This document shows positions 1 to 60,623 of a stretch of 60,623 nt of DNA, piece after piece. The stretch lies in NCBI RefSeq assembly GCF_013362815.1, contig NZ_JABFVK010000053.1, forward strand, positions 1 to 60,623. The letters are read 5' to 3'. The DNA is from Hamadaea sp. Lineage in GTDB: Bacteria; Actinomycetota; Actinomycetes; Mycobacteriales; Micromonosporaceae. A model generated the notes under the pieces. That model saw only the letters and a program-made list of their open reading frames with translations. It searched no databases and was not told the DNA's origin. The translations under genes were made by a program, and so were the position numbers. Position 1 is the stretch's first letter. Every line of letters begins with the position of its first letter.

Positions 1-1
1 C

Positions 2-109
2 CTGTTGTACATCGCGGTGGCGCAGCGCACTCATGAGCGCTCGCACGCGGCCTTTCAGCGTACGGCTCGTGCGGTGGAGGCCCATCGGATCAAGGAGGTC
101 GCCGAATGA
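2..109 (+). CDS. C-terminal end of a SIS-domain-like protein (5' cut by window)
   Basis: An open frame enters the window at base 2 and ends at TGA 107-109. The visible tail starts LLYIAVAQRTHERSHAAF and ends RIKEVAE. This Ala/Arg-rich final helix resembles the end of sugar-isomerase (SIS) domains such as those of MurR/RpiR-type regulators, and a sugar-related regulator or isomerase would fit directly upstream of an amino-sugar importer. Only 35 residues are visible, so the family is inference from a short stretch. Its stop overlaps the ATG of the next small frame (ATGA, 106-109). Confidence 0.5.
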   Translation: MLYIAVAQRTHERSHAAFQRTARAVEAHRIKEVAE

Positions 110-118
110 AGGACCTCC
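94..118 (+). promoter_or_regulatory. Hairpin covering a Shine-Dalgarno, start codon in loop
   Basis: GGAGGTC (94-100) and GACCTCC (112-118) form a perfect 7-bp stem around an 11-nt loop that contains the ATG at 106. The left arm is the core of the ribosome binding site of the 50-residue frame. Folded RNA would therefore hide the site while displaying the start codon. Regulation by this hairpin is inference. Confidence 0.45.
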
Positions 119-258
119 GCCTTGTCTTCGACGCGGCGCCGACGGCGCACCGTGTCGAGGTCCCTTCGGGGATGAGTTTCATGACCGTCCTCTTGGGGAC
201 GAACGCCAACCCTTACCTCGAGTCCCGATGCGCCGGATTCCACCGGCCCATCGCCTGA
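106..258 (+). CDS. Possible 50-residue protein overlapping the upstream stop
   Basis: The ATG at 106 shares an ATGA overlap with the upstream stop and has a near-perfect ribosome binding site, AAGGAGG at 92-98, seven bases before it. The product begins MKDLRLVFDAAPTAHRVEV and ends at TGA 256-258, 20 bp before ngcE. I recognise no domain; it has no signal peptide or membrane segment. It could be a real small protein coupled to its neighbours, a leader frame controlling ngcE, or chance. The ribosome site also encodes Lys-Glu-Val of the upstream gene and can be hidden in a hairpin (94-118). Confidence 0.4.
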   Translation: MKDLRLVFDAAPTAHRVEVPSGMSFMTVLLGTNANPYLESRCAGFHRPIA

Positions 259-278
259 CCCGTACCGAGGAGACAAAG

Positions 279-1706
279 ATGTCCAACTCCCCCTCCGAGC
301 TGAGCCGCCGCACGGTTCTGCGCCGTGCCGCGGTGGCCGGCGCGCTCGCCGTGCCCGCCGTCAGCTTCCTGGCCGCCTGCAGCGACGACGACAAGGGCGG
401 CGACGGCGGCACTGTGGCCAAGACCCCGACCAACCCGTTCGGCATGAAGGAAGACGCGACCGTCGAGGTCGTCATCTTCGACGGTGGCTACGGTCAGAAG
501 TACGCGACCGACGGCCTCGAGCCGAACTTCAAGGCCGCCTGGCCGAAGGCGACCGTCAAGCACACCGCCACCCAGGACATCACGGCGCTGGTGCAGCCGC
601 GGTTCCAGGGCGGCAACCCGCCGGAGTTCGTGAACAACTCGGGCACCAAGTCGATGGACTTCGGCGCCCTGGTCGCCGACGACCAGCTCGCCGATCTGAC
701 CGAGCTGTGGGACGCGCCGTCGGTGGACGACCCGAACAAGAAGGTCCGCGACACCGTGTTCGCCGGCACCGTCGAGGCGGGTTCGTTCAACGGCAAGCCG
801 TTCGTGCTGTACTACGTGTCGACCGTGTTCGGCATCTGGCACTCGGACAAGCTGTTCAAGGACAACGGCTGGGAGGCCCCGAAGGACTGGGCCGGCTTCC
901 TCGCCCTGTGCGAGAAGATCAAGGCGAAGGGCATCACGCCCTACGGTTACGCGGGCGCCAACGCCGCGTACTACCAGTGGAACGTGATCCTGACCCAGGC
1001 CGCGAAGATCGGCGGCGGCGACGTCCTGAAGAACATCGACAACCTCGAGGACGGCGCCTGGACCAACGAGGCCGTCGTCAAGGCCGCCACCGCGTGGGGC
1101 ACCCTGGCGTCGAAGGGTTACATCAACCCGGCGTTCGAGGGCCTCAAGCACACCGAGGTGCAGCTCCAGCAGAACCAGTACAAGCTGGCGATGTACCCGT
1201 CGGGTGACTGGCTGGAGGGCGAGCAGGCCGCCACCACGCCGAAGGACTTCGTCTACCAGCTGGCGCCGGTTCCGGCGTACGACGGCTCCGACAAGCTGTC
1301 GCCGGCGGCGGTCCGCTCGGCGGCCGGTGAGGGCTACTTCGTCTCGAAGTCGGCGGCCAGCAAGGCCGGCGGTCTGGAGTTCATGCGCCAGATGCTCTCC
1401 AAGAAGAGCGCTCGTGCCTTCACCGAGATCACCGAGGCGCACGCGCCGACCGTGGTCGCGGGCGCGTCGGACGGCTTCGCCTTCCCGGCGGGTGTGAAGA
1501 GCTCGCAGGCCGCTCTTGCCGCGGCGGGCAAGGATGTCGTTACCCTCTTCTTCGACGGCTGGTACCAGGACCTCGACAAGGAGGCCCGCGCCGCCACCAA
1601 CGAGCTCATGTTCGGCCGCATCGACGGCAAGGCGTGGGCCGAGCGGATCCAGAAGAAGGCGGACGCCATCAAGAAGGACGCGTCCATCACCAAGTTCAAG
1701 CGCTGA
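279..1706 (+). CDS. ngcE: NgcE-type N-acetylglucosamine/chitobiose-binding lipoprotein
   Basis: Extracellular substrate-binding protein of an ABC importer for N-acetylglucosamine and N,N'-diacetylchitobiose, 475 residues. The N-terminus has a twin-arginine segment (SRRTVLRR), a hydrophobic stretch and a lipobox (LAAC), so it is probably Tat-exported and lipid-anchored. The mature protein shows NgcE features I recognise from Streptomyces: VKHTATQDI, a PRFQGGNPPEFVNNSG region and KSMDFGALV. Start 279 is chosen because the signal peptide begins there and GAGGAGA lies 9-15 bases upstream; an in-frame extension back to base 33 would bury the signal peptide. It is first of three genes with the permeases following at short spacing. 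Confidence 0.9.
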   Translation: MSNSPSELSRRTVLRRAAVAGALAVPAVSFLAACSDDDKGGDGGTVAKTPTNPFGMKEDATVEVVIFDGGYGQKYATDGLEPNFKAAWPKATVKHTATQDITALVQPRFQGGNPPEFVNNSGTKSMDFGALVADDQLADLTELWDAPSVDDPNKKVRDTVFAGTVEAGSFNGKPFVLYYVSTVFGIWHSDKLFKDNGWEAPKDWAGFLALCEKIKAKGITPYGYAGANAAYYQWNVILTQAAKIGGGDVLKNIDNLEDGAWTNEAVVKAATAWGTLASKGYINPAFEGLKHTEVQLQQNQYKLAMYPSGDWLEGEQAATTPKDFVYQLAPVPAYDGSDKLSPAAVRSAAGEGYFVSKSAASKAGGLEFMRQMLSKKSARAFTEITEAHAPTVVAGASDGFAFPAGVKSSQAALAAAGKDVVTLFFDGWYQDLDKEARAATNELMFGRIDGKAWAERIQKKADAIKKDASITKFKR

Positions 1707-1724
1707 TTTAGGAGCGTTGGGGTC

Positions 1725-2639
1725 ATGCGGCACGGCAAGTACCCGTTCGTGGCGGGCTTTCTGTTCCTGCCGGTCCTCCTGTATGTAACGTTCGTCATCT
1801 ATCCAACGTTGCGAACGTTCTACATCTCGATGACCGCGTGGCGGGGCTTCTCGGTTGCGCCTAAGTGGATCGGTTTCGACAACTACAAGCAGTTGTTCGA
1901 CGACGATCGCTTCTGGCAAGCCATCACGCACCACCTCGAATTGCTTGTCGCGTTGCCGCTGATCACCATCGCAGTCGCCCTGTTCTTCGCGTTCTTGCTG
2001 AACGTGGGCGGCGGCTCCAAGGGCGGAGTGCGGACCGGGGTCTGGGGGTCGAAGTTCTACCGAGTGGTGTTCTTCCTCCCCCAGGTCCTGGCCATCGCCA
2101 TCGTCGGCGTGATGTTCCAGACGGTCTACCGTCCGGACAACACCGGGCTGGTGAACGGCGTTCTGACCAAGCTCGGGTTCGACCCGGTCGCCCTGCTCGT
2201 CAACAAGAACACCGCGTTGTGGGCGATCATGTTCGTCGCCATCTGGCAGGCGATCGGCTTCTACGTGGTGCTCTTCTCGGCGGGCATGTCCAGCATCCCC
2301 GCCGAGATCTACGAGGCCGCCGAGCTCGACGGCGCCACCCGTGCCTCGCTGTTCTTCCGGGTCACGCTCCCGCTGCTGTGGGACACGATCCAGGTCGCCT
2401 GGGTCTACCTGGGCATCGCCGCGTTCGACTTCTTCGCGCTGATCAACGTGCTGGCGCAGGACGGCGGCTACGGCGGTCCGGACGGAGCGACCACGACACT
2501 GGCGACCGAGCTCTACTACGCGGCGTCGAAGAGCAAGCTCGGCTACGCATCGGCGATCGGTGTCGTCCTCTTCTTCTTGACGCTGACCTTCGCCGCGTTG
2601 ACACTGCGTGTCACCAAGCGCGAAACCATCGAGTACTGA
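1725..2639 (+). CDS. ngcF: NgcF-type sugar ABC transporter permease
   Basis: Inner-membrane permease, 304 residues, with about six hydrophobic segments (first near residues 8-30, last near 275-297). The EAA loop that contacts the ATPase is visible as EAAELDGATRASLFFRVTLPLL. It would form a channel with the next gene. A TAGGAG ribosome site lies at 1709-1714, and the gene starts 18 bp after ngcE. No ATPase gene is present here; transporters of this type usually borrow a shared MsiK ATPase encoded elsewhere, which is general knowledge rather than something seen in this window. Confidence 0.9.
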   Translation: MRHGKYPFVAGFLFLPVLLYVTFVIYPTLRTFYISMTAWRGFSVAPKWIGFDNYKQLFDDDRFWQAITHHLELLVALPLITIAVALFFAFLLNVGGGSKGGVRTGVWGSKFYRVVFFLPQVLAIAIVGVMFQTVYRPDNTGLVNGVLTKLGFDPVALLVNKNTALWAIMFVAIWQAIGFYVVLFSAGMSSIPAEIYEAAELDGATRASLFFRVTLPLLWDTIQVAWVYLGIAAFDFFALINVLAQDGGYGGPDGATTTLATELYYAASKSKLGYASAIGVVLFFLTLTFAALTLRVTKRETIEY

Positions 2640-2651
2640 GTGGGAACCGCG

Positions 2652-3569
2652 ATGACGACGAACACCACCCCCGCGCAGGACCGCCTGGCGGCCTCCGCGA
2701 GCCCGGCCGCCCGTACGGCGGCGGGCCGCCAGAAGCGGGAAATCCGCCTCTTCTCCCGGCTCAGCAGCATCTCGCTGATGGTCTGGTCGGTCATCATCCT
2801 GGGCCCGCTCATCTGGGTCTTCCTCTCCTCCTTCAAATCGCCGGAGGAGATCTTCAGCAGCCCGTGGACGCTCCCCGCCAAGCTGCGGTGGGACAACTGG
2901 GGCCGGGCGTGGAACACCGCGCACATCGGCACCTACATGATCAACAGCGTGATCGTGGTGGCGATCAGCACCGTCGGCACGATGCTGCTCGGCTCGATGG
3001 CGGCGTACGTCCTGGCGCGATACAAGTTCTTCGGCAACCGTTTCATCTACTACTTGTTCGTGTCCGGCCTGGCGTTCCCGGTCTTCCTCGCGCTCGTGCC
3101 GCTTTTCTTCGTGGTACGCGATCTGGGCCTGCTCGGCACGAAGACCGGCCTGATCCTGGTCTACATCTCGTACTCGCTGCCGTTCACAGTCTTCTTCCTC
3201 AGCGCCTTCTTCAAGACGCTGCCGACCTCCGTCGCCGAGGCCGCGATGATCGACGGCGCCGGGCACGTGAAGCTGTTCTTCCGGGTCATGATGCCGATGG
3301 CGAAGTCCGGCCTGATCAGCGTGGGCATCTTCAATGTGATCGGGCAGTGGGCGCAGTATCTCCTGCCGGTTTACCTGGTCCCCGGCGGCTATGAGAAGAA
3401 CTGGGTACTCACCCAGGGCATCGCCGAGATCTCCACCCAGGCCGGCTTCAAGTCGGACTGGGGCGCGCTGTTCGCGGCGATCACCATCGCGATCCTCCCG
3501 ATGATCCTCATCTACGCCGTGATGCAGCGGCAGATCCAGGCGGGTCTCACCGCGGGCGCGGTCAAGTAG
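2652..3569 (+). CDS. ngcG: NgcG-type sugar ABC transporter permease
   Basis: Second permease of the importer, 305 residues. A cytoplasmic N-terminal tail of about 40 residues is followed by six predicted membrane segments. The EAA loop reads EAAMIDGAGHVKLFFRVMMPMA. An in-frame GTG sits at 2640, directly after the ngcF stop, but has no ribosome site; ATG 2652, preceded by GTGGGA, is preferred. The operon ends at the hairpin at 3585-3617. Confidence 0.88.
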   Translation: MTTNTTPAQDRLAASASPAARTAAGRQKREIRLFSRLSSISLMVWSVIILGPLIWVFLSSFKSPEEIFSSPWTLPAKLRWDNWGRAWNTAHIGTYMINSVIVVAISTVGTMLLGSMAAYVLARYKFFGNRFIYYLFVSGLAFPVFLALVPLFFVVRDLGLLGTKTGLILVYISYSLPFTVFFLSAFFKTLPTSVAEAAMIDGAGHVKLFFRVMMPMAKSGLISVGIFNVIGQWAQYLLPVYLVPGGYEKNWVLTQGIAEISTQAGFKSDWGALFAAITIAILPMILIYAVMQRQIQAGLTAGAVK

Positions 3570-3584
3570 CCATCCGTCCCCTCG

Positions 3585-3617
3585 AACGAGCCGATCTCCG
3601 CTGGAGGTCGGCTCGTT
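3585..3617 (+). terminator. Intrinsic terminator after ngcG
   Basis: AACGAGCCGA (3585-3594) pairs perfectly with TCGGCTCGTT (3608-3617), with an inner CTCC/GGAG pairing. It lies 15 bp past the ngcG stop and ends in a short T run. Confidence 0.75.
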
Positions 3618-3637
3618 TGTCGTACCTGGGCAGCAGA

Positions 3638-5302
3638 ATGAGCAGCGTGATCGTCGCCGTCGCTCCCGACCCGTCGCGGGGTGCCGTCGTGCAACCGCTC
3701 GGGTCCGACGGGATGCCGACGGCGGAGCCACGGCACGTCACCGATCTGGCCGCCGAGGTTCGGGCCCGGCCCGAGGTGCGCTGGGTGTGGCCGTCCACGG
3801 AGACGGTCTACCCGGCGATCCTGGACGCTGCTGTGCGCGTACCACGGTGTCATGACCTGGAGATGACCGAAGCCCTGCTCGTCGGCGCGGAGGGTGAGTG
3901 GGGTGCGCCCCGGTCGTTCGCGGCGGCGTGGGCGCGACTGACGGGCGGGCCGGTGCCACCCGATCCTCCGGTACGCCAAGCCGCACCGCCTGGCGAAGCG
4001 CAAGGGACGTTGTTCGGCGAACCGAGCGCAGCCGCCGAGGCGACCATCGAGCAAGTCACTCGCGTGTACGCCGACCAGCTGAAACGCATCTCCGCGACGG
4101 CCGACCCCGCACGATTCCGGATGCTGGTGGCGGCCGAGTCGGCGAGCGCGCTCGTCGCAGTCGAGATGGGCCGGGCGGGTCTGCCGTGGGACGCGGCGAC
4201 GCATGACGAGCTGCTCACCGAGCTGCTCGGCGCACGACGCCCGGCCGGTGGTCCGCCGCAGAAGCTGGTCGAGCTGACCGAGCAGATCTGCCACCTGCTG
4301 GCGAGCCCGGGGCTGCATCCCGATTCGCCGGCTGAGCTGCGGCGCGCGCTGCGCAAGGCGGGCATCGACGTGCCGAACACGCGGGCGTGGGTGCTCAAGC
4401 AGGTCGAGCATCCGGCGATCGAACCGATCCTGCACTACAAGGAGCTCTACCGCATCTGGACGGCGCACGGCTGGTCCTGGCGGCAGCAGTGGGTCCGCGA
4501 CGGCCGGTTCCATCCGGCGTACGTGCCGGGCGGGGTGGTCAGCGGCCGCTGGGCCACCCGGGGCGGCGGAGCGCTGCAGATCCCGGCCGTGCTGCGGGCG
4601 GCGGTGCGGGCCGATCCCGGCCGACGCCTGGTGGTCGCCGACGCCGGCCAGCTCGAACCCCGCATTCTCGCGGCGGTCTCCCGCGACCCCGGGCTGTGCA
4701 AGGCGGCCGGGCCGGGCGACATCTACACCGGCCTGGAGGGGTTCGCCGACCGGGCCACCGCCAAGGTCGCCCTGCTGGGCGCGATGTACGGTCAGACCGG
4801 CGGGCAGGCGGCACCGGCGTTGGCCGTCCTCAAAGGACGGTATCCGCACGCTTGGGCCGTCGTGGAGGAGGCTGCGCGTACGGGCGAGACCGGTGGGCTT
4901 GTCCGCTCGTGGCTCGGCCGGACGTGTCCCCGGCCCGGTGCCGCCCCCGACAACGACGGGGAGTGGTTCAACAGCCGCGACGGCGACCTGCGTACGTCGG
5001 CCGGTCAGCGGGCGCGGGGGCGGTTCACGCGTAACTTCGTCATCCAGGCGACTGCTGCGGAGTGGGCCGCCACATTGCTGGCCCTTGTGCGTACGCGACT
5101 CTGGGACGTCGATGCCGAACTCGTGTTCTTCCAGCACGACGAGGTCATTCTCGACTGTTCGTTGGAAACCGCGGAGTATGTCGCGGGGCTGCTTCAGGAG
5201 TGCGCGAACGAAGCCGGGCGCTTGCTTTTCGGGCCGACGGAGGTGCACTTCGTCATGGACGCCAAGGCGGTCACCGCGTACGCGGACGCCAAGCCCTCCT
5301 GA
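3638..5302 (+). CDS. Family A DNA polymerase-like protein with degenerate exonuclease region
   Basis: 554 residues resembling the actinobacterial stand-alone '3'-5' exonuclease/DNA polymerase' relatives of Pol I. The C-terminal half carries polymerase signatures: motif A as VVADAGQLEPRI (aspartate kept, the usual DYSQIELR altered), an O-helix-like RATAKVALLGAMYGQTG, and motif C as FFQHDEVIL. The N-terminal part sits where the exonuclease would be but lacks an obvious D-x-E motif, so proofreading is doubtful; no 5' nuclease domain exists. The role in repair or lesion bypass is inferred from the family. Start ATG 3638 is preferred over an in-frame TTG at 3617 that would overlap the upstream terminator. 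No clear ribosome site. Confidence 0.75.
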   Translation: MSSVIVAVAPDPSRGAVVQPLGSDGMPTAEPRHVTDLAAEVRARPEVRWVWPSTETVYPAILDAAVRVPRCHDLEMTEALLVGAEGEWGAPRSFAAAWARLTGGPVPPDPPVRQAAPPGEAQGTLFGEPSAAAEATIEQVTRVYADQLKRISATADPARFRMLVAAESASALVAVEMGRAGLPWDAATHDELLTELLGARRPAGGPPQKLVELTEQICHLLASPGLHPDSPAELRRALRKAGIDVPNTRAWVLKQVEHPAIEPILHYKELYRIWTAHGWSWRQQWVRDGRFHPAYVPGGVVSGRWATRGGGALQIPAVLRAAVRADPGRRLVVADAGQLEPRILAAVSRDPGLCKAAGPGDIYTGLEGFADRATAKVALLGAMYGQTGGQAAPALAVLKGRYPHAWAVVEEAARTGETGGLVRSWLGRTCPRPGAAPDNDGEWFNSRDGDLRTSAGQRARGRFTRNFVIQATAAEWAATLLALVRTRLWDVDAELVFFQHDEVILDCSLETAEYVAGLLQECANEAGRLLFGPTEVHFVMDAKAVTAYADAKPS

Positions 5303-5322
5303 CGCTCGCCTGGGACACGTGT

Positions 5323-5380
5323 GGCGTGATCTTGAACGGAAAACGTTGCCATGACAGCGTTTTCCGTTCAAGATCACGCC
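5323..5380. terminator. Long perfect hairpin between convergent genes
   Basis: A 23-bp perfect inverted repeat (5323-5345 and 5358-5380) with a 12-nt loop. Arms begin GGCGTGATCTTGAACG and reach AAAACG beside the loop. It lies between the stops of the polymerase-like gene and the leftward membrane-protein gene, so it probably terminates from both sides. The stem is far longer than a terminator needs. Confidence 0.7.
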
Positions 5381-5458
5381 GTCAAGCCCGGCGGCGCGAG
5401 CCGAAACGGCGATGCCCGCCGCAGGGCGCGCGACGGGCATCGGGTGCAGGAGAGGGCG

Positions 5459-6280
5459 TCAGACGTCGACGCCGAACTTTCGCAAGATGGCACCACCGGC
5501 GAGCCAGGCCCCGGCGCCGAACGAGATGATGATGAACAGGGTCGACAGCACCAGCGTCTCGACCTTGCCGCCCACCTCGACGGAGATGGCGTTCGGTACG
5601 CCGATCATGCGCCACAGGCGGATCTTCTTGAACCCGGTCGGGATGGGCCACAGGATCGGCACTCCGGCGCTGGTGACGATGTCGCCCATGAGGTGCACGA
5701 AACAGCCGACGCCGACGGCGAACCCGATGAGTGGATAGCCGCGGCCGGAGTCGAGGTTCTCGAAGGTGTACCAGGAGGCGGCGGCCGCGACGGCGGTGGT
5801 GATGACCCAGCCCGCGCGCTTGGCCCAGTGCTCGAAGACGCCGCGCAGGGCCAGCCCGATCATGAAGAACAGGATGGGTAGCACGGCCCACTTGCCGAAG
5901 CGCTGGCACAGGAAGCTCGCGCCCCAGCCCATCAGCACCACGAACGGCAGCGTATGCGTGAAGGTGCGGTGTCCGTAGTCACGCTTGGGATCGTGGCTCA
6001 ACCGGGTGGCGGTGTAGATGCCGAGGGAGAGTTTCTCGATGACCTCGGAGATGAACATGGACACCGGGCCGAAGGTGTGCGCCACCGTCGCACCGCCCTG
6101 GTTGGTGGTCACCTTGCCGGAGAGATCCAGGTCGGGCAGGAGTGCGCCACCGGCGCACATCGCGGTGCCGAGGGCCAGATAGAGCGGCGACTGGTGTGGA
6201 TAGTCGAAGACCTGCTCCATCACCACGGATCCGGCGAGCCAGGTCGCGGCACCGGAAAGCGCGTGCGAACGCCCCATCAT
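5459..6280 (-). CDS. Membrane-bound metal-dependent hydrolase family (YdjM/DUF457)
   Basis: 273 residues. The N-terminus MGRSHALSGAATWLAG, the following LPDLDLSGK and the later GHRTFTHTLPF are the hallmark segments of the YdjM/DUF457 family, with His and Asp residues thought to bind metal and several membrane helices after them. The biochemical role is not established. A strong ribosome site, GGGGAGGA, stands before the tandem ATG ATG (6280 and 6277), which fixes the start; an in-frame ATG at 6319 would add 13 unlikely residues. Confidence 0.75.
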   Translation of the reverse strand: MMGRSHALSGAATWLAGSVVMEQVFDYPHQSPLYLALGTAMCAGGALLPDLDLSGKVTTNQGGATVAHTFGPVSMFISEVIEKLSLGIYTATRLSHDPKRDYGHRTFTHTLPFVVLMGWGASFLCQRFGKWAVLPILFFMIGLALRGVFEHWAKRAGWVITTAVAAAASWYTFENLDSGRGYPLIGFAVGVGCFVHLMGDIVTSAGVPILWPIPTGFKKIRLWRMIGVPNAISVEVGGKVETLVLSTLFIIISFGAGAWLAGGAILRKFGVDV

Positions 6281-6358
6281 GGTGGCTGATTCCTCCCCAT
6301 TGGATGACCCCGCGATCACGGGTCGCGCACACTTTGCCAGAACACTTGTCGCAAAGCA

Positions 6359-6393
6359 ATCAGCCGGACCTCCACCTTGGATGTCCGGCTGAT
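6359..6393 (-). terminator. Terminator after the anthranilate synthase gene
   Basis: ATCAGCCGGAC (6359-6369) and GTCCGGCTGAT (6383-6393) form an 11-bp perfect stem with a 13-nt loop. On the minus strand it starts 12 bp past the stop codon and is followed by TGCTTTG. Confidence 0.7.
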
Positions 6394-6405
6394 GACTGTG
6401 GATTT

Positions 6406-8241
6406 CTAGCGTACGGGTTCGACCGCCAGCAGATCGGTGATCAGGGCGGTGAGAATGCCCGGCCCGTCCTCGGTCAGCACCGATTCGGGGTGGAACTGCA
6501 CTCCGGCGTACCGGGGTCCGCGGAGTGCGTGCACGAATCCGTCCGGCCCGGCGGCCAGTCGGACTCCGTCCACTTCGGAGGTGAGCGCGGTGAACGTCGA
6601 GTAATAGCCGACTCGGCGTACCGTGCCGAACAGGTCCGCGTCGATCGGCAGGCCCTGCGCCGGCACCTCACGGCGATGCAGCGTCAGCCCCAGCTCCTGG
6701 GCCAGCACCTGGTGCCCGAGGCATACCGCCAGCAACGGCTTGCGGTCCGCGAGCCGCCGCCGGATCACCCGGCGCAGAGCAGCCGCGCTCGCCAGCGCCG
6801 GATCCGTGGGATCGCCGGGCCCCGGACCGGCCACGACCAGGTCCGCGTCGACACTCTCTTCCACCGACTTGTACGCCTGAAGCGAGACCGTCATCCCCAG
6901 CGAGCGGAGCATGTGGGCGAGCATGCCGGTGAAGGTGTCCTCGGCGTCGACGATGACGCAGGTACGCCCCTCGAACGGGCGGGCGAAGGTCACCTGCGTC
7001 CGGTCGGCGAGCCAGAAGGGGGAGAGCCGGTCGTTGCGGGCGGCGAGCGTACGGACCACGTCGGGATCGTCGGCGAACCGGGTCGCCGCACCGGCCGGAG
7101 CCGACGACGCGGGCACGAGACCCAGCGCCGCCAGTACGCCGGCCGCCTTGGCGTGCGTCTCGGCCACCTCGCCGTCCGGCGTGGAATCGCGTACCAGTGT
7201 GGCGCCCACCGGAACCCGCACGAGCCCGTCACCGATCCGCGCGGTCCGGATCAGGATCGTGGAGTCGAGCCGGGGCGTGCCCGTGTCGTCGTGGTCGAGC
7301 AGCGCGACCACCCCGCCGTAGTAGCCGCGGCCGCGCTGCTCGTGGCGGGCGATGACCCGGCAGGCGTTCTCGATGGGGCTGCCGGTGACAGTCGGCGCGA
7401 ACATGGTCTCGCGCAGCACGTCGCGGACGTCGAGCGAACCGCGGCCCGCGAGCAGGTACTCGGTGTGCGCGAGGTGCGCCATCTCTTTGAGGTAGGGGCC
7501 GACGACCTGGCCGCCGCCGTCCGCGACGACCGCCATCATCTTCAGCTCCTCGTCGAGCACCATCGCCAGCTCGTTGACCTCCTTGGGATCGGCGAGGAAG
7601 CGCAGCAGGCCGGCGCGGTCGGGCCCGCTGGCGGGATGGCGATAGGTCCCGGAGATCGGGTTCATCATCACCAGGCCGGCTTCGTGTGAGACGTGCCGTT
7701 CGGGGCTGGCGCCGACGAAATACTCCGTGCCGGTATAGACCAGGAAGGTCCAGTACGCCCCGGTCTCCCGGCGCAGCAACCGCCGCAGACAGGCGAGCGC
7801 CGTACGCCGTTCGTCGGCGACCTGCGCCTGCCGGGTGCGGTGGATGACGAAGTTCGAACCTTCGCCCCGGCCGATCTCCTCGGCGAGGACGCGCCCGACG
7901 ATCTCGGCGTACGCGTCGTCGGCGATGTCGAAGCCGAGATCGGTGACCTCGCCGATCTCCTCGGGCAGGGCGGCGAGCACCTCGGGCAGGCCGGCCCGCC
8001 CCCGTTCGGCGGCGACGAGGCAGAGCAGCGGTTCGCCGTCGTCCACCGCCGCGAAGCCCCGTTCGGCGATCTGCCGGTGGGGGAGGAGGGCGAGGGTCGG
8101 CGTACCGGGGTCGAGCGGAATGAGGCCGGTCGACGGCGCGGTCGTCATCTGTCCGATGAGGACTTCGACGTGGCCGGCGCCTTCGCGGCGCAGGAGGGCG
8201 TACGGGCGGGTGCCGTGGAGCAGGTCGGCGAGGTCGGTCAT
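6406..8241 (-). CDS. trpE: Fused anthranilate synthase (PhzE-like layout), tryptophan-attenuated
   Basis: 611 residues joining two domains. The N-terminal chorismate-utilising domain (about 1-400) shows ETGAYWTF, MNPISGTYRHP and DEELKMMA, the pattern of PhzE and actinobacterial single-chain anthranilate synthases. The C-terminal class I glutamine amidotransferase (about 425-605) has the nucleophile Cys-507 in AVCLGHQ and the His-584/Glu-586 pair in QFHPES. It would convert chorismate and glutamine to anthranilate (or aminodeoxyisochorismate if truly PhzE). The tryptophan-rich leader peptide upstream decides in favour of tryptophan synthesis. No phenazine genes are nearby, and no other trp genes are in the window. 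Confidence 0.85.
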   Translation of the reverse strand: MTDLADLLHGTRPYALLRREGAGHVEVLIGQMTTAPSTGLIPLDPGTPTLALLPHRQIAERGFAAVDDGEPLLCLVAAERGRAGLPEVLAALPEEIGEVTDLGFDIADDAYAEIVGRVLAEEIGRGEGSNFVIHRTRQAQVADERRTALACLRRLLRRETGAYWTFLVYTGTEYFVGASPERHVSHEAGLVMMNPISGTYRHPASGPDRAGLLRFLADPKEVNELAMVLDEELKMMAVVADGGGQVVGPYLKEMAHLAHTEYLLAGRGSLDVRDVLRETMFAPTVTGSPIENACRVIARHEQRGRGYYGGVVALLDHDDTGTPRLDSTILIRTARIGDGLVRVPVGATLVRDSTPDGEVAETHAKAAGVLAALGLVPASSAPAGAATRFADDPDVVRTLAARNDRLSPFWLADRTQVTFARPFEGRTCVIVDAEDTFTGMLAHMLRSLGMTVSLQAYKSVEESVDADLVVAGPGPGDPTDPALASAAALRRVIRRRLADRKPLLAVCLGHQVLAQELGLTLHRREVPAQGLPIDADLFGTVRRVGYYSTFTALTSEVDGVRLAAGPDGFVHALRGPRYAGVQFHPESVLTEDGPGILTALITDLLAVEPVR

Positions 8242-8303
8242 GGCGGGTTCTCCCAGATCAGGGGCCGCCCTCGGGTTCGGCGTCCGCCACCGGGAACACC
8301 GAC

Positions 8304-8354
8304 GGCCGCCTCATCGAGGCGGCCGCATCGTGGATGCGCGAGCTTCAGGCCGCC
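8304..8354 (-). promoter_or_regulatory. Tryptophan attenuator (segments 2, 3 and 4)
   Basis: Read on the minus strand, segment 2 (GGCGGCC, 8354-8348) lies in the last codons of the leader peptide, segment 3 is GGCCGCCTC (8324-8316) and segment 4 is GAGGCGGCC (8312-8304). Segments 3 and 4 make a 9-bp stem with a 3-nt loop (terminator form). Segments 2 and 3 make a 7-bp stem (antiterminator). CCGCC just after the tandem Trp codons can pair with GGCGG of segment 2 (segment 1). This is the textbook mutually exclusive set; the U run is missing, as is common in actinobacteria. Confidence 0.85.
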
Positions 8355-8389
8355 GTAGGGGCGGGCCACCAGCTCTGTCGCGCGTACAT
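8345..8389 (-). CDS. Trp leader peptide, 14 residues
   Basis: The frame encodes MYARQSWWPAPTAA with two adjacent tryptophan codons. It ends in TGA inside attenuator segment 2 and lies 104 bp before the anthranilate synthase start. Ribosome stalling at the Trp codons when tryptophan-tRNA is scarce would free segment 2 to pair with segment 3. No strong ribosome site is visible. A similar leader is known for an anthranilate synthase gene of Streptomyces venezuelae. Confidence 0.85.
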   Translation of the reverse strand: MYARQSWWPAPTAA

Positions 8390-8589
8390 GCCAGAAAGCT
8401 AGCAGAAAGATGATCGAGAGTGCGACATCTACCGGCGATTTATGTCAGATGGTTGGCTCAGCGTCGGCTTTTCGGCCGAGCAGGGTTACCATACCGGCAT
8501 CCTGCGGCCGGGGGCGGCTCTCGCGGGGCGGGCGCCTGCCGGCCGGGTGGCGTCGATGCGCAGACACGACAACCGGAGGGGCGGCGGTC

Positions 8590-9564
8590 ATGTTGGGGAG
8601 GTTGCGCAGCAGGCGATTCGACGCACCGACGTCCGATGAGGACGGTAGTGGCGCGGTCAGCCGGGGACAGGTGAACGACATCGTCGTCAACCTCGCGCGG
8701 CGCAGTCAATCGTTGGTGGAACGGCAACTCAAGGTGGTCGAAGAGCTCGAACGCGACGAACGGGACCCCGAACGTCTGGCCGCGCTGTTCCGGCTGGAGC
8801 GGCTGACCGCCCGGATGCGGCGGACGAACGAGAACCTCCTCGTCCTCGCGGGCGGGTCGGCCCGACGTCGCAGCCGTGAACCCGTGCCGCTGGCCGCCCT
8901 GGTGCTCGCCGCCGTCTCGGAGAACGAGCAGTATCAACGGGTTCGGGCCGAGGTCGAGGACGGCGTACAGGTCTCCGGGGTGGTCGCGGCCGACCTGGTC
9001 CACCTGCTGGCCGAGTTGCTGGAGAACGCGGTCGGCTACTCACCGCCGACCAGCGTGGTCACCGTGACCGGCGAACGGACCGCGCCGGGTGCCCGGGTGA
9101 TCGTCACTGATCAGGGCATCGGGATGCGGGACGAGGTCAGAGACGAGCTGAACCAGCTGCTCGCCGATCCACCCGAGGTCGACGCCTCGGTCACCGAACG
9201 CATGGGGCTGGTGGTCATCGGCCACCTCGCGGCACGGCACGATCTGCGGGTGACCCTCGCGGCGGCGGCCGGCGGCGTACGCGCCACCGTCGAGCTGCCG
9301 GAGGCCGTCCTGGAGCCCCGCAAGCGCGACCGCACAGCGGCTGTCCGGCTCACCACCACCGAGCCGTTCGACGCCGAACCGACCATGCGCCTGCCCATGG
9401 GCGAGCCGGTCGAGGAGCACACCATTCTGCTGCCCTCCCGGGTGCCGATGGCCAGCCTGCCGCCGTCGACCGGGGAGCCGGAGGGCCCGGCGAAGCCGGT
9501 GGCCGCCGACCCCGCCACCGAGCGGGTGCTCACCCGGCTCTACGACGGGCTGCGCGAGAACTAA
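8590..9564 (+). CDS. CvnA-like histidine-kinase-type ATPase without sensor or phosphoacceptor His
   Basis: 324 residues. Conservon CvnA proteins are normally membrane sensors about twice this size; this one starts directly in the helical dimerisation part (QVNDIVVNLARRSQSLVERQL). The segment usually carrying His reads LFRLERLTARMRR, with Arg-71 at that place. The ATPase fold keeps an N box (ELLENAVGYSPP), G1 (DQGIGM) and G2 (MGLVVIGHLAARH). A variable acidic/proline tail follows from about residue 240. Start 8590 has GGAGGGG upstream. The roadblock gene follows after 16 bp. It probably acts as a nucleotide-dependent scaffold rather than a kinase (inference). Confidence 0.8.
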   Translation: MLGRLRSRRFDAPTSDEDGSGAVSRGQVNDIVVNLARRSQSLVERQLKVVEELERDERDPERLAALFRLERLTARMRRTNENLLVLAGGSARRRSREPVPLAALVLAAVSENEQYQRVRAEVEDGVQVSGVVAADLVHLLAELLENAVGYSPPTSVVTVTGERTAPGARVIVTDQGIGMRDEVRDELNQLLADPPEVDASVTERMGLVVIGHLAARHDLRVTLAAAAGGVRATVELPEAVLEPRKRDRTAAVRLTTTEPFDAEPTMRLPMGEPVEEHTILLPSRVPMASLPPSTGEPEGPAKPVAADPATERVLTRLYDGLREN

Positions 9565-9580
9565 CCGATCGGAGCGATTC

Positions 9581-10003
9581 ATGGTGGTCGACACGTTGAG
9601 CCCGTCGGCCCAGCGGCTGCACTGGCTCATCAGCGGATTCGTCGACCGGACCGCGGGTGTCGCGCACGCCGCCGTGGTCTCGGCCGACGGGCTGCCGCTG
9701 GTCGCCGCGCAATCGCTGGCGCACGACCGCGCGCTGGAGCTCGCCGCGATCACGGCCGGCCTCCACAGCATCGCGCGGGGTGCGGCTGAGCTCACCCTGT
9801 CGTGCGGCGTCTCTCAGACGGTCGTCGAGATGGACCGCGGTTATCTGCTCATCATGTCGGTGAGCGAGTCGGCCGTGCTGGTAGTGCTCGCCGTGCGGGC
9901 GGCCGACCTCGGCGTCATCGGCTTCGAGATGGTGCGCCTGGTCAAGGCGGCGGGCGACCTGCTGACCCCACAGCTGCGCGACGAGCTCGGGGCCACCTGG
10001 TAA
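9581..10003 (+). CDS. Roadblock/LC7 domain protein (CvnB-like)
   Basis: 140 residues, one roadblock/LC7 domain spanning almost all the protein (GFVDRTAGVAHAAVVSADGLP ... GVIGFEMVRLVKAAGDLL is its recognisable course). In conservons CvnB pairs with CvnA and regulates a small GTPase, CvnD. Here the usual CvnC and CvnD genes are missing and the next gene faces the other way. Ribosome site GGAGCG precedes the ATG. Confidence 0.85.
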   Translation: MVVDTLSPSAQRLHWLISGFVDRTAGVAHAAVVSADGLPLVAAQSLAHDRALELAAITAGLHSIARGAAELTLSCGVSQTVVEMDRGYLLIMSVSESAVLVVLAVRAADLGVIGFEMVRLVKAAGDLLTPQLRDELGATW

Positions 10004-10038
10004 GCCAGGCTCGGCGGCGGCCGAGATCAGCCTGGCTT
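10002..10038. terminator. Bidirectional terminator overlapping both stops
   Basis: AAGCCAGGCT (10002-10011) pairs perfectly with AGCCTGGCTT (10029-10038), with an inner TCGG/CCGA. The hairpin begins inside the roadblock stop codon and contains the last codons of the facing kinase-like gene, serving both. Confidence 0.75.
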
Positions 10039-11292
10039 GTCGGCCTTCTCGACGTCGTCGGCGGCGGCGCGCAACGCCGTCGCCCGGACGCTCGTGATGT
10101 CGTTGGTCCGCTCGGCGAGGGCCACCCGATTGCGGAAAGCCTGGAGCTTGCCGGTGATGCGCTTGCCCAACTGCACATCGATCAGCATGTCGCCGACTTG
10201 CGCGTCCAGCTTCTGAGCCAGATCCGCCGTGATCTCGCCGAGCGAGCGGCCGGCCGTGACGCTGTCGCGCAACGCTCCCAGCGCGGTCTTGACCGCCGCG
10301 GGGTCGGTGATCGTCGAGGTCGTAGGGGTCGGCGATCCGCCCGGCCCGGTAGTGCTCACGCCCGGCGTGGTCGGGGCAGCCGAAGTAGACGGCCGGGGAG
10401 ACTCGACGCCGGTGGGCGCTTCCGATCGAGCGCTGCTACGCGGCGTCGAACCGGGTGTGTTCCCGGCCGTCTCGATCGGCTCGCTGCCGACGGGCAGCAG
10501 AGAAGGCAGTGCGCCCGCAGTCACTCCGCCCACGCCGGCGGCCACGACGGCTCCCGCGAGGCCGACCGCGGCGAGCCCGACCCGGCGGCGATTGGGAGCG
10601 TACCGGGGACGGACGACCAGGGCTGGCGAGGTCGTCAGAGCGGCGAACGCCGCCGCCAGATCCGCCGCGCTCTCGCCGACCCGACCCGCTCGTGCGCACA
10701 CCGCCGCCAGCGGGGCCGGTACCTCGCGCACGCACGACTCGACCAGTATGCCGAGCGCGTTGACGTCGTCGAATTCGCTGGCCGCCTCGGTATGCCAGCC
10801 GAGCTGAGCGGAACCCACAACGCCCAGCAGCACGGCGCCGGTGGCGGTCAGCACGACGTTGCCTGCGTCGACCTCGCCGTGGGTCAGACCGCGGTGGTGC
10901 AGCGCCGTGATCGCCTGCCCGATCTGGCCGCCGATCTGCGCCGCTTCCGCCGGGGTCAGCGTCTCGCCCGTCAGCCGGTCGCCGAGCAGCTCGCCTTCGA
11001 TGAGGCTCAGCACGACGAACGGGGTGGGCGCGCCGTCGCCGGAGAAGGCCTCGCCCACGTCGAGCACGCCGACCAGATGCGGATGGCTGACCCGGGCGGC
11101 GGCCCGGGCTCGCGCCCGCAACGCGATGAGGCTGTGCTCGTCCCCGGCGGCGGACGGGAAGAACTTGACCGCGACCGGGCGGCCCAGCACGTCGTCGAAG
11201 GCCGACCAGATCTGCGCACCAGGCGACGCCGCTAGACGCTCCACGAGGAGGTAACGGCCTGCTACTGGGGTACCCGCGGCGAACCCGAGCAT
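10027..11292 (-). CDS. Serine/threonine kinase-like membrane protein, probable pseudokinase
   Basis: 421 residues. The kinase-like domain (about 10-260) keeps the ATP-lysine (Lys-43 in VAVKFFP), but the catalytic loop HRDVKPxN is replaced by HGEVDAGN (His-138 onward) and no DFG is visible (GVVGS occupies that position). One membrane helix (about 285-310) leads to a Ser/Thr/Pro-rich outer linker and a C-terminal helical domain of about 90 residues. It is last of a five-gene leftward operon. The start at 11292 is chosen because the fold begins with AGRYLLVERLA; its ribosome site is weak. Signalling or scaffold role is inference. Confidence 0.75.
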   Translation of the reverse strand: MLGFAAGTPVAGRYLLVERLAASPGAQIWSAFDDVLGRPVAVKFFPSAAGDEHSLIALRARARAAARVSHPHLVGVLDVGEAFSGDGAPTPFVVLSLIEGELLGDRLTGETLTPAEAAQIGGQIGQAITALHHRGLTHGEVDAGNVVLTATGAVLLGVVGSAQLGWHTEAASEFDDVNALGILVESCVREVPAPLAAVCARAGRVGESAADLAAAFAALTTSPALVVRPRYAPNRRRVGLAAVGLAGAVVAAGVGGVTAGALPSLLPVGSEPIETAGNTPGSTPRSSARSEAPTGVESPRPSTSAAPTTPGVSTTGPGGSPTPTTSTITDPAAVKTALGALRDSVTAGRSLGEITADLAQKLDAQVGDMLIDVQLGKRITGKLQAFRNRVALAERTNDITSVRATALRAAADDVEKADKPG

Positions 11293-11306
11293 GAGGGGAG
11301 TCTGCC

Positions 11307-13577
11307 TTATCCTCGCCGATGCCACCGCAGTGGCCCCGGATGAATGGACCAGATGAGCCGCCGCCACCACGAACGGCGGGCGCGAAGCTCCCCGACGTAC
11401 GCCGTGGCGCTGGCGCGAGCCCGGTGGGCGTCGTCTTCCGCCAGCCGTCCCGCACTGAACTCGGCCGCGTTGACCAGCCCGGCGAGGTCGTCGAGCCGGG
11501 GAGCCGGCAGCCGCACGTGTTTGCGGCCCGGTGGTGCGGCCGCCTCCCCGGCGAAGGCAACCACCTCCGCCGCGGTCAGATGTCGGGGACTGCCCTGCCC
11601 GGCCAGCCGCAACGCGTCGGAGACCTCGAGCCAAGCGCCGGCCACCCGATCGGCCGGGCTGCCCTCGTCGAGCCGTCGTCGGCGCAGACCCCGGCGGGCG
11701 ATCAGCAGCGTCAGCACCGAACCGACCAGGATCAGGACGACGAGCCCACCCGCGCCCGCGCCGACCATCGGCACCACCGATCCGGCCGCTGCCGCCGATC
11801 CGCTTGCACCGGACCGCGCCGCCGCCGAGGCAGACACCGACTCGGTGGGCAGCGGCTCCTGCGTCGGCGGCTCGGTCGACGGCTCCGGCTTGGGCTTGAA
11901 CTGCTCCTCCAGCGGTTCAGGCTGCTGACCCGGGCGGGGCAGTGGATCGAACGCAACCCAGCCCACGCCCGCGAACAGGACCTCCGGCCAGGCGTACGCG
12001 TCGGAGGCGAGCACCTGGGCGGCGCCCTTCTTGGCGTGGAACCCGACGACCACCCGGGCGGGCAGGCCCATCATGCGGGCGAGAACGGCGTACGCCGCGG
12101 CGAACTGCTCCGCAGTGCCCTTCCCGCCGCCGTAGCCCGTCTTGTCGCCGAACAGGAAGTAGTCGAGGTTGGGCAGGGCATGGCCGCTCGGCGCCCCGCT
12201 GTCGAGGCGGTAGTGGGTCGCCAGGAACTGCTCGATCGCCGAGGCTCGGGCGTAAGCCGCGGAGTTGTCGGCGGACAGGCGCTGGGCGAGCTGCTGCATC
12301 CGCTCCGGCAGGGTGCCGCTGCCGACGGCCAGGTATCGGCTGACCTCCGGTCCGGTCGGCACGTCCGCCATGGGCAGGGTGTTCTCGTCCGGCACCGTCT
12401 GCACCGACGTCACGGCGTACGACATGCCTGGCGTGAGGCCGGTGGGCAGCATGAGCGTGCCGCTGTCGACGTCGATGCTGACCCGCAGGCCGTCCACGCG
12501 GCGAGCGCTGGCGACCGCGGGCAGGAGTTTGCCGGCGAGCCCGACCACCGTGATCTCCTGGGAGATGGTGGCGTCCTTCGCGACGGCCTGCTCCGCCCCG
12601 GGCGCGGCGGCCGGGGGAGCGGGCGGCGACGGCAGCGTACGCGCGGCGGGCCGATAGTCCCCGGAGACGTGCCAGGTCACCCCGTCGTAGTCGGGCAGCA
12701 CCGCGAGCCGGATCGCGCTGTCGGCGCTGAGGTTGGTGTCGAGCAGGTGCTCGGTCGGGTTGACCGCCCAGCCGGAGAGCCGAATCAGCGGATTCTGGTC
12801 GAGCGCGTCGAGCTGGGGCGGCGTCACGTATGCACGCGGATCCACCGGCGGCTTGTCGACTACGCCGGCCAGACCCGGCCCGAGCAGCGCCGCGACGGCC
12901 ACGATGACGGTGACTCCGGCGAGCGCGGCGACGGCGGCCCGGACCTGCAACGCGCGCCGGGTGACGGCGTCGACCCGGTCGGTCCGCACCGGATCGGGCG
13001 CGGCGGCCCGGGCGGCGCTGGTGCCGGTCAGGGCGAGGGCGGCGATGGCCAGTCCGCCGAAGACGATCCCGGTGGCCGGCCCGCCCCGATGGGGTCCGAC
13101 CAGGAACAACGCGCCGCCGTAGAGCAGCGTCGGCGGCAGCAGGCTCAGCAGCGTCCGGCGGGCACGGCCGGCCAGTTCGGCGGAGGTGAGCCCGGCGAGC
13201 CAGGCTGCGATGACCGGAATGACGACGGTGTCGGGCTGCGGCGCGACCGGCACGAGCGCGGTCAGCAGCCGGGGTATGCCGTTGGCCACGGCGTCGGCGG
13301 CGACGTCGGGCAGGCTGCCGGGGACGTCGGCCTGCTGGGCGGACAGCCACACCGCCAGGGCCAGATAGCCGGCCAGCCCGAGCACCGACACCGGCGCGTC
13401 GATCCACGAAGGCAGGCGGCGTACCGCCACGGAGAGCAGGACGCTGGCGACGCCGGCCCCGGCGACCAACTGGAACAGCAGCGGACCGTCGTAGATCTCG
13501 CCGAGCGTCCAGCCCGCCAGGACGATCATCCCGGCCAGCACCACCGGTACGCCGAGTGCGCGGACCAGCCTCACCAT
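11307..13577 (-). CDS. TgpA-like membrane protein (DUF3488 plus transglutaminase-like fold)
   Basis: 756 residues. About six or seven N-terminal membrane helices (residues 1-235) precede an outer transglutaminase-like domain, a linker rich in Pro, Glu, Ser and Ala, a further helix (about 590-612) and a cytoplasmic tail. In the core, GKGTAEQFAAAYAVLARMMG has Ala-489 where active family members have Cys, and SDAYAWPEVLF has Tyr-528 where His is expected, so transglutaminase or protease activity is unlikely. The ATG at 13577 lies just before the stop of the DUF58 gene (7-nt overlap) with GGGAGGGGG upstream. MoxR-DUF58-TgpA sets are common; this protein is probably their membrane platform. Confidence 0.85.
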   Translation of the reverse strand: MVRLVRALGVPVVLAGMIVLAGWTLGEIYDGPLLFQLVAGAGVASVLLSVAVRRLPSWIDAPVSVLGLAGYLALAVWLSAQQADVPGSLPDVAADAVANGIPRLLTALVPVAPQPDTVVIPVIAAWLAGLTSAELAGRARRTLLSLLPPTLLYGGALFLVGPHRGGPATGIVFGGLAIAALALTGTSAARAAAPDPVRTDRVDAVTRRALQVRAAVAALAGVTVIVAVAALLGPGLAGVVDKPPVDPRAYVTPPQLDALDQNPLIRLSGWAVNPTEHLLDTNLSADSAIRLAVLPDYDGVTWHVSGDYRPAARTLPSPPAPPAAAPGAEQAVAKDATISQEITVVGLAGKLLPAVASARRVDGLRVSIDVDSGTLMLPTGLTPGMSYAVTSVQTVPDENTLPMADVPTGPEVSRYLAVGSGTLPERMQQLAQRLSADNSAAYARASAIEQFLATHYRLDSGAPSGHALPNLDYFLFGDKTGYGGGKGTAEQFAAAYAVLARMMGLPARVVVGFHAKKGAAQVLASDAYAWPEVLFAGVGWVAFDPLPRPGQQPEPLEEQFKPKPEPSTEPPTQEPLPTESVSASAAARSGASGSAAAAGSVVPMVGAGAGGLVVLILVGSVLTLLIARRGLRRRRLDEGSPADRVAGAWLEVSDALRLAGQGSPRHLTAAEVVAFAGEAAAPPGRKHVRLPAPRLDDLAGLVNAAEFSAGRLAEDDAHRARASATAYVGELRARRSWWRRLIWSIHPGPLRWHRRG

Positions 13578-14812
13578 CGGCCGACCCCCTCCCACTCGGC
13601 GGCGAACTCGACGCCGTCCTCGGCCCGCAGGAAGAGCATCCCGGCTCCGCCCGGCTGAGGCTCGTCCGGCGTGATCGGGCCGAGGATGCCGGTGACCACG
13701 GTGGGGAAGGCCCCCCGGAGCGCTCCGACGAGCCCGAGATCGGCGACACCGCCCGTGCCGGTCAGGTAGACGAGCGTGTCACCGGGGCGGTGCTGACGCA
13801 GCCGGTTGGCGGCGTTGGCGAGCCGACTGTCCACAGTGTCTGCCGCATCGGCGGTAGCCGACGGAGTGACCTCGGCGAGCGCGTCGAGCTGCGCCTGAGC
13901 GCTGCCGCGATGCCCGGCGACGGCCCGGCCGCCGACGGTGTGCAGGACGACCGGAAGGTCCTCGCGGACCGCCGCCGCGATCACCGACGCGGCCGCCTCG
14001 CACGCCGCCTCGAACGCGGCGATCTCGCCGTCGGGCAGCGCGGGGGCGGCGTACGACCCGGACCGGTCGTCCAGCAGCACGACGATGCGAGGCAGGCTGG
14101 TGTCGAGGTGCTCGCGGACCATCAGCTCGCCGACCTTCGCGCTGGTACGCCAATGCACGTGCCGCAGCTCGTCGCCGATGACGTATTCGCGCAGCGCGTC
14201 GAAGGTGATGCTGCCGTGCGGCACCCGGTCGATGCGGCCGTCCATGCTCCGGCTGACCCCCGCCGGGACCGCCTGGAGCGGATGGATGCGCGGATGCACC
14301 CAGATCGAGGCCGAGCCGCCGTGGTCGCGGCCCAGCGACAGCAGGCCCAGGGGATCGCGCCGGGTCACCCGCAACGGGCCGACCTGGATGACTCCCCGCC
14401 GCCCGGTCGGCACCGGATAGCCGACGTCCATGGTCGCCCCGGCCCGCAGGCGCAGCACCGGGACGGCTACGGCGACCTTGTCGTGCACGGTCTGCCCGTC
14501 TCCGCTCAGCCGGCCGCAGGAGTCCTCGGCGACCAGACTGGCCGCCAGCAGCCGGCTGGTGTTGCGTACGGTCAGAATCACGTGGCTGCCCTCGCCACGG
14601 CCGACCCGATCGGGGTCGACCGAACGGGCCACCTCCAGTCGCGGCCGCCACACGCCGTAGGCCAGCGCGCAGCCGATCGCGACGAACGCCGTCGCGCCCA
14701 CGACCACCAGTTCGGGATAGCCGAACCGGATTCCGGTCAGGGCCAGCAGCACCCCGCCGACGCCCAGGCCCAAGCCCCGCGGCGTGATCGGCAGGCGAGC
14801 CGCGAACCTCAT
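13571..14812 (-). CDS. DUF58 protein (vWA-like)
   Basis: 413 residues. Two N-terminal membrane helices (about 13-55) are followed by a beta-rich region and the DUF58 core near YVIGDELRHVHWRTSAKVGELMVREH, then a von Willebrand factor A-like fold (IVVLLDDRSGS gives a degenerate metal-site D-x-S). DUF58 proteins act with MoxR ATPases in assembling or activating membrane or surface proteins. The start overlaps the MoxR stop by ATGA (14812-14809), so translation is coupled. Confidence 0.88.
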   Translation of the reverse strand: MRFAARLPITPRGLGLGVGGVLLALTGIRFGYPELVVVGATAFVAIGCALAYGVWRPRLEVARSVDPDRVGRGEGSHVILTVRNTSRLLAASLVAEDSCGRLSGDGQTVHDKVAVAVPVLRLRAGATMDVGYPVPTGRRGVIQVGPLRVTRRDPLGLLSLGRDHGGSASIWVHPRIHPLQAVPAGVSRSMDGRIDRVPHGSITFDALREYVIGDELRHVHWRTSAKVGELMVREHLDTSLPRIVVLLDDRSGSYAAPALPDGEIAAFEAACEAAASVIAAAVREDLPVVLHTVGGRAVAGHRGSAQAQLDALAEVTPSATADAADTVDSRLANAANRLRQHRPGDTLVYLTGTGGVADLGLVGALRGAFPTVVTGILGPITPDEPQPGGAGMLFLRAEDGVEFAAEWEGVGRW

Positions 14813-15804
14813 CGGGACCGCGTGTCAGCCTGACCGGGCAACGGCACCGGCACCGACTCGATCGCGTCCTGAAGCACCTCGGCTGCCGTCACCCCACGCA
14901 GCTGCGCGTCCGCAGTCAGCAGGATGCGGTGGGCGAACACCGGCTCCACGAGCGCCTTGAAGTCCTCGGGCAGCACGAAGCCCCGGCCCTCGGTCAAGGC
15001 GTACGCCGCGGCCGCGCGGGTCAGCGCGATCACGCCGCGGGGACTGACCCCGACGCGGACGTGCTTGTGCTCCCGGGTGGCGGCGGCCAGCCGCACGGCG
15101 TACGCGTAGAGCGGATCGGCCGTGTGCACCCGCTGGGCCAGCCGGATCGCCTCGGCGATGGTGTCGGTGGTGCAGATCGGCTCGATGGCCTCCGGCGAGC
15201 GGAGGTTGGCCCCGCGCAGCACCTCGATCTCGACCAGCTCGCTGGGGTAGCCGACGGACAGCTTCATGAGGAACCGGTCGAGCTGAGCCTCCGGCAGCCG
15301 ATAGGTGCCGTCCATCTCGACCGGGTTCTGCGTGGCCACCACCAGGAACGGGCGCGGCACCGCGTGGCGTACGCCGTCGACGGTGACCGTGCGCTCCTCC
15401 ATGACCTCCAGCAGCGCCGACTGCGTCTTCGGCGAGGCGCGGTTGATCTCGTCGGCGATCACGATGTTGGCGAAGATCGGGCCCGGGTGGAACTCGAACC
15501 CGCGTGTCGCCTGGTTGAAGATCGTCACACCGGTGACGTCCGAGGGCAGCAGGTCGGGCGTGAACTGAACGCGCCGCCACTGCCCCTGCACGGCGCTGGC
15601 CATGGCCCGGGCCAGCGTCGTCTTGCCGACGCCGGGCACGTCCTCCAGCAGCACGTGCCCCTGCGCGAACAGGCAGATCAGCCCTAGCCGCACCACCTCG
15701 GGCTTGCCGAGGACCACCGTCCCGACGGCTCCGGTGAGCCGGGCCGACAGGTCGGCGAAGGCGGTGACCTGTGCGGGGGTCAGCGGCGGCTGGGGCTGAT
15801 TCAC
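14809..15804 (-). CDS. MoxR-family AAA ATPase
   Basis: 331 residues. Walker A is EDVPGVGKTTLA, Walker B is IVIADEINRASPKTQ, and sensor 1 is ATQNPVEMDGTY. These are chaperone-like ATPases that remodel client proteins, often vWA-domain partners. It follows the Fn3 surface-protein gene by 49 bp and is coupled to DUF58. Confidence 0.93.
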   Translation of the reverse strand: MNQPQPPLTPAQVTAFADLSARLTGAVGTVVLGKPEVVRLGLICLFAQGHVLLEDVPGVGKTTLARAMASAVQGQWRRVQFTPDLLPSDVTGVTIFNQATRGFEFHPGPIFANIVIADEINRASPKTQSALLEVMEERTVTVDGVRHAVPRPFLVVATQNPVEMDGTYRLPEAQLDRFLMKLSVGYPSELVEIEVLRGANLRSPEAIEPICTTDTIAEAIRLAQRVHTADPLYAYAVRLAAATREHKHVRVGVSPRGVIALTRAAAAYALTEGRGFVLPEDFKALVEPVFAHRILLTADAQLRGVTAAEVLQDAIESVPVPLPGQADTRSR

Positions 15805-15853
15805 GTCGTCCCTCGTGTGTCGTAGTGCTTGTCGTAGCGGTCGTGGTCAGGCG

Positions 15854-18427
15854 TCAACAGGACGGCAGATTGCTGAAGTCTGACTCGGAGATGTCGGTGT
15901 ACGCGATCGGGATGTAATACGGATCGTTGACCATGACCCAGTTCGAGCTGCGCTTGTTGTTGTTCTCCCCGGCGGCGTAGATGCTGTCGCCGGAGGCCCC
16001 GCAGACGGGGTTCACCGAGGTGCCGTCGCGGTGGTAGACGCCGTTGTCGCAGCAGCCGTTGTCCTGCCGGAGGTAGATCGAGCCGCCGTCGTCCTTGTAC
16101 TCGTAGATGCCCTCGGAGCAGCCGTTGCACTGCGCGGTGGCGGACATCTTCAGCGTCCGGGTCGTCCCGGTCGCGGTGTAGGAGCCGGCGGCGTTGCTGA
16201 CCACCAGGGTCCACGAGTACGCCTTGTCGGCCCGGTTCACCCCGACGGAGAGCTTGGTGCCGTTGGCGCAGGAGGTGTCGGTCGCCGCGGCCTGCCCGGA
16301 GACGGTCAGCTTGCAGGTGACGGCGTCACCGGTGAACGTCGCGGCGACGGCCACCGCCGAGTACGTGGCGCTGGCGTTCTCTGCGCTGCGTACCGGGGCG
16401 GCGAGGGTCTTCGCCGTCGTCTTCGCGGCCGGGCCGACGCCCGCCTCGTTGACCGCGACCACGGAGACCTGAACGGTGGCCCCGTCGGCCAGCCCGTTCC
16501 AGGTCAGGCTCAGTCCCGTCGTGGACTTCGTGGTGCCGTTGACCGTCACCTGGTACTCGGTGATCGGGCGGCCGTTGTCCGACCCGGGCGTCCAGCTCAC
16601 CTTGATGGTGCCCTTGGCGCTGGTCACCGTGGCCGCCGACAGGCTCTTCACGGCGGCCGGCTTGGTGAAGGGGACGACCGTGTTGCTGACCACCGACGCC
16701 TTCGAGGCGACGCCGATGTCGTTCACGGTGATCACGGTGAACGTGTACTGGGTGCCGTACTCGAGGTCGCCCGCCTTGATGGTCAGGGCGTTCGTCGTGG
16801 CGGTGCCGATCGGCGCGTTGGATCCGCTGGACACCGCCGTCACCTCGTAGCGGGCGATGGTGTGACCCTGGCCGTTGGCCTTGTCCCAGGTGACCGCCAC
16901 GGTGCCGTCCGGCTTCTCGACCGCCTTGACGGTGAGCGGAGGATCGGGAACCTCGAAACTCGGCGTCACGGTGTTGCTCGTACGCTTCGGCCCGGAGCCC
17001 TTGGCGTTGACCGCCCACACCGTGAAGCTGTACTTCTGCCCGTTCGTCAACCCGGTGATCACCAGCGACCGCTGGTCGGCCCCGACCTCGAAGGTCTGCC
17101 CGTTGCCCTCCACGACGTACTTGAGGACGGGCGAGCCGTTCTCCGGCGCCCGGCCCCAGGTGACCCGGGCCTGCGTGTTGCCCGCGACCGCCTTGAGGTT
17201 CTTGACCGCGCCCGGCTTGCCGACCGGCGGCGTGGGCGGCGGAGGCGGCGGCAGCTTCGGCGGGTCGCCGCCGAGGACGTCGTTGACGAACTTGTCGACG
17301 ATCTTCACGTTGCCGTTGTCGTCGACGACTCGCGCCGACGCGGCGTTCGGGGCATTGATGAACAGCCGGTTCTCCCGGACCTCCAGGTCGATCGGCCCGT
17401 TGGCCTCCTTGAAGGCGATGGTGTCGAGCAGCTTGCCGTCGCGGTCGAGGACGTAGATCGCGCCGTTGGTCTCATCGGCGATGTAGAAGCGGCCCGACCA
17501 GGCGACGGCGGGCTTGAGCTTCGCACCGGCCCCCGGCACGGTGAAGTCGCTGACCTTCTCGCCCGCGACGACGAAGACGTGCCGGCCGTCGACCACCGTC
17601 ACGGGGACGTCGGGACCGTTGGTCCGGCCCGGCAGCGATCCGGTGCCCTGGAGATCGAGGCCGACCTGGCGCTGGTGCTCGTCGATCACCGTGGTCAGCT
17701 TGCCGTTGGTGCGGTCGAGGACGGCGACGCCACTGTCGAGAGTGGAGACGACGAGGTCGTGGCTCCGGTCGGCGACGGTCACCGTCTTCACCCGGGTCGG
17801 GGAGGCGGCTCCGCCCGCGCCGCCCGCCGACGGCAGCGGCCCGGTCGGCTCGATCGCGGCGATCGTCCCCTCCTCGGGGATGGCGATCCAGAGCCGGCCC
17901 TTGCCGTCGAACGTGCCGCCCGTGATGCCCGGCGGGAAGTGGATGGGCTCGCCGATGCCGGCCAGCGTCCGGGGGTCGATCTGGCGTACGACACCTTGCG
18001 CCGGGTCGATGAGGAACGCGGCGTCGCCGTTGAGCGCAACCGTCACACCGAGGCCGGAGGTGCTCGCCGCGGTGCCCGAGGACTGCAACGTCGCGAGGTC
18101 GAAGGCGTTGAGCTTGCCCGTGTTGACGTCGCGCAGCACGAGGTAGCGGTCGGTCTGGCTGACCTGCATCGTGTGACCCGCGGTGTTCGGCACGCCCATC
18201 CGGGTGTCGACCCGGCCGGTCACGCCGTTGACCCGGGCCATCTCGCCCTTGAGCGAGCTCCACAGCCACGAACTAGAGTCGTAGTTCGCCGCCGCGTGGT
18301 CCTTGGCCCCCAGCCCGAACCACGTCAACGCCACCCCTGCGACCAGGGCCAGTACCGTCGCGATCGTGACGATGCCGCCCTTGGTGCGGGCACGTCGTCC
18401 GATGGCGCCGGGTGACAGATCGACCAT
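15854..18427 (-). CDS. Membrane-anchored propeller/fibronectin III surface protein
   Basis: 857 residues. A short cytoplasmic N-terminus and one membrane helix (about 18-40) are followed by a probable beta-propeller (about 50-395; repeated units such as DVNTGKLNAFDL and DETNGAIYVLDRDGK), a polyproline linker, three fibronectin III domains (about 412-695), an Ig-like segment and a Cys-rich tail with CNGC and CC pairs ending in SC. The start at 18427 has GGGGAGGG upstream. It heads the operon with MoxR, DUF58, TgpA-like and kinase-like genes and is the obvious client of that machinery (inference). The ligand is unknown. Confidence 0.85.
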   Translation of the reverse strand: MVDLSPGAIGRRARTKGGIVTIATVLALVAGVALTWFGLGAKDHAAANYDSSSWLWSSLKGEMARVNGVTGRVDTRMGVPNTAGHTMQVSQTDRYLVLRDVNTGKLNAFDLATLQSSGTAASTSGLGVTVALNGDAAFLIDPAQGVVRQIDPRTLAGIGEPIHFPPGITGGTFDGKGRLWIAIPEEGTIAAIEPTGPLPSAGGAGGAASPTRVKTVTVADRSHDLVVSTLDSGVAVLDRTNGKLTTVIDEHQRQVGLDLQGTGSLPGRTNGPDVPVTVVDGRHVFVVAGEKVSDFTVPGAGAKLKPAVAWSGRFYIADETNGAIYVLDRDGKLLDTIAFKEANGPIDLEVRENRLFINAPNAASARVVDDNGNVKIVDKFVNDVLGGDPPKLPPPPPPTPPVGKPGAVKNLKAVAGNTQARVTWGRAPENGSPVLKYVVEGNGQTFEVGADQRSLVITGLTNGQKYSFTVWAVNAKGSGPKRTSNTVTPSFEVPDPPLTVKAVEKPDGTVAVTWDKANGQGHTIARYEVTAVSSGSNAPIGTATTNALTIKAGDLEYGTQYTFTVITVNDIGVASKASVVSNTVVPFTKPAAVKSLSAATVTSAKGTIKVSWTPGSDNGRPITEYQVTVNGTTKSTTGLSLTWNGLADGATVQVSVVAVNEAGVGPAAKTTAKTLAAPVRSAENASATYSAVAVAATFTGDAVTCKLTVSGQAAATDTSCANGTKLSVGVNRADKAYSWTLVVSNAAGSYTATGTTRTLKMSATAQCNGCSEGIYEYKDDGGSIYLRQDNGCCDNGVYHRDGTSVNPVCGASGDSIYAAGENNNKRSSNWVMVNDPYYIPIAYTDISESDFSNLPSC

Positions 18428-18502
18428 GGTTCGCCCTCCCCATTCGCGAGCCGGCACAGCCGGCTGCGCTCGTCACGGCGTTCCTCCCTGAAGCCGGACG
18501 TC

Positions 18503-18531
18503 ATCATAGGTCCCACGGCCGACATCGAAAA
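18503..18531 (-). promoter_or_regulatory. Promoter of the Fn3-MoxR-TgpA operon
   Basis: On the minus strand TTTTCG (18531-18526), 17 bp, then TATGAT (18508-18503), a near-consensus -10. It leaves a leader of about 70 nt before the Fn3 gene. Confidence 0.5.
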
Positions 18532-18604
18532 GGCGCGGTTGTCCGGCTGTGGACAATGTCGCCCCTCCTGACCGAAGGTTCCGGAGGACGGTGCGAACCG
18601 CTGC

Positions 18605-19870
18605 TCAGCTGGCCTTGGCGCTACTGCGCGTCGTGCATACGGGAGTCGATTCGTAGATCTCCGAGCCGGAGTAAATCGTCACGACGCTGAAACAATAGGC
18701 GAACTTGGCATTGAGTCCGGTGATCGTGAAAGTGGGCTTCGCGCCGAGGTTGCCGGTGACGAGCTTCATCGTGTCCCGGCTCGCGCCCATCTTCACGGCG
18801 AATCCGGCCGAACCGCCGGCGGGATCGGTCCACCGCAGCGTGATGGAGTCGCCCCGGTCGCTGATCGTCAGGTTGGTGGCCGGGCCGCGCGCGGCCTGCG
18901 ACTGCTGCTGCGACTCCGCCGTCTGCGGACCCGGGCCGGTCGGATCAGCGCCCCGGTTCAGCATCAGGACCACCACGACACCGGCGGCGACCACCGCGAC
19001 GAGGGCGGCGGCGACCGCTGCCACCATCGCGCCCCGGCCGCGCTTCTCCACGATGACCGACGGGGTGGCCGTGAACACCTGCGACGGCTGGACCATCGGC
19101 ACCGGCGGCGGCGCGATCGGTTCCCGGACGGCGATTTCGTCGCGCGGCGATTCGGCGTACCGGACGGGGCCGCTGAGCGACGGCAGCGGCGCGTGCTGCA
19201 CCGGGGCGGGCAGCATCTCGGTCCGCTCCACGAGCGCGGCTCCGGGCCCCTGATCGGCCCGCGCCGGGCTGTTCTGCGGCAACGCCGGGTGGGGTCCGGC
19301 CGACACCGCAGGTCCGGTCGGCACGGCGGGTCCGGTCGGCACGGCGAGAACGCCGGGTGCCGGGCTGTGCGGCTGGGCGTACGCCGGACTCGGCGGCGTC
19401 TGCGGGCCGAGCCAGGTGACCGCTTCGCGTACCTGGTCCTGGAGTCCTTCGACGCCGACGCCGTGGGCCGCCACCCGGCCGTAGTGCTTACGCGCCTCGT
19501 GCTTGTTGCCCAGCTGGTCGGCGACGCTCGCGAGCTCGAAGCTGATCCGGAGCAGCACCGGTTCCGACGCGTCGAGGCGCAATGAACCGGCCTGCAACGC
19601 CTCCTCGAGTACGCGCCGAGCCGTGGACAGGTCGGCGGCCCGCCGATGCAACGTCGCCAGGAGGAGTGCCGTGGCCAGAATGTCCGGATGATCCTCCCCG
19701 TACTGGAAAGTGGCGCTGTCGAGGCTGTCCTCCAGCAGCATTCGGGCCGAGGCGAGGTCGCCTCGGTCGCGCAGGGCACGGGCCTGCGCCCAGACTTCGG
19801 GTAGGTGAGTCGGCTGCGGCACGCGTACATGCTGCCGCGTCGGCGCGATATTCACCAGCCCGTCGTCCAC
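18605..19870 (-). CDS. TPR protein with membrane helix and outer Fn3-like domain
   Basis: 421 residues. An N-terminal tetratricopeptide region (about 22-160; ARALRDRGDLASARMLLEDSL, GEDHPDILATALLLATLHRRAADL) is followed by a Pro/Ala linker with repeated VPTGPAV units, a membrane helix (about 280-303) and a C-terminal fibronectin III-like domain (about 330-415) with two Cys. It lies upstream of and parallel to the Fn3 operon, shares its cytoplasm-helix-Fn3 build, and may belong to the same surface system. The GTG start at 19870 has no clear ribosome site; another GTG lies five codons later. Confidence 0.65.
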   Translation of the reverse strand: MDDGLVNIAPTRQHVRVPQPTHLPEVWAQARALRDRGDLASARMLLEDSLDSATFQYGEDHPDILATALLLATLHRRAADLSTARRVLEEALQAGSLRLDASEPVLLRISFELASVADQLGNKHEARKHYGRVAAHGVGVEGLQDQVREAVTWLGPQTPPSPAYAQPHSPAPGVLAVPTGPAVPTGPAVSAGPHPALPQNSPARADQGPGAALVERTEMLPAPVQHAPLPSLSGPVRYAESPRDEIAVREPIAPPPVPMVQPSQVFTATPSVIVEKRGRGAMVAAVAAALVAVVAAGVVVVLMLNRGADPTGPGPQTAESQQQSQAARGPATNLTISDRGDSITLRWTDPAGGSAGFAVKMGASRDTMKLVTGNLGAKPTFTITGLNAKFAYCFSVVTIYSGSEIYESTPVCTTRSSAKAS

Positions 19871-19898
19871 AGGGTGGCGGCGGATAAGCTAGTCGGTG

Positions 19899-20150
19899 AT
19901 GAAGCTCGTATTGGACCTGCACGACATCTACAACAAGGGCGGCGAGATCGATCGCGCGCTCAACGGCATCGTGCGCGAGGCGATCGCGAAGAAGGCCGCC
20001 CTGGTGGAGATCATCCCGGGGAAGGGCTCCGGCCAGCTCAAGAAGAAGGTCCTGCGCTTCCTCGATCAGAAGGAGATCAAGGCGCTGTACCACCGGGTCG
20101 AGAAGGACTCCAAGAACTTCGGCCGGATCTTCGTGCATTTCCGGCACTGA
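19899..20150 (+). CDS. Stand-alone Smr domain protein
   Basis: 83 residues, only an Smr (small MutS-related) domain. LDLHDIYNKG gives the LDLH motif and EIIPGKGSGQLKKKV the HGxGxG-like loop, although the first His of that loop is Pro. Smr domains nick DNA or RNA; the altered loop leaves activity open. TAAGCT at 19885-19890 lies 8 bp before ATG 19899, and an in-frame GTG sits at 19896, so the message is probably leaderless. Confidence 0.75.
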   Translation: MKLVLDLHDIYNKGGEIDRALNGIVREAIAKKAALVEIIPGKGSGQLKKKVLRFLDQKEIKALYHRVEKDSKNFGRIFVHFRH

Positions 20151-20168
20151 CCGGCTGACGGGAGCGCC

Positions 20169-20223
20169 GGATCAGGGATCCGGGTCGAATCACCCCGCAA
20201 GATTCGACCGAGAACCCTGATCC
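20169..20223. terminator. Bidirectional terminator-like hairpin
   Basis: GGATCAGGG (20169-20177) pairs with CCCTGATCC (20215-20223) and, inside a 5/5 internal loop, GGTCGAATC (20183-20191) pairs with GATTCGACC (20201-20209). It lies between the convergent Smr and ABC ATPase genes. Confidence 0.7.
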
Positions 20224-20224
20224 A

Positions 20225-20255
20225 GCGCCAACAAAAGGCAGCGCCAACAAAGGCA
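20225..20255. repeat. Short tandem duplication
   Basis: GCGCCAACAAAAGGCA (20225-20240) is followed directly by GCGCCAACAAAGGCA (20241-20255), one A shorter, then an A run. On the minus strand the T run directly follows the ATPase stop and may aid termination. Confidence 0.6.
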
Positions 20256-20260
20256 AAAAA

Positions 20261-21196
20261 CTAGAGCAGTAGGCACCGAGCGGAGTGCGACGAGGAGCCG
20301 CCGACGGCGACCGTAGGTACCGCCGAGGAGCACGAGGGCATCGCGTGCGGGCATCGGTTACGGAAGAGACAGCCGGTGGCGGGTGGCTTCCCGCCGCGTA
20401 CGACCAGGGAATCCCGAGCCGGGCGGACCGTGGCCGGATCGGGAGCCGCCGCCGCGAGCAGCTGGGTGTAGGGGTGCGCGGGCCGCAGGATGACGTCGTC
20501 GCTGGGCCCGCTTTCGACGATCTGGCCCCGGTACATGACCATGATCGAGGTCGCGAAGTACCGCGCGGTGGCGAGGTCGTGCGTGACGTAGAGAACGGCC
20601 AGGTCCTCCTCCCGCTTCAGCTCGTCGATCAGGTGCAGGATCTCCAGCCGGATGGAGACGTCGAGCATCGATACCGGCTCGTCGGCGAGCAGGATGCGCG
20701 GCCCGGGAGCCAGCGCGCGGGCGATGGCCACCCGCTGGCGCTGCCCGCCCGACAGTTCGTGCGGATAGCGGCGGGCGACCTGCTCCGGCGGGGTCAGATT
20801 GACTCGGCGCAGCAGGTCCACCGCGCCGTCGCTCGCTGAAGCCCGGCGCGTCCGGCCGTGCAGCAGGAGCGGCCGCCGCAGGTGATAGCCGATCGAATGG
20901 GCCGGGTTCAGTGAGGCGAACGGATCCTGGAACACCATCTGGACCTGCCCGCGATACGCGCGCTTGGGTCCCGGTGCCCGCCCGTCGAGCAGGATGCGTC
21001 CCGAGGTGGGCCGGGTCAGCCGGGCCAGCATCCGCGCGATCGTCGACTTGCCGCTGCCGCTCTCCCCGACCAGCGCCACGGTCTCGCCCGACCGCAGCGA
21101 GAACGAGACGTCGTCGACCGCGGTGAGCCGGGAACGACGCCCCTGGTCGCGCACGGTGAAGACCTTGCTCAGGTGCTCTACGTCCAGTGTCGTCAC
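20261..21196 (-). CDS. ABC importer ATPase, DppF/OppF type
   Basis: 311 residues. Walker A is VGESGSGKST, the signature is LSGGQRQRVAIARAL, Walker B is ILLADEP, and the C-terminal oligopeptide-type extension carries CLFRNRCPHAMPSC, which in this family can hold an iron-sulfur cluster or metal. GTG start at 21196 overlaps the DppD-like stop as GTGA. Last gene of a five-gene importer operon. Confidence 0.9.
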   Translation of the reverse strand: MTTLDVEHLSKVFTVRDQGRRSRLTAVDDVSFSLRSGETVALVGESGSGKSTIARMLARLTRPTSGRILLDGRAPGPKRAYRGQVQMVFQDPFASLNPAHSIGYHLRRPLLLHGRTRRASASDGAVDLLRRVNLTPPEQVARRYPHELSGGQRQRVAIARALAPGPRILLADEPVSMLDVSIRLEILHLIDELKREEDLAVLYVTHDLATARYFATSIMVMYRGQIVESGPSDDVILRPAHPYTQLLAAAAPDPATVRPARDSLVVRGGKPPATGCLFRNRCPHAMPSCSSAVPTVAVGGSSSHSARCLLL

Positions 21197-22167
21197 GCTG
21201 CTACCGCCTTCGAGGAGAACAAGTGGCACGCCACTCCGTCCAGCAGTTCCGGCTCGTGCGTACAGGGCTCGAACGCGTGCGGGCAGCGGGGGGCGAACGG
21301 GCAGCCGCCCGTGAGCCGGGCCAGGTCGGGCGGCGTACCGGGGATGCCGCGCAGCGCTTCACGATCGCCGCGCAGACTCGGGAACGACCGCAGCAGGCCC
21401 TGCGTGTAGGGATGCTGCGGGTTGTCGAGGATCTGCCGCGAGGTCCCCGTCTCCACGAACCGGCCCGCGTACATCACCGCCAGCCGGTCGCTGATCTCCA
21501 GCAACAGCGACAGGTCGTGGGTGATGAAGACGACCGCGAAGCCGAACAGCTCGCGCAACCGGTCGATCTCGTCCAGGATGTCGCGCTGCACGACCACGTC
21601 CAACGCCGTCGTGGGCTCGTCCATGACGATCACATCCGGTCGCAGGGCCAAGGCCATCGCGATGGTCACGCGCTGCCGCATCCCGCCCGAAAGTTCATGC
21701 GGGTACGCCGAAAGCCGTGCCCGGTCGATGCCGACGAGGTCGAGAAGTTCTTCGCAGCGCGCTTCGACGGCTTTGCGGCCCAGATCGGGCTCATGCGTGG
21801 CGAACACGTCCGCCAGCTGCTTGCGTACGGTCATCACCGGGTTCAGGGAGTTCATCGCCGACTGGAAGACCATCGCGATGCGCCGCCAGCGGAACGCGCG
21901 CAAGGCGTCGCCCTCCAGCGACAGCACGTCGACGGGATCCTCGCCGGGACGGGTGAACGTGATCGAACCGCCGGTGAGCCGGGCCGGCGGGCGCAGCAAC
22001 CGCGTCACGGCGTACGCCAAAGTGGACTTGCCGCAGCCGCTCTCCCCGGCGATGCCGAGCACTTCGCCCCGGGCCAGGTCGAAGCTGACCTGCCGGACGG
22101 CTCGCACCGGATCGTGCAATCCATAGTCGACGGTCAGGTCTTGGACGCTCAACACGACGTCGCTCAT
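21193..22167 (-). CDS. ABC importer ATPase, DppD/OppD type
   Basis: 324 residues. Walker A is AGESGCGKSTLA, signature LSGGMRQRVTIAMAL, Walker B VIVMDEPTTALD; the C-terminus has CPFAPRCPHAFEPC. The ATG at 22167 overlaps the permease stop (ATGA). It pairs with the DppF-like ATPase. Confidence 0.9.
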   Translation of the reverse strand: MSDVVLSVQDLTVDYGLHDPVRAVRQVSFDLARGEVLGIAGESGCGKSTLAYAVTRLLRPPARLTGGSITFTRPGEDPVDVLSLEGDALRAFRWRRIAMVFQSAMNSLNPVMTVRKQLADVFATHEPDLGRKAVEARCEELLDLVGIDRARLSAYPHELSGGMRQRVTIAMALALRPDVIVMDEPTTALDVVVQRDILDEIDRLRELFGFAVVFITHDLSLLLEISDRLAVMYAGRFVETGTSRQILDNPQHPYTQGLLRSFPSLRGDREALRGIPGTPPDLARLTGGCPFAPRCPHAFEPCTHEPELLDGVACHLFSSKAVAA

Positions 22168-23045
22168 TGAGCAGTCTCCTTGCGCAGCCGCGGGTTGACC
22201 CGCTCGTCGATGGCGAAGTTGATGAGCGACAACCCGGTGCCGAGCAGCGCGCAGAACAGACCGGGCGGCACGAACCACCACCACGCGCCACGGGGGAGCG
22301 CCGACGCGGAGAGCGCGTAGTAGAGCATTCCGCCCCAGGAACCGGAAGCTCCGCCGGCCAGCCCGAGGAAGGCGAGCCCGACCTCGATGAGCACCCCGCC
22401 GAGCACCGCGAACACGAACTGCGCGGCGACGATGGGGGCGAGGTTGGGCAGGATCTCGAAGACGACGATGCGCCAGCCGGGTTCCCCGGCGACCCGGGCG
22501 GCGTCGACGTAGTCGCGGTTGCGCAGCGACAACGTCTGCGCCCGCAGTACGCGCGCCGGCCCGGCCCAGGCCGTGACGCTGATGATCGCCGCGATCATCA
22601 TGATGCCCTTGGTCTGCGTGTAGTCGGTGATCAGAATGACCAGCGGCAGTCCGGGCAGGACCAGGAAGACGTTGCTGAGCAAGGAGAACGACTCGTCGAG
22701 CCAGCCGCCCAGGTAACCGCCGACGACCCCGATGAGCAGCGAGACGGCGGTGGCGAACACCCCGACCAGTACGCCGATCGTCAGCGAGCCGCGGGTGGCC
22801 GACATGAGTTGGGCCAGCACATCCTGCCCGGTGTTGGTGGTGCCCAGCCAGTGCGCGCCCGACGGGCTCTGGAGCTGGTCGTAGCTGAGCGCTTCGGGAT
22901 CGCCGGTCAGCAGCGGCCCGACGACGGCGATCACGAAGAATACGGCGGCGATGCCGAGGCCCGCCAGGAGCTTGCCGGACGGCCGTCGGCGCGTACGCCG
23001 GACGTCGGTCACCGGTGCGGTGGGAGTGGCGAGCACGGCGGTCAC
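22164..23045 (-). CDS. ABC importer permease, DppC type
   Basis: 293 residues, about six membrane segments. The ATPase-contact loop reads RNRDYVDAARVAGEPGWRIV. GTG start at 23045 overlaps the DppB-like stop (GTGA). A much longer open frame runs on to 24041 on this strand, but that part only shadows the next permease gene. Confidence 0.88.
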   Translation of the reverse strand: MTAVLATPTAPVTDVRRTRRRPSGKLLAGLGIAAVFFVIAVVGPLLTGDPEALSYDQLQSPSGAHWLGTTNTGQDVLAQLMSATRGSLTIGVLVGVFATAVSLLIGVVGGYLGGWLDESFSLLSNVFLVLPGLPLVILITDYTQTKGIMMIAAIISVTAWAGPARVLRAQTLSLRNRDYVDAARVAGEPGWRIVVFEILPNLAPIVAAQFVFAVLGGVLIEVGLAFLGLAGGASGSWGGMLYYALSASALPRGAWWWFVPPGLFCALLGTGLSLINFAIDERVNPRLRKETAQ

Positions 23046-24037
23046 GCGCGAGCCTCCTGTCGCGTACGCGGATCGATGACGCCGTAGACGAGGTCGACCA
23101 GCAGGTTCGCCCCGAGCACGGCGAGCGAGATGATCAGGAAGATGCCCTGCATCAGCGGATAGTCGGCGCTGTTGACCGCCTGGATGAGGGCGAACCCGAT
23201 GCCGGGGTAGTTGAAGACGATCTCGGTGGCGATCTGGCCGCTCACCACGAAGCCGAGGGAGATGGCGAACCCGGCGACGCTCGGCAGCACCGCGTTGCGG
23301 GCGGCGTAGGAGAGCATGACCCGGCGCGGCGACAGCCCCTTGGCCTCGGCCATGACCACGTAGTCCTCGGCCATCGTCGACACCATCATGTTGCGCATGC
23401 CGAGCATCCAGCCCGCGACGCCGGACAGGACGATCGTCAGGGCGGGCAACGTCCCGTGGTAGATCGCGCTGCCGAGGAAGGCGCCGCTCGCCTCCGGCCC
23501 GGTGAAGTTCGCGACGTCGTAACCGAAGTTCAGCGGGAACCAGCCGAGCGTCGAACCGAGCAGGAAGAGCAGGATCAACGCCAGCCAGAAGTACGGAATG
23601 GCGGCGAGGAAGGTCGTCGACGGGATCAGGCCGTCGATCCAGGTGCCGCGCTTCCAGCCGGCGAGCGCGCCGAGGCCGACGCCGAGCACGACGGTGATGG
23701 TCAGGCTGACTCCGACGAGGACCAGCGTCCAGGGGAGGGCCTGCGCGATCACGGTGCTGACCGGCACGGGATAGTTCGTGATCGACAGGCCGAAGTTGCC
23801 GTGCGCGAGGTTCTTCAGATACCCGAAGTACTGCACCCACAGCGGATCGTCGCTCACGCCGAACTGGAGCTCCAGCGCGCGGCGGTACTCCGGCGGCGGG
23901 GGTGAGGTCGCCTGGACCCGGGACAGGAACAGGTCGACCGGGTTGCCCTTGATCAGCCGGGGGATGAAGAAGTTGAGGGTGATCGCCGCCCAGGCCGCGA
24001 TCGCGTAGAACCCCAGTTTGCGCAGGACGAATCGCAT
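23042..24037 (-). CDS. ABC importer permease, DppB type
   Basis: 331 residues with the typical MRFVLRKLGFYAIAAWAAITLNFFIPRL first helix and a MAEDYVVMAEAKGLSPRRV contact loop. AAGGAGG sits five bases before ATG 24037. The gene follows the binding-protein gene by 67 bp that hold a stable hairpin. Confidence 0.9.
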   Translation of the reverse strand: MRFVLRKLGFYAIAAWAAITLNFFIPRLIKGNPVDLFLSRVQATSPPPPEYRRALELQFGVSDDPLWVQYFGYLKNLAHGNFGLSITNYPVPVSTVIAQALPWTLVLVGVSLTITVVLGVGLGALAGWKRGTWIDGLIPSTTFLAAIPYFWLALILLFLLGSTLGWFPLNFGYDVANFTGPEASGAFLGSAIYHGTLPALTIVLSGVAGWMLGMRNMMVSTMAEDYVVMAEAKGLSPRRVMLSYAARNAVLPSVAGFAISLGFVVSGQIATEIVFNYPGIGFALIQAVNSADYPLMQGIFLIISLAVLGANLLVDLVYGVIDPRTRQEARA

Positions 24038-24064
24038 CCATGCCTCCTTTCAGACGCGCGTCAT

Positions 24065-24096
24065 GGCCCGGTCCCTCTGGTGGTCGGGACCGGGCC
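24065..24096 (-). promoter_or_regulatory. Intercistronic hairpin in the ABC operon
   Basis: GGCCCGGTCCC (24065-24075) and GGGACCGGGCC (24086-24096) form an 11-bp perfect stem with a 10-nt loop between the binding-protein and permease genes. Such hairpins usually protect or partially terminate the transcript so that the binding protein is made in excess; here that is inference. Confidence 0.6.
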
Positions 24097-24104
24097 GAGT
24101 CTTG

Positions 24105-25751
24105 CTACGCCGGGTTCAGGTTCTTGGCGACGATGCCGCAGTCGGGCTCGGAGAACGGCAGCGCGAGCGCGTACGGGTTGTCCTCGGAGGGCCAGCCGGT
24201 GGCGTGCAGGGTGCGGAACTCGGCCAGCGAACTGGACTGCTGGATCGGGATGTACGGGGTGTCCGCCACGATCTCGTCCTGGATCGCGTAGATCTGCTGC
24301 TTGATCGCGTCGAGCTGGTCCGGCGGGGTGGCGGCGATCGTGGCCAGCGCCGCGTCCACCTTCGCGTTCTTCCAGCGGGCGTTGTTCTGGTTCGCCGGCG
24401 GGATGCTCTTGGTGCTGCAGATGTTGTAGTACATGAAGTACGGGCTGGGCCCGCCCCAGGCGTTGTAGATCGCCATGTCGAAGTCGCCGCTCTGCAATGC
24501 CGCAATGAAGGCGTTGTAGGACAAGGCGTTCGGCTTGAACTCGATGCCGACCTCCTTGAGCAGCTGCTGCACGACCTGCATGGTGGCTTCGTAGTCGGTC
24601 CAGCCCGTGACGAGGTTGCAGGAGAAGCTGAGCTTCTTGCCGTTCTTGGCGTAGACGCCGTCCGGGCCCTTGGCCCAACCGGCGCTCTCGAGCAGCTGCT
24701 TGGCCTTGTCCGGGTTGTACTCGACCTTGGCGTCCGTGTGCTTCGGCGAGATGTAACTCTGGAACGTCGGCACCACCAGTTGCAGCGGACTGGGGAGCGT
24801 ACCGAGGTCGGCGAAGGCCAGCTTGATGATCTTCGGGCGGTCGAGCGCCACGTTGATCGCCTGGCGTACGGCCGGGTCGCTGAACAGCGGCTTGCTCAGG
24901 TTGGGGATCAGGTTCGTGACGTAGAGGAAGGACTCGTTCTTGAACTTGTTGTGCGCCGAGTCCTTGCTGATGAACTGACCCTGGATGTCCGGGATGAAGA
25001 TGCCGGCCCAGTCGAGCTGGCCGGAGGCGAGCGCCGTGGTGGCCGCATCGTTGCCGGTGAACGACCAGAACCGCAGCCCGGCGATCTTCGGCTTGCCGCT
25101 GTCCCAATACTTCGGGTTCTTCTTGAGCACGTAGCTCTGCGCGGCGAAGGAGTCCTTGACGAACGGGCCGGTGCCGACCGGGTTGGCGTTGACCTCCTTG
25201 GTCGGGTCGGCGATCGGCTCCCAGACGTGCTTGGGAACCATGTACGTGCGGCCCGCGATGTTCCACAGCTCGGTGTAGACCGCATCCTTGAAGGTGATCT
25301 TCACGGTCTTGGCGTCGACCACCGTGGCGTCGACGATGTTGCTGCCGTTGGCGTTCAACGCCGGGTTGTTCTTGCGGTAGAGGAAGTTGAACGCGACGTC
25401 CTCGGCGGTGAACGGCTTGCCGTCGTTCCACTGCACGCCTTCGCGCAGCGTGAAGGTCAGCGACTTGCCGCCGTCGCCGAACTCGTACTTGGTGGCCAGC
25501 AGCGGCTGCACATCGTCGGCCTTGGCCTGGTTGAAGAAGAACAGCGGTTCGTAGACGAGACCGCGAGTGCCGTTCAGCGGGGTCGGGGCGAACTGGTTGA
25601 AGTTCTCGGTGAACTGGCCCGAGGCGCCGGCGAACACGTTGAGGATGCGCTCGGCCGGTGGCTTGGCCGACTCCTCCGCGCATGCGGCGAGGAAGGCCGC
25701 GATGCCGGCGCCGGCCGTGGTGCCGAGGAACTGCCTTCTGCTCAGACTCAT
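24105..25751 (-). CDS. ABC importer substrate-binding protein (SBP family 5)
   Basis: 548 residues. Tat-like N-terminus (SLSRRQFLGTTAGAG) and lipobox (LAAC) indicate a lipoprotein. The family 5 fold is recognisable from REGVQWNDGKPFTAEDVAFNF-type sequence (here about residues 110-130), VGTGPFV and LLESAGW. The family binds peptides but also oligosaccharides. The shared promoter with a glycosidase and a LacI regulator suggests a plant or fungal oligosaccharide, possibly mannose-based. First gene of the operon. Confidence 0.88.
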   Translation of the reverse strand: MSLSRRQFLGTTAGAGIAAFLAACAEESAKPPAERILNVFAGASGQFTENFNQFAPTPLNGTRGLVYEPLFFFNQAKADDVQPLLATKYEFGDGGKSLTFTLREGVQWNDGKPFTAEDVAFNFLYRKNNPALNANGSNIVDATVVDAKTVKITFKDAVYTELWNIAGRTYMVPKHVWEPIADPTKEVNANPVGTGPFVKDSFAAQSYVLKKNPKYWDSGKPKIAGLRFWSFTGNDAATTALASGQLDWAGIFIPDIQGQFISKDSAHNKFKNESFLYVTNLIPNLSKPLFSDPAVRQAINVALDRPKIIKLAFADLGTLPSPLQLVVPTFQSYISPKHTDAKVEYNPDKAKQLLESAGWAKGPDGVYAKNGKKLSFSCNLVTGWTDYEATMQVVQQLLKEVGIEFKPNALSYNAFIAALQSGDFDMAIYNAWGGPSPYFMYYNICSTKSIPPANQNNARWKNAKVDAALATIAATPPDQLDAIKQQIYAIQDEIVADTPYIPIQQSSSLAEFRTLHATGWPSEDNPYALALPFSEPDCGIVAKNLNPA

Positions 25752-25844
25752 GGCTGTCTCCAGTGAGGGGTGGGACTCCGGTGAGGGGGGTGGGAAGCGC
25801 TCCCAGATATCGGCGGATGTTTCGCGGAGGTGACCGTCAGGTGT

Positions 25845-25880
25845 CTGCGATCACAGCACTGAACCGTTTAAGTGTCAATA
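25845..25880. repeat. 36-bp direct repeat, copy 1
   Basis: Identical over 36 bp to 29013-29048. It holds the promoter and operator of the ABC operon. Confidence 0.9.
25850..25878 (-). promoter_or_regulatory. ABC operon promoter with LacI-type operator
   Basis: On the minus strand TTGACA (25878-25873), a 17-bp spacer CTTAAACGGTTCAGTGC, then TGTGAT (25855-25850). The spacer contains CTTAAACGGTTCA, a LacI-like half-palindromic operator whose centre (25865/25866) lies between -35 and -10, where a bound repressor would block polymerase. Confidence 0.8.
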
Positions 25881-25921
25881 GCTCATGACAGGTCGGCATT
25901 GATCGCTGACCGTAAGCCTGT

Positions 25922-25950
25922 TTGCCTTAACCGGTTCTTGGTCTCAAGAT
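25922..25950 (+). promoter_or_regulatory. LacI gene promoter with embedded operator
   Basis: TTGCCT (25922-25927), 17 bp, CAAGAT (25945-25950), then 6 bp to the ATG. The spacer starts with TAACCGGTT, part of CTTAACCGGTTC, so the regulator probably represses itself. Confidence 0.7.
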
Positions 25951-25956
25951 GGAGCG

Positions 25957-27009
25957 ATGCACAGCGGCAGCTCCAACGCGGCCCGGGTCGGGGCCCCCCG
26001 GAAGACGATCGGCGACATCGCCAAGGCGGCCGGCGTCTCCAAAGGCGCGGTCTCCTACGCGCTGAACGGAAAGCCCGGCGTCTCCGACGCGACGCGCCAG
26101 CGGATCCTCGCCATCGCCCGGGACCTGGGCTGGCATCCGAGCAGTGCGGCGCGGGCGCTGTCGGACGGGCGGACCGGCGTACTCGGCCTGATCGTCGACC
26201 GGCCCGCCCGGACGCTCGGCATCGAATCTTTCTTCATGCAGCTCATCTCCGGCATCGAGGCGACCCTGTCGGCCCGCGACGTCGGGCTGCTGCTCCAGGT
26301 CACCGACGACCAGGAGAAGGAGATGGCGGCGTACCGGCAATGGTGGGCGCAGCGCCGGGTCGACGGCGTCATCCTGGTCGACCTGCGCCGCGACGACCCC
26401 CGGGTGCCGCTGCTCGAACAGCTCGGCATGCCGTGCGTGGTCATCGGCGGGCCCGAGGGCCTGGGCGCCCTGCCCGGCATCTGGAGCGACGACACCGGAG
26501 CCGTCACCGAAGTCGTGGAGTACCTCGCCGCGCTCGGCCACCGGCGCATCGCCCGGGTCGCCGGGCTGCGCGGGCTTTACCACACCGCACTGCGCGACCG
26601 CGGAGTCGCGGCCACCGCGCAACGGCTGGGCCTGCCCGAGGTCGACACGGTGTACGCCGACTACACCGGCGAGGAAGGCGCGCGGATGACCAGGGCGCTG
26701 CTGTCGCGACGGCCGGTGCCGACGGCGGTGATCTACGACAACGACGTGATGGCGGTGGCCGGGGTCGCCGTGGCGCACGAGATGGGCGTCGACATCCCCA
26801 GGGAGCTGTCCGTCGTCGCCTGGGACGACTCGCCGCTGTGCCAGTTGGTGCATCCGCAGTTGTCCGCGGTGAGCCGGGACATCGCGGCGTACGGGTCGCA
26901 CGCGGCGGAGCGGCTGCTGGAGATCGTCGACGGCACCCCGTCGGGCACTGCGCAGGACGCGACGCCGAGGTTGGTGCCCCGGGGCAGTACCGCTCCACCC
27001 CGGGACTAG
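25957..27009 (+). CDS. LacI-family repressor of the ABC/glycosidase regulon
   Basis: 350 residues. The DNA-binding helix-turn-helix is TIGDIAKAAGVSKGAVSYALNGKPGVS (about residues 17-43), including the hinge-leading SSAARALS, followed by a periplasmic-binding-protein-like sugar domain with VIYDNDVMAVAG and VVAWDDSPLC. It is divergent from the importer and sits beside the glycosidase. Operator-like sequences lie in its own promoter and in both target promoters. The -10 CAAGAT stands 6 bp before the ATG, suggesting a leaderless message. Confidence 0.92.
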   Translation: MHSGSSNAARVGAPRKTIGDIAKAAGVSKGAVSYALNGKPGVSDATRQRILAIARDLGWHPSSAARALSDGRTGVLGLIVDRPARTLGIESFFMQLISGIEATLSARDVGLLLQVTDDQEKEMAAYRQWWAQRRVDGVILVDLRRDDPRVPLLEQLGMPCVVIGGPEGLGALPGIWSDDTGAVTEVVEYLAALGHRRIARVAGLRGLYHTALRDRGVAATAQRLGLPEVDTVYADYTGEEGARMTRALLSRRPVPTAVIYDNDVMAVAGVAVAHEMGVDIPRELSVVAWDDSPLCQLVHPQLSAVSRDIAAYGSHAAERLLEIVDGTPSGTAQDATPRLVPRGSTAPPRD

Positions 27010-27037
27010 GCCCGTCCGGTTCACGCCGCGTCAGCCA

Positions 27038-28978
27038 TCACCGGCTCGGGTCGCGCAGAACGCGTACCCCATAGGGCTCGAGATCCGCCTCGGCCACCTC
27101 GTGCCCGGTGGTGAGATCGCGCAGGCCGGCCGGGGTGCCGTCAGCGCGGACCGGAACCGCTGTGACCGGCTCGCCCACCGCGTTGATCAGCCAGACGAAC
27201 CGGTCGCCGTCCGCGTGCCGCAAGGCGTCCACGAACACGCGTGGGTCGTCCACGCGGACCCCCGGCGTCACGCCCGCGAGCGCGGCCAGCGCGGCATAGA
27301 GCCGGCCGGTCGAGTCCGGGTTGACGTGCGGCGTCGCGGCCGCCATGGCTTCCAAGGGGTACGCACAGAAGACGATCCCGCCGTCGCCGACCGCCCGCCG
27401 CAGCAGGGCCGGCCGGCCGTTCGGATCCACCGCGAGCACCTCGGCATCCACCGCCTGGACGGGCAGGTACGCCCGCAGATGCTCGTTGCCGCCCACCGCG
27501 AACTCCAGGGAGTCCCCGGTACGCAGCCCGCCGAAGTCCTGAGTGACGGTGAACCGGACGGACGGGCCGTCCACCCGGTCGACCAAGCCGTAGCGAAGTT
27601 CGTGCCGGATGCCGAAGATCCGGTCGACCCCTGCATACCAGGGTCCCCGCTGATTGTCGGAGCCTCCGTCGCAATAGGACACGTAAACCGTCGCGCCGGC
27701 CGCGGCGAGCTGCTCCAGCCGCCGCCAGCCGGGCGCGGTGAGCTGCTTGAGACTGGGCAGGACGTAGAGCCGCGCGCCGTCCGGGATGCCGCCGGCCGCG
27801 GTCGGATCGCTTTGGCGGATCAGCGCGGGGGGCAGGTCGGCCGACCGAAGACCGAGGTACGCCTGCTCGACCGCGCCGAAGGCGACCCGCCGCTCCCGTT
27901 CGTCGGTGAACTGGTACGCCGTGTCGGCGTGCGAAGTGAGCACCAGCCCGACCTGGCTGTCCTCGCGTACGCAGCGGGGCAGGTCGATCGCGTCGAGGAT
28001 CCGCCGGAACGCCGCCATCTCGCGCAGTGACGCCTTGGGCTGCCCGTGCACGTCGGTGACCCCGAAGTGCAGTTCGAACGGGTGGTGCGAGTAGGGCGGC
28101 TCGTCGAACAGGTCGTCGAAGTCGGTGTTGTTCCAGCCGACCCAGCCGGTCGACCCGGCGAGCAGCGACGTATGCATCAGCTGCCGGTACCAGTGCCCGA
28201 CGTTCTCGTCCGACACGAAGTCGCTGGACGCGCCGAACTCCTCCAGCACCACCGGCTTGCCTGCGACCTGCGCCAGTTCACAGGTGTACGCCGCCCGCCA
28301 GTGCTGGCGTACCTGGTCGTCGCCCATCGGGTAGACGTGCGGGCCGATCCAGTCCTGCAACGGGCCCAGCTCGGCGAGCCGGAAGCCGCTCTCGACGCCG
28401 CTCAGCTCGATCGTCCAGGCGCCGTCGCCGATCGAGACCGGTTGCGTTGCGCCACCGGCGCGCAGCCCAGCGACGACTAGTTGTGCCCACGACGACACCG
28501 TCTCGACCGTCCCGCGCCCGCCGTACAGAGGCATCTCGTTGGACAGCAGCCAGCCGCTGACCGCCGGATGCCCGGCGAACCGGCGCGCGACCTGCTCGGC
28601 GAACCAGGCCTGGCGGCCCACGAGCCACACGTCGCTGTAGAGGTCGCGGCCGCCGCGCCAGGACGGATCCCAGTTCTCCCCGGACATGTGGCCCACGATC
28701 AGCGTCGGGATCGTCTGCAGCCCTTGAGCGGTGTGCTGGTCCAAGAAGTCGGCGAAGCGCGCCATGACGTCTTCGTCCAGTCGGTCCGGGGTGGGCATGG
28801 CGTCCGGCCAGAAGAAGAAGCTCCGGGTGACGGTGAGCCCGTGATCGGCGAGGACCTGCAGCTCCTTGGCGACGACCGCCGGGTCGTAGCGCGTCCACAT
28901 GCGCGGGCCGCCGACTCGGGACCAGAAGTTGACGCCGAGCAGCGGCTCACTGGTGAGGACCTGGAGGGGACGGTGCAT
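27038..28978 (-). CDS. GH5-like glycoside hydrolase (possible mannosidase/mannanase)
   Basis: 646 residues, no signal peptide, so probably cytoplasmic and acting on imported sugar. A (beta/alpha)8 clan GH-A catalytic domain occupies about 1-330: acid/base Glu-148 in LLSNEMP and nucleophile Glu-247 in VVLEEFG, plus HVYPMGDDQ. After it comes a glutamine-amidotransferase-like region (about 350-560, as in GH42-type trimerisation domains) and a small beta domain. Substrate cannot be read from sequence; family GH5 and mannose linkage are guesses. The 36-bp promoter repeat lies 35 bp upstream. Confidence 0.75.
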   Translation of the reverse strand: MHRPLQVLTSEPLLGVNFWSRVGGPRMWTRYDPAVVAKELQVLADHGLTVTRSFFFWPDAMPTPDRLDEDVMARFADFLDQHTAQGLQTIPTLIVGHMSGENWDPSWRGGRDLYSDVWLVGRQAWFAEQVARRFAGHPAVSGWLLSNEMPLYGGRGTVETVSSWAQLVVAGLRAGGATQPVSIGDGAWTIELSGVESGFRLAELGPLQDWIGPHVYPMGDDQVRQHWRAAYTCELAQVAGKPVVLEEFGASSDFVSDENVGHWYRQLMHTSLLAGSTGWVGWNNTDFDDLFDEPPYSHHPFELHFGVTDVHGQPKASLREMAAFRRILDAIDLPRCVREDSQVGLVLTSHADTAYQFTDERERRVAFGAVEQAYLGLRSADLPPALIRQSDPTAAGGIPDGARLYVLPSLKQLTAPGWRRLEQLAAAGATVYVSYCDGGSDNQRGPWYAGVDRIFGIRHELRYGLVDRVDGPSVRFTVTQDFGGLRTGDSLEFAVGGNEHLRAYLPVQAVDAEVLAVDPNGRPALLRRAVGDGGIVFCAYPLEAMAAATPHVNPDSTGRLYAALAALAGVTPGVRVDDPRVFVDALRHADGDRFVWLINAVGEPVTAVPVRADGTPAGLRDLTTGHEVAEADLEPYGVRVLRDPSR

Positions 28979-29012
28979 GGAGGGCTCCCGTGATGGTGGG
29001 GGAAGGGCGTGC

Positions 29013-29048
29013 CTGCGATCACAGCACTGAACCGTTTAAGTGTCAATA
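29013..29048. repeat. 36-bp direct repeat, copy 2
   Basis: Exact copy of 25845-25880 in the same orientation, ahead of the glycosidase gene. Confidence 0.9.
29018..29046 (-). promoter_or_regulatory. Glycosidase promoter with LacI-type operator
   Basis: TTGACA (29046-29041), the same 17-bp operator-bearing spacer, and TGTGAT (29023-29018). Transcription would start near 29011, about 33 nt before the ATG. Confidence 0.8.
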
Positions 29049-29083
29049 TGCCCGCCCTGTCGCGGGGGCGTCGGGCGGTCGCG

Positions 29084-29096
29084 CTTAACCGGTTAG
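29084..29096. promoter_or_regulatory. Auxiliary LacI-type operator
   Basis: CTTAACCGGTTAG matches the operator in the LacI gene promoter. Its centre is 57 bp from the operator inside the glycosidase promoter, a spacing that would allow looping. Confidence 0.55.
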
Positions 29097-29176
29097 TCAA
29101 TCTGGTCCGCGCCGATGTCGGACGGCTGCGGTACCGTTCGCGACTGACGACAAGGGACGGTCCTGGGGGAGAGGTC

Positions 29177-29989
29177 GTGAGCTGGGAGCCGGAGGAGGAG
29201 CAGCCACTGTGGAGGCTGGCTCCGATGCATCCGTCCTGGGTGCGCTGGCTGCCGTGCGCCGTCGCGAGCCTGCGGGTGGTGCCCGACGACGACGGCCCGC
29301 CGCGCTTTCCCCGTTCCTGGTATGACCGGCCGGAGCTGGGGCTGCCGTGGGACGAGCCGGTGTGGTGCGACCCAGGCCCGGTCGAGGAGTGGTACGAGCA
29401 GTCGCCCGGTCATTCCGAGGAGGAGGTGCGCGCGCACTACGACCAGGTGGTCGAGGCGCGTACGCGGCGGATCGAGACGTTCACCGAGTGCTGCACGCGG
29501 GCGGGCATCCCGGTGCCGCTCACCCTGCGCCACCTCGTCGACTGCCTGATCGCCTTGGGCGTGCTCGACCTGGTCCCCGGGCCCGGCGACGAACCCTGGC
29601 TGATCGGACAGTTCGCCGCGAACCCGCTCGACATCCTCCCGCTCACTCCGCAAGAAGCAGCCGAAGAGGCCGCTGCGCAGATGCTCGAACGCGGCGTACT
29701 GGCCGGGATCGGGCTGCGCCGGCTGGCCGAGGAACAGGCCCCGGACGGTGGTGGCAAAGCGGTCTGGCTGACCCTGCGCCGGTTGGGCGACGAGATCGGG
29801 CTGACGCCGGCCGCGACTCGGCTCGCGCTCGACCTCATCGCCGCCGAGGAGTCGTGGATCTCGGTAGACCGCGGGGTCAGCCTGCTCACCGTCGGCCTCG
29901 ACGACCCGTTCGTCATCCGGGCCGACCACGCCCGGCTGGCCCAGGTGTACGACATGGACGAACTGATCGCCCCCGAGCACATGATCTGA
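29177..29989 (+). CDS. Hypothetical protein, 270 residues
   Basis: I do not recognise the family. The product begins VSWEPEEEQPLWRLAPMHPSW and is rich in Trp, Pro and acidic residues at the start, then helical, with LTLRRLGDEIGLTPAATRLALDL resembling a winged-helix or helix-turn-helix motif near residue 200. No membrane segment. GTG 29177 has GGGGGAGAGG just upstream, which sets the start; the frame is open further back into the operator region. It may be unrelated to the sugar regulon. Confidence 0.6.
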   Translation: MSWEPEEEQPLWRLAPMHPSWVRWLPCAVASLRVVPDDDGPPRFPRSWYDRPELGLPWDEPVWCDPGPVEEWYEQSPGHSEEEVRAHYDQVVEARTRRIETFTECCTRAGIPVPLTLRHLVDCLIALGVLDLVPGPGDEPWLIGQFAANPLDILPLTPQEAAEEAAAQMLERGVLAGIGLRRLAEEQAPDGGGKAVWLTLRRLGDEIGLTPAATRLALDLIAAEESWISVDRGVSLLTVGLDDPFVIRADHARLAQVYDMDELIAPEHMI

Positions 29990-30172
29990 CCGCACTGCCC
30001 TGCCCTCTGGTTTTCCCCGCGATCATGAACTTTCGGTCGTGATCGACCGGCGTGGCGTGTTCCCAGCGCCCTGATCGATCCCGTAAGTACATGATCGATC
30101 GGCTGTCCATGCTGGACCGGCACCCGTCGGTGAATTCATGGGTGTAACTCTTGTGATGGAGGCCACACCGAC

Positions 30173-30188
30173 GTTACTGTCTGGTAAC
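30173..30188. repeat. Inverted repeat before the SGNH gene
   Basis: GTTAC-TGTCTG-GTAAC lies 31 bp before the ATG, in a 229-bp intergenic stretch (29990-30218) that also has GATCATGA/TGATCGATC-rich palindromic sequence but no gene I can support. Possible regulator site. Confidence 0.4.
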
Positions 30189-30218
30189 CCCCGTCCCCAC
30201 AGGAAAGGCAGGCCCCCG

Positions 30219-31046
30219 ATGCGCGTACCGCGCAAGTTCCTCGCCCTTTTCGCCGGCCTCGTCACGGCCGTTCTGCTCGCCTCACCGGCCGCCGCCGACC
30301 CCGGCCCGCCGCCCAACTCGATGGCGAGCATGGGTGACTCCATCACCCGCGGGTTCAACGCCTGCGGCTGGTACGTCGACTGCCCGTCGAGGTCCTGGAG
30401 CACCGGCACGTACTCCTCGGTCAACAGCCAGTACTCCCGAATCCTCGCCAAGAACTCGGCGATCTCCGGGAAGAACTACAACGACGCGAAGTCGGGGGCG
30501 AAGGTCGCCGACATGTACGGCCAGGCCGGGACCGCCGTCGGCCAGGGCGTCCAGTACGTGACGATCCTGATCGGCGCGAATGACGCCTGCACCAGCAGCG
30601 AGTCGTCGATGACCTCGGTCGCGGCCTTCCGGACCTCGATCGACTCCGCGCTCAACCGGATCAAGACCGGGCTGCCCAGCGCCAAGGTCGCGCTGATCTC
30701 CATCCCGAACGTGTGGCAGCTCTGGAACGTCGGGCACGTCAGCGGCTCCGCCGTGAGCACCTGGGGCCTGTTCGGCATCTGCCAGTCGCTGCTGGCCAAC
30801 CCGACCTCGACCGCTCAGGCCGACGTCGACCGGCGGGCTCGCGTACGCCAGCGCGTCGTCGACTTCAACACCCAGCTCGCCCAGGCCTGTGCTGCGTACG
30901 GGGCGAACTGCGACTTCGACGACAACGCGGTGTTCAACTATCCGTTCCAGCTGTCCCAGGTCTCCGGGTGGGACTACTTCCACCCGAACACCTCGGGGCA
31001 GGCCGTGCTGGCGAGCGTGACCTACGCCGCCGGCTTCGGCTGGTGA
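30219..31046 (+). CDS. Secreted SGNH/GDSL hydrolase
   Basis: 275 residues with a Sec signal peptide (RKFLALFAGLVTAVLLASPAAA, cleavage near AAA-DP). Block I is SMGDSITRG (catalytic Ser), block III ILIGANDA (oxyanion Asn), block V DYFHPNTSG (Asp/His). An esterase or lipase acting outside the cell; substrate unknown. Start 30219 follows AGGAAAGG. A terminator follows at 31069. Confidence 0.88.
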   Translation: MRVPRKFLALFAGLVTAVLLASPAAADPGPPPNSMASMGDSITRGFNACGWYVDCPSRSWSTGTYSSVNSQYSRILAKNSAISGKNYNDAKSGAKVADMYGQAGTAVGQGVQYVTILIGANDACTSSESSMTSVAAFRTSIDSALNRIKTGLPSAKVALISIPNVWQLWNVGHVSGSAVSTWGLFGICQSLLANPTSTAQADVDRRARVRQRVVDFNTQLAQACAAYGANCDFDDNAVFNYPFQLSQVSGWDYFHPNTSGQAVLASVTYAAGFGW

Positions 31047-31068
31047 CCCTCGGGTGATCTTCTGCGCA

Positions 31069-31096
31069 GCAGGCCGGGGTCGGATTCCCGGCCTGC
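31069..31096 (+). terminator. Terminator after the SGNH hydrolase gene
   Basis: GCAGGCCGGG (31069-31078) and CCCGGCCTGC (31087-31096), 10-bp perfect stem, 8-nt loop, then TTGC. It lies directly before the promoter of the next gene. Confidence 0.75.
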
Positions 31097-31114
31097 TTGC
31101 GGTAGGAATACTGC

Positions 31115-32407
31115 ATGACGAACGTCGTGGACCTCTGCAGCAACCTGATCCGGATCGACTCGACCAACACCGGTGACCTCGCCACGAGCGCAGGTGAGCG
31201 GAAGGCGGCCGAGTTCGTCGCGACCGTGCTGAGCGACGCCGGGATCGAGCCGGCCGTACTGGAGTCGGCGCCGGGCCGGACCAACCTGGTCGCCCGCATC
31301 CCCGGCCGGGATTCCTCGCGGGGCGCGCTGCTGGTCCACGGGCACCTCGACGTCGTGCCGGCCGACGCGAGCGAGTGGTCGGTCCACCCGTTCAGCGGCG
31401 AGGTCAGGGACGGCTACGTCTGGGGCCGGGGCGCGGTCGACATGAAGGACTTCGACGCGATGATCCTCGCGACGGTCGCCGGTTGGCAGGCCGAGGGCTA
31501 CGTCCCGCCGCGCGACATCGTCCTGGCGTTCACCGCCGATGAGGAGGCGGGCGGCGATTACGGCGCTCATTTCCTGGTGCAGCAGCACCCCGAGCTGTTC
31601 GACGGCTGCACCGAGGCGATCGGCGAGGTCGGCGGCTTCTCCGTGACGGTCGCACCGGACCTGCGTCTTTATCTGATCCAGACGGCCGAGAAGGGGATCG
31701 ACTGGCTGCGGCTGCACGCCGCCGGCCGCCCCGGGCACGGCTCGTTCGTCAACGACGACAACGCGGTGACCGCACTTTGTGAGGCGGTCGCCCGGCTCGG
31801 GCGTACGCGTTTCCCGGTGGAGGTGACGCCGACCGTGCGGGCGTTCCTCGAGCACGTCTCCGAGGTGCTCGGCGTCGAGCTGGACCCGGACGACCCGGAG
31901 ACGGCGATCGCCAAGCTGGGCCCGATCGCCCGGATCGTCGGTGCGACCATCCGGAACACCGCCAACCCGACTCGGCTGGCCGCCGGATACAAGGACAACG
32001 TCATCCCGGGCAAGGCCAGCGCCACCATCGACTGCCGTACGCTGCCCGGCTTCGACCAGGAGTTCCAGCGCCAGCTCAGGGAGGTCGTCGGCGACCAGAT
32101 CGAGATCGAGACGGTCCACCACCAGGCCGCTCTCGAGACCACGTTCGACGGGCCGCTCGTCGATGCGATGGCGGCGGCGCTGCGGGCCGAGGATGCCGGG
32201 GCACGCCCGGTGCCGTACATGCTTTCGGGTGGCACCGACGCGAAGGCGTTCGCCACGCTCGGCATGCGCTGCTTCGGTTTCTCGCCGCTGAAACTGCCGG
32301 CCGATCTCGACTTCGCCGCGCTGTTCCACGGCATTGACGAGCGCGTCCCGGCGGAGGGACTAGAGTTCGGCGTTAGAGTGCTGGACCGCCTGCTCCGCAG
32401 CAGCTGA
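31115..32407 (+). CDS. M20-family metallopeptidase
   Basis: 430 residues, cytoplasmic. Zinc-site motifs are VHGHLDVVP, GRGAVDMKDF and TADEEAGG; the dimerisation domain begins around AGRPGHGS (His kept). Family members cleave small peptides or acylated amino acids (ArgE/DapE/CPG2 relatives). TAGGAA at 31103-31108 lies 6 bp before the ATG and no ribosome site is seen. Confidence 0.9.
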   Translation: MTNVVDLCSNLIRIDSTNTGDLATSAGERKAAEFVATVLSDAGIEPAVLESAPGRTNLVARIPGRDSSRGALLVHGHLDVVPADASEWSVHPFSGEVRDGYVWGRGAVDMKDFDAMILATVAGWQAEGYVPPRDIVLAFTADEEAGGDYGAHFLVQQHPELFDGCTEAIGEVGGFSVTVAPDLRLYLIQTAEKGIDWLRLHAAGRPGHGSFVNDDNAVTALCEAVARLGRTRFPVEVTPTVRAFLEHVSEVLGVELDPDDPETAIAKLGPIARIVGATIRNTANPTRLAAGYKDNVIPGKASATIDCRTLPGFDQEFQRQLREVVGDQIEIETVHHQAALETTFDGPLVDAMAAALRAEDAGARPVPYMLSGGTDAKAFATLGMRCFGFSPLKLPADLDFAALFHGIDERVPAEGLEFGVRVLDRLLRSS

Positions 32408-32461
32408 GCGCCGCCTCGCCCATCGCTGAGAACCGTTGAAGAGTCCGAAGGGGACAAGCCC

Positions 32462-33106
32462 ATGAGTTACACCGACGCCCAGGTCGACGCCGCGCTGGAG
32501 GCGGTCATCACCGCGGCGCGTGAACACCTCGCGGCGGTACGCGCCGCCGGTGGCAAGATCGACGACGACGAGGTCTGGCGCACCTACGTCGGGCTCAACA
32601 ACGCCTCGGTGGCGTACGACGACGCGCTGCTCGACGTGTTCGGCGAGGTCACGCCGTGGAACGTAGACAGCATCGACGTCGACAAGGCCGACCAGTTCTT
32701 CGGTGAGGAGGCGGCCGCCGGCGACGACCCGCACTCCCGGGTGATCTCGGTGCGGCAGCGGCGCGACTACCGCGTACCCAGTGTGTCGGCCCTGCTGCGA
32801 GCGGGCCAGGAGGCACGGGACACGGCCATGGGCGCCGAGTCCGGCGCGGTCGAGTCGGTGAGCGAGGCCCTGGTCGAGCTGCTGCAGGCCGGTGACGGTT
32901 CGCTGGCCGCGCTCGACATCCCGGAGCTGGAGCCGCTGGACGGCCTGGTCGCGGTGGCCGAGGTGGACGAGCCGCTCGACCCGGAGGCGTTCGAGGAGAG
33001 CGACGGCGCCGGCCCGTTCACGCTGTCGGGCAGCGACCGGCTCATCGGCCGGATGGACGAGCACCTGCACGCCGAGGACGACGAGGACCACGACCACGAG
33101 CACTGA
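32462..33106 (+). CDS. Acidic hypothetical protein with His-rich tail
   Basis: 214 residues. MSYTDAQVDAALEAVITAAREHLAAVR forms a helical start; the C-terminus is strongly acidic and ends HAEDDEDHDHEH, a possible metal-binding tail. Family unknown to me. GAAGGGG-like purine-rich sequence lies upstream and a strong terminator follows (33142). Confidence 0.65.
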   Translation: MSYTDAQVDAALEAVITAAREHLAAVRAAGGKIDDDEVWRTYVGLNNASVAYDDALLDVFGEVTPWNVDSIDVDKADQFFGEEAAAGDDPHSRVISVRQRRDYRVPSVSALLRAGQEARDTAMGAESGAVESVSEALVELLQAGDGSLAALDIPELEPLDGLVAVAEVDEPLDPEAFEESDGAGPFTLSGSDRLIGRMDEHLHAEDDEDHDHEH

Positions 33107-33141
33107 TCAGGGCCACTGATCAGGGACCGATCGCGCGCACC

Positions 33142-33177
33142 CACTGCCACCCGGACGACTGCCGCCGGGTGGCAGTG
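33142..33177 (+). terminator. Terminator, 13-bp stem
   Basis: CACTGCCACCCGG (33142-33154) pairs perfectly with CCGGGTGGCAGTG (33165-33177), 10-nt loop. A 12-bp direct repeat, CACTGATCAGGG at 33101 and 33114, precedes it and overlaps the stop codon. Confidence 0.75.
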
Positions 33178-33198
33178 ACGCGACACGCCCGGAGCGAA

Positions 33199-33204
33199 TA
33201 TCGT
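33199..33204 (+). promoter_or_regulatory. -10 box TATCGT, 7 bp before ATG
   Basis: TATCGT at leaderless spacing before the aldo/keto reductase gene; no Shine-Dalgarno follows. Confidence 0.5.
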
Positions 33205-33211
33205 TCACCTC

Positions 33212-34165
33212 ATGCAGCAGCGTCCGCTCGGCCGTAGCGGGCTGTCGGTCTCCCGGCTGGCCCTCGGCACGATGACCTGGGGTCACGACACCGACCCCGA
33301 TGACGCTGGTGCGCAACTCAAGTCCTTTGTGGATGCCGGTGGGACGCTGGTCGACACGGCCGACGTGTACGCCGACGGCGAAGCCGAGGCGGTCCTCGGC
33401 ACCCTCCTGGACGCCATGGTTCCCCGGGACGAGCTGCTCATCATCGGCAAGGCGGGCGTACGGTCGCAGGGGGCGCGCCGCCGCGACAGCTCGCGCGGTC
33501 ATCTACTGCGCAGCCTCGACGTGACGCTGCGCCGTCTCGGCACCGATTACCTCGACATCTGGCAGGTCCACGGCTACGACCCGGCGACGCCGTTCGAGGA
33601 GACGATGGCGGCGGTCGACCACGCCGTGTCCACCGGCAAGGTCCGGTACGCCGGGGTGGCCAACTTCGCGGGCTGGCAGATCGCCCGGGCGGCCACGTGG
33701 CAGCAGGCCTGGCCGCAGCGCGCCCCGATCGTGGCCGCCGGATTCGAGTACTCGCTGCTGGAACGCAGTGTCGAACGGGAGTCGCTGGCCGCCTGTGAGG
33801 CGCTCGGCGTCGGCGTACTGCCGTGGTCACCGCTCGGCCGGGGCGTACTGACCGGCAAGTACCGCAATGGGCGTCCCGCCGACTCCAGGGCGGCTTCGCC
33901 CCAATACGAGCAGTTCGTGCTGGCGTACCTGGATCCGCGGTGCTCGGCGATCGTCGAGGCGGTACGCACAGCTGCCGAGGGACTCGGGGTGTCACCCGCA
34001 CAGGTGGCGCTGGCCTGGGTCCGGGATCGGCCGGGCGTGACTGCTCCGGTGCTCGGCGCGCGTACGGCCGACCAACTGGGCGAGGCGCTGCGGTGTGAGG
34101 AGGTCGAGCTGCCGCCGCAGATCAGCCGGGCGCTCGACGACGTCTCCGCAATAGAACCCGCGTGA
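33212..34165 (+). CDS. Aldo/keto reductase
   Basis: 317 residues, NADPH-dependent carbonyl reductase fold. MQQRPLGRSGLSVSRLALGTMTWG is the family start; catalytic Asp and Tyr are in DTADVYADGEAE; His is in DIWQVHGYDP. Substrate unknown. Confidence 0.9.
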   Translation: MQQRPLGRSGLSVSRLALGTMTWGHDTDPDDAGAQLKSFVDAGGTLVDTADVYADGEAEAVLGTLLDAMVPRDELLIIGKAGVRSQGARRRDSSRGHLLRSLDVTLRRLGTDYLDIWQVHGYDPATPFEETMAAVDHAVSTGKVRYAGVANFAGWQIARAATWQQAWPQRAPIVAAGFEYSLLERSVERESLAACEALGVGVLPWSPLGRGVLTGKYRNGRPADSRAASPQYEQFVLAYLDPRCSAIVEAVRTAAEGLGVSPAQVALAWVRDRPGVTAPVLGARTADQLGEALRCEEVELPPQISRALDDVSAIEPA

Positions 34166-34205
34166 GGTACTTGTCGCATTCGCCCCGCAGGCGCAGGATC
34201 GGGCT

Positions 34206-34397
34206 ATGGACTACGAATACGCACCGCTGCGGTTGCCACCGGATGTCGACAGGATGACCGCCGCGGTGCGGCTGACGTTGCAGGCCGAGTACAACGGCTG
34301 GGAGCTCGACCGGCTCCAGCTGCTCAAAGACGGAACGCGCCGGGTGGTTCTCCGCCGGCCGAGCATCGGGGGCTTGCTGCCGGGCCTGTCGACCTAG
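34206..34397 (+). CDS. DUF5703 small protein
   Basis: 63 residues, MDYEYAPLRLPPDVDR start and GWELDRLQLLKDGTRRVVLRRP core, the DUF5703 pattern seen in actinobacteria. Function unknown. CAGGAT at 34194-34199 lies 6 bp before the ATG. Confidence 0.75.
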   Translation: MDYEYAPLRLPPDVDRMTAAVRLTLQAEYNGWELDRLQLLKDGTRRVVLRRPSIGGLLPGLST

Positions 34398-34424
34398 GGT
34401 GGTTGCCAGGAGGCTACTCGCCAG

Positions 34425-34430
34425 TAGCAT
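34425..34430 (+). promoter_or_regulatory. -10 box TAGCAT, 6 bp before ATG
   Basis: TAGCAT at leaderless spacing before the luciferase-like oxidoreductase gene. Confidence 0.55.
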
Positions 34431-34436
34431 GTCGGC

Positions 34437-35504
34437 ATGAAGCTTGGACTCAGCCTCGGCTATCAGACCGCGTGGTCCACCCCGGCGGATCACCTCGCCC
34501 TCGCCCAGGAGGCCGACCGGCTCGGCTATGCCGTCGTGTGGGCGGCGGAGGCGTACGGCTCGGATTCGCCCAGCATGCTGGCCTGGATCGCCGGGCAGAC
34601 CGAGCGGATCGACGTCGGCTCCGCCGTCATGCAGATCCCCGCCCGGACCCCGGCCGCGACCGCGATGACCGCCGCGACCATCGACGCGCTGAGCCACGGC
34701 CGTTTCCGGCTCGGCCTCGGCGTCTCGGGTCCGCAGGTCTCCGAAGGCTGGCACGGCGTCCGCTACGGCAAGCCGCTCGCGCGTACGCGGGAGTTCGTGG
34801 ACATCGTGAAGCTGGCGCTCGGCCGCAAGACCGTCGAGTACCACGGCGAGCATTACGAGCTGCCGTTGCCGGACGGCCCCGGCAAGGCGCTGAAGCTGGG
34901 CTTCCACCCGCCACGCGAGCACGTCCCGATCTACCTCGCCGCGATCGGCCCGAAGAACCTCGAGCTCGCGGGCGAGATCGCCGACGGCTGGCTGGCCATC
35001 TTCTACTCGCCGGAGCACGCCGAGGAGCACCTCGCCGCGATCGCGCGCGGCCGGGCCAAGGTGGGCAAGACGCTCGACGGTTTCGATGTCGTGCCCAGTG
35101 TGCCGGTGGTCGTCGGCGACGACGACTCGCCCGAGGGGCTGGCCAACTGCGCTGAGCTGATCCGGTGGTACGCCGCCCTTTACGTCGGCGGCATGGGCAG
35201 TCGTGAGCAGAACTTCTACAACCAGCTCGCCACTCGCATGGGCTACGGTGAGGCGGCTCGCGAGGTCCAGGACCTGTATCTGGCCAAGCGTCATCGCGAT
35301 GCGGCGGCGGCGATTCCGTTCGAGTTCATCGACCGGACCAGCCTTCTCGGTCCGAAGGAGAGGATCGCGGCCCGGCTGCGTGACTACGCCTCAGCCGGAG
35401 TGACTACGCTCTCGGTGTCGCTCTTCGCCGCGGACGCGGAATCCGGGATGGCGACGCTGCGTACGCTCGCTGAGGCGCTGGAGATGTCGGGAGTGGGAGA
35501 GTAG
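34437..35504 (+). CDS. Luciferase-like (LLM) F420-dependent oxidoreductase
   Basis: 355 residues, TIM-barrel of the bacterial-luciferase superfamily: MKLGLSLGYQT, AEAYGSDSPS, GSAVMQIPARTPAATAMTAATID and RFRLGLGVSGPQVSEGWHG. Probably uses reduced F420 to act on an unknown substrate. Its stop is immediately followed by the uppP ATG, so the two are cotranscribed. Confidence 0.88.
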   Translation: MKLGLSLGYQTAWSTPADHLALAQEADRLGYAVVWAAEAYGSDSPSMLAWIAGQTERIDVGSAVMQIPARTPAATAMTAATIDALSHGRFRLGLGVSGPQVSEGWHGVRYGKPLARTREFVDIVKLALGRKTVEYHGEHYELPLPDGPGKALKLGFHPPREHVPIYLAAIGPKNLELAGEIADGWLAIFYSPEHAEEHLAAIARGRAKVGKTLDGFDVVPSVPVVVGDDDSPEGLANCAELIRWYAALYVGGMGSREQNFYNQLATRMGYGEAAREVQDLYLAKRHRDAAAAIPFEFIDRTSLLGPKERIAARLRDYASAGVTTLSVSLFAADAESGMATLRTLAEALEMSGVGE

Positions 35505-36344
35505 ATGTCGGAGATCGAGGTCTGGCAGTCGGTGGTGCTCGGCGTCGTGGAAGGGATCACCGAATTCCTCCCGGTGTCGTCGACGGGTCACCTGACCATC
35601 ACCGAGCAGCTGCTGGGGCTCGACATCAAGGACGAGGCGGTCACCGCGTACACGGCCGTCATCCAGATCGGCGCGATCTTCGCCGCCATCATCTACTTCT
35701 TCAAAGACATCGTCCGCGTCGTCAAGGCCTGGGTCCGGGGTCTGTTCTCGGCCTCGGCCCGGCAAGAGCCCGACTGGCGGTTCGCCTGGTACGTCATCGT
35801 GGGGTCGATTCCCGTCGGGGTGGTCGGCTTCCTCGCCCAGGACCTGATCAAGGGCGGCCTGCGGAGCCTGTGGGTCGTCGCGGCCGCCCTGATCCTGTGG
35901 AGCATCCCGATGGCGTTCGCCGAGCACGCGGCCACGCAGATCAAGGGCGAACGCGGCCTGACGATGAAGGACTCGATCATCATCGGCTTCACCCAGTGCC
36001 TGTCGCTGATCCCCGGCGTCTCCCGGTCCGGCGCGACCATCACCGCCGGTCTGCTTCGCGACCTCGATCGGGTGACGGCCACCCGGCTGTCGTTCCTGCT
36101 CGGCATCCCGGCGCTCACCGCGGCCGGCCTCTACGAGCTCAAGGACGCGATCTCCGGCCCGTCCGTGTCGACCGTCGCGCTGGCCGTCGGCACCATCGTG
36201 AGCTTCGTGGTGGCGTACGCCGCGATCGCATGGCTGCTCAAGTTCGTCGCGCACCACTCGATCATGGTGTTCGTGTGGTACCGCGTCCTCCTGGGACTGG
36301 GCATCATGGCGTTGCTCGTCACCGGGGCGATCACGGCGTACTGA
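35505..36344 (+). CDS. uppP: Undecaprenyl-diphosphate phosphatase
   Basis: 279 residues, polytopic membrane enzyme that recycles undecaprenyl diphosphate to the monophosphate carrier for peptidoglycan. Signature regions EGITEFLPVSSTGHL (near residue 17) and PGVSRSGATITAGLL (near residue 170) are intact. It starts on the base after the LLM stop, with GGGAGTGGGAGAG in the end of that gene serving as ribosome site. uppP followed by this histidine phosphatase is an order also seen in mycobacteria. Confidence 0.95.
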   Translation: MSEIEVWQSVVLGVVEGITEFLPVSSTGHLTITEQLLGLDIKDEAVTAYTAVIQIGAIFAAIIYFFKDIVRVVKAWVRGLFSASARQEPDWRFAWYVIVGSIPVGVVGFLAQDLIKGGLRSLWVVAAALILWSIPMAFAEHAATQIKGERGLTMKDSIIIGFTQCLSLIPGVSRSGATITAGLLRDLDRVTATRLSFLLGIPALTAAGLYELKDAISGPSVSTVALAVGTIVSFVVAYAAIAWLLKFVAHHSIMVFVWYRVLLGLGIMALLVTGAITAY

Positions 36345-36351
36345 GAAAAAC

Positions 36352-36357
36352 TAGACT
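36352..36357 (+). promoter_or_regulatory. -10 box TAGACT, 6 bp before GTG
   Basis: TAGACT at leaderless spacing before the histidine phosphatase gene, preceded by an A run just after the uppP stop. Confidence 0.55.
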
Positions 36358-36363
36358 TCTGCC

Positions 36364-37047
36364 GTGACCACCGTTCTGCTCCTGCGCCATGGGCGTACCA
36401 CGGCGAACGCCGACGGCGTGCTCGCCGGCGACCTGCCGGTGGAGCTGGACGACCGCGGACGGCAGCAGGCGGAGGCGGTCGGCCGGCGGCTCGCGGGCCT
36501 GCCGCTGGCGGCCGTCGTGACCAGCCCGCTCAAGCGCTGCCGCCAGACCCTCGAACTCGCGCTGCCCGGCGTCGCGCCGGTCGTCGAGGCCGGGCTGACC
36601 GAGTGCGGCTACGGCGCGTGGGTCGGCCGCAAGCTCGCCGAGCTGGCCAAGGACCCGTTGTGGGCCACGGTCCAGCAACATCCGGCGGCGGTCACCTTCC
36701 CCGGCGGTGAGTCGATGGCGGCGATGGCCACCCGCGCGGTGGCCGCCGTCCGCAGCTGGGACGCCCGGGTCGAGGCCGACCACGGCGCGGACGCGATCTG
36801 GGTCGCGTCGAGCCACGGCGACGTCATCAAGGCGATCGTCGCGGACGCGCTCGGCCTGCATCTCGACCTCTTCCAGCGGATCTCGGTCGACCCGGGATCG
36901 ATCACCGCGATCCGCTACACGCCGAACCGGCCGTTCGTCCTGCGGCTGTCGGACACCGGCGGCGACCTCCAGAGCCTCTTCCCGGTCAAGCATCCGGCGA
37001 CGGGAGAAGTCCCGACGGGCGACGCGGCCGTCGGTGGCGGCGCGTGA
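36364..37047 (+). CDS. Histidine phosphatase (MSMEG_4193-like phosphomutase family)
   Basis: 227 residues. LLLRHGRTTANADG holds the RHG active-site His, SSHGDVIKAI the second His, and TECGYGAWVGRKLAEL the family-specific middle. Related actinobacterial proteins sit next to uppP. The natural phosphoester substrate is not known. GTG start, leaderless by the -10 at 36352. Confidence 0.88.
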   Translation: MTTVLLLRHGRTTANADGVLAGDLPVELDDRGRQQAEAVGRRLAGLPLAAVVTSPLKRCRQTLELALPGVAPVVEAGLTECGYGAWVGRKLAELAKDPLWATVQQHPAAVTFPGGESMAAMATRAVAAVRSWDARVEADHGADAIWVASSHGDVIKAIVADALGLHLDLFQRISVDPGSITAIRYTPNRPFVLRLSDTGGDLQSLFPVKHPATGEVPTGDAAVGGGA

Positions 37048-37071
37048 TTTTCGCCTAGGGCGGACGGCTGG

Positions 37072-38043
37072 ATGGTTCGGCTGAGCGCCGACGTTCACCG
37101 ATACATGGATGCCGACAACCTCGAGACGGACGCCCTCGACGCGTACTCCCGGATCGTGACCTCGGTGGCGGCGACGGTGCTGCCCAGCGTCGCCAGCCTC
37201 AGCGTGCGTACACCCCGGGGGGCGGGCGCCGGCTCGGCCGTCCTGTTCACCGCCGACGGATTCCTCCTGACGAGCGCGCATGTCGTCGCGGGTGCGCAGA
37301 CCGGCACGGCCGAGTTCGGCGACGGCGAGGAGACCCGGTTCGACCTCGTCGGCGCCGATCCGCTCGCCGACCTCGCGGTCGTCCGGGTTGCCGCGACGGC
37401 TTCGCCCCCGGCCACCTTGGGCGACGCGAACGAATTGCGCGTCGGCCAGCTGGTGGTCGCCGTAGGCAACCCGCTCGGTCTGGCCGGTTCGGTCACGGCC
37501 GGGGTGGTCAGCGCGCTCGGCCGGTCGCTGCCCGTGCAGGACGGCCGCCGGGTCCGGCTCATCGACGACGTCATCCAGACCGACGCCGCGCTCAACCCCG
37601 GCAACTCCGGCGGCGCGCTGGCCAACGCGCAAGGTCGCGTCGTCGGCGTCAACACCGCCGTCGCGGGCATCGGCCTCGGCCTCGCGGTGCCGATCAACGC
37701 GAACACCCGCCAGATCATCGCCGATCTCGTCAGCCATGGACGGGTACGCCGAGCGTGGCTGGGCGTCGCCGGTGTGCCGGTGCCGCTGCCCCCGCCGATC
37801 GCCGAGCGCCTGGGGCAGCGCCGGGGACTGCGGGTGGTCGAAGTCGTCCCGGGCAGCCCGGCCGGAGTCGCCGGGATGTACCTCGGCGACATCCTCGTCA
37901 GCGCGGGCGGCAAGCCGGTCCAGGGCGTTCAGGACGTCCAGCGGCTCATGCTCGGGCCGGCGATCGGGCAGCGGCTGTCGTTGACGGTGCTACGCCGGGG
38001 CGCGTTCGTCGACGTCGTGGCGGTCCCGGCCGAACTCAGCTGA
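37072..38043 (+). CDS. Cytoplasmic HtrA-like serine protease with PDZ domain
   Basis: 323 residues. Trypsin fold with His in LTSAHVV, Asp in LADLAVVRV and Ser in NPGNSGGAL, then a PDZ domain (about 235-320; RGLRVVEVVPGSPAGVAGMYLGDIL). Unlike most HtrA/DegP relatives it has no signal peptide or membrane helix. Start is uncertain: ATG 37072 or ATG 37105 (MDADNLETD). It separates the histidine phosphatase from the SCO1664/DUF3090/mshC part of an otherwise conserved block and overlaps the convergent MOSC gene by 8 bp. Confidence 0.85.
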   Translation: MVRLSADVHRYMDADNLETDALDAYSRIVTSVAATVLPSVASLSVRTPRGAGAGSAVLFTADGFLLTSAHVVAGAQTGTAEFGDGEETRFDLVGADPLADLAVVRVAATASPPATLGDANELRVGQLVVAVGNPLGLAGSVTAGVVSALGRSLPVQDGRRVRLIDDVIQTDAALNPGNSGGALANAQGRVVGVNTAVAGIGLGLAVPINANTRQIIADLVSHGRVRRAWLGVAGVPVPLPPPIAERLGQRRGLRVVEVVPGSPAGVAGMYLGDILVSAGGKPVQGVQDVQRLMLGPAIGQRLSLTVLRRGAFVDVVAVPAELS

Positions 38044-38863
38044 CCGTCAGGTCGTCGCCCACCCGGATCACGCCGTCGCGCAGCGGGATGAGGCGTACGC
38101 CGAACCAGGTCTTGCCGTCCCATTTGCGGAACCGGGACAGGGTGCGGATAGGTTCCTTGCCGGTCCGGAAGGTCGCCGCGTCGATGGTGGTCAGCACGCA
38201 GCGATCGCAGACCTCGGCGAACCGGAAGTCCACCGACCCGACCCGTACGCGCTGCCAGCCGTCCTCGGCGAACGGCTCGGTCACGCCGTCGAAGACGAGG
38301 TTGGGCCGGAATCGGCTGACGGGCAACGGTTCCGGCAGTTTTTCGCCGCGTTCGGCCGCGCCGTCGGCGATCCAGTCGTTCAGCCGGCGCATCGAGGCGG
38401 TGGTGGCGGCGAGCAGGGGACCGGCGTCGGAGAGGTTCAGCGGGTCGCCCGGCTGACCGCCGTGGTCGAGCCCGACCGAGCGGCGGCGCGGATCGTCGAG
38501 CCAGGCTAGCCGCAGCGACCGTCCGAACTGGACGGACAGCCACTCGTGCGCCTCCGCGGGGGCCAGCCGGATCTGCTCCAGCCGGGAGACCTCGGTCGGT
38601 ACCAGGTCGCCGTCCACCGGTTCGGCCACGGTCAACCGGCTGCCGTCCAGGCCGGTCAGCGTCAGCGATCCGGCCGCCGGAACGGCGGTGACGCCGAGCA
38701 TCCGGTGTTCGTCGCGCGCGGTGAGGTAGCTGCCGTCCGGGTGGAGCACCAGCCATCGCCGGTCGTGCCGCAGCCCCCAGGGTTCGACGGCTGCTTCGTC
38801 GACGGTCACGCCGCCGAGGGACTTCACCGGGTACAGATGGATGCTCGCCAGTCGCACGCTCAC
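38036..38863 (-). CDS. MOSC-domain protein (YcbX-like)
   Basis: 275 residues. N-terminal MOSC beta barrel (ASIHLYPVKSLGGVTVDEA, GLRHDRRWLVLHPDG) and a MOSC core with the conserved Cys in EVCDRCVLTTID. The family handles molybdenum-bound sulfur or reduces N-hydroxylated compounds. GTG 38863 overlaps the ArsR stop (GTGA), implying coupling; TATCCT at 38870-38865 would instead suit a leaderless start at GTG 38857. Confidence 0.85.
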   Translation of the reverse strand: MSVRLASIHLYPVKSLGGVTVDEAAVEPWGLRHDRRWLVLHPDGSYLTARDEHRMLGVTAVPAAGSLTLTGLDGSRLTVAEPVDGDLVPTEVSRLEQIRLAPAEAHEWLSVQFGRSLRLAWLDDPRRRSVGLDHGGQPGDPLNLSDAGPLLAATTASMRRLNDWIADGAAERGEKLPEPLPVSRFRPNLVFDGVTEPFAEDGWQRVRVGSVDFRFAEVCDRCVLTTIDAATFRTGKEPIRTLSRFRKWDGKTWFGVRLIPLRDGVIRVGDDLTVS

Positions 38864-39396
38864 GAGGATAGGGCGTCGAACAACTGGGTGAACACCAGGA
38901 TCTCGACCGCCTCGGCGTCGGCCGGGCGCTGATCCGGATCGCGCGCGCGATCGGCGTACCGGCTCAAGACGGCGCGCAGATCCTCCACCAGCTCGGCGGT
39001 CTCCGCCGTCGTCGCGTACACGATGGTCTGCGAACCCCCGAGGACCTCCTGCCAAGCCGCAGGCAGCGTGTGGCGACGGCCCTGAACCGCCCGGATGCGC
39101 GTGAGCCAGTGGTCGAGCATGACGTCGGCGAGCGCGCTCGCGGCCTCGCCCTCGGTATCGGAGAAGCGGATGTCGGTCTCCTTGATCCGCCATGGGCGGC
39201 GGCGGCCGGGACCGGTCTCGACCTCCTCGACGAACCCGTAGCGGCCGAGGGTGCGCAGGTGGAACGCGCAGTTGGTGGGGGAGATGCCGATCAGCTCGCT
39301 CGCCTCGGTCGCGGTGAGGCTGGGATGCAGATTGAGCACCTCCAGCAGCGCCAGGCGGGTCGGATGGGCGAGGGCACGCATTGTCCGGGCATCCAT
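38860..39396 (-). CDS. ArsR-like winged-helix regulator
   Basis: 178 residues. ArsR-type DNA-binding domain at the N-terminus (MRALAHPTRLALLEVLNLHPSLTATEASELIG, then SPTNCAFHLRTLGRYGFVEE) and a helical C-terminal domain of unknown ligand. No Cys metal box is visible. Start 39396 is set by TAGACT 7 bp upstream; an in-frame frame runs back to 39480 through the divergent promoter. Coupled to the MOSC gene and divergent from a GNAT gene. Confidence 0.8.
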   Translation of the reverse strand: MDARTMRALAHPTRLALLEVLNLHPSLTATEASELIGISPTNCAFHLRTLGRYGFVEEVETGPGRRRPWRIKETDIRFSDTEGEAASALADVMLDHWLTRIRAVQGRRHTLPAAWQEVLGGSQTIVYATTAETAELVEDLRAVLSRYADRARDPDQRPADAEAVEILVFTQLFDALSS

Positions 39397-39403
39397 GCCG
39401 GAA

Positions 39404-39409
39404 AGTCTA
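39404..39409 (-). promoter_or_regulatory. -10 box TAGACT of the ArsR gene
   Basis: Minus-strand TAGACT 7 bp before the ArsR ATG, inside the ArsR/GNAT divergent region. Confidence 0.55.
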
Positions 39410-39424
39410 CTCTTTCGGAAGAAC

Positions 39425-39448
39425 TGTTTCGAGCGTATTGTTTCGAGC
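39425..39448 (+). promoter_or_regulatory. Direct repeat TGTTTCGAGC x2 over the GNAT promoter
   Basis: TGTTTCGAGC at 39425-39434 and 39439-39448, 14 bp apart. The second copy overlaps the TATTGT -10 box (39436-39441), 7 bp before the GNAT ATG. Candidate ArsR operator. Confidence 0.5.
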
Positions 39449-39890
39449 ATGACGATCGATGTTGTGGTCCGCGAACTCACCCCCGGCGACGCCGAGCAGT
39501 TCCACGCCTTCGCGGCTCATCCCCTTGTCCTGCCGACGGTCGACGCCGCGCAGGTGCCGTCCGTCGAAGACGTGCGGACCTTCGTGACTCAGCTGGCCGC
39601 GCAGCCGGATTCGCCGCGCAAGGAGCGCGCGATAGTCCTCGACGGGGAAGTGGTCGGCTCCATCGGGCTGACGATCGAGGGGTCGGAAGGCGAACTCGGC
39701 TATGTCGTCCACCCCGACCACTGGGGCCGTGGAGTGGCCACGCAAGCGGCGATGCTGATGGTGCGCCAGGGATTCGCCGAGCTCGGCCTGACCCGGATCT
39801 ACGCCACGGTGTCCACGGAGAACCCGGCTTCGGTGCGCGTACTCGAGAAGGCCGGCTTTCGGCAGGTCGACGCCAAGACCTGGGCGGTCA

Positions 39891-39898
<8 letters not shown>
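39449..39898 (+). CDS. GNAT acetyltransferase (RimJ/RimL type)
   Basis: 149 residues. The acetyl-CoA-binding segment is YVVHPDHWGRGVATQAAMLMV, followed by TVSTENPASVRVLEKAGFRQV. Acceptor unknown. Start from the -10 spacing; the frame is open upstream through the ArsR gene. Its end overlaps the SCO1664 gene by 8 bp. Confidence 0.85.
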
Positions 39899-40644
<746 letters not shown>

Positions 40645-40664
<20 letters not shown>

Positions 40665-41217
40665 TGTTCCGGGGGCAGAGGTGGCCGGCGGGGTCGAGCG
40701 GCTGACCGCACAGCGGGCACGGCGGCCGGCCGGCGGCGAGCACTCGTTTGGCGCGATCCACGAAGTCCCGTACGCCTTGCGGCGTCAGGCGGACCCGCAG
40801 CCGGTCGAGATGGTCGGGGATCTCGGCGGCCTCGTCCTCGGGGCTGTCGGTCTCGGCGTCGGCGTCGAATTCGACTTCCTCGACGGCGATCGCCTCGATG
40901 ATGACCGAGCTGTCCTCGACGTCGTACGCCAACCCGAGCGTCCCGACCCGGAACTCCTCCTCGACCGGGGAGTCGAGCGGGTTGTTGTCGACGACGGCCG
41001 ACGAGTCGGGCAGTTTGAGCCCGAACCGGCTATGCGCCTCCGCGAGCAGCTCCTCGAGCTTCTCGGCGAGCAGCGAAACCTGCACCTTTTCCAGTGCGAC
41101 ACTGACCACCCGGCCCCCGCCGCGCGCCTGCAGGTAGAAAGTCCGCTCCCCAGGCGGACCCACGGTGCCGGCCACGAACCGCTCGGGCGGGTCGAACGCG
41201 AACACCTGATGAGTCAT
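40645..41217 (-). CDS. DUF3090 protein with C-terminal zinc-ribbon-like motif
   Basis: 190 residues. MTHQVFAFDPPERFVAGTVGPPG start and FYLQARGGGRVVSVALEK are typical DUF3090. The end carries CPLCGQPLDPAGHLCPRNN, three Cys plus His residues that may hold zinc. Function unknown; always near the SCO1664-family gene in relatives I recall. TAAGGT 6 bp before the ATG. Confidence 0.85.
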
Positions 41218-41223
41218 GCTCCG

Positions 41224-41229
41224 ACCTTA
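41224..41229 (-). promoter_or_regulatory. -10 box TAAGGT of DUF3090/SCO1664
   Basis: Minus-strand TAAGGT 6 bp before the DUF3090 ATG, divergent from the mshC promoter. Confidence 0.55.
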
Positions 41230-41305
41230 GCCTCCCGAATTCTCAACCGCGCACCCGGCGCGCTTGTTCCCGGCGCACCCGGATGGGGCCGGTCCGGGGG
41301 CCGGA

Positions 41306-41311
41306 TAGGCT
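41306..41311 (+). promoter_or_regulatory. -10 box TAGGCT of mshC
   Basis: TAGGCT 6 bp before the mshC ATG; no ribosome site. Confidence 0.55.
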
Positions 41312-41317
41312 GGCGGG

Positions 41318-42556
41318 ATGGAATCGTGGTCCGCTCCCGAGGTGCCCCGCCTGCCCGGCGCGGGCCAGCCCCTGTACCTGTTCGACTCGGCTCGCCGGGA
41401 CAAGTATCCGAGCCAGCCGGACGGCCGGGCCGGGTTGTATGTCTGCGGGATCACGCCGTATGACGCGACCCACCTCGGGCACGCCGCCACGATGATCACG
41501 TTCGACCTGGTCAACCGCCTCTGGCGGGACGCCGGGCATGAGGTCGTCTACGTCCAGAACGTCACCGACATCGACGATCCGCTGCTGGAGCGGGCGGCGC
41601 GCGACCACGAGGACTGGGTCGTGCTGGCGATGCGGGAGACCGCGCTGTTCCGCGAGGACATGGAGGCGCTGCGGATCATCCCGCCGGAGCACTACGTCGG
41701 CGCGGTCGAGTCCATCCCGGTCATCGCCGAGAAGGTGCAGGAACTGCTCGAACGCGGAGTGGCGTACCGGCTGGAGGACGGCACCGGGGACGTCTACTTC
41801 GACATCAGCGCCGCGCCGCGGTTCGGCTACGAGTCGAACCTGTCGCGCGAGCAGATGCTCGGCTTCTTCGCCGAGCGCGGTGGCGACCCCGAGCGCCCCG
41901 GCAAGCGGGATGCGCTCGATCCGTTGCTGTGGCGCGGCGTACGGCCCGACGAGCCCTCGTGGCCGGGTGGCTCGCTCGGCCCGGGCCGCCCCGGCTGGCA
42001 CATCGAATGCGCCGTCATCGCGATGACCCTCATCGGCGACACCATCGAGGTGCAGGGCGGCGGCAACGACCTGCTCTTCCCGCACCACGAATGCTCGGCC
42101 GCGCACGCCGAGGTGCTCAGCGGCGCGGCACCGTTCGCCCAGCACTACGTGCACGCCGGGATGATCGGCCTGCACGGTGAGAAGATGAGCAAGTCCCGCG
42201 GCAACCTGGTCTTCGTGTCCCGGCTCCGGGCCGACCACATCGACTCGAACGCGTTGCGGCTCGCGCTCATCGCCGACCACTACCGCGCCGACCGCCAGTG
42301 GACCGACGACGTGCTCAAGGCTGCGGAACAGCGCCTGGCCCGGTGGCGTGCGGCCGCGTCGGCTCCCGCCGGTCCGTCGGGTGCGGCTCTTCTGGCAGGG
42401 GTACGCACAGCGCTGACCGACGATCTGGACACTCCGAAAGCCCTTGCCCTGGTGGACGAATGGGTCGACGGAGCACTCAGTGGCGAAGGCAGCGACCCGG
42501 ACGCGCCGGAGCTGATGTCGTCGACCGTCGACGCCCTCCTCGGCGTCTACCTGTAG
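41318..42556 (+). CDS. mshC: Mycothiol ligase MshC
   Basis: 412 residues. L-cysteine:1D-myo-inositol 2-amino-2-deoxy-alpha-D-glucopyranoside ligase, the fourth step of mycothiol synthesis, evolved from cysteinyl-tRNA synthetase. Zinc/Cys site in [16 protein letters not shown] with the HIGH-like motif THLGHA, and [10 protein letters not shown] as KMSKS. Length matches the family, without the tRNA-binding C-terminal domain of CysS. Strong marker for actinobacteria. Confidence 0.95.
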
Positions 42557-42603
42557 GTCTCGTGAGCTGAGCCACAGCTGTCCCAAATGTCGGGATAGTT
42601 GTC

Positions 42604-42631
42604 TTGACTTGTGAGACGACGGGCATAGCGT
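42604..42631 (+). promoter_or_regulatory. Promoter of the MFS gene
   Basis: TTGACT (42604-42609), 16 bp, TAGCGT (42626-42631), then 7 bp to the ATG. TCCC-N7-GGGA lies just upstream. Confidence 0.65.
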
Positions 42632-42638
42632 CAGGATC

Positions 42639-43847
42639 ATGAGCACGGCACCGTCGGGTCGGAGGCCCCGCCCCTGGAACATGCTGGCCCTCGGCATGGC
42701 GGCCCAAGGCGCCAGCTGTGTCTTCATGTACGGCCTGCCGGTGCTCGTGCCCGTGCTCCGCAGTCACGGGCTCAGCCTCGGCCAGGCCGGCCTCATCGTC
42801 GGCGCGCCGAGTGCCGGGATGCTGTTCACGCTGGTGGCCTGGGGTTGGATCGCCGACCGGTTCGGCGAGCGGATCACGATGTCGCTCGGTCAGGGGCTCG
42901 CCGGCGTCGTACTGGCGATCGCCGCGCTCACGGACCCGTCGATCCCGGTGACCGGCCTGCTGCTAGGGCTAGCCGGCGCGCTGGGCTCCTCCGCGAACTC
43001 CGCCAGCGGCAAGGTGGTGCTGGGCTGGTTCCCGCCCGAGCGCCGGGGGGTCGCGATGGCGTTCCGGCAGGCCGCGCAGCCGCTCGGCATCGCGGTCGCG
43101 GCGCTGGCCCTGCCGCCGGTGGCCGCCGCGCACGGCTTGCCGGGGGCGTTGGGCGTACTGGCGGCGGTGTGCCTGGTGACGTCGGTGGTGGTGGCGATCT
43201 TCGTGGTCGACCCGCCCCGGGGTGCGGCTGCGGGCCCGGCGAACGGGCGGAACCCGTACCGGCTGCCCGATCTGTGGCGCATCCACGGCTCGGCGATGCT
43301 GCTCGTCGTGCCGCAGTTCACCACCGCGGCGTTCACCTACGACTACCTCGTCGCCGAGCGCGGCTGGGATCCGGCGCTCGCCGGTCAGCTGCTGGCGGGC
43401 GTACAGATCTTCGGGGCGCTGTGCCGGCTCGCGTGTGGACGGTGGTCCGACGCCGTCGGCAGCCGCGTTCGCCCGATGCGGCAGCTGGCCGTGGTCAACG
43501 GACTGGTCGGGTTGCTGGCGGCGGCCGCCATCAAGTTCGACGCGGGAGTGAGCCCAGCCCTGCTGATCGGCGCACTCGTGGTCGCCATGGCAGGCAACGG
43601 GTTCGCCTTCACCGCCGTGGCGGAGCTCGCCGGATCGGCGTGGGCCGGGCGCGCGCTCGGCGTGCACAACATGGTGCAGAACATCGTCGGCGCACTCACG
43701 CCCGGCCTCATCGGGGCACTGATCGCGGGCAACGGCTATGCCGTGGGCATCGGGCTCGCCGCCCTGTTCGCGCTGGTCTCGGTGCCGATCACGCCGGCCG
43801 ATCGCCGGGCCCCGGCCGAATCCGCCACCGAGCCCGCCGCGGCCTGA
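42639..43847 (+). CDS. MFS transporter
   Basis: 402 residues, about 12 membrane helices. The loop 2-3 signature reads GWIADRFGERITMSLGQ. Substrate unknown; its family resembles actinobacterial drug or metabolite exporters. Its stop abuts the stop of the facing Hsp20 gene with no space between. Confidence 0.88.
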   Translation: MSTAPSGRRPRPWNMLALGMAAQGASCVFMYGLPVLVPVLRSHGLSLGQAGLIVGAPSAGMLFTLVAWGWIADRFGERITMSLGQGLAGVVLAIAALTDPSIPVTGLLLGLAGALGSSANSASGKVVLGWFPPERRGVAMAFRQAAQPLGIAVAALALPPVAAAHGLPGALGVLAAVCLVTSVVVAIFVVDPPRGAAAGPANGRNPYRLPDLWRIHGSAMLLVVPQFTTAAFTYDYLVAERGWDPALAGQLLAGVQIFGALCRLACGRWSDAVGSRVRPMRQLAVVNGLVGLLAAAAIKFDAGVSPALLIGALVVAMAGNGFAFTAVAELAGSAWAGRALGVHNMVQNIVGALTPGLIGALIAGNGYAVGIGLAALFALVSVPITPADRRAPAESATEPAAA

Positions 43848-44240
43848 TCACCTCAGGGGTACGCCGGCCGCGACGTTCTTGCCGGTGGCGTCCTCGCCGG
43901 TGGGGTAGCCGCCGGCCGGTTCCCGGCCCCGGTCGAGCTGTTCCTCGGCTGTCGCAATCTGCCCGGGGATCGGCTCCGGAAGCGTCTCCGAGCGAGGCAG
44001 CCGCACGGTGAGCAGCCCGTGATCCATGGTCGCGTCGACGTGATCGGGGTCCACGTCCTCGGGCAGCTTCACCCGCTGATCCAGCGCCGCCGGCGTGGCT
44101 CCGTCCTCGGACGCCACGACGATGCGCAGTTCGCGGTCGGCCACCTCGACGGCGACCTCCTCCGGCGCGACCCCGGGCAGCGCCGCCACCACCTCCCAGC
44201 CGCGCTCGGTCGGGCGTACCTCCACGGTTTCGTTCGTCAT
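43848..44240 (-). CDS. Hsp20/alpha-crystallin-like small heat-shock protein
   Basis: 130 residues. GWEVVAALPGVAPEEVAVEVADRELRIVV and HGLLTVRLPRSE form the alpha-crystallin domain; a 45-residue tail follows, lacking a clear I-x-I motif (PIPGQI is the nearest). ATP-independent holdase chaperone. ATG 44240 has GGAGG 8 bases upstream; a GTG at 44249 overlaps that site and is rejected. Confidence 0.85.
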   Translation of the reverse strand: MTNETVEVRPTERGWEVVAALPGVAPEEVAVEVADRELRIVVASEDGATPAALDQRVKLPEDVDPDHVDATMDHGLLTVRLPRSETLPEPIPGQIATAEEQLDRGREPAGGYPTGEDATGKNVAAGVPLR

Positions 44241-44288
44241 CGTTCCCACCTCCGGCGACCCTGTACCCGACCGGTGCGAAGACGTAAC

Positions 44289-45116
44289 TCAGCCGAGGAC
44301 CAGGCCCGGATCGTCGTCGGCGGACTCCGGCCGGGGCGCGGGGATCTGGTAGTCCTCGGTCAGCGTCGTCATCGGGCCGGGCCAGGTCGACTGGGCCACC
44401 TCGATCGGGCGGTGCTTCGCGTCGTACGCGATGTGCAGCAGGTGCAGCACGGGCGTGTCGGGCCGCATCGCCAGCAGCTCGGACTCCTCCCGCGTCGGCA
44501 ACCGCGCGCTGAGCACGTCGGTGGCACTGACGTAGCGCCGCCCGGTGACTTCCTCGACCTCCTGGTAGAGCGGTCGCCCGAACGCCTCCGCGCGCTCGAT
44601 CCCGGAACCGTCGACATCGGACGGCAGGAACCAGGAGGCGCCGACCTCCACGGTCACCTGCGACACCGTGGTGTCCAGCGTACGCACGAGATAACGGCGT
44701 ACGACCAGGATCGTGTTGTCGGGGACCCCGAACGCGTCGGTGACCTCGGCGGGCGCGGCCTCGCGGCCGACGGAGACGAGTTGCTGGCGGTAGCGCGCGG
44801 CCAGATCGGCGTGGTAGCCGCGATGAGCGCCGTAGCGGCCGCGCGCGAGGCGGTTGAGGCGGCGGCGCGTGCCGCGGACGTAGGTGCCCGAGCCGGGCTT
44901 GGTGATGAGCAGCCCCTCGACGCGGAGCTGGTCGACGGTGCGCTGGATGGTCTGCTTCGCGACGCCGAACATCGTCGCCATCGCGGGGATGCTGGGCAGG
45001 CGCTCGCCGGCGGCCCAGTCGCCGCGGCGGATCCGGGCGCGCAGCGCGTCGGCGATCTGCCGGTGCGGGTACTCGGCGACGCCCGGATTGATCCCGGAAG
45101 TGCTCACCTCTGTCAC
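44289..45116 (-). CDS. GntR/HutC-family regulator
   Basis: 275 residues. Winged helix GERLPSIPAMATMFGVAKQTIQRTVDQLRVEGLL (about 38-72) and a UTRA ligand domain (about 105-250). Effector and targets unknown. CAGAAT at 45129-45124 lies 7 bp before the GTG start, and a palindrome CCTAG-N4-CTAGG lies 33 bp before it. Confidence 0.88.
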   Translation of the reverse strand: MTEVSTSGINPGVAEYPHRQIADALRARIRRGDWAAGERLPSIPAMATMFGVAKQTIQRTVDQLRVEGLLITKPGSGTYVRGTRRRLNRLARGRYGAHRGYHADLAARYRQQLVSVGREAAPAEVTDAFGVPDNTILVVRRYLVRTLDTTVSQVTVEVGASWFLPSDVDGSGIERAEAFGRPLYQEVEEVTGRRYVSATDVLSARLPTREESELLAMRPDTPVLHLLHIAYDAKHRPIEVAQSTWPGPMTTLTEDYQIPAPRPESADDDPGLVLG

Positions 45117-45148
45117 AAGCGGGATTCTGCCGCACTGATGTCCGAATA

Positions 45149-45162
45149 CCTAGATTCCTAGG
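45149..45162. promoter_or_regulatory. Palindrome before the GntR gene
   Basis: CCTAG-ATTC-CTAGG (45149-45162), just upstream of the GntR -10 box; candidate autoregulatory operator. Confidence 0.45.
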
Positions 45163-45218
45163 ATTGCTTCGGCGATGTGTTCGAATCGCCGTTGTGTCCG
45201 ATTCGGTATTGCCGAAGG

Positions 45219-46100
45219 TTAGAACAAACCGGCGGTCGGACCGGCCGGGCCCGAGTTGCCCCCGCCCCGGCGGCGCAGGTACTTCTCGAACTCGTTGGCG
45301 ATCTCGTCGCCCGACAGCGGCCGGAGGCCGGCGTCGCCGGCGCGCTCCTCCAGCTCCCGCAGGTACTCACCGAGCTCGGCGTCCTGTTCGCCGGCGGCGC
45401 GCACCTTGTCCTCCCACTCGGCGGCCTCCTCCGCCAGGTCGCCCACCGGAACGGGCAGGTCGAGCACCTCTTCGATCCGGTGCAGCAGCGCGAGAGTGGC
45501 CTTCGGGCACGGGGGGTTGTTGGCGTAGTGCGGGACGTGCACCCAGAACGAAAGAGACTCCAGCTCGGCGGTCTGCGCCGCGTCGTGCATCACCCCGACG
45601 ATGCCGGTCGGCCCCTCGTATCGGGTCGGCAGCAGGTTGTAGCGCTCCATCGCCTCGGCGTTCGGCGAGCTGCCGCTGATCGGCAGCGGACGGCTGTAGG
45701 GAACGTCGGCCAGCAGCGCGCCGAGCAGCACGATCTGCCCGACCTCCAGGCTGTGGCACAGCTCAAGGACGTCGGCGCAGAAGCCACGCCAGCGCATGTT
45801 GGGCTCGATCCCGCGGATCAGCACGACGTCGCGGTCGGCGCCGGGCGGGCTGGCCACCAGGAACCGGGTCGTCGGCCACTCGATCCGCCGGGTGTCGCCG
45901 TCGACCAGGCTGATGTGCGGCCGGGTGACCTGGAAGTCGTAGTAGTCCTCGGGGTCCACCGCCGCCACCTCTTTGGCGTCCCAGACCTGCTCGAGATGGT
46001 CGAGGGCGCCGCTGGCCGCGTCGGCCGCGTCGTTCCAGCCCTCGAAGGCGGCCAGCGCCACCGGGTTGCGCAGGGTCGGCAGTCCGTCGAACTCGCTCAC
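45219..46100 (-). CDS. PAC2-family protein
   Basis: 293 residues. PAC2 (proteasome assembly chaperone-like) fold: ALAAFEGWNDAADAAS, DFQVTRPHISLVDGDTRRI and EPNMRWRGFCADVLEL; acidic coiled tail (DKVRAAGEQDAELGEYLRELEERAG). Role in bacteria unclear. GTG start with TAGGGT (46112-46107) 6 bp upstream. Beside metH, as in mycobacteria. Confidence 0.88.
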   Translation of the reverse strand: MSEFDGLPTLRNPVALAAFEGWNDAADAASGALDHLEQVWDAKEVAAVDPEDYYDFQVTRPHISLVDGDTRRIEWPTTRFLVASPPGADRDVVLIRGIEPNMRWRGFCADVLELCHSLEVGQIVLLGALLADVPYSRPLPISGSSPNAEAMERYNLLPTRYEGPTGIVGVMHDAAQTAELESLSFWVHVPHYANNPPCPKATLALLHRIEEVLDLPVPVGDLAEEAAEWEDKVRAAGEQDAELGEYLRELEERAGDAGLRPLSGDEIANEFEKYLRRRGGGNSGPAGPTAGLF

Positions 46101-46106
46101 ACCTAC

Positions 46107-46112
46107 ACCCTA
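46107..46112 (-). promoter_or_regulatory. -10 box TAGGGT of the PAC2 gene
   Basis: Minus-strand TAGGGT 6 bp before the GTG start, divergent from metH. Confidence 0.55.
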
Positions 46113-46189
46113 GTCCGCAGGACCGACGCGGCCGCGTTCTCACAACCCGGGAGCCGGACCGTGTCCGAGGGGCCGTCGGCCCGATTAGC

Positions 46190-46195
46190 TAGGCT
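46190..46195 (+). promoter_or_regulatory. -10 box TAGGCT of metH
   Basis: TAGGCT 6 bp before the metH GTG. Only 101 bp separate metH from the divergent gene, leaving no room for a cobalamin riboswitch. Confidence 0.6.
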
Positions 46196-46201
46196 TGCCG
46201 G

Positions 46202-49200
46202 GTGACGAACGCCTTCCTCGCTGCTCTTCGTGATCGGATTCTCATCGCCGACGGTGCGATGGGAACGATGTTGCAGGCGGCCAACCCGACGTTGGACGAC
46301 TTCTCCGGGTTCGAGGGCTGCAACGAGGTGCTCAACGTGACCCGGCCCGACATCGTCCGGTCGGTGCACGAGGAGTACTTCGCGGCGGGCTCGGACTGCG
46401 TCGAGACGAACACCTTCGGGGCCAACCTCGCGGCGTTGGGCGAGTACGGGATCAGCGAGCGGATCTACGAGTATTCGCTGGCCGGAGCGCAGATCGCCAA
46501 GGAAGTGGCGAACGGTTTCAGCACCCCGAACCGCCCCCGATTCGTGATCGGCTCCGTCGGACCGGGCACGAAGTTGCCGACCCTCGGCCACGTGCCGTAC
46601 GCGGCACTGCGGGACGCGTACCAGGAGAATGTGCGCGGCCTGGTGGACGGCGGCGCGGACGCGATCCTCGTGGAGACCTGCCAGGACCTGCTCCAGACCA
46701 AGGCCGCCGTGATCGGCGCGAAGCGGGCGATCGCCGCCAGCGGGCGCGAGGTGGCGCTGGTCTGCCAGGTGACCGTCGAGACCACCGGGACCATGCTCCT
46801 GGGCAGTGAGATCGGCGCGGCCTTGACCGCGTTGGAGCCGCTGGGCATCGACCTGATCGGGCTGAACTGCGCGACCGGACCGGCCGAGATGACCGAGCAC
46901 TTGCGCTACCTGTCGCAGCATTCGCGGGTGCCGCTGTCGGTGATGCCGAACGCGGGCCTGCCGGAGCTGACCGCCGACGGCGCGCGCTATCCGCTGACTC
47001 CGGCCGAGCTGACCGAGGCCCTGGGCCGCTTCGTGACCGAGTACGGCGCGCGGCTGATCGGCGGCTGCTGCGGCACGACCCCGGCGCACCTCGCCGCGGT
47101 GGTCGACCAACTGCACGGTGCCGCGCCGGCCGACCGTGGCCCGCAGCCGGAGCCCGGCCTCGCGAGCCTGTACCACCACGTGCCGTTCCAGCAGGACGCG
47201 AGCGTGCTGATGGTAGGGGAGCGGACCAACGCCAACGGCTCCAAGGCGTTCCGCGAGGCCATGCTGAACGCCGACTACAACGCGTGCATCGAGATCGCCC
47301 GTCAGCAGGCGCGCGACGGTTCGCACCTGCTCGACCTGTGCGTCGACTACGTCGGCCGGGACGGCGCGGTGGACATGCGCGAGCTGGCGGGTCGGTTCGC
47401 CACCGCGTCGACGCTGCCGATCATGCTCGACTCGACCGAGCCGGCCGTGCTCGAGGCGGGTCTGGAGATGCTGGGCGGCCGCTCGATCATCAACTCGGTG
47501 AACTTCGAGGACGGCGACGGCCCCACCTCTCGCTACGCGCGGGTCATGCCGGTCGTCGCCGAACACGGCGCGGCGGTCGTCGCGCTGACCATCGACGAGG
47601 AGGGCCAGGCGCGTACGCGGGACTGGAAGGTCCGGATCGCGTCGCGTCTGATCGACGACCTGACCGGCCGGTGGGGTCTGCGCCGGGCGGACATCTTCAT
47701 CGACGCGCTCACCTTCCCGATCGCGACCGGTCAGGAGGAGACCCGCCGCGACGGCATCGAGACGATCGAGGCGATCAAGGAGATCGCGTCGCTGTACCCG
47801 GGCGTGAACTTCACGCTGGGCATCTCGAACGTGTCGTTCGGTCTCAACCCGGCGGCCCGTCAGGTGCTCAACTCGGTCTTCCTCCACGAGTGCCAGCAAG
47901 CCGGGCTGACCAGCGCGATCGTCCACGCTTCGAAGATCCTTCCGATCGCCCGCATTCCTGAAGAGCAGCTCAAGGTCGCGATGGACCTGATCTACGACCG
48001 CCGGGTGTTCGCGGCCGACGGCAACGTCGAGTACGACCCGTTGCAGCGCTACATCGAGCTGTTCGAAGGCGTGGACGCCGCCTCGGCCCGCGCCACCCGC
48101 GCGGAGGAGCTGGCGGCGCTGCCGCTGGACGAGCGCCTGCAGCGGCGCATCGTCGACGGCGAGCGCAACGGCCTCGAAGCCGACCTCGACCTCGCCCTGT
48201 CGTCGCGCAGCGCGCTCGACATCGTCAACGAGATCCTGCTCGAAGGCATGAAGACGGTCGGCGACCTGTTCGGCTCCGGCCAGATGCAGCTGCCGTTCGT
48301 GCTGCAGTCCGCCGAGGTCATGAAGAACGCCGTGGCGTACCTCGAACCGCACATGGAAAAGGCGGACTCGTCTGGCAAGGGCACCATCGTGCTGGCCACC
48401 GTGCGCGGCGACGTCCACGACATCGGCAAGAACCTCGTCGACATCATCTTGTCCAACAACGGCTACACGGTCGTCAACCTCGGCATCAAGCAGCCGATCA
48501 ACGCCATCCTCGACGCGGCCGAGCAGCACGACGCCGACGTCATCGGCATGTCCGGCCTGCTGGTCAAGAGCACGGTCATCATGAAGGAGAACCTCGCCGA
48601 GATGCTCGCCCGCGGCTTGCACAGCCGCTGGCCGGTGATGCTCGGCGGAGCCGCGCTCACCCGTTCCTACGTCGAGGACGACCTCCGCGACTTGTTCGAC
48701 GGCGGCGAAGTCCACTACGCCCGGGACGCCTTCGAAGGACTCGCGCTGATGGACCGGGTCATGACCGCGAAGCGTACGGGGACGGCCATCATCGACCCGG
48801 CCCGCGAGGCCGCGCTGGCAGCCCGCCGGGAACGCCGGGCCAAGCACCGCGCGGTCGTCACGGCCGAGCTGCCCGCTCTCGACGACGACACGGTACGCAG
48901 TGACGTGGCGGTCGACGTGGACGTCCCGAAGGCGCCGTTCTTCGGCACCCGGGTCATCAAGGGCATCCCGGTCGCCGACTACGCGTCCATGCTGGACGAG
49001 CGGGCCCTGTTCCTCGGCCAGTGGGGCCTGCGGGGCGCCCGGGCCGGCCAGGGACCGTCCTACGAGGAGCTCGTCGAGACCGAGGGCCGCCCCCGGCTGC
49101 GCTACTGGCTCGAGCGCTTCGCCACCGAGCAGGTGCTCGAATCCGCCGTGGTGTACGGGTACTTCCCGGCGTACTCGCAAGGCAACGACCTCATCGTGCT

Positions 49201-49735
49201 GGACGAGAACGGCCACAGCGAGCGAGCCCGGTTCACCTTCCCGCGCCAGCGCCAGGAACGCCGCCTGTGCCTGGCCGACTTCTTCCGCCCGCGCGACCTC
49301 GGTCCCGACGTCCTGGCGCTGCAACTCGTGACGGTCGGCCACACGATCAGCGAGTACGCCAACAAGCTGTTCGCCGGCAACCAGTACCGCGACTACCTCG
49401 AAGTCCACGGTCTGTCCGTCCAGCTGACCGAAGCACTCGCCGAGTACTGGCACGCCCGGGTCCGGGCCGAGCTGATGCTCCCGTCCGGGGAGACCGTCGC
49501 CTCGAACGATCCGGCCGACCTGGCGGGCATCCTGCGCAACGACTACCGCGGTTGCCGGTACGCCTTCGGCTACCCCGCCTGCCCCGACCTGGAAGACCGC
49601 GCGAAGATCGTGTCGCTTCTGGACGCCGGTCGGATCGGGGTCGAGCTGTCCGAGGAGTTCCAGCTGCATCCCGAGCAGGCGACGGACGCGATCATCGTGC
49701 ACCACCCGGAGGCGAGCTACTACAACGCCAAGTGA
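46202..49735 (+). CDS. metH: Cobalamin-dependent methionine synthase
   Basis: 1177 residues, all four modules present. Homocysteine module (1-310) with zinc Cys in LNCATGP and GGCCGTTPAH; methyltetrahydrofolate module (about 330-600; VGERTNANGSKAF); B12 module (about 640-880) with the cobalt-ligand motif DVHDIGKN; activation module at the C-terminus (about 900-1177) with the AdoMet loop YRGCRYAFGYPACPD. It transfers the methyl group from methyltetrahydrofolate to homocysteine. GTG start, probably leaderless. Confidence 0.96.
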   Translation: MTNAFLAALRDRILIADGAMGTMLQAANPTLDDFSGFEGCNEVLNVTRPDIVRSVHEEYFAAGSDCVETNTFGANLAALGEYGISERIYEYSLAGAQIAKEVANGFSTPNRPRFVIGSVGPGTKLPTLGHVPYAALRDAYQENVRGLVDGGADAILVETCQDLLQTKAAVIGAKRAIAASGREVALVCQVTVETTGTMLLGSEIGAALTALEPLGIDLIGLNCATGPAEMTEHLRYLSQHSRVPLSVMPNAGLPELTADGARYPLTPAELTEALGRFVTEYGARLIGGCCGTTPAHLAAVVDQLHGAAPADRGPQPEPGLASLYHHVPFQQDASVLMVGERTNANGSKAFREAMLNADYNACIEIARQQARDGSHLLDLCVDYVGRDGAVDMRELAGRFATASTLPIMLDSTEPAVLEAGLEMLGGRSIINSVNFEDGDGPTSRYARVMPVVAEHGAAVVALTIDEEGQARTRDWKVRIASRLIDDLTGRWGLRRADIFIDALTFPIATGQEETRRDGIETIEAIKEIASLYPGVNFTLGISNVSFGLNPAARQVLNSVFLHECQQAGLTSAIVHASKILPIARIPEEQLKVAMDLIYDRRVFAADGNVEYDPLQRYIELFEGVDAASARATRAEELAALPLDERLQRRIVDGERNGLEADLDLALSSRSALDIVNEILLEGMKTVGDLFGSGQMQLPFVLQSAEVMKNAVAYLEPHMEKADSSGKGTIVLATVRGDVHDIGKNLVDIILSNNGYTVVNLGIKQPINAILDAAEQHDADVIGMSGLLVKSTVIMKENLAEMLARGLHSRWPVMLGGAALTRSYVEDDLRDLFDGGEVHYARDAFEGLALMDRVMTAKRTGTAIIDPAREAALAARRERRAKHRAVVTAELPALDDDTVRSDVAVDVDVPKAPFFGTRVIKGIPVADYASMLDERALFLGQWGLRGARAGQGPSYEELVETEGRPRLRYWLERFATEQVLESAVVYGYFPAYSQGNDLIVLDENGHSERARFTFPRQRQERRLCLADFFRPRDLGPDVLALQLVTVGHTISEYANKLFAGNQYRDYLEVHGLSVQLTEALAEYWHARVRAELMLPSGETVASNDPADLAGILRNDYRGCRYAFGYPACPDLEDRAKIVSLLDAGRIGVELSEEFQLHPEQATDAIIVHHPEASYYNAK

Positions 49736-49806
49736 CGGTTTCACCTGGCCTGAACTGTCGCGGAACTAGCGGAGCCTGGGGGACCTCGCAGGATGCGCAT
49801 TGCCTG

Positions 49807-49812
49807 TACTCT
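49807..49812 (+). promoter_or_regulatory. -10 box TACTCT, small membrane protein 1
   Basis: TACTCT followed by CCCGCC and ATGGATCAG. The same hexamer and start context recur at 50706. Confidence 0.6.
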
Positions 49813-49818
49813 CCCGCC

Positions 49819-50079
49819 ATGGATCAGCGAGAGCACAAGCTTGCCTGGGCACGATTGCAGGCGACGTGGGTAGCCGTAGCCTCCTTGGTGCTGGCGATCG
49901 TCGGCTGGGTTCTTGTCGCCGCCTCGCTCAATGACGCATTCGCGAAGTATCCGTCGAGCGGGATCGGCGTCATGGTCGCGGGGTCGCTCGCGCTGGCAGT
50001 CTTTGCCACGGTCATGACGGGTGCCGGCCTCGTGGTGGCCTGGGTGTCGGCGGCACTCGGGCCGTACAAGCAACGCTAA
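49819..50079 (+). CDS. Small two-helix membrane protein (paralogue 1)
   Basis: 86 residues. MDQREHKLAWARLQATWVA leads into two membrane helices (about 15-38 and 52-78) and a short basic tail. It resembles the protein at 50718 in length, helix layout and first residues. Function unknown. No ribosome site. Confidence 0.7.
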   Translation: MDQREHKLAWARLQATWVAVASLVLAIVGWVLVAASLNDAFAKYPSSGIGVMVAGSLALAVFATVMTGAGLVVAWVSAALGPYKQR

Positions 50080-50143
50080 ACACGGCTTCGGACGTCTCGC
50101 CTCGCAGCCTGCAGCGAGGGCGATAATCCGAGCTGGCGCGGCG

Positions 50144-50149
50144 TACCGT
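50144..50149 (+). promoter_or_regulatory. -10 box TACCGT of the GNAT gene
   Basis: TACCGT 6 bp before the GTG start at 50156. Confidence 0.5.
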
Positions 50150-50155
50150 CGCCGG

Positions 50156-50665
50156 GTGACGATCGAACTCAGGCCGCTCACGGCAGCGGACGCGGAAGCA
50201 CATTGCGCCGGCGAAGATGCGCTGACCGTCCGTTGGCTCACCGGCGGCTACGGAGACGTCGACGGGACGATCGAGTACTTCAAATGGCTCGCGACTAACG
50301 CCGCCGCTGGAACGGGCAAGCGCGGGTTCGGGATCTGGAAGCCCGGGCGGCTCTGCGGCTACGTCGATTACGACCCCGATCTCGACGACGGCATCGAGCC
50401 GCAGGACGTGGCGCTGTCGTATGCGGTTCATCCGTGGGCGCGAGGCCAAGGCGTCGCGGTCGAGGCCGTCCGGCTGGTCTGTGAAGTCCTTCTCGCCGAC
50501 GGCATCGGGACGCGCGCCGCGATTCGCGTCGAGCCGGAGAATTCGGCTTCTGTTCGCGTGGCGCAGAAGGCCGGATTCAGGTACATCCGGGACTTCTCGT
50601 CCAACCGGGATGCGCATCCCGACGGTACACCGGTCACGTTCAGCTTGTACCTGCTGGACCTCTGA
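50156..50665 (+). CDS. GNAT acetyltransferase
   Basis: 169 residues. Acetyl-CoA site YAVHPWARGQGVAVEAVRLVC, then RVEPENSASVRVAQKAGFRYIRD. RimJ/RimL-like; acceptor unknown. GTG start 50156 from the -10 spacing. It lies between two paralogous small membrane-protein genes. Confidence 0.85.
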   Translation: MTIELRPLTAADAEAHCAGEDALTVRWLTGGYGDVDGTIEYFKWLATNAAAGTGKRGFGIWKPGRLCGYVDYDPDLDDGIEPQDVALSYAVHPWARGQGVAVEAVRLVCEVLLADGIGTRAAIRVEPENSASVRVAQKAGFRYIRDFSSNRDAHPDGTPVTFSLYLLDL

Positions 50666-50705
50666 GGACGTGTGACGCGTCGTCGACGCGGTGGACCGGT
50701 GTTCG

Positions 50706-50711
50706 TACTCT
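50706..50711 (+). promoter_or_regulatory. -10 box TACTCT, small membrane protein 2
   Basis: TACTCT, then CCTGGC and ATGGATCAG, matching the promoter of the paralogue at 49819. Confidence 0.6.
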
Positions 50712-50717
50712 CCTGGC

Positions 50718-50969
50718 ATGGATCAGCAGAAGCACAGCGTTGTGACGGTGCAGGACCAGGCGAAATGGGTCGCTCTCCTCGCCGTCGTCGTCGGGATCGT
50801 CGGCTGGATCATCGTCGGTAACACGCTGAGCGATGTGCAGTACGGCGCGCGCAACGCGGGTTACCTGTTTGTGGCTTCGCTTGCGGTCGCCATCCTCGCC
50901 ACGGTCGCGGCGGGCACGAGCATGGTGGTCGCATGGGTGTTGTCGCCTCTTGTGCGTAACGATGATTGA
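50718..50969 (+). CDS. Small two-helix membrane protein (paralogue 2)
   Basis: 83 residues, MDQQKHSVVTVQDQAKWVALLAVV start, two helices (about 18-40 and 50-76). Similar to the 86-residue protein at 49819, suggesting a duplication around the acetyltransferase gene. Function unknown. Confidence 0.7.
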   Translation: MDQQKHSVVTVQDQAKWVALLAVVVGIVGWIIVGNTLSDVQYGARNAGYLFVASLAVAILATVAAGTSMVVAWVLSPLVRNDD

Positions 50970-51133
50970 CGGCTCGACCTAGCAAGCAAATCCGTTGTGG
51001 TGAACCGAAGAACGCGTCATCGTTGTTCCGGATCGTTGGCAGAGTCTGGACGATTGCGACGCCGCTCGCCGCGAAGCCTGCGTACAGGTGGCGCGAGGCG
51101 TGTGGGACGGATGGCGTACGCGCCTGTCCTACC

Positions 51134-51158
51134 GGGGGTTCGAATCCCCTCCGGTCCG
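51134..51158 (+). other. tRNA-like 3' fragment (T arm and acceptor strand)
   Basis: GGGGG-TTCGAAT-CCCCT (51134-51150) is an exact T arm, followed by CCGGTCC and G as an acceptor 3' strand and discriminator. No matching 5' acceptor (GGACCGG) or D arm occurs at tRNA distance upstream, so this is not a complete gene. It may be a tRNA remnant or an attachment-site scar in the 193-bp gap between the small membrane protein and the next gene. Confidence 0.4.
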
Positions 51159-51162
51159 CGCT

Positions 51163-51786
51163 TCAGGCGACGTCCGCGGTCACGGTCGCGGCGATTTGTT
51201 CCAGCTCGTACGCACAAGCGACGATGCGCTCGGCGGCTTCCTGGAAGCCGTCCGCTCGACGTTGCTTCTTCGAGCGGTAGCCCTTCATGCTGGCGACGGG
51301 CAGCTTGTCGTCGGCGTCTCGGAGGGCCGCGACGAGATTGTCGACGGCCTGCTGGATCAGTTCGTCGGGCTCGGGAAACAGTGTGTTGATCTTGGCGACG
51401 CCCGACATGAGCCGCACGTTAGCGGCATTGAGGTCGGCGGCGATCCGTTCCCGCGTGTCTTCCAGTTGGCCAGGCGAGCGCAACGTCAGCCCCGCGAGCA
51501 GCCCACCGACGATGCCGTTCGCTGCGATGACCTCGTACGCGTTCAGCAGAAGTGCCTGCGTCGTACGTGCTTCGGCCGAGAGGTCGAGAAGCGCCGCCGC
51601 CTGCATCTGACGCCGGGCGAGCAGCGCCTCCTGGGCGGCCGCGAGCGCCTGATCCTTCGCGACTTCGACTTGATCCTTGCCGGCCGTCGTTTGGGCGCGG
51701 GCCAGGCGTACCTGCCAGACGGCGAGCGCCGTGGCGATGACGGCAACTGCGACACCTGCTACTGCTGTGCCTGTGTCGATGTCCAC
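51163..51786 (-). CDS. Membrane-anchored coiled-coil hypothetical protein
   Basis: 207 residues. One N-terminal membrane helix (about 7-27), then a long Ala/Gln-rich helical region (TTAGKDQVEVAKDQALAAAQ onward) and a basic KGYRSKKQRR near residue 175. Family unknown. GTG start with TACTCT (51798-51793) 6 bp upstream. Confidence 0.65.
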   Translation of the reverse strand: MDIDTGTAVAGVAVAVIATALAVWQVRLARAQTTAGKDQVEVAKDQALAAAQEALLARRQMQAAALLDLSAEARTTQALLLNAYEVIAANGIVGGLLAGLTLRSPGQLEDTRERIAADLNAANVRLMSGVAKINTLFPEPDELIQQAVDNLVAALRDADDKLPVASMKGYRSKKQRRADGFQEAAERIVACAYELEQIAATVTADVA

Positions 51787-51792
51787 GGAGGA

Positions 51793-51798
51793 AGAGTA
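51793..51798 (-). promoter_or_regulatory. -10 box TACTCT of the coiled-coil gene
   Basis: Minus-strand TACTCT, TCCTCC, GTG. Confidence 0.55.
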
Positions 51799-51969
51799 AG
51801 TACGGCCGAGATCACCGGCCAGATCCTCGCGTTCAGACCGACTTCGCCGATCAGTCAGCGGACCGGACCCGTTGGCACGAGGTGTGCCAGTCTGGCCGGG
51901 ATAACCGCGATATCCCGGATCTTGCTGCTATCGGTGCAGGTGGGAGCTGCTTTTTGTCGGGCTGATTCG

Positions 51970-51975
51970 TAGGAT
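51970..51975 (+). promoter_or_regulatory. -10 box TAGGAT of the HNH gene
   Basis: TAGGAT 6 bp before the ATG at 51982. Confidence 0.6.
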
Positions 51976-51981
51976 GGACAC

Positions 51982-53751
51982 ATGTTCGAAGACGCGATTC
52001 CAGATGATCTGGATCTGTCGTCTTTGGACGGTGGCGCTCGAGTCGATGCGCTCTGCGCGGTCGCCCGCGTCGTCGCTCATGACCAGGCCCGGTTGTTGGA
52101 AGCGATGGCGGCGGTGGCCGGGACGTCGACCGGTGTCGGGTTCGATGCCGATGAAGTGGCGTTCGCGTTGCGTCTGCCGCGGATGGTGGCGCAGAACCAG
52201 GTGGCGTTGGCGCTTGATCTGACCCGTCGGCTGCCCCATGTCTTGGACGCCCTGCGGCGTGGCTTGATCTGTTTGGCGCGGGCGCGCGTGTTCTCCGATG
52301 TCCTTACGCCCGCCCGTGATGACACGGCACGAGATCTGGCGGATCGGTTCCTGCCCCCGGCGGCGAAGTGGACGGCGTCGCAGCTTCGCGCGCGGCTGCT
52401 CAAGGCCTTGCTCGATCTTGATCCTGACGCGGCGAAGGCCCGCTATGAGCGGTCGATCGAGGAGCGGCGGGTGTCGTTGTCGCACAACGATGACACGACC
52501 GCGTGCCTGTCGGGGATCTTCCTGCCTCCGGCTAAGGCGGCGGCTGCGTTCGAGCGGGTGGACGCCATTGCGCGGGGGATGAAGCGCGATGGTGAGACCC
52601 GGACGTTGGACCAGTTGAGGGCCGATGTGTTCTGCGACCTGCTTGCCGGGATCTCGCCCGCGTCAGGGCCGATCGTGCGGGCGGGCGCGGTGGAGTTGCT
52701 GGTGCCGCTGGCGACGCTTGCCGGGCTGTCCGATGCCTCGGGCACCTTCGCCGGATACGGGCCGGTGATCGCCGACATCGCGCGCCAAGTCGCTGCCGCA
52801 AGTACCGTCGTCGGCTCCCCAGCTAGGAGTATGGACGGTGCGCAGGCCGCCGCCAGCACGGTCGTCGGCTCTCCAGCTGGGAGTAGGGACGGTGCGCAGA
52901 TTGCCACCAGCGGTGGCGGCCGGGCCGAGGCGGGCGCAGCTGTTGCAGCCCGGTCGAACCACGCCCGCTCTTCGGCTGCGGCTGCTGCCGACGGTGCCGG
53001 AATAGGTGAGGGGGCCGCTTCCGCCGACGCGCGAGGCGCGGGCGGGATGGAGGCCGTTGGGGTTGATCCGGTGGTTGCGGCGGCGTCGGGTGATGTCGTC
53101 GCACCGCAACCGGCTATGCCGTGGCGGTACCGGGTGCATGACGAGGACGGGACGCTGCTGTTCCGCGGCACCACTCGTGCGCGGCCGACCTTCGAGGATG
53201 ACTCTGGCTCGGGTGGTACGTCACGCACGTCATCGGTGGCGCGAGAGGTCGATGACGTACCACCCGAGCCGAGCGGGAGCGGGGTGGACAGCAGCGTGGC
53301 GCGCGGAAGCGGGGCCGACGAGAGCGGGCCGGGCAACCGCGGGGCGGACGGGATCGGGGCCAGCGGAAGCCGGGTGAGCGGGAGCGGGACAGGCGAGAGC
53401 GGGCCGAACAACGCCGGGGCGAGCGTGAGAGGGCAGCAGCCGAGTCCACCGGGGCAGGCCGACGACACAGCGCGCTTCCCCAACAACGCGCTCCGCAGCT
53501 GGATCAACGCCCGAGACGTGACCTGCCGAGCCCCGGGCTGCACCGCACCGGCCCGGTCCTGCGACGTCGACCACACGATCGACCACGCCGACGGCGGGCG
53601 TACGAAGCACGACAATCTCGGCGTGCTCTGCCGACACCACCATCGGCTCAAGCACGAAGGCGGCTTCCAACTCGTCCAACCCGAACCCGGCCGTTTCCAC
53701 TGGACCAGCCCCAACGGCCGAACCTATGAAGCGCTGCCAGAACCGCCGTAA
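51982..53751 (+). CDS. HNH endonuclease, DUF222/13E12 family
   Basis: 589 residues. N-terminal DUF222 (about 1-260) and a C-terminal HNH nuclease: CRAPGCTAPARSCDVDHTIDH, NLGVLCRHHHRLKH, with the paired Cys for zinc and the DH/HHH catalytic set intact. Between them lies a long low-complexity region (about 272-490) with an 18-residue tandem duplication and many Gly-Ser-Gly units, longer than usual. These genes are often multicopy in actinobacteria and behave like selfish elements, which is family knowledge. Activity is plausible. Confidence 0.88.
   Translation: MFEDAIPDDLDLSSLDGGARVDALCAVARVVAHDQARLLEAMAAVAGTSTGVGFDADEVAFALRLPRMVAQNQVALALDLTRRLPHVLDALRRGLICLARARVFSDVLTPARDDTARDLADRFLPPAAKWTASQLRARLLKALLDLDPDAAKARYERSIEERRVSLSHNDDTTACLSGIFLPPAKAAAAFERVDAIARGMKRDGETRTLDQLRADVFCDLLAGISPASGPIVRAGAVELLVPLATLAGLSDASGTFAGYGPVIADIARQVAAASTVVGSPARSMDGAQAAASTVVGSPAGSRDGAQIATSGGGRAEAGAAVAARSNHARSSAAAAADGAGIGEGAASADARGAGGMEAVGVDPVVAAASGDVVAPQPAMPWRYRVHDEDGTLLFRGTTRARPTFEDDSGSGGTSRTSSVAREVDDVPPEPSGSGVDSSVARGSGADESGPGNRGADGIGASGSRVSGSGTGESGPNNAGASVRGQQPSPPGQADDTARFPNNALRSWINARDVTCRAPGCTAPARSCDVDHTIDHADGGRTKHDNLGVLCRHHHRLKHEGGFQLVQPEPGRFHWTSPNGRTYEALPEPP
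52795..52902 (+). repeat. 54-bp tandem duplication inside the HNH gene
   Basis: Two in-frame 54-bp units (52795-52848 and 52849-52902) both encode AASTVVGSPA...DGAQ, 18 residues each, with several base differences. Confidence 0.85.
53206..53270. repeat. 18-bp perfect inverted repeat in the HNH gene
   Basis: GGCTCGGGTGGTACGTCA (53206-53223) and its exact reverse complement (53253-53270) surround 29 bp, all within the low-complexity coding region. Confidence 0.9.
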
Positions 53752-53761
53752 TGCGCCGGAC

Positions 53762-54727
53762 TCAGCAGCTCTCGGCGATGTCCAGGCTGTGGTCGGGCTG
53801 GTAGTACGCCTCCGTCGGCTCGTCGAACGGCGTACTGGTCGGCTTGGCTTCGGCCGGACCGCCGCGCCAAGGTGCCGTCAAACCTTGCTTGGCTGACGCG
53901 CAGTCCATCGAGCTCCAGTAACCGTCGGTGTCTTGGAGGTACATCAGGAGCGCGTTCTTGGACCGGATGAAGAACCAGTGTTCTTCGCCGTGGACGACCG
54001 TGGTGCGGCTGCCGGTCCAGCCGGATGGCACGTCGAAGGCGTACACCCAGACGTAGTTGGTGATGACTTCGAGCGCCTGGTGGCCGTTCAGTTTGGCGGC
54101 ACGGTAGGTGAGCCGGCCGCTGACGCGCGGTTCGACCGGGGCCAGCTTGGCGTCGGTGGCGATGCGTACCACCGTCACGCCGTAGTCGGTGCCCTTCAGC
54201 GTTTTCGTCCACCAGGTGCGGCTGTCGGCGGCGAGCAACGCGAACGGCGCGGCATCGTGCTGGACGAGGATGCGCTGGTCGAGGTGGCTGACGATGAGGG
54301 CGGTCCGGACCCGGTCGAGCGCTGTGCGTACGTCGGCTGCGGTCCATGGTCCGGTCGCCGTCGGCGAGGGCAGGACGATGCCGGCTTGCCCGGCCGGGAA
54401 GAGGGCGGCGGGCGTACCGTCGAACGGGCTCGCCAGACTGTCGCCGGCGCCCGTCGTCGCGCTGATGCCGTCCGGCGTCGCGGCGGTCGCGTACGGCCGA
54501 GGTCCGCGGGGCGCTGCGATCACCTTGCGCCAGGTCAGCACGCCGCACGTGCCGAGGATCGCCAAGACCACGGCGAAAATCACGACTCGGCGCGCTGCTC
54601 CCGCACTTCGCCGGACCGTGCGGCCCAAGGCTTTCAGCCGGTACGCACGACGCGCCCGGCGCTCGGCGCCCCGCCCCCATTCGGCGAGTTGAGCGAGCGG
54701 GTCGTCATCGTCGGTCTCCGGCCGCAT
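53762..54727 (-). CDS. Membrane-anchored hypothetical protein
   Basis: 321 residues. An Arg-rich cytoplasmic start (ERRARRAYRLKALGRTVRRS), one membrane helix (about 47-66), then an outer domain with Trp/Tyr-rich sequence (NYVWVYAFDVPSGWTGSRTTVVHGEEHWFFIRS) and a C-terminal Cys. Family unknown. GGGGGAGG precedes the ATG at 54727, rejecting a longer frame to 54814. Stops 10 bp from the facing HNH gene. Confidence 0.7.
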   Translation of the reverse strand: MRPETDDDDPLAQLAEWGRGAERRARRAYRLKALGRTVRRSAGAARRVVIFAVVLAILGTCGVLTWRKVIAAPRGPRPYATAATPDGISATTGAGDSLASPFDGTPAALFPAGQAGIVLPSPTATGPWTAADVRTALDRVRTALIVSHLDQRILVQHDAAPFALLAADSRTWWTKTLKGTDYGVTVVRIATDAKLAPVEPRVSGRLTYRAAKLNGHQALEVITNYVWVYAFDVPSGWTGSRTTVVHGEEHWFFIRSKNALLMYLQDTDGYWSSMDCASAKQGLTAPWRGGPAEAKPTSTPFDEPTEAYYQPDHSLDIAESC

Positions 54728-54812
54728 AGGTCCTCCCCCATGATCGTCTAGCGAGCGGACGATAGCAGGATGGACGCGGTTGCGGGGGCCGCCTTCTGCG
54801 ATGCTGTGGGGC

Positions 54813-55148
54813 ATGGCGATCTACAAGCTTCTGCGGCCCGCCGAGTGGGCGGAATTCCAAGCGGCCGGGCAGTTCGACGGGACTCCGTTCGATCACGAGA
54901 GCGGCTTCATTCACTGCTCCTCACGGGAGCAGGTGCAGACGACCGCGCTGCGTGTGTTCGGTCCGCGTACGCCGCTAGTAGTGCTCGCCGTCAGCGAAGA
55001 GGACCTGGGCGGCACGGTGAAGTGGGAGTTGGCCCCGGGCCGGGGTGAGGCCTTCCCGCACATCTACGGGACGTTGCCGCTCAGTGCGGTCACCGGCGCA
55101 TTCGAGGCGGACGACGCGAGCGAGCTGGACGACGTCCTGCCGGATTAG
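54813..55148 (+). CDS. DUF952 family protein
   Basis: 111 residues. IYKLLRPAEWAEFQAAGQFDG, DHESGFIHCSSREQV and GEAFPHIYGTLPLSAV are DUF952 hallmarks. The fold resembles ADP-ribosyltransferase-like small proteins, function unknown. GATGCT lies 7 bp before the ATG. The stop overlaps the facing gene by 4 bp. Confidence 0.82.
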   Translation: MAIYKLLRPAEWAEFQAAGQFDGTPFDHESGFIHCSSREQVQTTALRVFGPRTPLVVLAVSEEDLGGTVKWELAPGRGEAFPHIYGTLPLSAVTGAFEADDASELDDVLPD

Positions 55149-55675
55149 TCCTTCTCGCAGGCGATGCCATCGTTGTCGCGGTCGAGGTCGTAGATGTCCG
55201 TGCCGACCACGCGAGCGGTGCCCGAGAAGTAGGCCGGTCCGTTGCCGCTACCACCTGCACAGTCCACATCAGACGCCACTGGCACGCACGCACCGGCGTA
55301 GTTGGGATCACAAGCGGGTTTGCGTGAGGGCGAGCGAGAAGGCAACCGCGACGGTGAGCGCGAAGGCAACCGCGACGGCGAGCGCGACACTGAAATCGTG
55401 GGAGACACGAGGACGGCCGTCTGCACCGCTTCCGGGCTCTGCGTATAAGCCGGTTCGGTGTAGGCCAGCGGAGCCGGTGAAGTGGCGGCGGCCGACGGGG
55501 AAGCCGGGTCGGCGCTCAGGGCCGAGACAATGAGCCCGATCCCGCAGAGCCCGCCGAACACCGCGGCGACCACGCCGATGATCAGCGCCGGAGTACCGCT
55601 GCTCACGCGGCGCGGCGACGGGCGAGACGAAGAATCGTGCGAATTCCACGGATCACCCGGAGATGGATAAGTCAT
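55145..55675 (-). CDS. Membrane protein with excalibur calcium-binding domain
   Basis: 176 residues. One membrane helix (about 30-52), a Ser/Pro/Arg repeat linker and a C-terminal excalibur domain with paired Cys and the calcium loop DLDRDNDGIACE. Extracellular C-terminus expected. Start 55675 (MTYPSPGDPW) is chosen on CAGAGT 6 bp upstream; a frame to 55690 is possible. Confidence 0.8.
   Translation of the reverse strand: MTYPSPGDPWNSHDSSSRPSPRRVSSGTPALIIGVVAAVFGGLCGIGLIVSALSADPASPSAAATSPAPLAYTEPAYTQSPEAVQTAVLVSPTISVSRSPSRLPSRSPSRLPSRSPSRKPACDPNYAGACVPVASDVDCAGGSGNGPAYFSGTARVVGTDIYDLDRDNDGIACEKD
55332..55379. repeat. 24-bp tandem repeat in the excalibur gene
   Basis: Two 24-bp units (55332-55355, 55356-55379) with two base differences encode the Ser-Pro-Ser-Arg-Leu-Pro-Ser-Arg linker; a partial third unit follows. 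Confidence 0.85.
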
Positions 55676-55821
55676 GGTGGAACTCTGCACTCAGCGACAG
55701 AACCCCAGAAAGCGGGAGTTCGGTCAGTGCGGGCGAAGAGATCGGTCGCGGCTGGTCACCGAAAACGGGGCTGAGCCGGCCGAAGATGCGTACGCCGTGG
55801 AGTGAGGAAGTCGGAAGCCCG

Positions 55822-56274
55822 TCAGCGGAGGATGTCCTGCACCCGGGCGGTGGCCGCGGCGAGCTGCCGGCTGCCCTGCGTCATCTCGTCGTTCGACTTG
55901 AGCAGCAGTTGGGCGTCGGCCTGGTCGGCTCCGGCGACGCAGTCGAGTGCGGCTTTCTCGTAGAGGTCGAGCGAGGCGGCCCACGACTTCTGGGCCTGAG
56001 CGTCGGGCAGCGGGGCGTACGCCTGCGCGGCGTCCACATCGGACTTCAAGGTGCCGCAGCTCGCCTCGACCGCTGGGAGATCTGTTGCGGTGGCGGCCTT
56101 CGCGATGGTCTCGAAGTCGGACTGGAGCGCGGTCAGCCGCTTCTCGCCGCCCTTGGTGAACCAGTCGGCGATCGCCTGCCGCACCTGTGGGTCGGTGGAT
56201 GGATCAGCGACCGGGGCCGCGACGGGACCAAGGAGCAGAGAAGCGCCGGTGACCAGCGCGATCGACAGGCCCAT
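55822..56274 (-). CDS. Secreted small helical protein
   Basis: 150 residues. Signal peptide MGLSIALVTGASLLLGPVAAPVA, then a helical domain with two Cys (VEASCGTL and ALDCVAGA) likely bonded. Family unknown. GGGGGG precedes the ATG. It follows the HTH gene by 36 bp on the same strand and may be cotranscribed. The 131 bp after it (55691-55821) hold nothing I can name. Confidence 0.65.
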   Translation of the reverse strand: MGLSIALVTGASLLLGPVAAPVADPSTDPQVRQAIADWFTKGGEKRLTALQSDFETIAKAATATDLPAVEASCGTLKSDVDAAQAYAPLPDAQAQKSWAASLDLYEKAALDCVAGADQADAQLLLKSNDEMTQGSRQLAAATARVQDILR

Positions 56275-56310
56275 GACGACCCCCCAAGCCGAAGAATCCC
56301 CAGAATACGC

Positions 56311-56832
56311 CTATTTCGGACCGCCAGCGGACGCCGCGGAACGAGCGGATGCCGTCGAAAGAGCCAGCGCCAAGGGGGAAGAGTCGAAGTCCACCTCCCG
56401 AAGATCGCCGAGTGCCTGTTCGACGAGGGCGTACAGGGCTCCGGGGGAGGCGGACAAGGCGTGTTCGAGAGTCGCGACGGCGAGCCGGGCGCGCGGGTCG
56501 TCGGGCGGCGAGGCGACCAACGACGTGTACGCGCGCAGAGCCGACGCTCGCAGTGATGCGATCGCAGCGGTGTCAACGGTTCGTTGACGATCGAGGGAAC
56601 CGCAGAGGCGCAAGTACCGCTGTTCGGCCGCCTGCCGGGAGCCGACGCCGATGGTGGCGGCGATCTGGGTCCAGGAGACGCCGCTCGTGCGCAGATTCGC
56701 GATCAGCCCCCGTTCGAGCGAGTCGAGATCCTTGCGGGCGACCGCGATCTGCCCCAACGCGGCGAGTTGGTCGGCGGAAGACGCGTCGTCCCGGGCAACT
56801 GCGGCCACCACGACGTCGTACGCGCGGGTCAT
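56311..56832 (-). CDS. Helix-turn-helix regulator
   Basis: 173 residues. The DNA-binding motif is VSWTQIAATIGVGSRQAAEQRYLRL (about 51-76), as in actinobacterial regulators sometimes labelled HSP18-type; the rest is helical. TACGCT (56844-56839) lies 6 bp before the ATG, and the palindrome GTCAAC-N5-GTTGAC sits directly upstream of it, with a second copy inside this gene. Divergent from an MFS gene. Confidence 0.75.
   Translation of the reverse strand: MTRAYDVVVAAVARDDASSADQLAALGQIAVARKDLDSLERGLIANLRTSGVSWTQIAATIGVGSRQAAEQRYLRLCGSLDRQRTVDTAAIASLRASALRAYTSLVASPPDDPRARLAVATLEHALSASPGALYALVEQALGDLREVDFDSSPLALALSTASARSAASAGGPK
56572..56588. promoter_or_regulatory. Palindrome GTCAAC-N5-GTTGAC, intragenic copy
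   Basis: GTCAACGGTTCGTTGAC within the helix-turn-helix gene; matches the promoter copy at 56850 except in the spacer. Confidence 0.5.
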
Positions 56833-56849
56833 GGGCGCAGCGTACCGCA

Positions 56850-56866
56850 GTCAACGGAAAGTTGAC
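56850..56866. promoter_or_regulatory. Palindrome GTCAAC-N5-GTTGAC, promoter copy
   Basis: GTCAACGGAAAGTTGAC lies upstream of the regulator -10 box and directly before the MFS -35 box; candidate operator for the divergent regulator. Confidence 0.6.
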
Positions 56867-56867
56867 C

Positions 56868-56896
56868 TTGGCAACCGCAAAGAGCAACGATAACTT
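56868..56896 (+). promoter_or_regulatory. Promoter of the second MFS gene
   Basis: TTGGCA (56868-56873), 17 bp, TAACTT (56891-56896), 6 bp, GTG. Confidence 0.65.
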
Positions 56897-56902
56897 GAGC
56901 CC

Positions 56903-58147
56903 GTGCCACTCAATAAGCAAAGACCGAAGAACAAGAACGCAGCGTTGTTCGTCGGAGTCTCGATCGCCTCCGGCTTCGGCGGCTCGGCGATGTCGTTGAC
57001 GGCGACGGTGTGGGTGTTGGCCCTCGGCGGATCGAGCGAGCTGGCCTCGCTGGCCGGGCTGTGCGTCTACCTGCCGACGCTGTTCGGCCCGCTGCTGGGA
57101 GCGGTCGTTGATCGCGTGCCGCGTCGGCGGTTGCTCGTCTGGACCAGCCTCGTTCTCGCGCTGGGCCTGTTCAGCCTGCTGCTCGTGCGGGGGAGGGGAG
57201 ATCTCTGGCTGCTCTACGCCGTCATGCTCGCGTACGGGGTGAACTACGTGCTCAACGACGCGGCCGAATCGGCCCTGCTGCCCAGCGCGGTCTCGCCCGA
57301 CCAGCTCGGCCGGTTGAACGGCTGGCGAGTGAGCGCTCAGGAGAGCATGAAGATCATCGCTCCGCTGGCCGGCGCGGGGCTGTTCGCCTGGCAAGGCGGC
57401 GGCGCGGTCGCGATGATCTGCGCGGCGGCCCTGGTCGTCTCGGCCGTCCTCTATGCGCTGATCAGGGCCGACGAGCCGCCGCGCAGCAGAACGACGCGTG
57501 CGAAGCTGACAAAACTGCCGAATGCCGTCAAGCGCACCGTCATGGTCGCCGCGACCGCGGTGGCGATGTCGGGCTTCGTCACCGCCGCGCAGCTTGAAGT
57601 CGTCACCGTCCAGCTCGGCCGGCCCGCGAGCTTCGTCGGCGTACTGGCGTCGTTGCAGGGCGCCGGCGCGATCGTGGGTGGTCTGCTCGCGGGCCGCGGG
57701 CTGGATCGGCTGTCCGAGGTCCGATTCGGCGTGCTCGGTGGGGCGCTGTTCACTGCCGGCCTCGTCTTGCGCGGGCTGCCCTGGCTGCCCGGGGTGGTCG
57801 CCGGGGCGCTGCTCGCGGGCATCGGTCTGCCGTGGACGGTCGTCGCCGCGATGACCGCGGTCCAGCGGCACACCCCCGACGAGCTGCTCGGCCGGATCTC
57901 GGCCACCGCCACGACGCTCACCTTCGCGCCGCTCGCCGCGGCCATTCCGGCCGGTGCGGGCCTGGTCGCCGTCGCCGGGACCGGGCCCGCGCTGGTCATC
58001 GCCTCAATTCTCCTCTTGTACGCGTTGCGCAGCGCCCGCCCATTCGTAAGCGCTCCCGGCATGGAGCGCGGCGTAGACGCGGTCCCGCAACCCGTTCGCG
58101 TCGGCAGCGGTGAGGGTGCGGGACGGGTGCCGCAGGACCAGACGTAG
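56903..58147 (+). CDS. MFS exporter
   Basis: 414 residues, about 12 helices; the loop signature is GAVVDRVPRRRLLVWTS, resembling MFS drug exporters of the DHA3 type. The last helix ends near residue 378 and the remaining 35 residues are polar and low in family character; that tail is coded opposite the end of the PheS-like gene (144-bp overlap). Divergent from the helix-turn-helix gene, so probably under its control. Confidence 0.87.
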   Translation: MPLNKQRPKNKNAALFVGVSIASGFGGSAMSLTATVWVLALGGSSELASLAGLCVYLPTLFGPLLGAVVDRVPRRRLLVWTSLVLALGLFSLLLVRGRGDLWLLYAVMLAYGVNYVLNDAAESALLPSAVSPDQLGRLNGWRVSAQESMKIIAPLAGAGLFAWQGGGAVAMICAAALVVSAVLYALIRADEPPRSRTTRAKLTKLPNAVKRTVMVAATAVAMSGFVTAAQLEVVTVQLGRPASFVGVLASLQGAGAIVGGLLAGRGLDRLSEVRFGVLGGALFTAGLVLRGLPWLPGVVAGALLAGIGLPWTVVAAMTAVQRHTPDELLGRISATATTLTFAPLAAAIPAGAGLVAVAGTGPALVIASILLLYALRSARPFVSAPGMERGVDAVPQPVRVGSGEGAGRVPQDQT

Positions 58148-59104
58148 CAGCACGTTCTTCTGCCCGGGGCGGATGCCCATCCGGTCGCGGGCCGACGACG
58201 GCAGCTCGGCATAGGAGGTCGACGAGACGACGGAGACCTCCTCGACGGCATCGGACGACGGCCCCAGCGTTGTGCGTACCAGATCGCCTAAAAGCTCCGC
58301 GTCGAGCTCGTCGCCGACGGCGAGCGACAAGTCGCGGCGCGTGGGCGGATGGTTCGAGACGGCGCGGTAGGGGAGCAGGTCGAGCATCTGCCCGGCGACC
58401 CGCGGATCCGGATCGCGCAGCAGCCGGATGTCCGGTATGCCCTTGGCGAGCATGGTCAGCCGGTCGAGACCGAGCCCCATCGCGAGGCCGGACGCGTCGG
58501 GCAGCCCGGCCGCCGCGAGCACTTCGGGATGCGCGAGCCCGCACTCGCCGATCTCGACGTCGCCCACGTAGATCTCCCGTCCCTCCATTGTGTACGGATG
58601 GACGCTGGGCGGCGTGTGCCACGGCTGGCCGGGCAGGACGGCCTCGACGACCGCGCGGACCATGGCCGTCAGATCGTCCGAGGTCAACGACGGACCGGCG
58701 GGCCGGATCAGCCACAGATCGTGCTGGTGCGGCTGCCCGACGTGACGCCGGTCGATGACGTCGCGGCGATAGCAGATGCCCGGCACGCTGAGCAGCACGT
58801 CGGCCGTGGTCTCGCGCAGCAGCGCGGGAATCCGGGCGGTGGTGTGTGAGCGGAGCATTCGGCCGTCATCGGCGTAGTGGCTGTACCGGCGATCGCGAGT
58901 CACGTCGTCGGGCCGGTAGCGCAGGCGGTCGTAGTTGTCGGCGACGGTCACGATGCGGGGCCCGGGATCACGGCGGATCGGTACGCACCAAGTCTGCGCG
59001 ACGGCCTGTTCGAGCCGCTCGGCCACGAGTTGCACGGCGTGCGGGCCGGCGGCGGGATCGGTGAGATCGCGAACGGCGAGCAGCCGCTCCAGCGGAGTGG
59101 TCAT
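58004..59104 (-). CDS. Stand-alone PheS-like class II ligase with FDX-ACB domain
   Basis: 366 residues. The catalytic domain follows phenylalanyl-tRNA synthetase alpha: LLSVPGICYRRDVIDRRHVGQPHQHD, GECGLAHPEVLAAAGL and motif 3 GLGLDRLTMLAKGIPDIRLLR. It runs into a ferredoxin-fold anticodon-binding domain (PTRRDLSLAVGDELDAE onward), a fusion like mitochondrial PheRS. The N-terminal coiled coil and any PheT partner are missing. This matches what databases call PheS-related mystery ligases (SrmL-like). GGAGG lies 6 bases before ATG 59104. Confidence 0.82.
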   Translation of the reverse strand: MTTPLERLLAVRDLTDPAAGPHAVQLVAERLEQAVAQTWCVPIRRDPGPRIVTVADNYDRLRYRPDDVTRDRRYSHYADDGRMLRSHTTARIPALLRETTADVLLSVPGICYRRDVIDRRHVGQPHQHDLWLIRPAGPSLTSDDLTAMVRAVVEAVLPGQPWHTPPSVHPYTMEGREIYVGDVEIGECGLAHPEVLAAAGLPDASGLAMGLGLDRLTMLAKGIPDIRLLRDPDPRVAGQMLDLLPYRAVSNHPPTRRDLSLAVGDELDAELLGDLVRTTLGPSSDAVEEVSVVSSTSYAELPSSARDRMGIRPGQKNVLLRLVLRHPSRTLTAADANGLRDRVYAALHAGSAYEWAGAAQRVQEEN

Positions 59105-59286
59105 GATGTTCCTCCATCGATGCGCGGACGTGCGCGCCATCGACTGGGAGGCTGTTACCGAACGCGGCGCGCGAACGTCGGCCCACCGGAGAACCGGGGG
59201 CACGTAAATCGCGGCGTGCTCGCGCTCATGACCTCATTGTCGGCGATTCGCCCGCGATCTTCCAGGGGATTCGCAACGGCGTTCCT

Positions 59287-59316
59287 TTGGCGCGGTCGAC
59301 GAATCGGGCATACCGT
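59287..59316 (+). promoter_or_regulatory. Promoter with TACCGT, 6 bp before GTG
   Basis: TTGGCG (59287-59292), 18 bp, TACCGT (59311-59316), then GTG 59323. Confidence 0.55.
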
Positions 59317-59322
59317 CGAGTG

Positions 59323-59988
59323 GTGCGGGATCCGATCCACGACGATGCGATCCGCGAGGACCTGGACGAGCTGGGCCTGCGGCACTTCCTCGACGTCCGG
59401 GCGACGGTCCGGCCGATGCTGGCCAACCTCGCCGGGCGGCAGCGTACGGCGTTCGCCGCCGCAGTGGCCGACCGGTTGCAGCACGAGCACCACCAGCTGC
59501 CGGAGCGCGAACGAGCGGCGGTCGTGTGCAACTGGCGCCCGGTGCTGGAGGTCGTCTGGGCCGGGCTGTGCGGCCGCCGGGACGGCAAGCAGTCCGTCGC
59601 CGAGGTGGCCGAGGCGGTGGGCGCGTTCTATCTGAGCCCGGCGTACCAGAAACCGCATGACGATCCGGCGGACGCGGCCGACCACGCCGCGATGGCCGCC
59701 TTCTACACCGCCGAGTGCTACCTCCACGGCTGCGCCGAGTTCGCGATGTGGGCCGGGTGGCGCGGCTTCGACTACGCCTCCGTGGTGGCCGGGACCGACC
59801 GGGACTGGCCTCATCGCAAACCCCCTCGCGTACGCCTGGAGAGCTGGGAACTGGCGCATCCGGCGATTCAGGCCGAACTGGACCGGCAGCTGGCCGACCT
59901 CGAACTGCTCGACGAGGAGGGCTGGACGCTCGACGACACCGCCGACGGGTGCCGGGAACTGGTCGACAAACTACGCGGAGGGGCATGA
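59323..59988 (+). CDS. Hypothetical helical protein, 221 residues
   Basis: VRDPIHDDAIREDLDELGLRH start; mostly helical, with many His, Trp and Tyr residues (LQHEHHQLPERER, YTAECYLHGCAEFAMWAGWRGFDYASVV). No membrane segment. Family unknown. GTG start by -10 spacing. The stress-protein gene follows after 76 bp. Confidence 0.6.
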   Translation: MRDPIHDDAIREDLDELGLRHFLDVRATVRPMLANLAGRQRTAFAAAVADRLQHEHHQLPERERAAVVCNWRPVLEVVWAGLCGRRDGKQSVAEVAEAVGAFYLSPAYQKPHDDPADAADHAAMAAFYTAECYLHGCAEFAMWAGWRGFDYASVVAGTDRDWPHRKPPRVRLESWELAHPAIQAELDRQLADLELLDEEGWTLDDTADGCRELVDKLRGGA

Positions 59989-60064
59989 ATCACCGCGCCG
60001 CTCTTGCGTACGGTGCCAGGACTTGGTCTCATCGATATCAGAGGATGTCGAAGGTGACGGAGCC

Positions 60065-60565
60065 ATGACCGAGCGGCTGAGGGTGATCCTGGGAGTGCAT
60101 GACTCCCTGTCGGGGTTGCGAGCACTGCGCCGGGCGGTCGGCGAGGCGCGCACCCGCGCTGCCGAGCTGCACGCCGTACGCGCGTGGATGCCGACCGCGG
60201 GCGGCTACTACGCCCCCACGGTGCGGATGTGGGAGGCCGAACTGGACGCGGCGGCCAAGGCGGAGATCCGGCACGCGTTCGATACCGCGATGGGCGGGCT
60301 GCCCCGCGACGTGGACCTCCGCCTGGTGACCGTCCAAGCGCTGCCCGGCCCCGCGCTCGTCGAGTACGCGTACCGCGACGACGATCTGCTCGTGGTGGGC
60401 GTCGGCCGCCCAGGTCGGCTGGCCCGGCTGGCCGGTCGCGGCGGCACCTCGAAATACTGCCTGAACCGGGCGTTGTGCCCGGTCCTGATGGTGCCGCCGG
60501 ACCGGTTCGCGACCGAGTGCACTCGGCTGACCGCTCGCGACCTGACGCGGTCTCTGCAGGCTTAG
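60065..60565 (+). CDS. Universal stress protein
   Basis: 166 residues, UspA fold. ATP-binding motif G-x2-G-x9-G-T/S is seen as GRPGRLARLAGRGGTSKY, followed by CPVLMVPP. The first motif is ILGVHDSLSGLRALRRAV, with His where many have Asp-Gly-Ser. Start ATG 60065 has GGAG four to seven bases upstream; the open frame extends back through the previous gene. Confidence 0.85.
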   Translation: MTERLRVILGVHDSLSGLRALRRAVGEARTRAAELHAVRAWMPTAGGYYAPTVRMWEAELDAAAKAEIRHAFDTAMGGLPRDVDLRLVTVQALPGPALVEYAYRDDDLLVVGVGRPGRLARLAGRGGTSKYCLNRALCPVLMVPPDRFATECTRLTARDLTRSLQA

Positions 60566-60582
60566 CGCTCGCGGGCGCGGGC

Positions 60583-60623
60583 GCGCGGCCCGACGCGCGG
60601 CCTCGCGGCCTGACGCGCGGCCT
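60583..60623. repeat. GC-only direct repeats at the window edge
   Basis: GACGCGCGGCCT occurs twice (about 60592 and 60612) around CGCGGCCT. The array runs into the end of the window, so its size is unknown. Confidence 0.5.

Follow-up and report, generated by a model that had tools for sequence, protein, structure and literature searches.

Why would an actinobacterium keep, in a single operon, two proteins that resemble enzymes and yet appear to lack the means for catalysis? The question is raised by a 60,623-nucleotide stretch of Hamadaea sp. DNA (hereafter, the window), in which the first-pass annotation had described five leftward genes and proposed that they form a dedicated platform for a propeller/Fn3 protein, with two pseudoenzymes as scaffolds. 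Gene calls confirmed the five genes at positions 10027-18457, all on the reverse strand and in the order Fn3/propeller surface protein, MoxR, DUF58, TgpA-like and kinase-like protein. The first two are separated by 49 bp, MoxR and DUF58 overlap by 4 bp, DUF58 and TgpA by 25 bp when the latter is read from GTG 13595 (7 bp from ATG 13577), and 14 bp separate the TgpA-like from the kinase-like gene. A further gene on the same strand (18605..19870; 421 aa), 147 bp upstream of the surface protein gene, is probably a sixth member and the first of the set. Its product combines TPR repeats (Pfam TPR_12, above cut-off), one transmembrane helix (286-304, by hydropathy) and an Fn3 domain (23.2 bits, slightly below the cut-off of 25), and in 37 of the 60 orthologous loci that constitute our family set (L033-L092, window included) it lies immediately ahead of the FN3-MoxR-DUF58-TgpA genes.

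We then focused on the TgpA-like protein (11307..13595; 762 aa, or 756 from ATG 13577), which is predicted by hydropathy to be polytopic, with seven N-terminal hydrophobic segments and one more at 615-633. Its core (residues 434-551; 11943..12296) matches Transglut_core (PF01841) with 68 bits and 1e-18, and hence has the transglutaminase fold of the TgpA family; MoxR and DUF58 genes, typically found directly upstream of tgpA, are in that position here as well. Where the family has a catalytic Cys-His-Asp/Glu, the window protein has Ala495 (codon 12111..12113), Tyr534 (codon 11994..11996) and Asp, as determined by codon inspection and by alignment with relatives and with the solved structure of the P. 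aeruginosa TgpA domain (6g49; E 7.9e-4), which places Cys opposite Ala and His opposite Tyr. These are the Ala-489 and Tyr-528 of the first-pass annotation, numbered from the ATG. Moreover, not one of the 762 residues is a cysteine. The TgpA_N profile (cut-off 30) did not match the window protein, while its orthologues in genomes G061 and G039 scored 54.9 and 76.9 bits, and matches above cut-off were obtained in all 61 family genomes searched. The best TgpA_N match of the window's own genome, C99 (L105), has Cys-His-Asp intact, indicating that the genome kept a catalytic version elsewhere.

The kinase-like gene (10027..11292; 421 aa) was read from the ATG at 11292, 3' of the tgpA stop, while the list of open reading frames opens the frame at 11634. 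It encodes a shortened kinase domain, a transmembrane segment (238-256), a Ser/Thr/Pro-rich linker and a C-terminal domain, and its best PDB matches, PknA and PknB, cover residues 6-162. From the features that define an active Ser/Thr kinase (Lys, αC Glu, HRD and DFG), only the β3 Lys is kept: Arg replaces the αC Glu, and alignments, with codons checked, set HGE (10873..10881) where HRD is expected and GVVG (10813..10824) in the DFG region, VVG standing opposite the DFG of PknA. The loss of both catalytic sites, as first claimed, therefore holds when the two proteins are aligned with active members of their families. This transmembrane pseudokinase may nevertheless still bind nucleotide, judging from the retained β3 Lys.

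Degenerate active sites could simply mean that both genes are functionless, decaying remnants, and the kinase does have the lowest amino acid identity to G061 among the six genes (79%, against 84-98% for the others), with a dN/dS of 0.63 against G039. We consider this unlikely, as both frames are open at the same place in the four genomes of the genus examined (the kinase being split across two contigs in G080), and HGE is conserved in three of three aligned orthologue sequences. In addition, tgpA and the kinase gene yielded dN/dS values of 0.12 and 0.20 when compared with G061, within a range of 0.04-0.24 for all six genes, which argues against decay; the values against G039 (0.35 for tgpA, with a dS of 0.67, and that given above for the kinase, with a dS of 0.91) are less informative, since this genome is more distant. 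Furthermore, TgpA proteins without the catalytic Cys are spread over several families and, judged by kinship label, over more than one class of the phylum.

Indeed, catalytic Cys and His are both replaced in all 60 family TgpA proteins, the Cys site being occupied by Ser (56), Ala (3) or Thr (1), and the His site by Leu (19), Tyr (10), Phe (10), Val (9), Gln (4), Ile (3), Ser (2), Met (2) or Thr (1). Such a prevalence of Ser might suggest an ordinary MoxR-DUF58-TgpA transglutaminase or peptidase in which the substitutions are tolerated and another nucleophile does the chemistry. The Pfam-recognized fold is compatible with this possibility, as are the distant locus L155, which reads Ser-His-Glu, and the His retained in 19 of 46 Cys-less loci outside the family set. 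It is nonetheless very unlikely for the window protein, which combines Ala with the absence of His at the site and of any cysteine, and the His is missing throughout the family. Moreover, proteins with an intact Cys-His-Glu/Asp lie across one tree branch from the Cys-less ones, and the only intact-type locus whose neighbours were typed with Pfam, L129, is oriented head-to-head to a group formed by mraZ, rsmH and a PBP gene.

The trees were obtained from a broader set of 135 tabulated loci, chosen by similarity to the Cys-less proteins. A combined MoxR and DUF58 tree of 94 of these loci explains the Cys-less state by one change (SH-aLRT 96), and a single change was again found with 78 loci under a mixture model (support 99). 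The loss of the catalytic residues looks old and is common to an entire branch of these gene sets. Regarding the surface protein, in 84 of the 135 loci a Cys-less TgpA goes with an FN3/BIG gene directly upstream of MoxR, in 21 the Cys-less protein has no such neighbour, and the 30 loci with Cys all lack it there, so that no locus has both; as this association rests on one evolutionary change, it is not replicated. Four of the 21 have FN3 beside DUF58 without MoxR and three are close to the end of a contig, which leaves 14 exceptions. A same-strand DUF58 gene accompanies all 106 Cys-less loci, and a MoxR gene 101 of them.

As to the platform initially proposed, its coupling of MoxR, DUF58 and TgpA to an Fn3 protein is well represented, the four genes being directly adjacent in 53 of the 60 family loci, whereas a kinase directly 3' of tgpA on the same strand was found in three, every one in the window's genus. 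In one other locus, L081, a same-strand kinase with HGA and DFG lies one called gene beyond that position. The substituted positions follow the same division, in that the TgpA replacements are universal in the family while Lys, HRD and DFG are intact in 43 of the 50 kinase genes found across the loci examined. A platform of two pseudoenzymes is thus not general, and the pseudokinase appears to be a feature of a single genus. Nor is the client a single conserved protein, as other families carry a surface protein of approximately 2000 aa with Ig/Fn3 domains (in L141, Pfam identifies Big_9 and fn3) instead of the NHL-propeller/Fn3 protein.

The surface protein of the window (15854..18457; 867 aa) has an N-terminal transmembrane anchor (29-47), an NHL-type beta-propeller at approximately 50-400, three Fn3 domains (Pfam) and a C-terminal domain that contains cysteines. 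Profile searches of the propeller returned 6d69 as best NHL match (1.2e-10), followed by TRIM2 (about 1e-9) and the PknD sensor domain (1rwi; 7.7e-5). This last likeness, together with the kinase, PP2C and FHA genes that adjoin the same set in relatives, would fit an operon that primarily senses, in which the propeller/Fn3 protein and the transmembrane pseudokinase would be receptors for an external ligand and MoxR-DUF58-TgpA the relay, as proposed for the PFNA operon of Bifidobacterium, which PMC8430577 describes as one of host-signal recognition. We find this reading doubtful, although it has some weight: a kinase of any kind is present in the stretch in only 12 of the 60 family loci, and a search with a few example sequences gave no PP2C or FHA match in any of them, although the other genes of the set persist; besides, the window kinase is itself without catalytic residues.

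The MoxR protein (14809..15804; 331 aa) matches AAA_3 (7.9e-64; 213.9 bits) and AAA_lid_2, and the DUF58 protein (13571..14812; 413 aa) passes the Pfam DUF58 cut-off (28.4 bits against 23.4) and has a hydrophobic segment at 36-54. A conserved MIDAS, a possible metal site in DUF58, was considered and rejected, as it is conserved in neither branch. Since MoxR also exceeds the bpMoxR cut-off (36.8 bits against 27) and a propeller gene adjoins it, a MoxR-vWA-beta-propeller ternary conflict system was weighed as well, but it is extremely unlikely: AAA_3 is by far the better match, the propeller belongs to a membrane-anchored Fn3 protein, and the Pfam matches of the propeller and DUF58 proteins contain none of that system's partner families. 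ABC-transporter, CorC, PhoH and lipase genes beside the clusters were taken as unrelated neighbours.

Altogether, we favour, with a probability of roughly 0.5, the reading that this is a surface-protein operon whose MoxR-DUF58-TgpA branch lost transglutaminase/cysteine-hydrolase chemistry once, early, and was kept as a non-enzymatic machine. We infer that the dead TgpA is a binding scaffold used by MoxR and DUF58 for the surface protein. The TgpA-like protein would span the membrane, and the transglutaminase fold of its extracytoplasmic domain (residues ~255-600) would bind the propeller/Fn3 protein, or the wall anchor of that protein, instead of cleaving or cross-linking it. DUF58 would connect MoxR to the cytoplasmic face of the TgpA-like protein, and MoxR, with ATP, could load, release or remodel the complex during export and settling of the surface protein. 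The Ser/Thr kinase, either inherited from such clusters or recruited, has persisted in the window's genus as a transmembrane pseudokinase, most likely as a receptor or docking subunit.

A wider version of this non-enzymatic reading is tentatively possible, in which the Cys-less branch as a whole would consist of pseudoenzymes of the membrane that act as chaperones or anchors for giant Fn3/Ig surface proteins, with MoxR supplying the ATP, and one offshoot would have replaced MoxR by an EccD-like protein and become part of type VII secretion. All four loci examined with FN3, DUF58 and a dead TgpA but without MoxR have an EccD-like gene upstream, and one of them lies inside an ESX locus, whose genes encode EccB, EccD, two WXG100 proteins, a subtilase and an FtsK/SpoIIIE protein (three matched stretches). 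For the window's own cluster a type VII link was rejected, the three typed genes upstream of the TPR-Fn3 gene being ABC-transporter parts. If the branch is indeed non-catalytic, the model for such operons becomes one of binding in place of cross-linking or proteolysis, and the Fn3/Ig surface protein, as client, offers a direct test.

Among known systems, the window operon resembles, by analogy of gene content, a reduced PFNA cluster, reported in PMC6803598 and PMC8430577 as pkb2-fn3-aaa-atp-duf58-tgm, with prpC and fha in some cases; the Bifidobacterium Tgm is named in PMC6803598 as WP_038426324.1. In both, the gene for an Fn3 surface protein precedes those for MoxR, DUF58 and a polytopic TgpA-like protein, in the same order (PMC8430577), and the set includes a kinase gene. 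The PFNA kinase, as reported there, is functional, encoded by the first gene and phosphorylates MoxR, whereas the window kinase comes last, without the HRD Asp or DFG; queries with the L141 examples of PP2C and FHA, corresponding to the prpC and fha of certain species only, matched no called gene of the 19.8-kb stretch L033. The surface proteins also differ, PMC12607495 giving approximately 210 kDa and two Fn3 domains for that of PFNA, and the window's having a propeller and three Fn3 domains. Two primer patterns (one with a stop codon, perhaps present only in the primer) retrieved no Bifidobacterium locus and a 16S probe matched none of 394 genomes, blanks that do not show the genus to be missing from genome collections. 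Proteins of the Cys-less branch are probably read as transglutaminases by name, as the PFNA tgm product has been in print (PMC8430577).

Regarding the kinase, PMC12599244 describes actinobacterial pseudokinases, ActPs1-3, which include an MviN domain and likewise have degenerate catalytic motifs, ActPs2 and many ActPs3 proteins with a transmembrane region after the kinase domain. Compared by description, the window kinase is set apart by its kept β3 Lys, for which it falls outside ActPs1 (defined by substitution of all three catalytic residues), by its match of about 160 residues to PknA/PknB and by its place in a MoxR-DUF58-TgpA operon.

The DUF58 protein is probably vWA-like, which invites comparison with the MoxR-vWA pairs RavA-ViaA (PMC12067865) and NorQ-NorD, where a MoxR ATPase is likewise paired with a vWA partner; unlike in these pairs, the window has a surface protein together with a dead TgpA as neighbours. 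The same source states that the relation between MoxR and DUF58 proteins has not been clarified in mycobacteria (PMC12067865). Two kinds of catalytic relatives can be compared as well. For P. aeruginosa TgpA, we take the gene PA2875 to be a MoxR and PA2874 a DUF58 gene. Both are co-transcribed with tgpA (PA2873), whose product lies in the membrane with its transglutaminase domain facing outward, keeps the triad and showed transglutaminase activity, according to PMC3507681, in contrast to the window protein without Cys and His. Intact Actinomycetota sets (L129; C99/L105) share the three genes and their order with the window, and differ from it in their Cys-His-Glu/Asp, in a strong TgpA_N in the two that were typed and in the absence of Fn3/Ig directly upstream of MoxR. 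A catalytic branch and a dead one linked to surface proteins thereby provide a natural comparison for the role of MoxR-DUF58 pairs.

The minus strand of the window carries six genes that run in the same direction. A TPR-TM-Fn3 gene (18605-19870) is followed by those for a propeller/Fn3 surface protein of 867 aa (15854-18457; Pfam fn3 in three stretches), MoxR (14809-15804; Pfam AAA_3), a DUF58 protein (13571-14812; Pfam DUF58), a TgpA-like protein of 762 residues (11307-13595; Pfam Transglut_core) and a kinase-like protein (10027-11292), the last scoring 26.3 bits with Pkinase, below the cut-off of 31.7, and 24.2 with PK_Tyr_Ser-Thr, just over the cut-off of 23.1. A profile of the surface protein's N-terminal region, built from 17 loci, matched NHL propellers, including the PknD sensor domain. 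By hydropathy, this protein has one TM anchor, and the TgpA-like protein has seven N-terminal hydrophobic segments and one C-terminal. The last ~100 residues of the surface protein (15854-16200) carry conserved cysteines and give the impression of forming a small beta domain of their own, possibly of SH3 type. Convergent to the operon are genes for a histidine-kinase-like ATPase and a Roadblock protein (8410-10003), the Roadblock gene ending 23 bp before the stop of the kinase gene; the pair is reminiscent of a conservon.

The sole transglutaminase-like PDB sequence matched by the TgpA-like protein was the P. aeruginosa TgpA domain (6g49, E 7.9e-4), whose Cys falls opposite Ala495 and whose His falls opposite Tyr534; the Asp/Glu column holds Asp, and the window protein contains no cysteine at all. 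Across the 60 fetched orthologous loci of the family Micromonosporaceae (L033-L092, window included), the Cys column reads Ser in 56, Ala in three and Thr in one, the His column never holds His (0/60), and 23 of the 60 proteins are entirely cysteine-free. Taken together, these columns, the cysteine-free protein and the 6g49 alignment exclude a Cys-based mechanism in the window TgpA, as far as sequence can say. Elsewhere in the sample, one TgpA (L155:6156-8738) has Ser-His-Glu in the triad columns and may be a serine version.

Loci were found with the window TgpA as query in the family (121 genomes) and the phylum (197 genomes); in the class (246 genomes), the query was a Cys-less TgpA from a different family. 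The Cys column was readable in 140/140 fetched loci, 34 with Cys and 106 without, in a sample which, being picked by similarity to Cys-less proteins, is enriched in them. All 106 Cys-less loci have a DUF58 gene, and 101 have MoxR. Leaving out five loci with a missing or doubled gene call (L053, Cys-less; L107, L130, L165 and L166, with Cys), an Fn3/Ig surface-protein gene lies directly upstream of MoxR in 84 Cys-less loci and is absent there from 21, the corresponding figures for Cys-bearing loci being 0 and 30. Among the 21, four (L093, L094, L095 and L097) have FN3 directly before DUF58 and no MoxR, and three (L050, L051 and L087, the last with an untyped 244-aa gene before MoxR) are near contig ends, leaving 14 exceptions proper.

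In a quick, unrooted MoxR+DUF58 tree of 94 of these 135 loci, thinned in the family and calculated with no bootstrap, the Cys state changed once (SH-aLRT 96), and presence of the Fn3/Ig gene needed seven changes. A second tree of the same kind (78 loci, mixture model), from which long, oddly composed and near-identical rows had been taken out, again gave one change of Cys state (SH-aLRT 99). Both trees exclude the trait's own columns. As they are unrooted, Cys is taken as the ancestral state because of the known chemistry of the superfamily, and not because of a tree root. No description of this Cys-less branch was found in the portion of the literature searched, a coverage that mostly leaves out subscription papers.

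The kinase has a different history. In the PDB it is matched best by PknA and PknB, over residues 6-162; of two hydrophobic segments (146-164 and 238-256), the second and not the first is taken as the TM helix, and the ~75 residues before it are, by our estimate, too few for a usual C-lobe. Lys43 is kept, and in the window and G061, another genome of the genus, the alphaC Glu is replaced by Arg, HRD by HGE and DFG by VVG (Arg, HGE and GLVG in G039, also of the genus). The observation of the first-pass annotation that both proteins look catalytically dead is thus borne out for the window. The kinase adjoins tgpA in all four genus genomes examined, reaching the contig end in G080. With four intact kinases plus the window kinase as queries, a similarity search that may miss badly decayed ones gave 50 kinase genes in the fetched loci. 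In 43 of them Lys, HRD and DFG are all intact, and in L149 the gene is truncated by the edge of the fetched stretch. The remaining six are degraded: three belong to the genus, and the others are in L081 (HGA), L106 (Arg, HLD, GHA) and L170, where one of the two kinases is affected (HLD, GFG). The window genome has 13 other listed kinase places, 12 of them intact (DYG in one). The degenerate one (L182:321-1958, G000:C13), second of its kind in this genome, has HGN and DAR in the motif columns. From these counts, a dead kinase next to tgpA is, unlike the dead TgpA, a one-genus feature with scattered parallels. In pairwise comparison with G061, dN/dS is 0.20 (residues 1-165: 0.15), and with G039 it is 0.63, at a dS of 0.91, so that selection on the kinase is indicated for the close pair only. 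As to the earlier proposal of two pseudoenzymes serving as scaffolds, the dead-TgpA half generalises well beyond the window, and the combination of both in one platform is local.

TgpA_N exceeded its cut-off in 61/61 family genomes searched. The catalytic columns were read in the window genome, whose best match, on contig C99, has Cys-His-Asp. At L129, an intact MoxR-DUF58-TgpA cassette (L129:11200-15128) is arranged head-to-head with a group made up of mraZ, rsmH, a 162-aa gene and a PBP gene, which hints that the catalytic branch serves division. Several other intact loci have similar runs of gene sizes (compared by size only), and the window genome's intact copy (L105) is without such a run.

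A second Cys-less set occurs in the window genome (L093, G000:C12:31983-51558) and in G061, G039 and G036 (L094, L095 and L097), as FN3-DUF58-dead TgpA without MoxR. In the four fetched loci an EccD-like gene lies upstream of FN3, an assignment that rests in G039 on a Pfam score of 29.9 (cut-off 30), and in L094 on a match to L093 only. Matches to this EccD-like protein occur in 10/61 family genomes, six of the ten being weak. In G039 the set lies in an ESX (type VII) locus: the same stretch (L095, L191) holds EccD with YukD, EccB, two WXG100 proteins and an S8 subtilase, and beside it is a protein of the FtsK/SpoIIIE type, matched over three stretches; among the part of the neighbours typed at L093, L094 and L097, no further ESX genes were found. 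Convergent to the paralogous cluster, a 2040-aa protein (L093:63-6182) has papain-fold toxin 1 and CdiA C-terminal tRNase matches, both below cut-off.

Overall, the anatomy is that of a polytopic membrane protein whose transglutaminase core is without catalytic residues and which, in most Cys-less loci, accompanies a large Fn3/Ig protein. The TgpA fold may bind the surface protein or its anchor, with MoxR and DUF58 possibly driving loading or release. A real rival is the sensing view held by the authors of the Bifidobacterium PFNA operon (kinase-fn3-MoxR-DUF58-tgm). In several other families, the Cys-less type has an Ig/Fn3 protein (~2000 aa), MoxR, DUF58 and TgpA in order, followed in many loci by RDD/FHA, PP2C, FHA and kinase genes, the kinase being upstream in others (domains were Pfam-typed in L141 and single genes of L108 and L146, and by similarity in the remaining loci). 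In the window's family, FN3-MoxR-DUF58-TgpA are directly adjacent in 53/60 loci, with a TPR-Fn3 gene in front in 37/60; the other seven comprise four at contig ends, two in which the tgpA call is split, and L062, which is without FN3. No PP2C or FHA match was found in the 60 family stretches, and a kinase of any sort in only 12. As these parts are absent, kinases mostly so, and the rest of the set is kept, assembly is favoured over sensing as the core job. The Cys-less cassettes of the several other families resemble the PFNA operon (PMC6803598, PMC8430577), which PMC12067865 in turn describes as similar to the moxR operon of mycobacteria.
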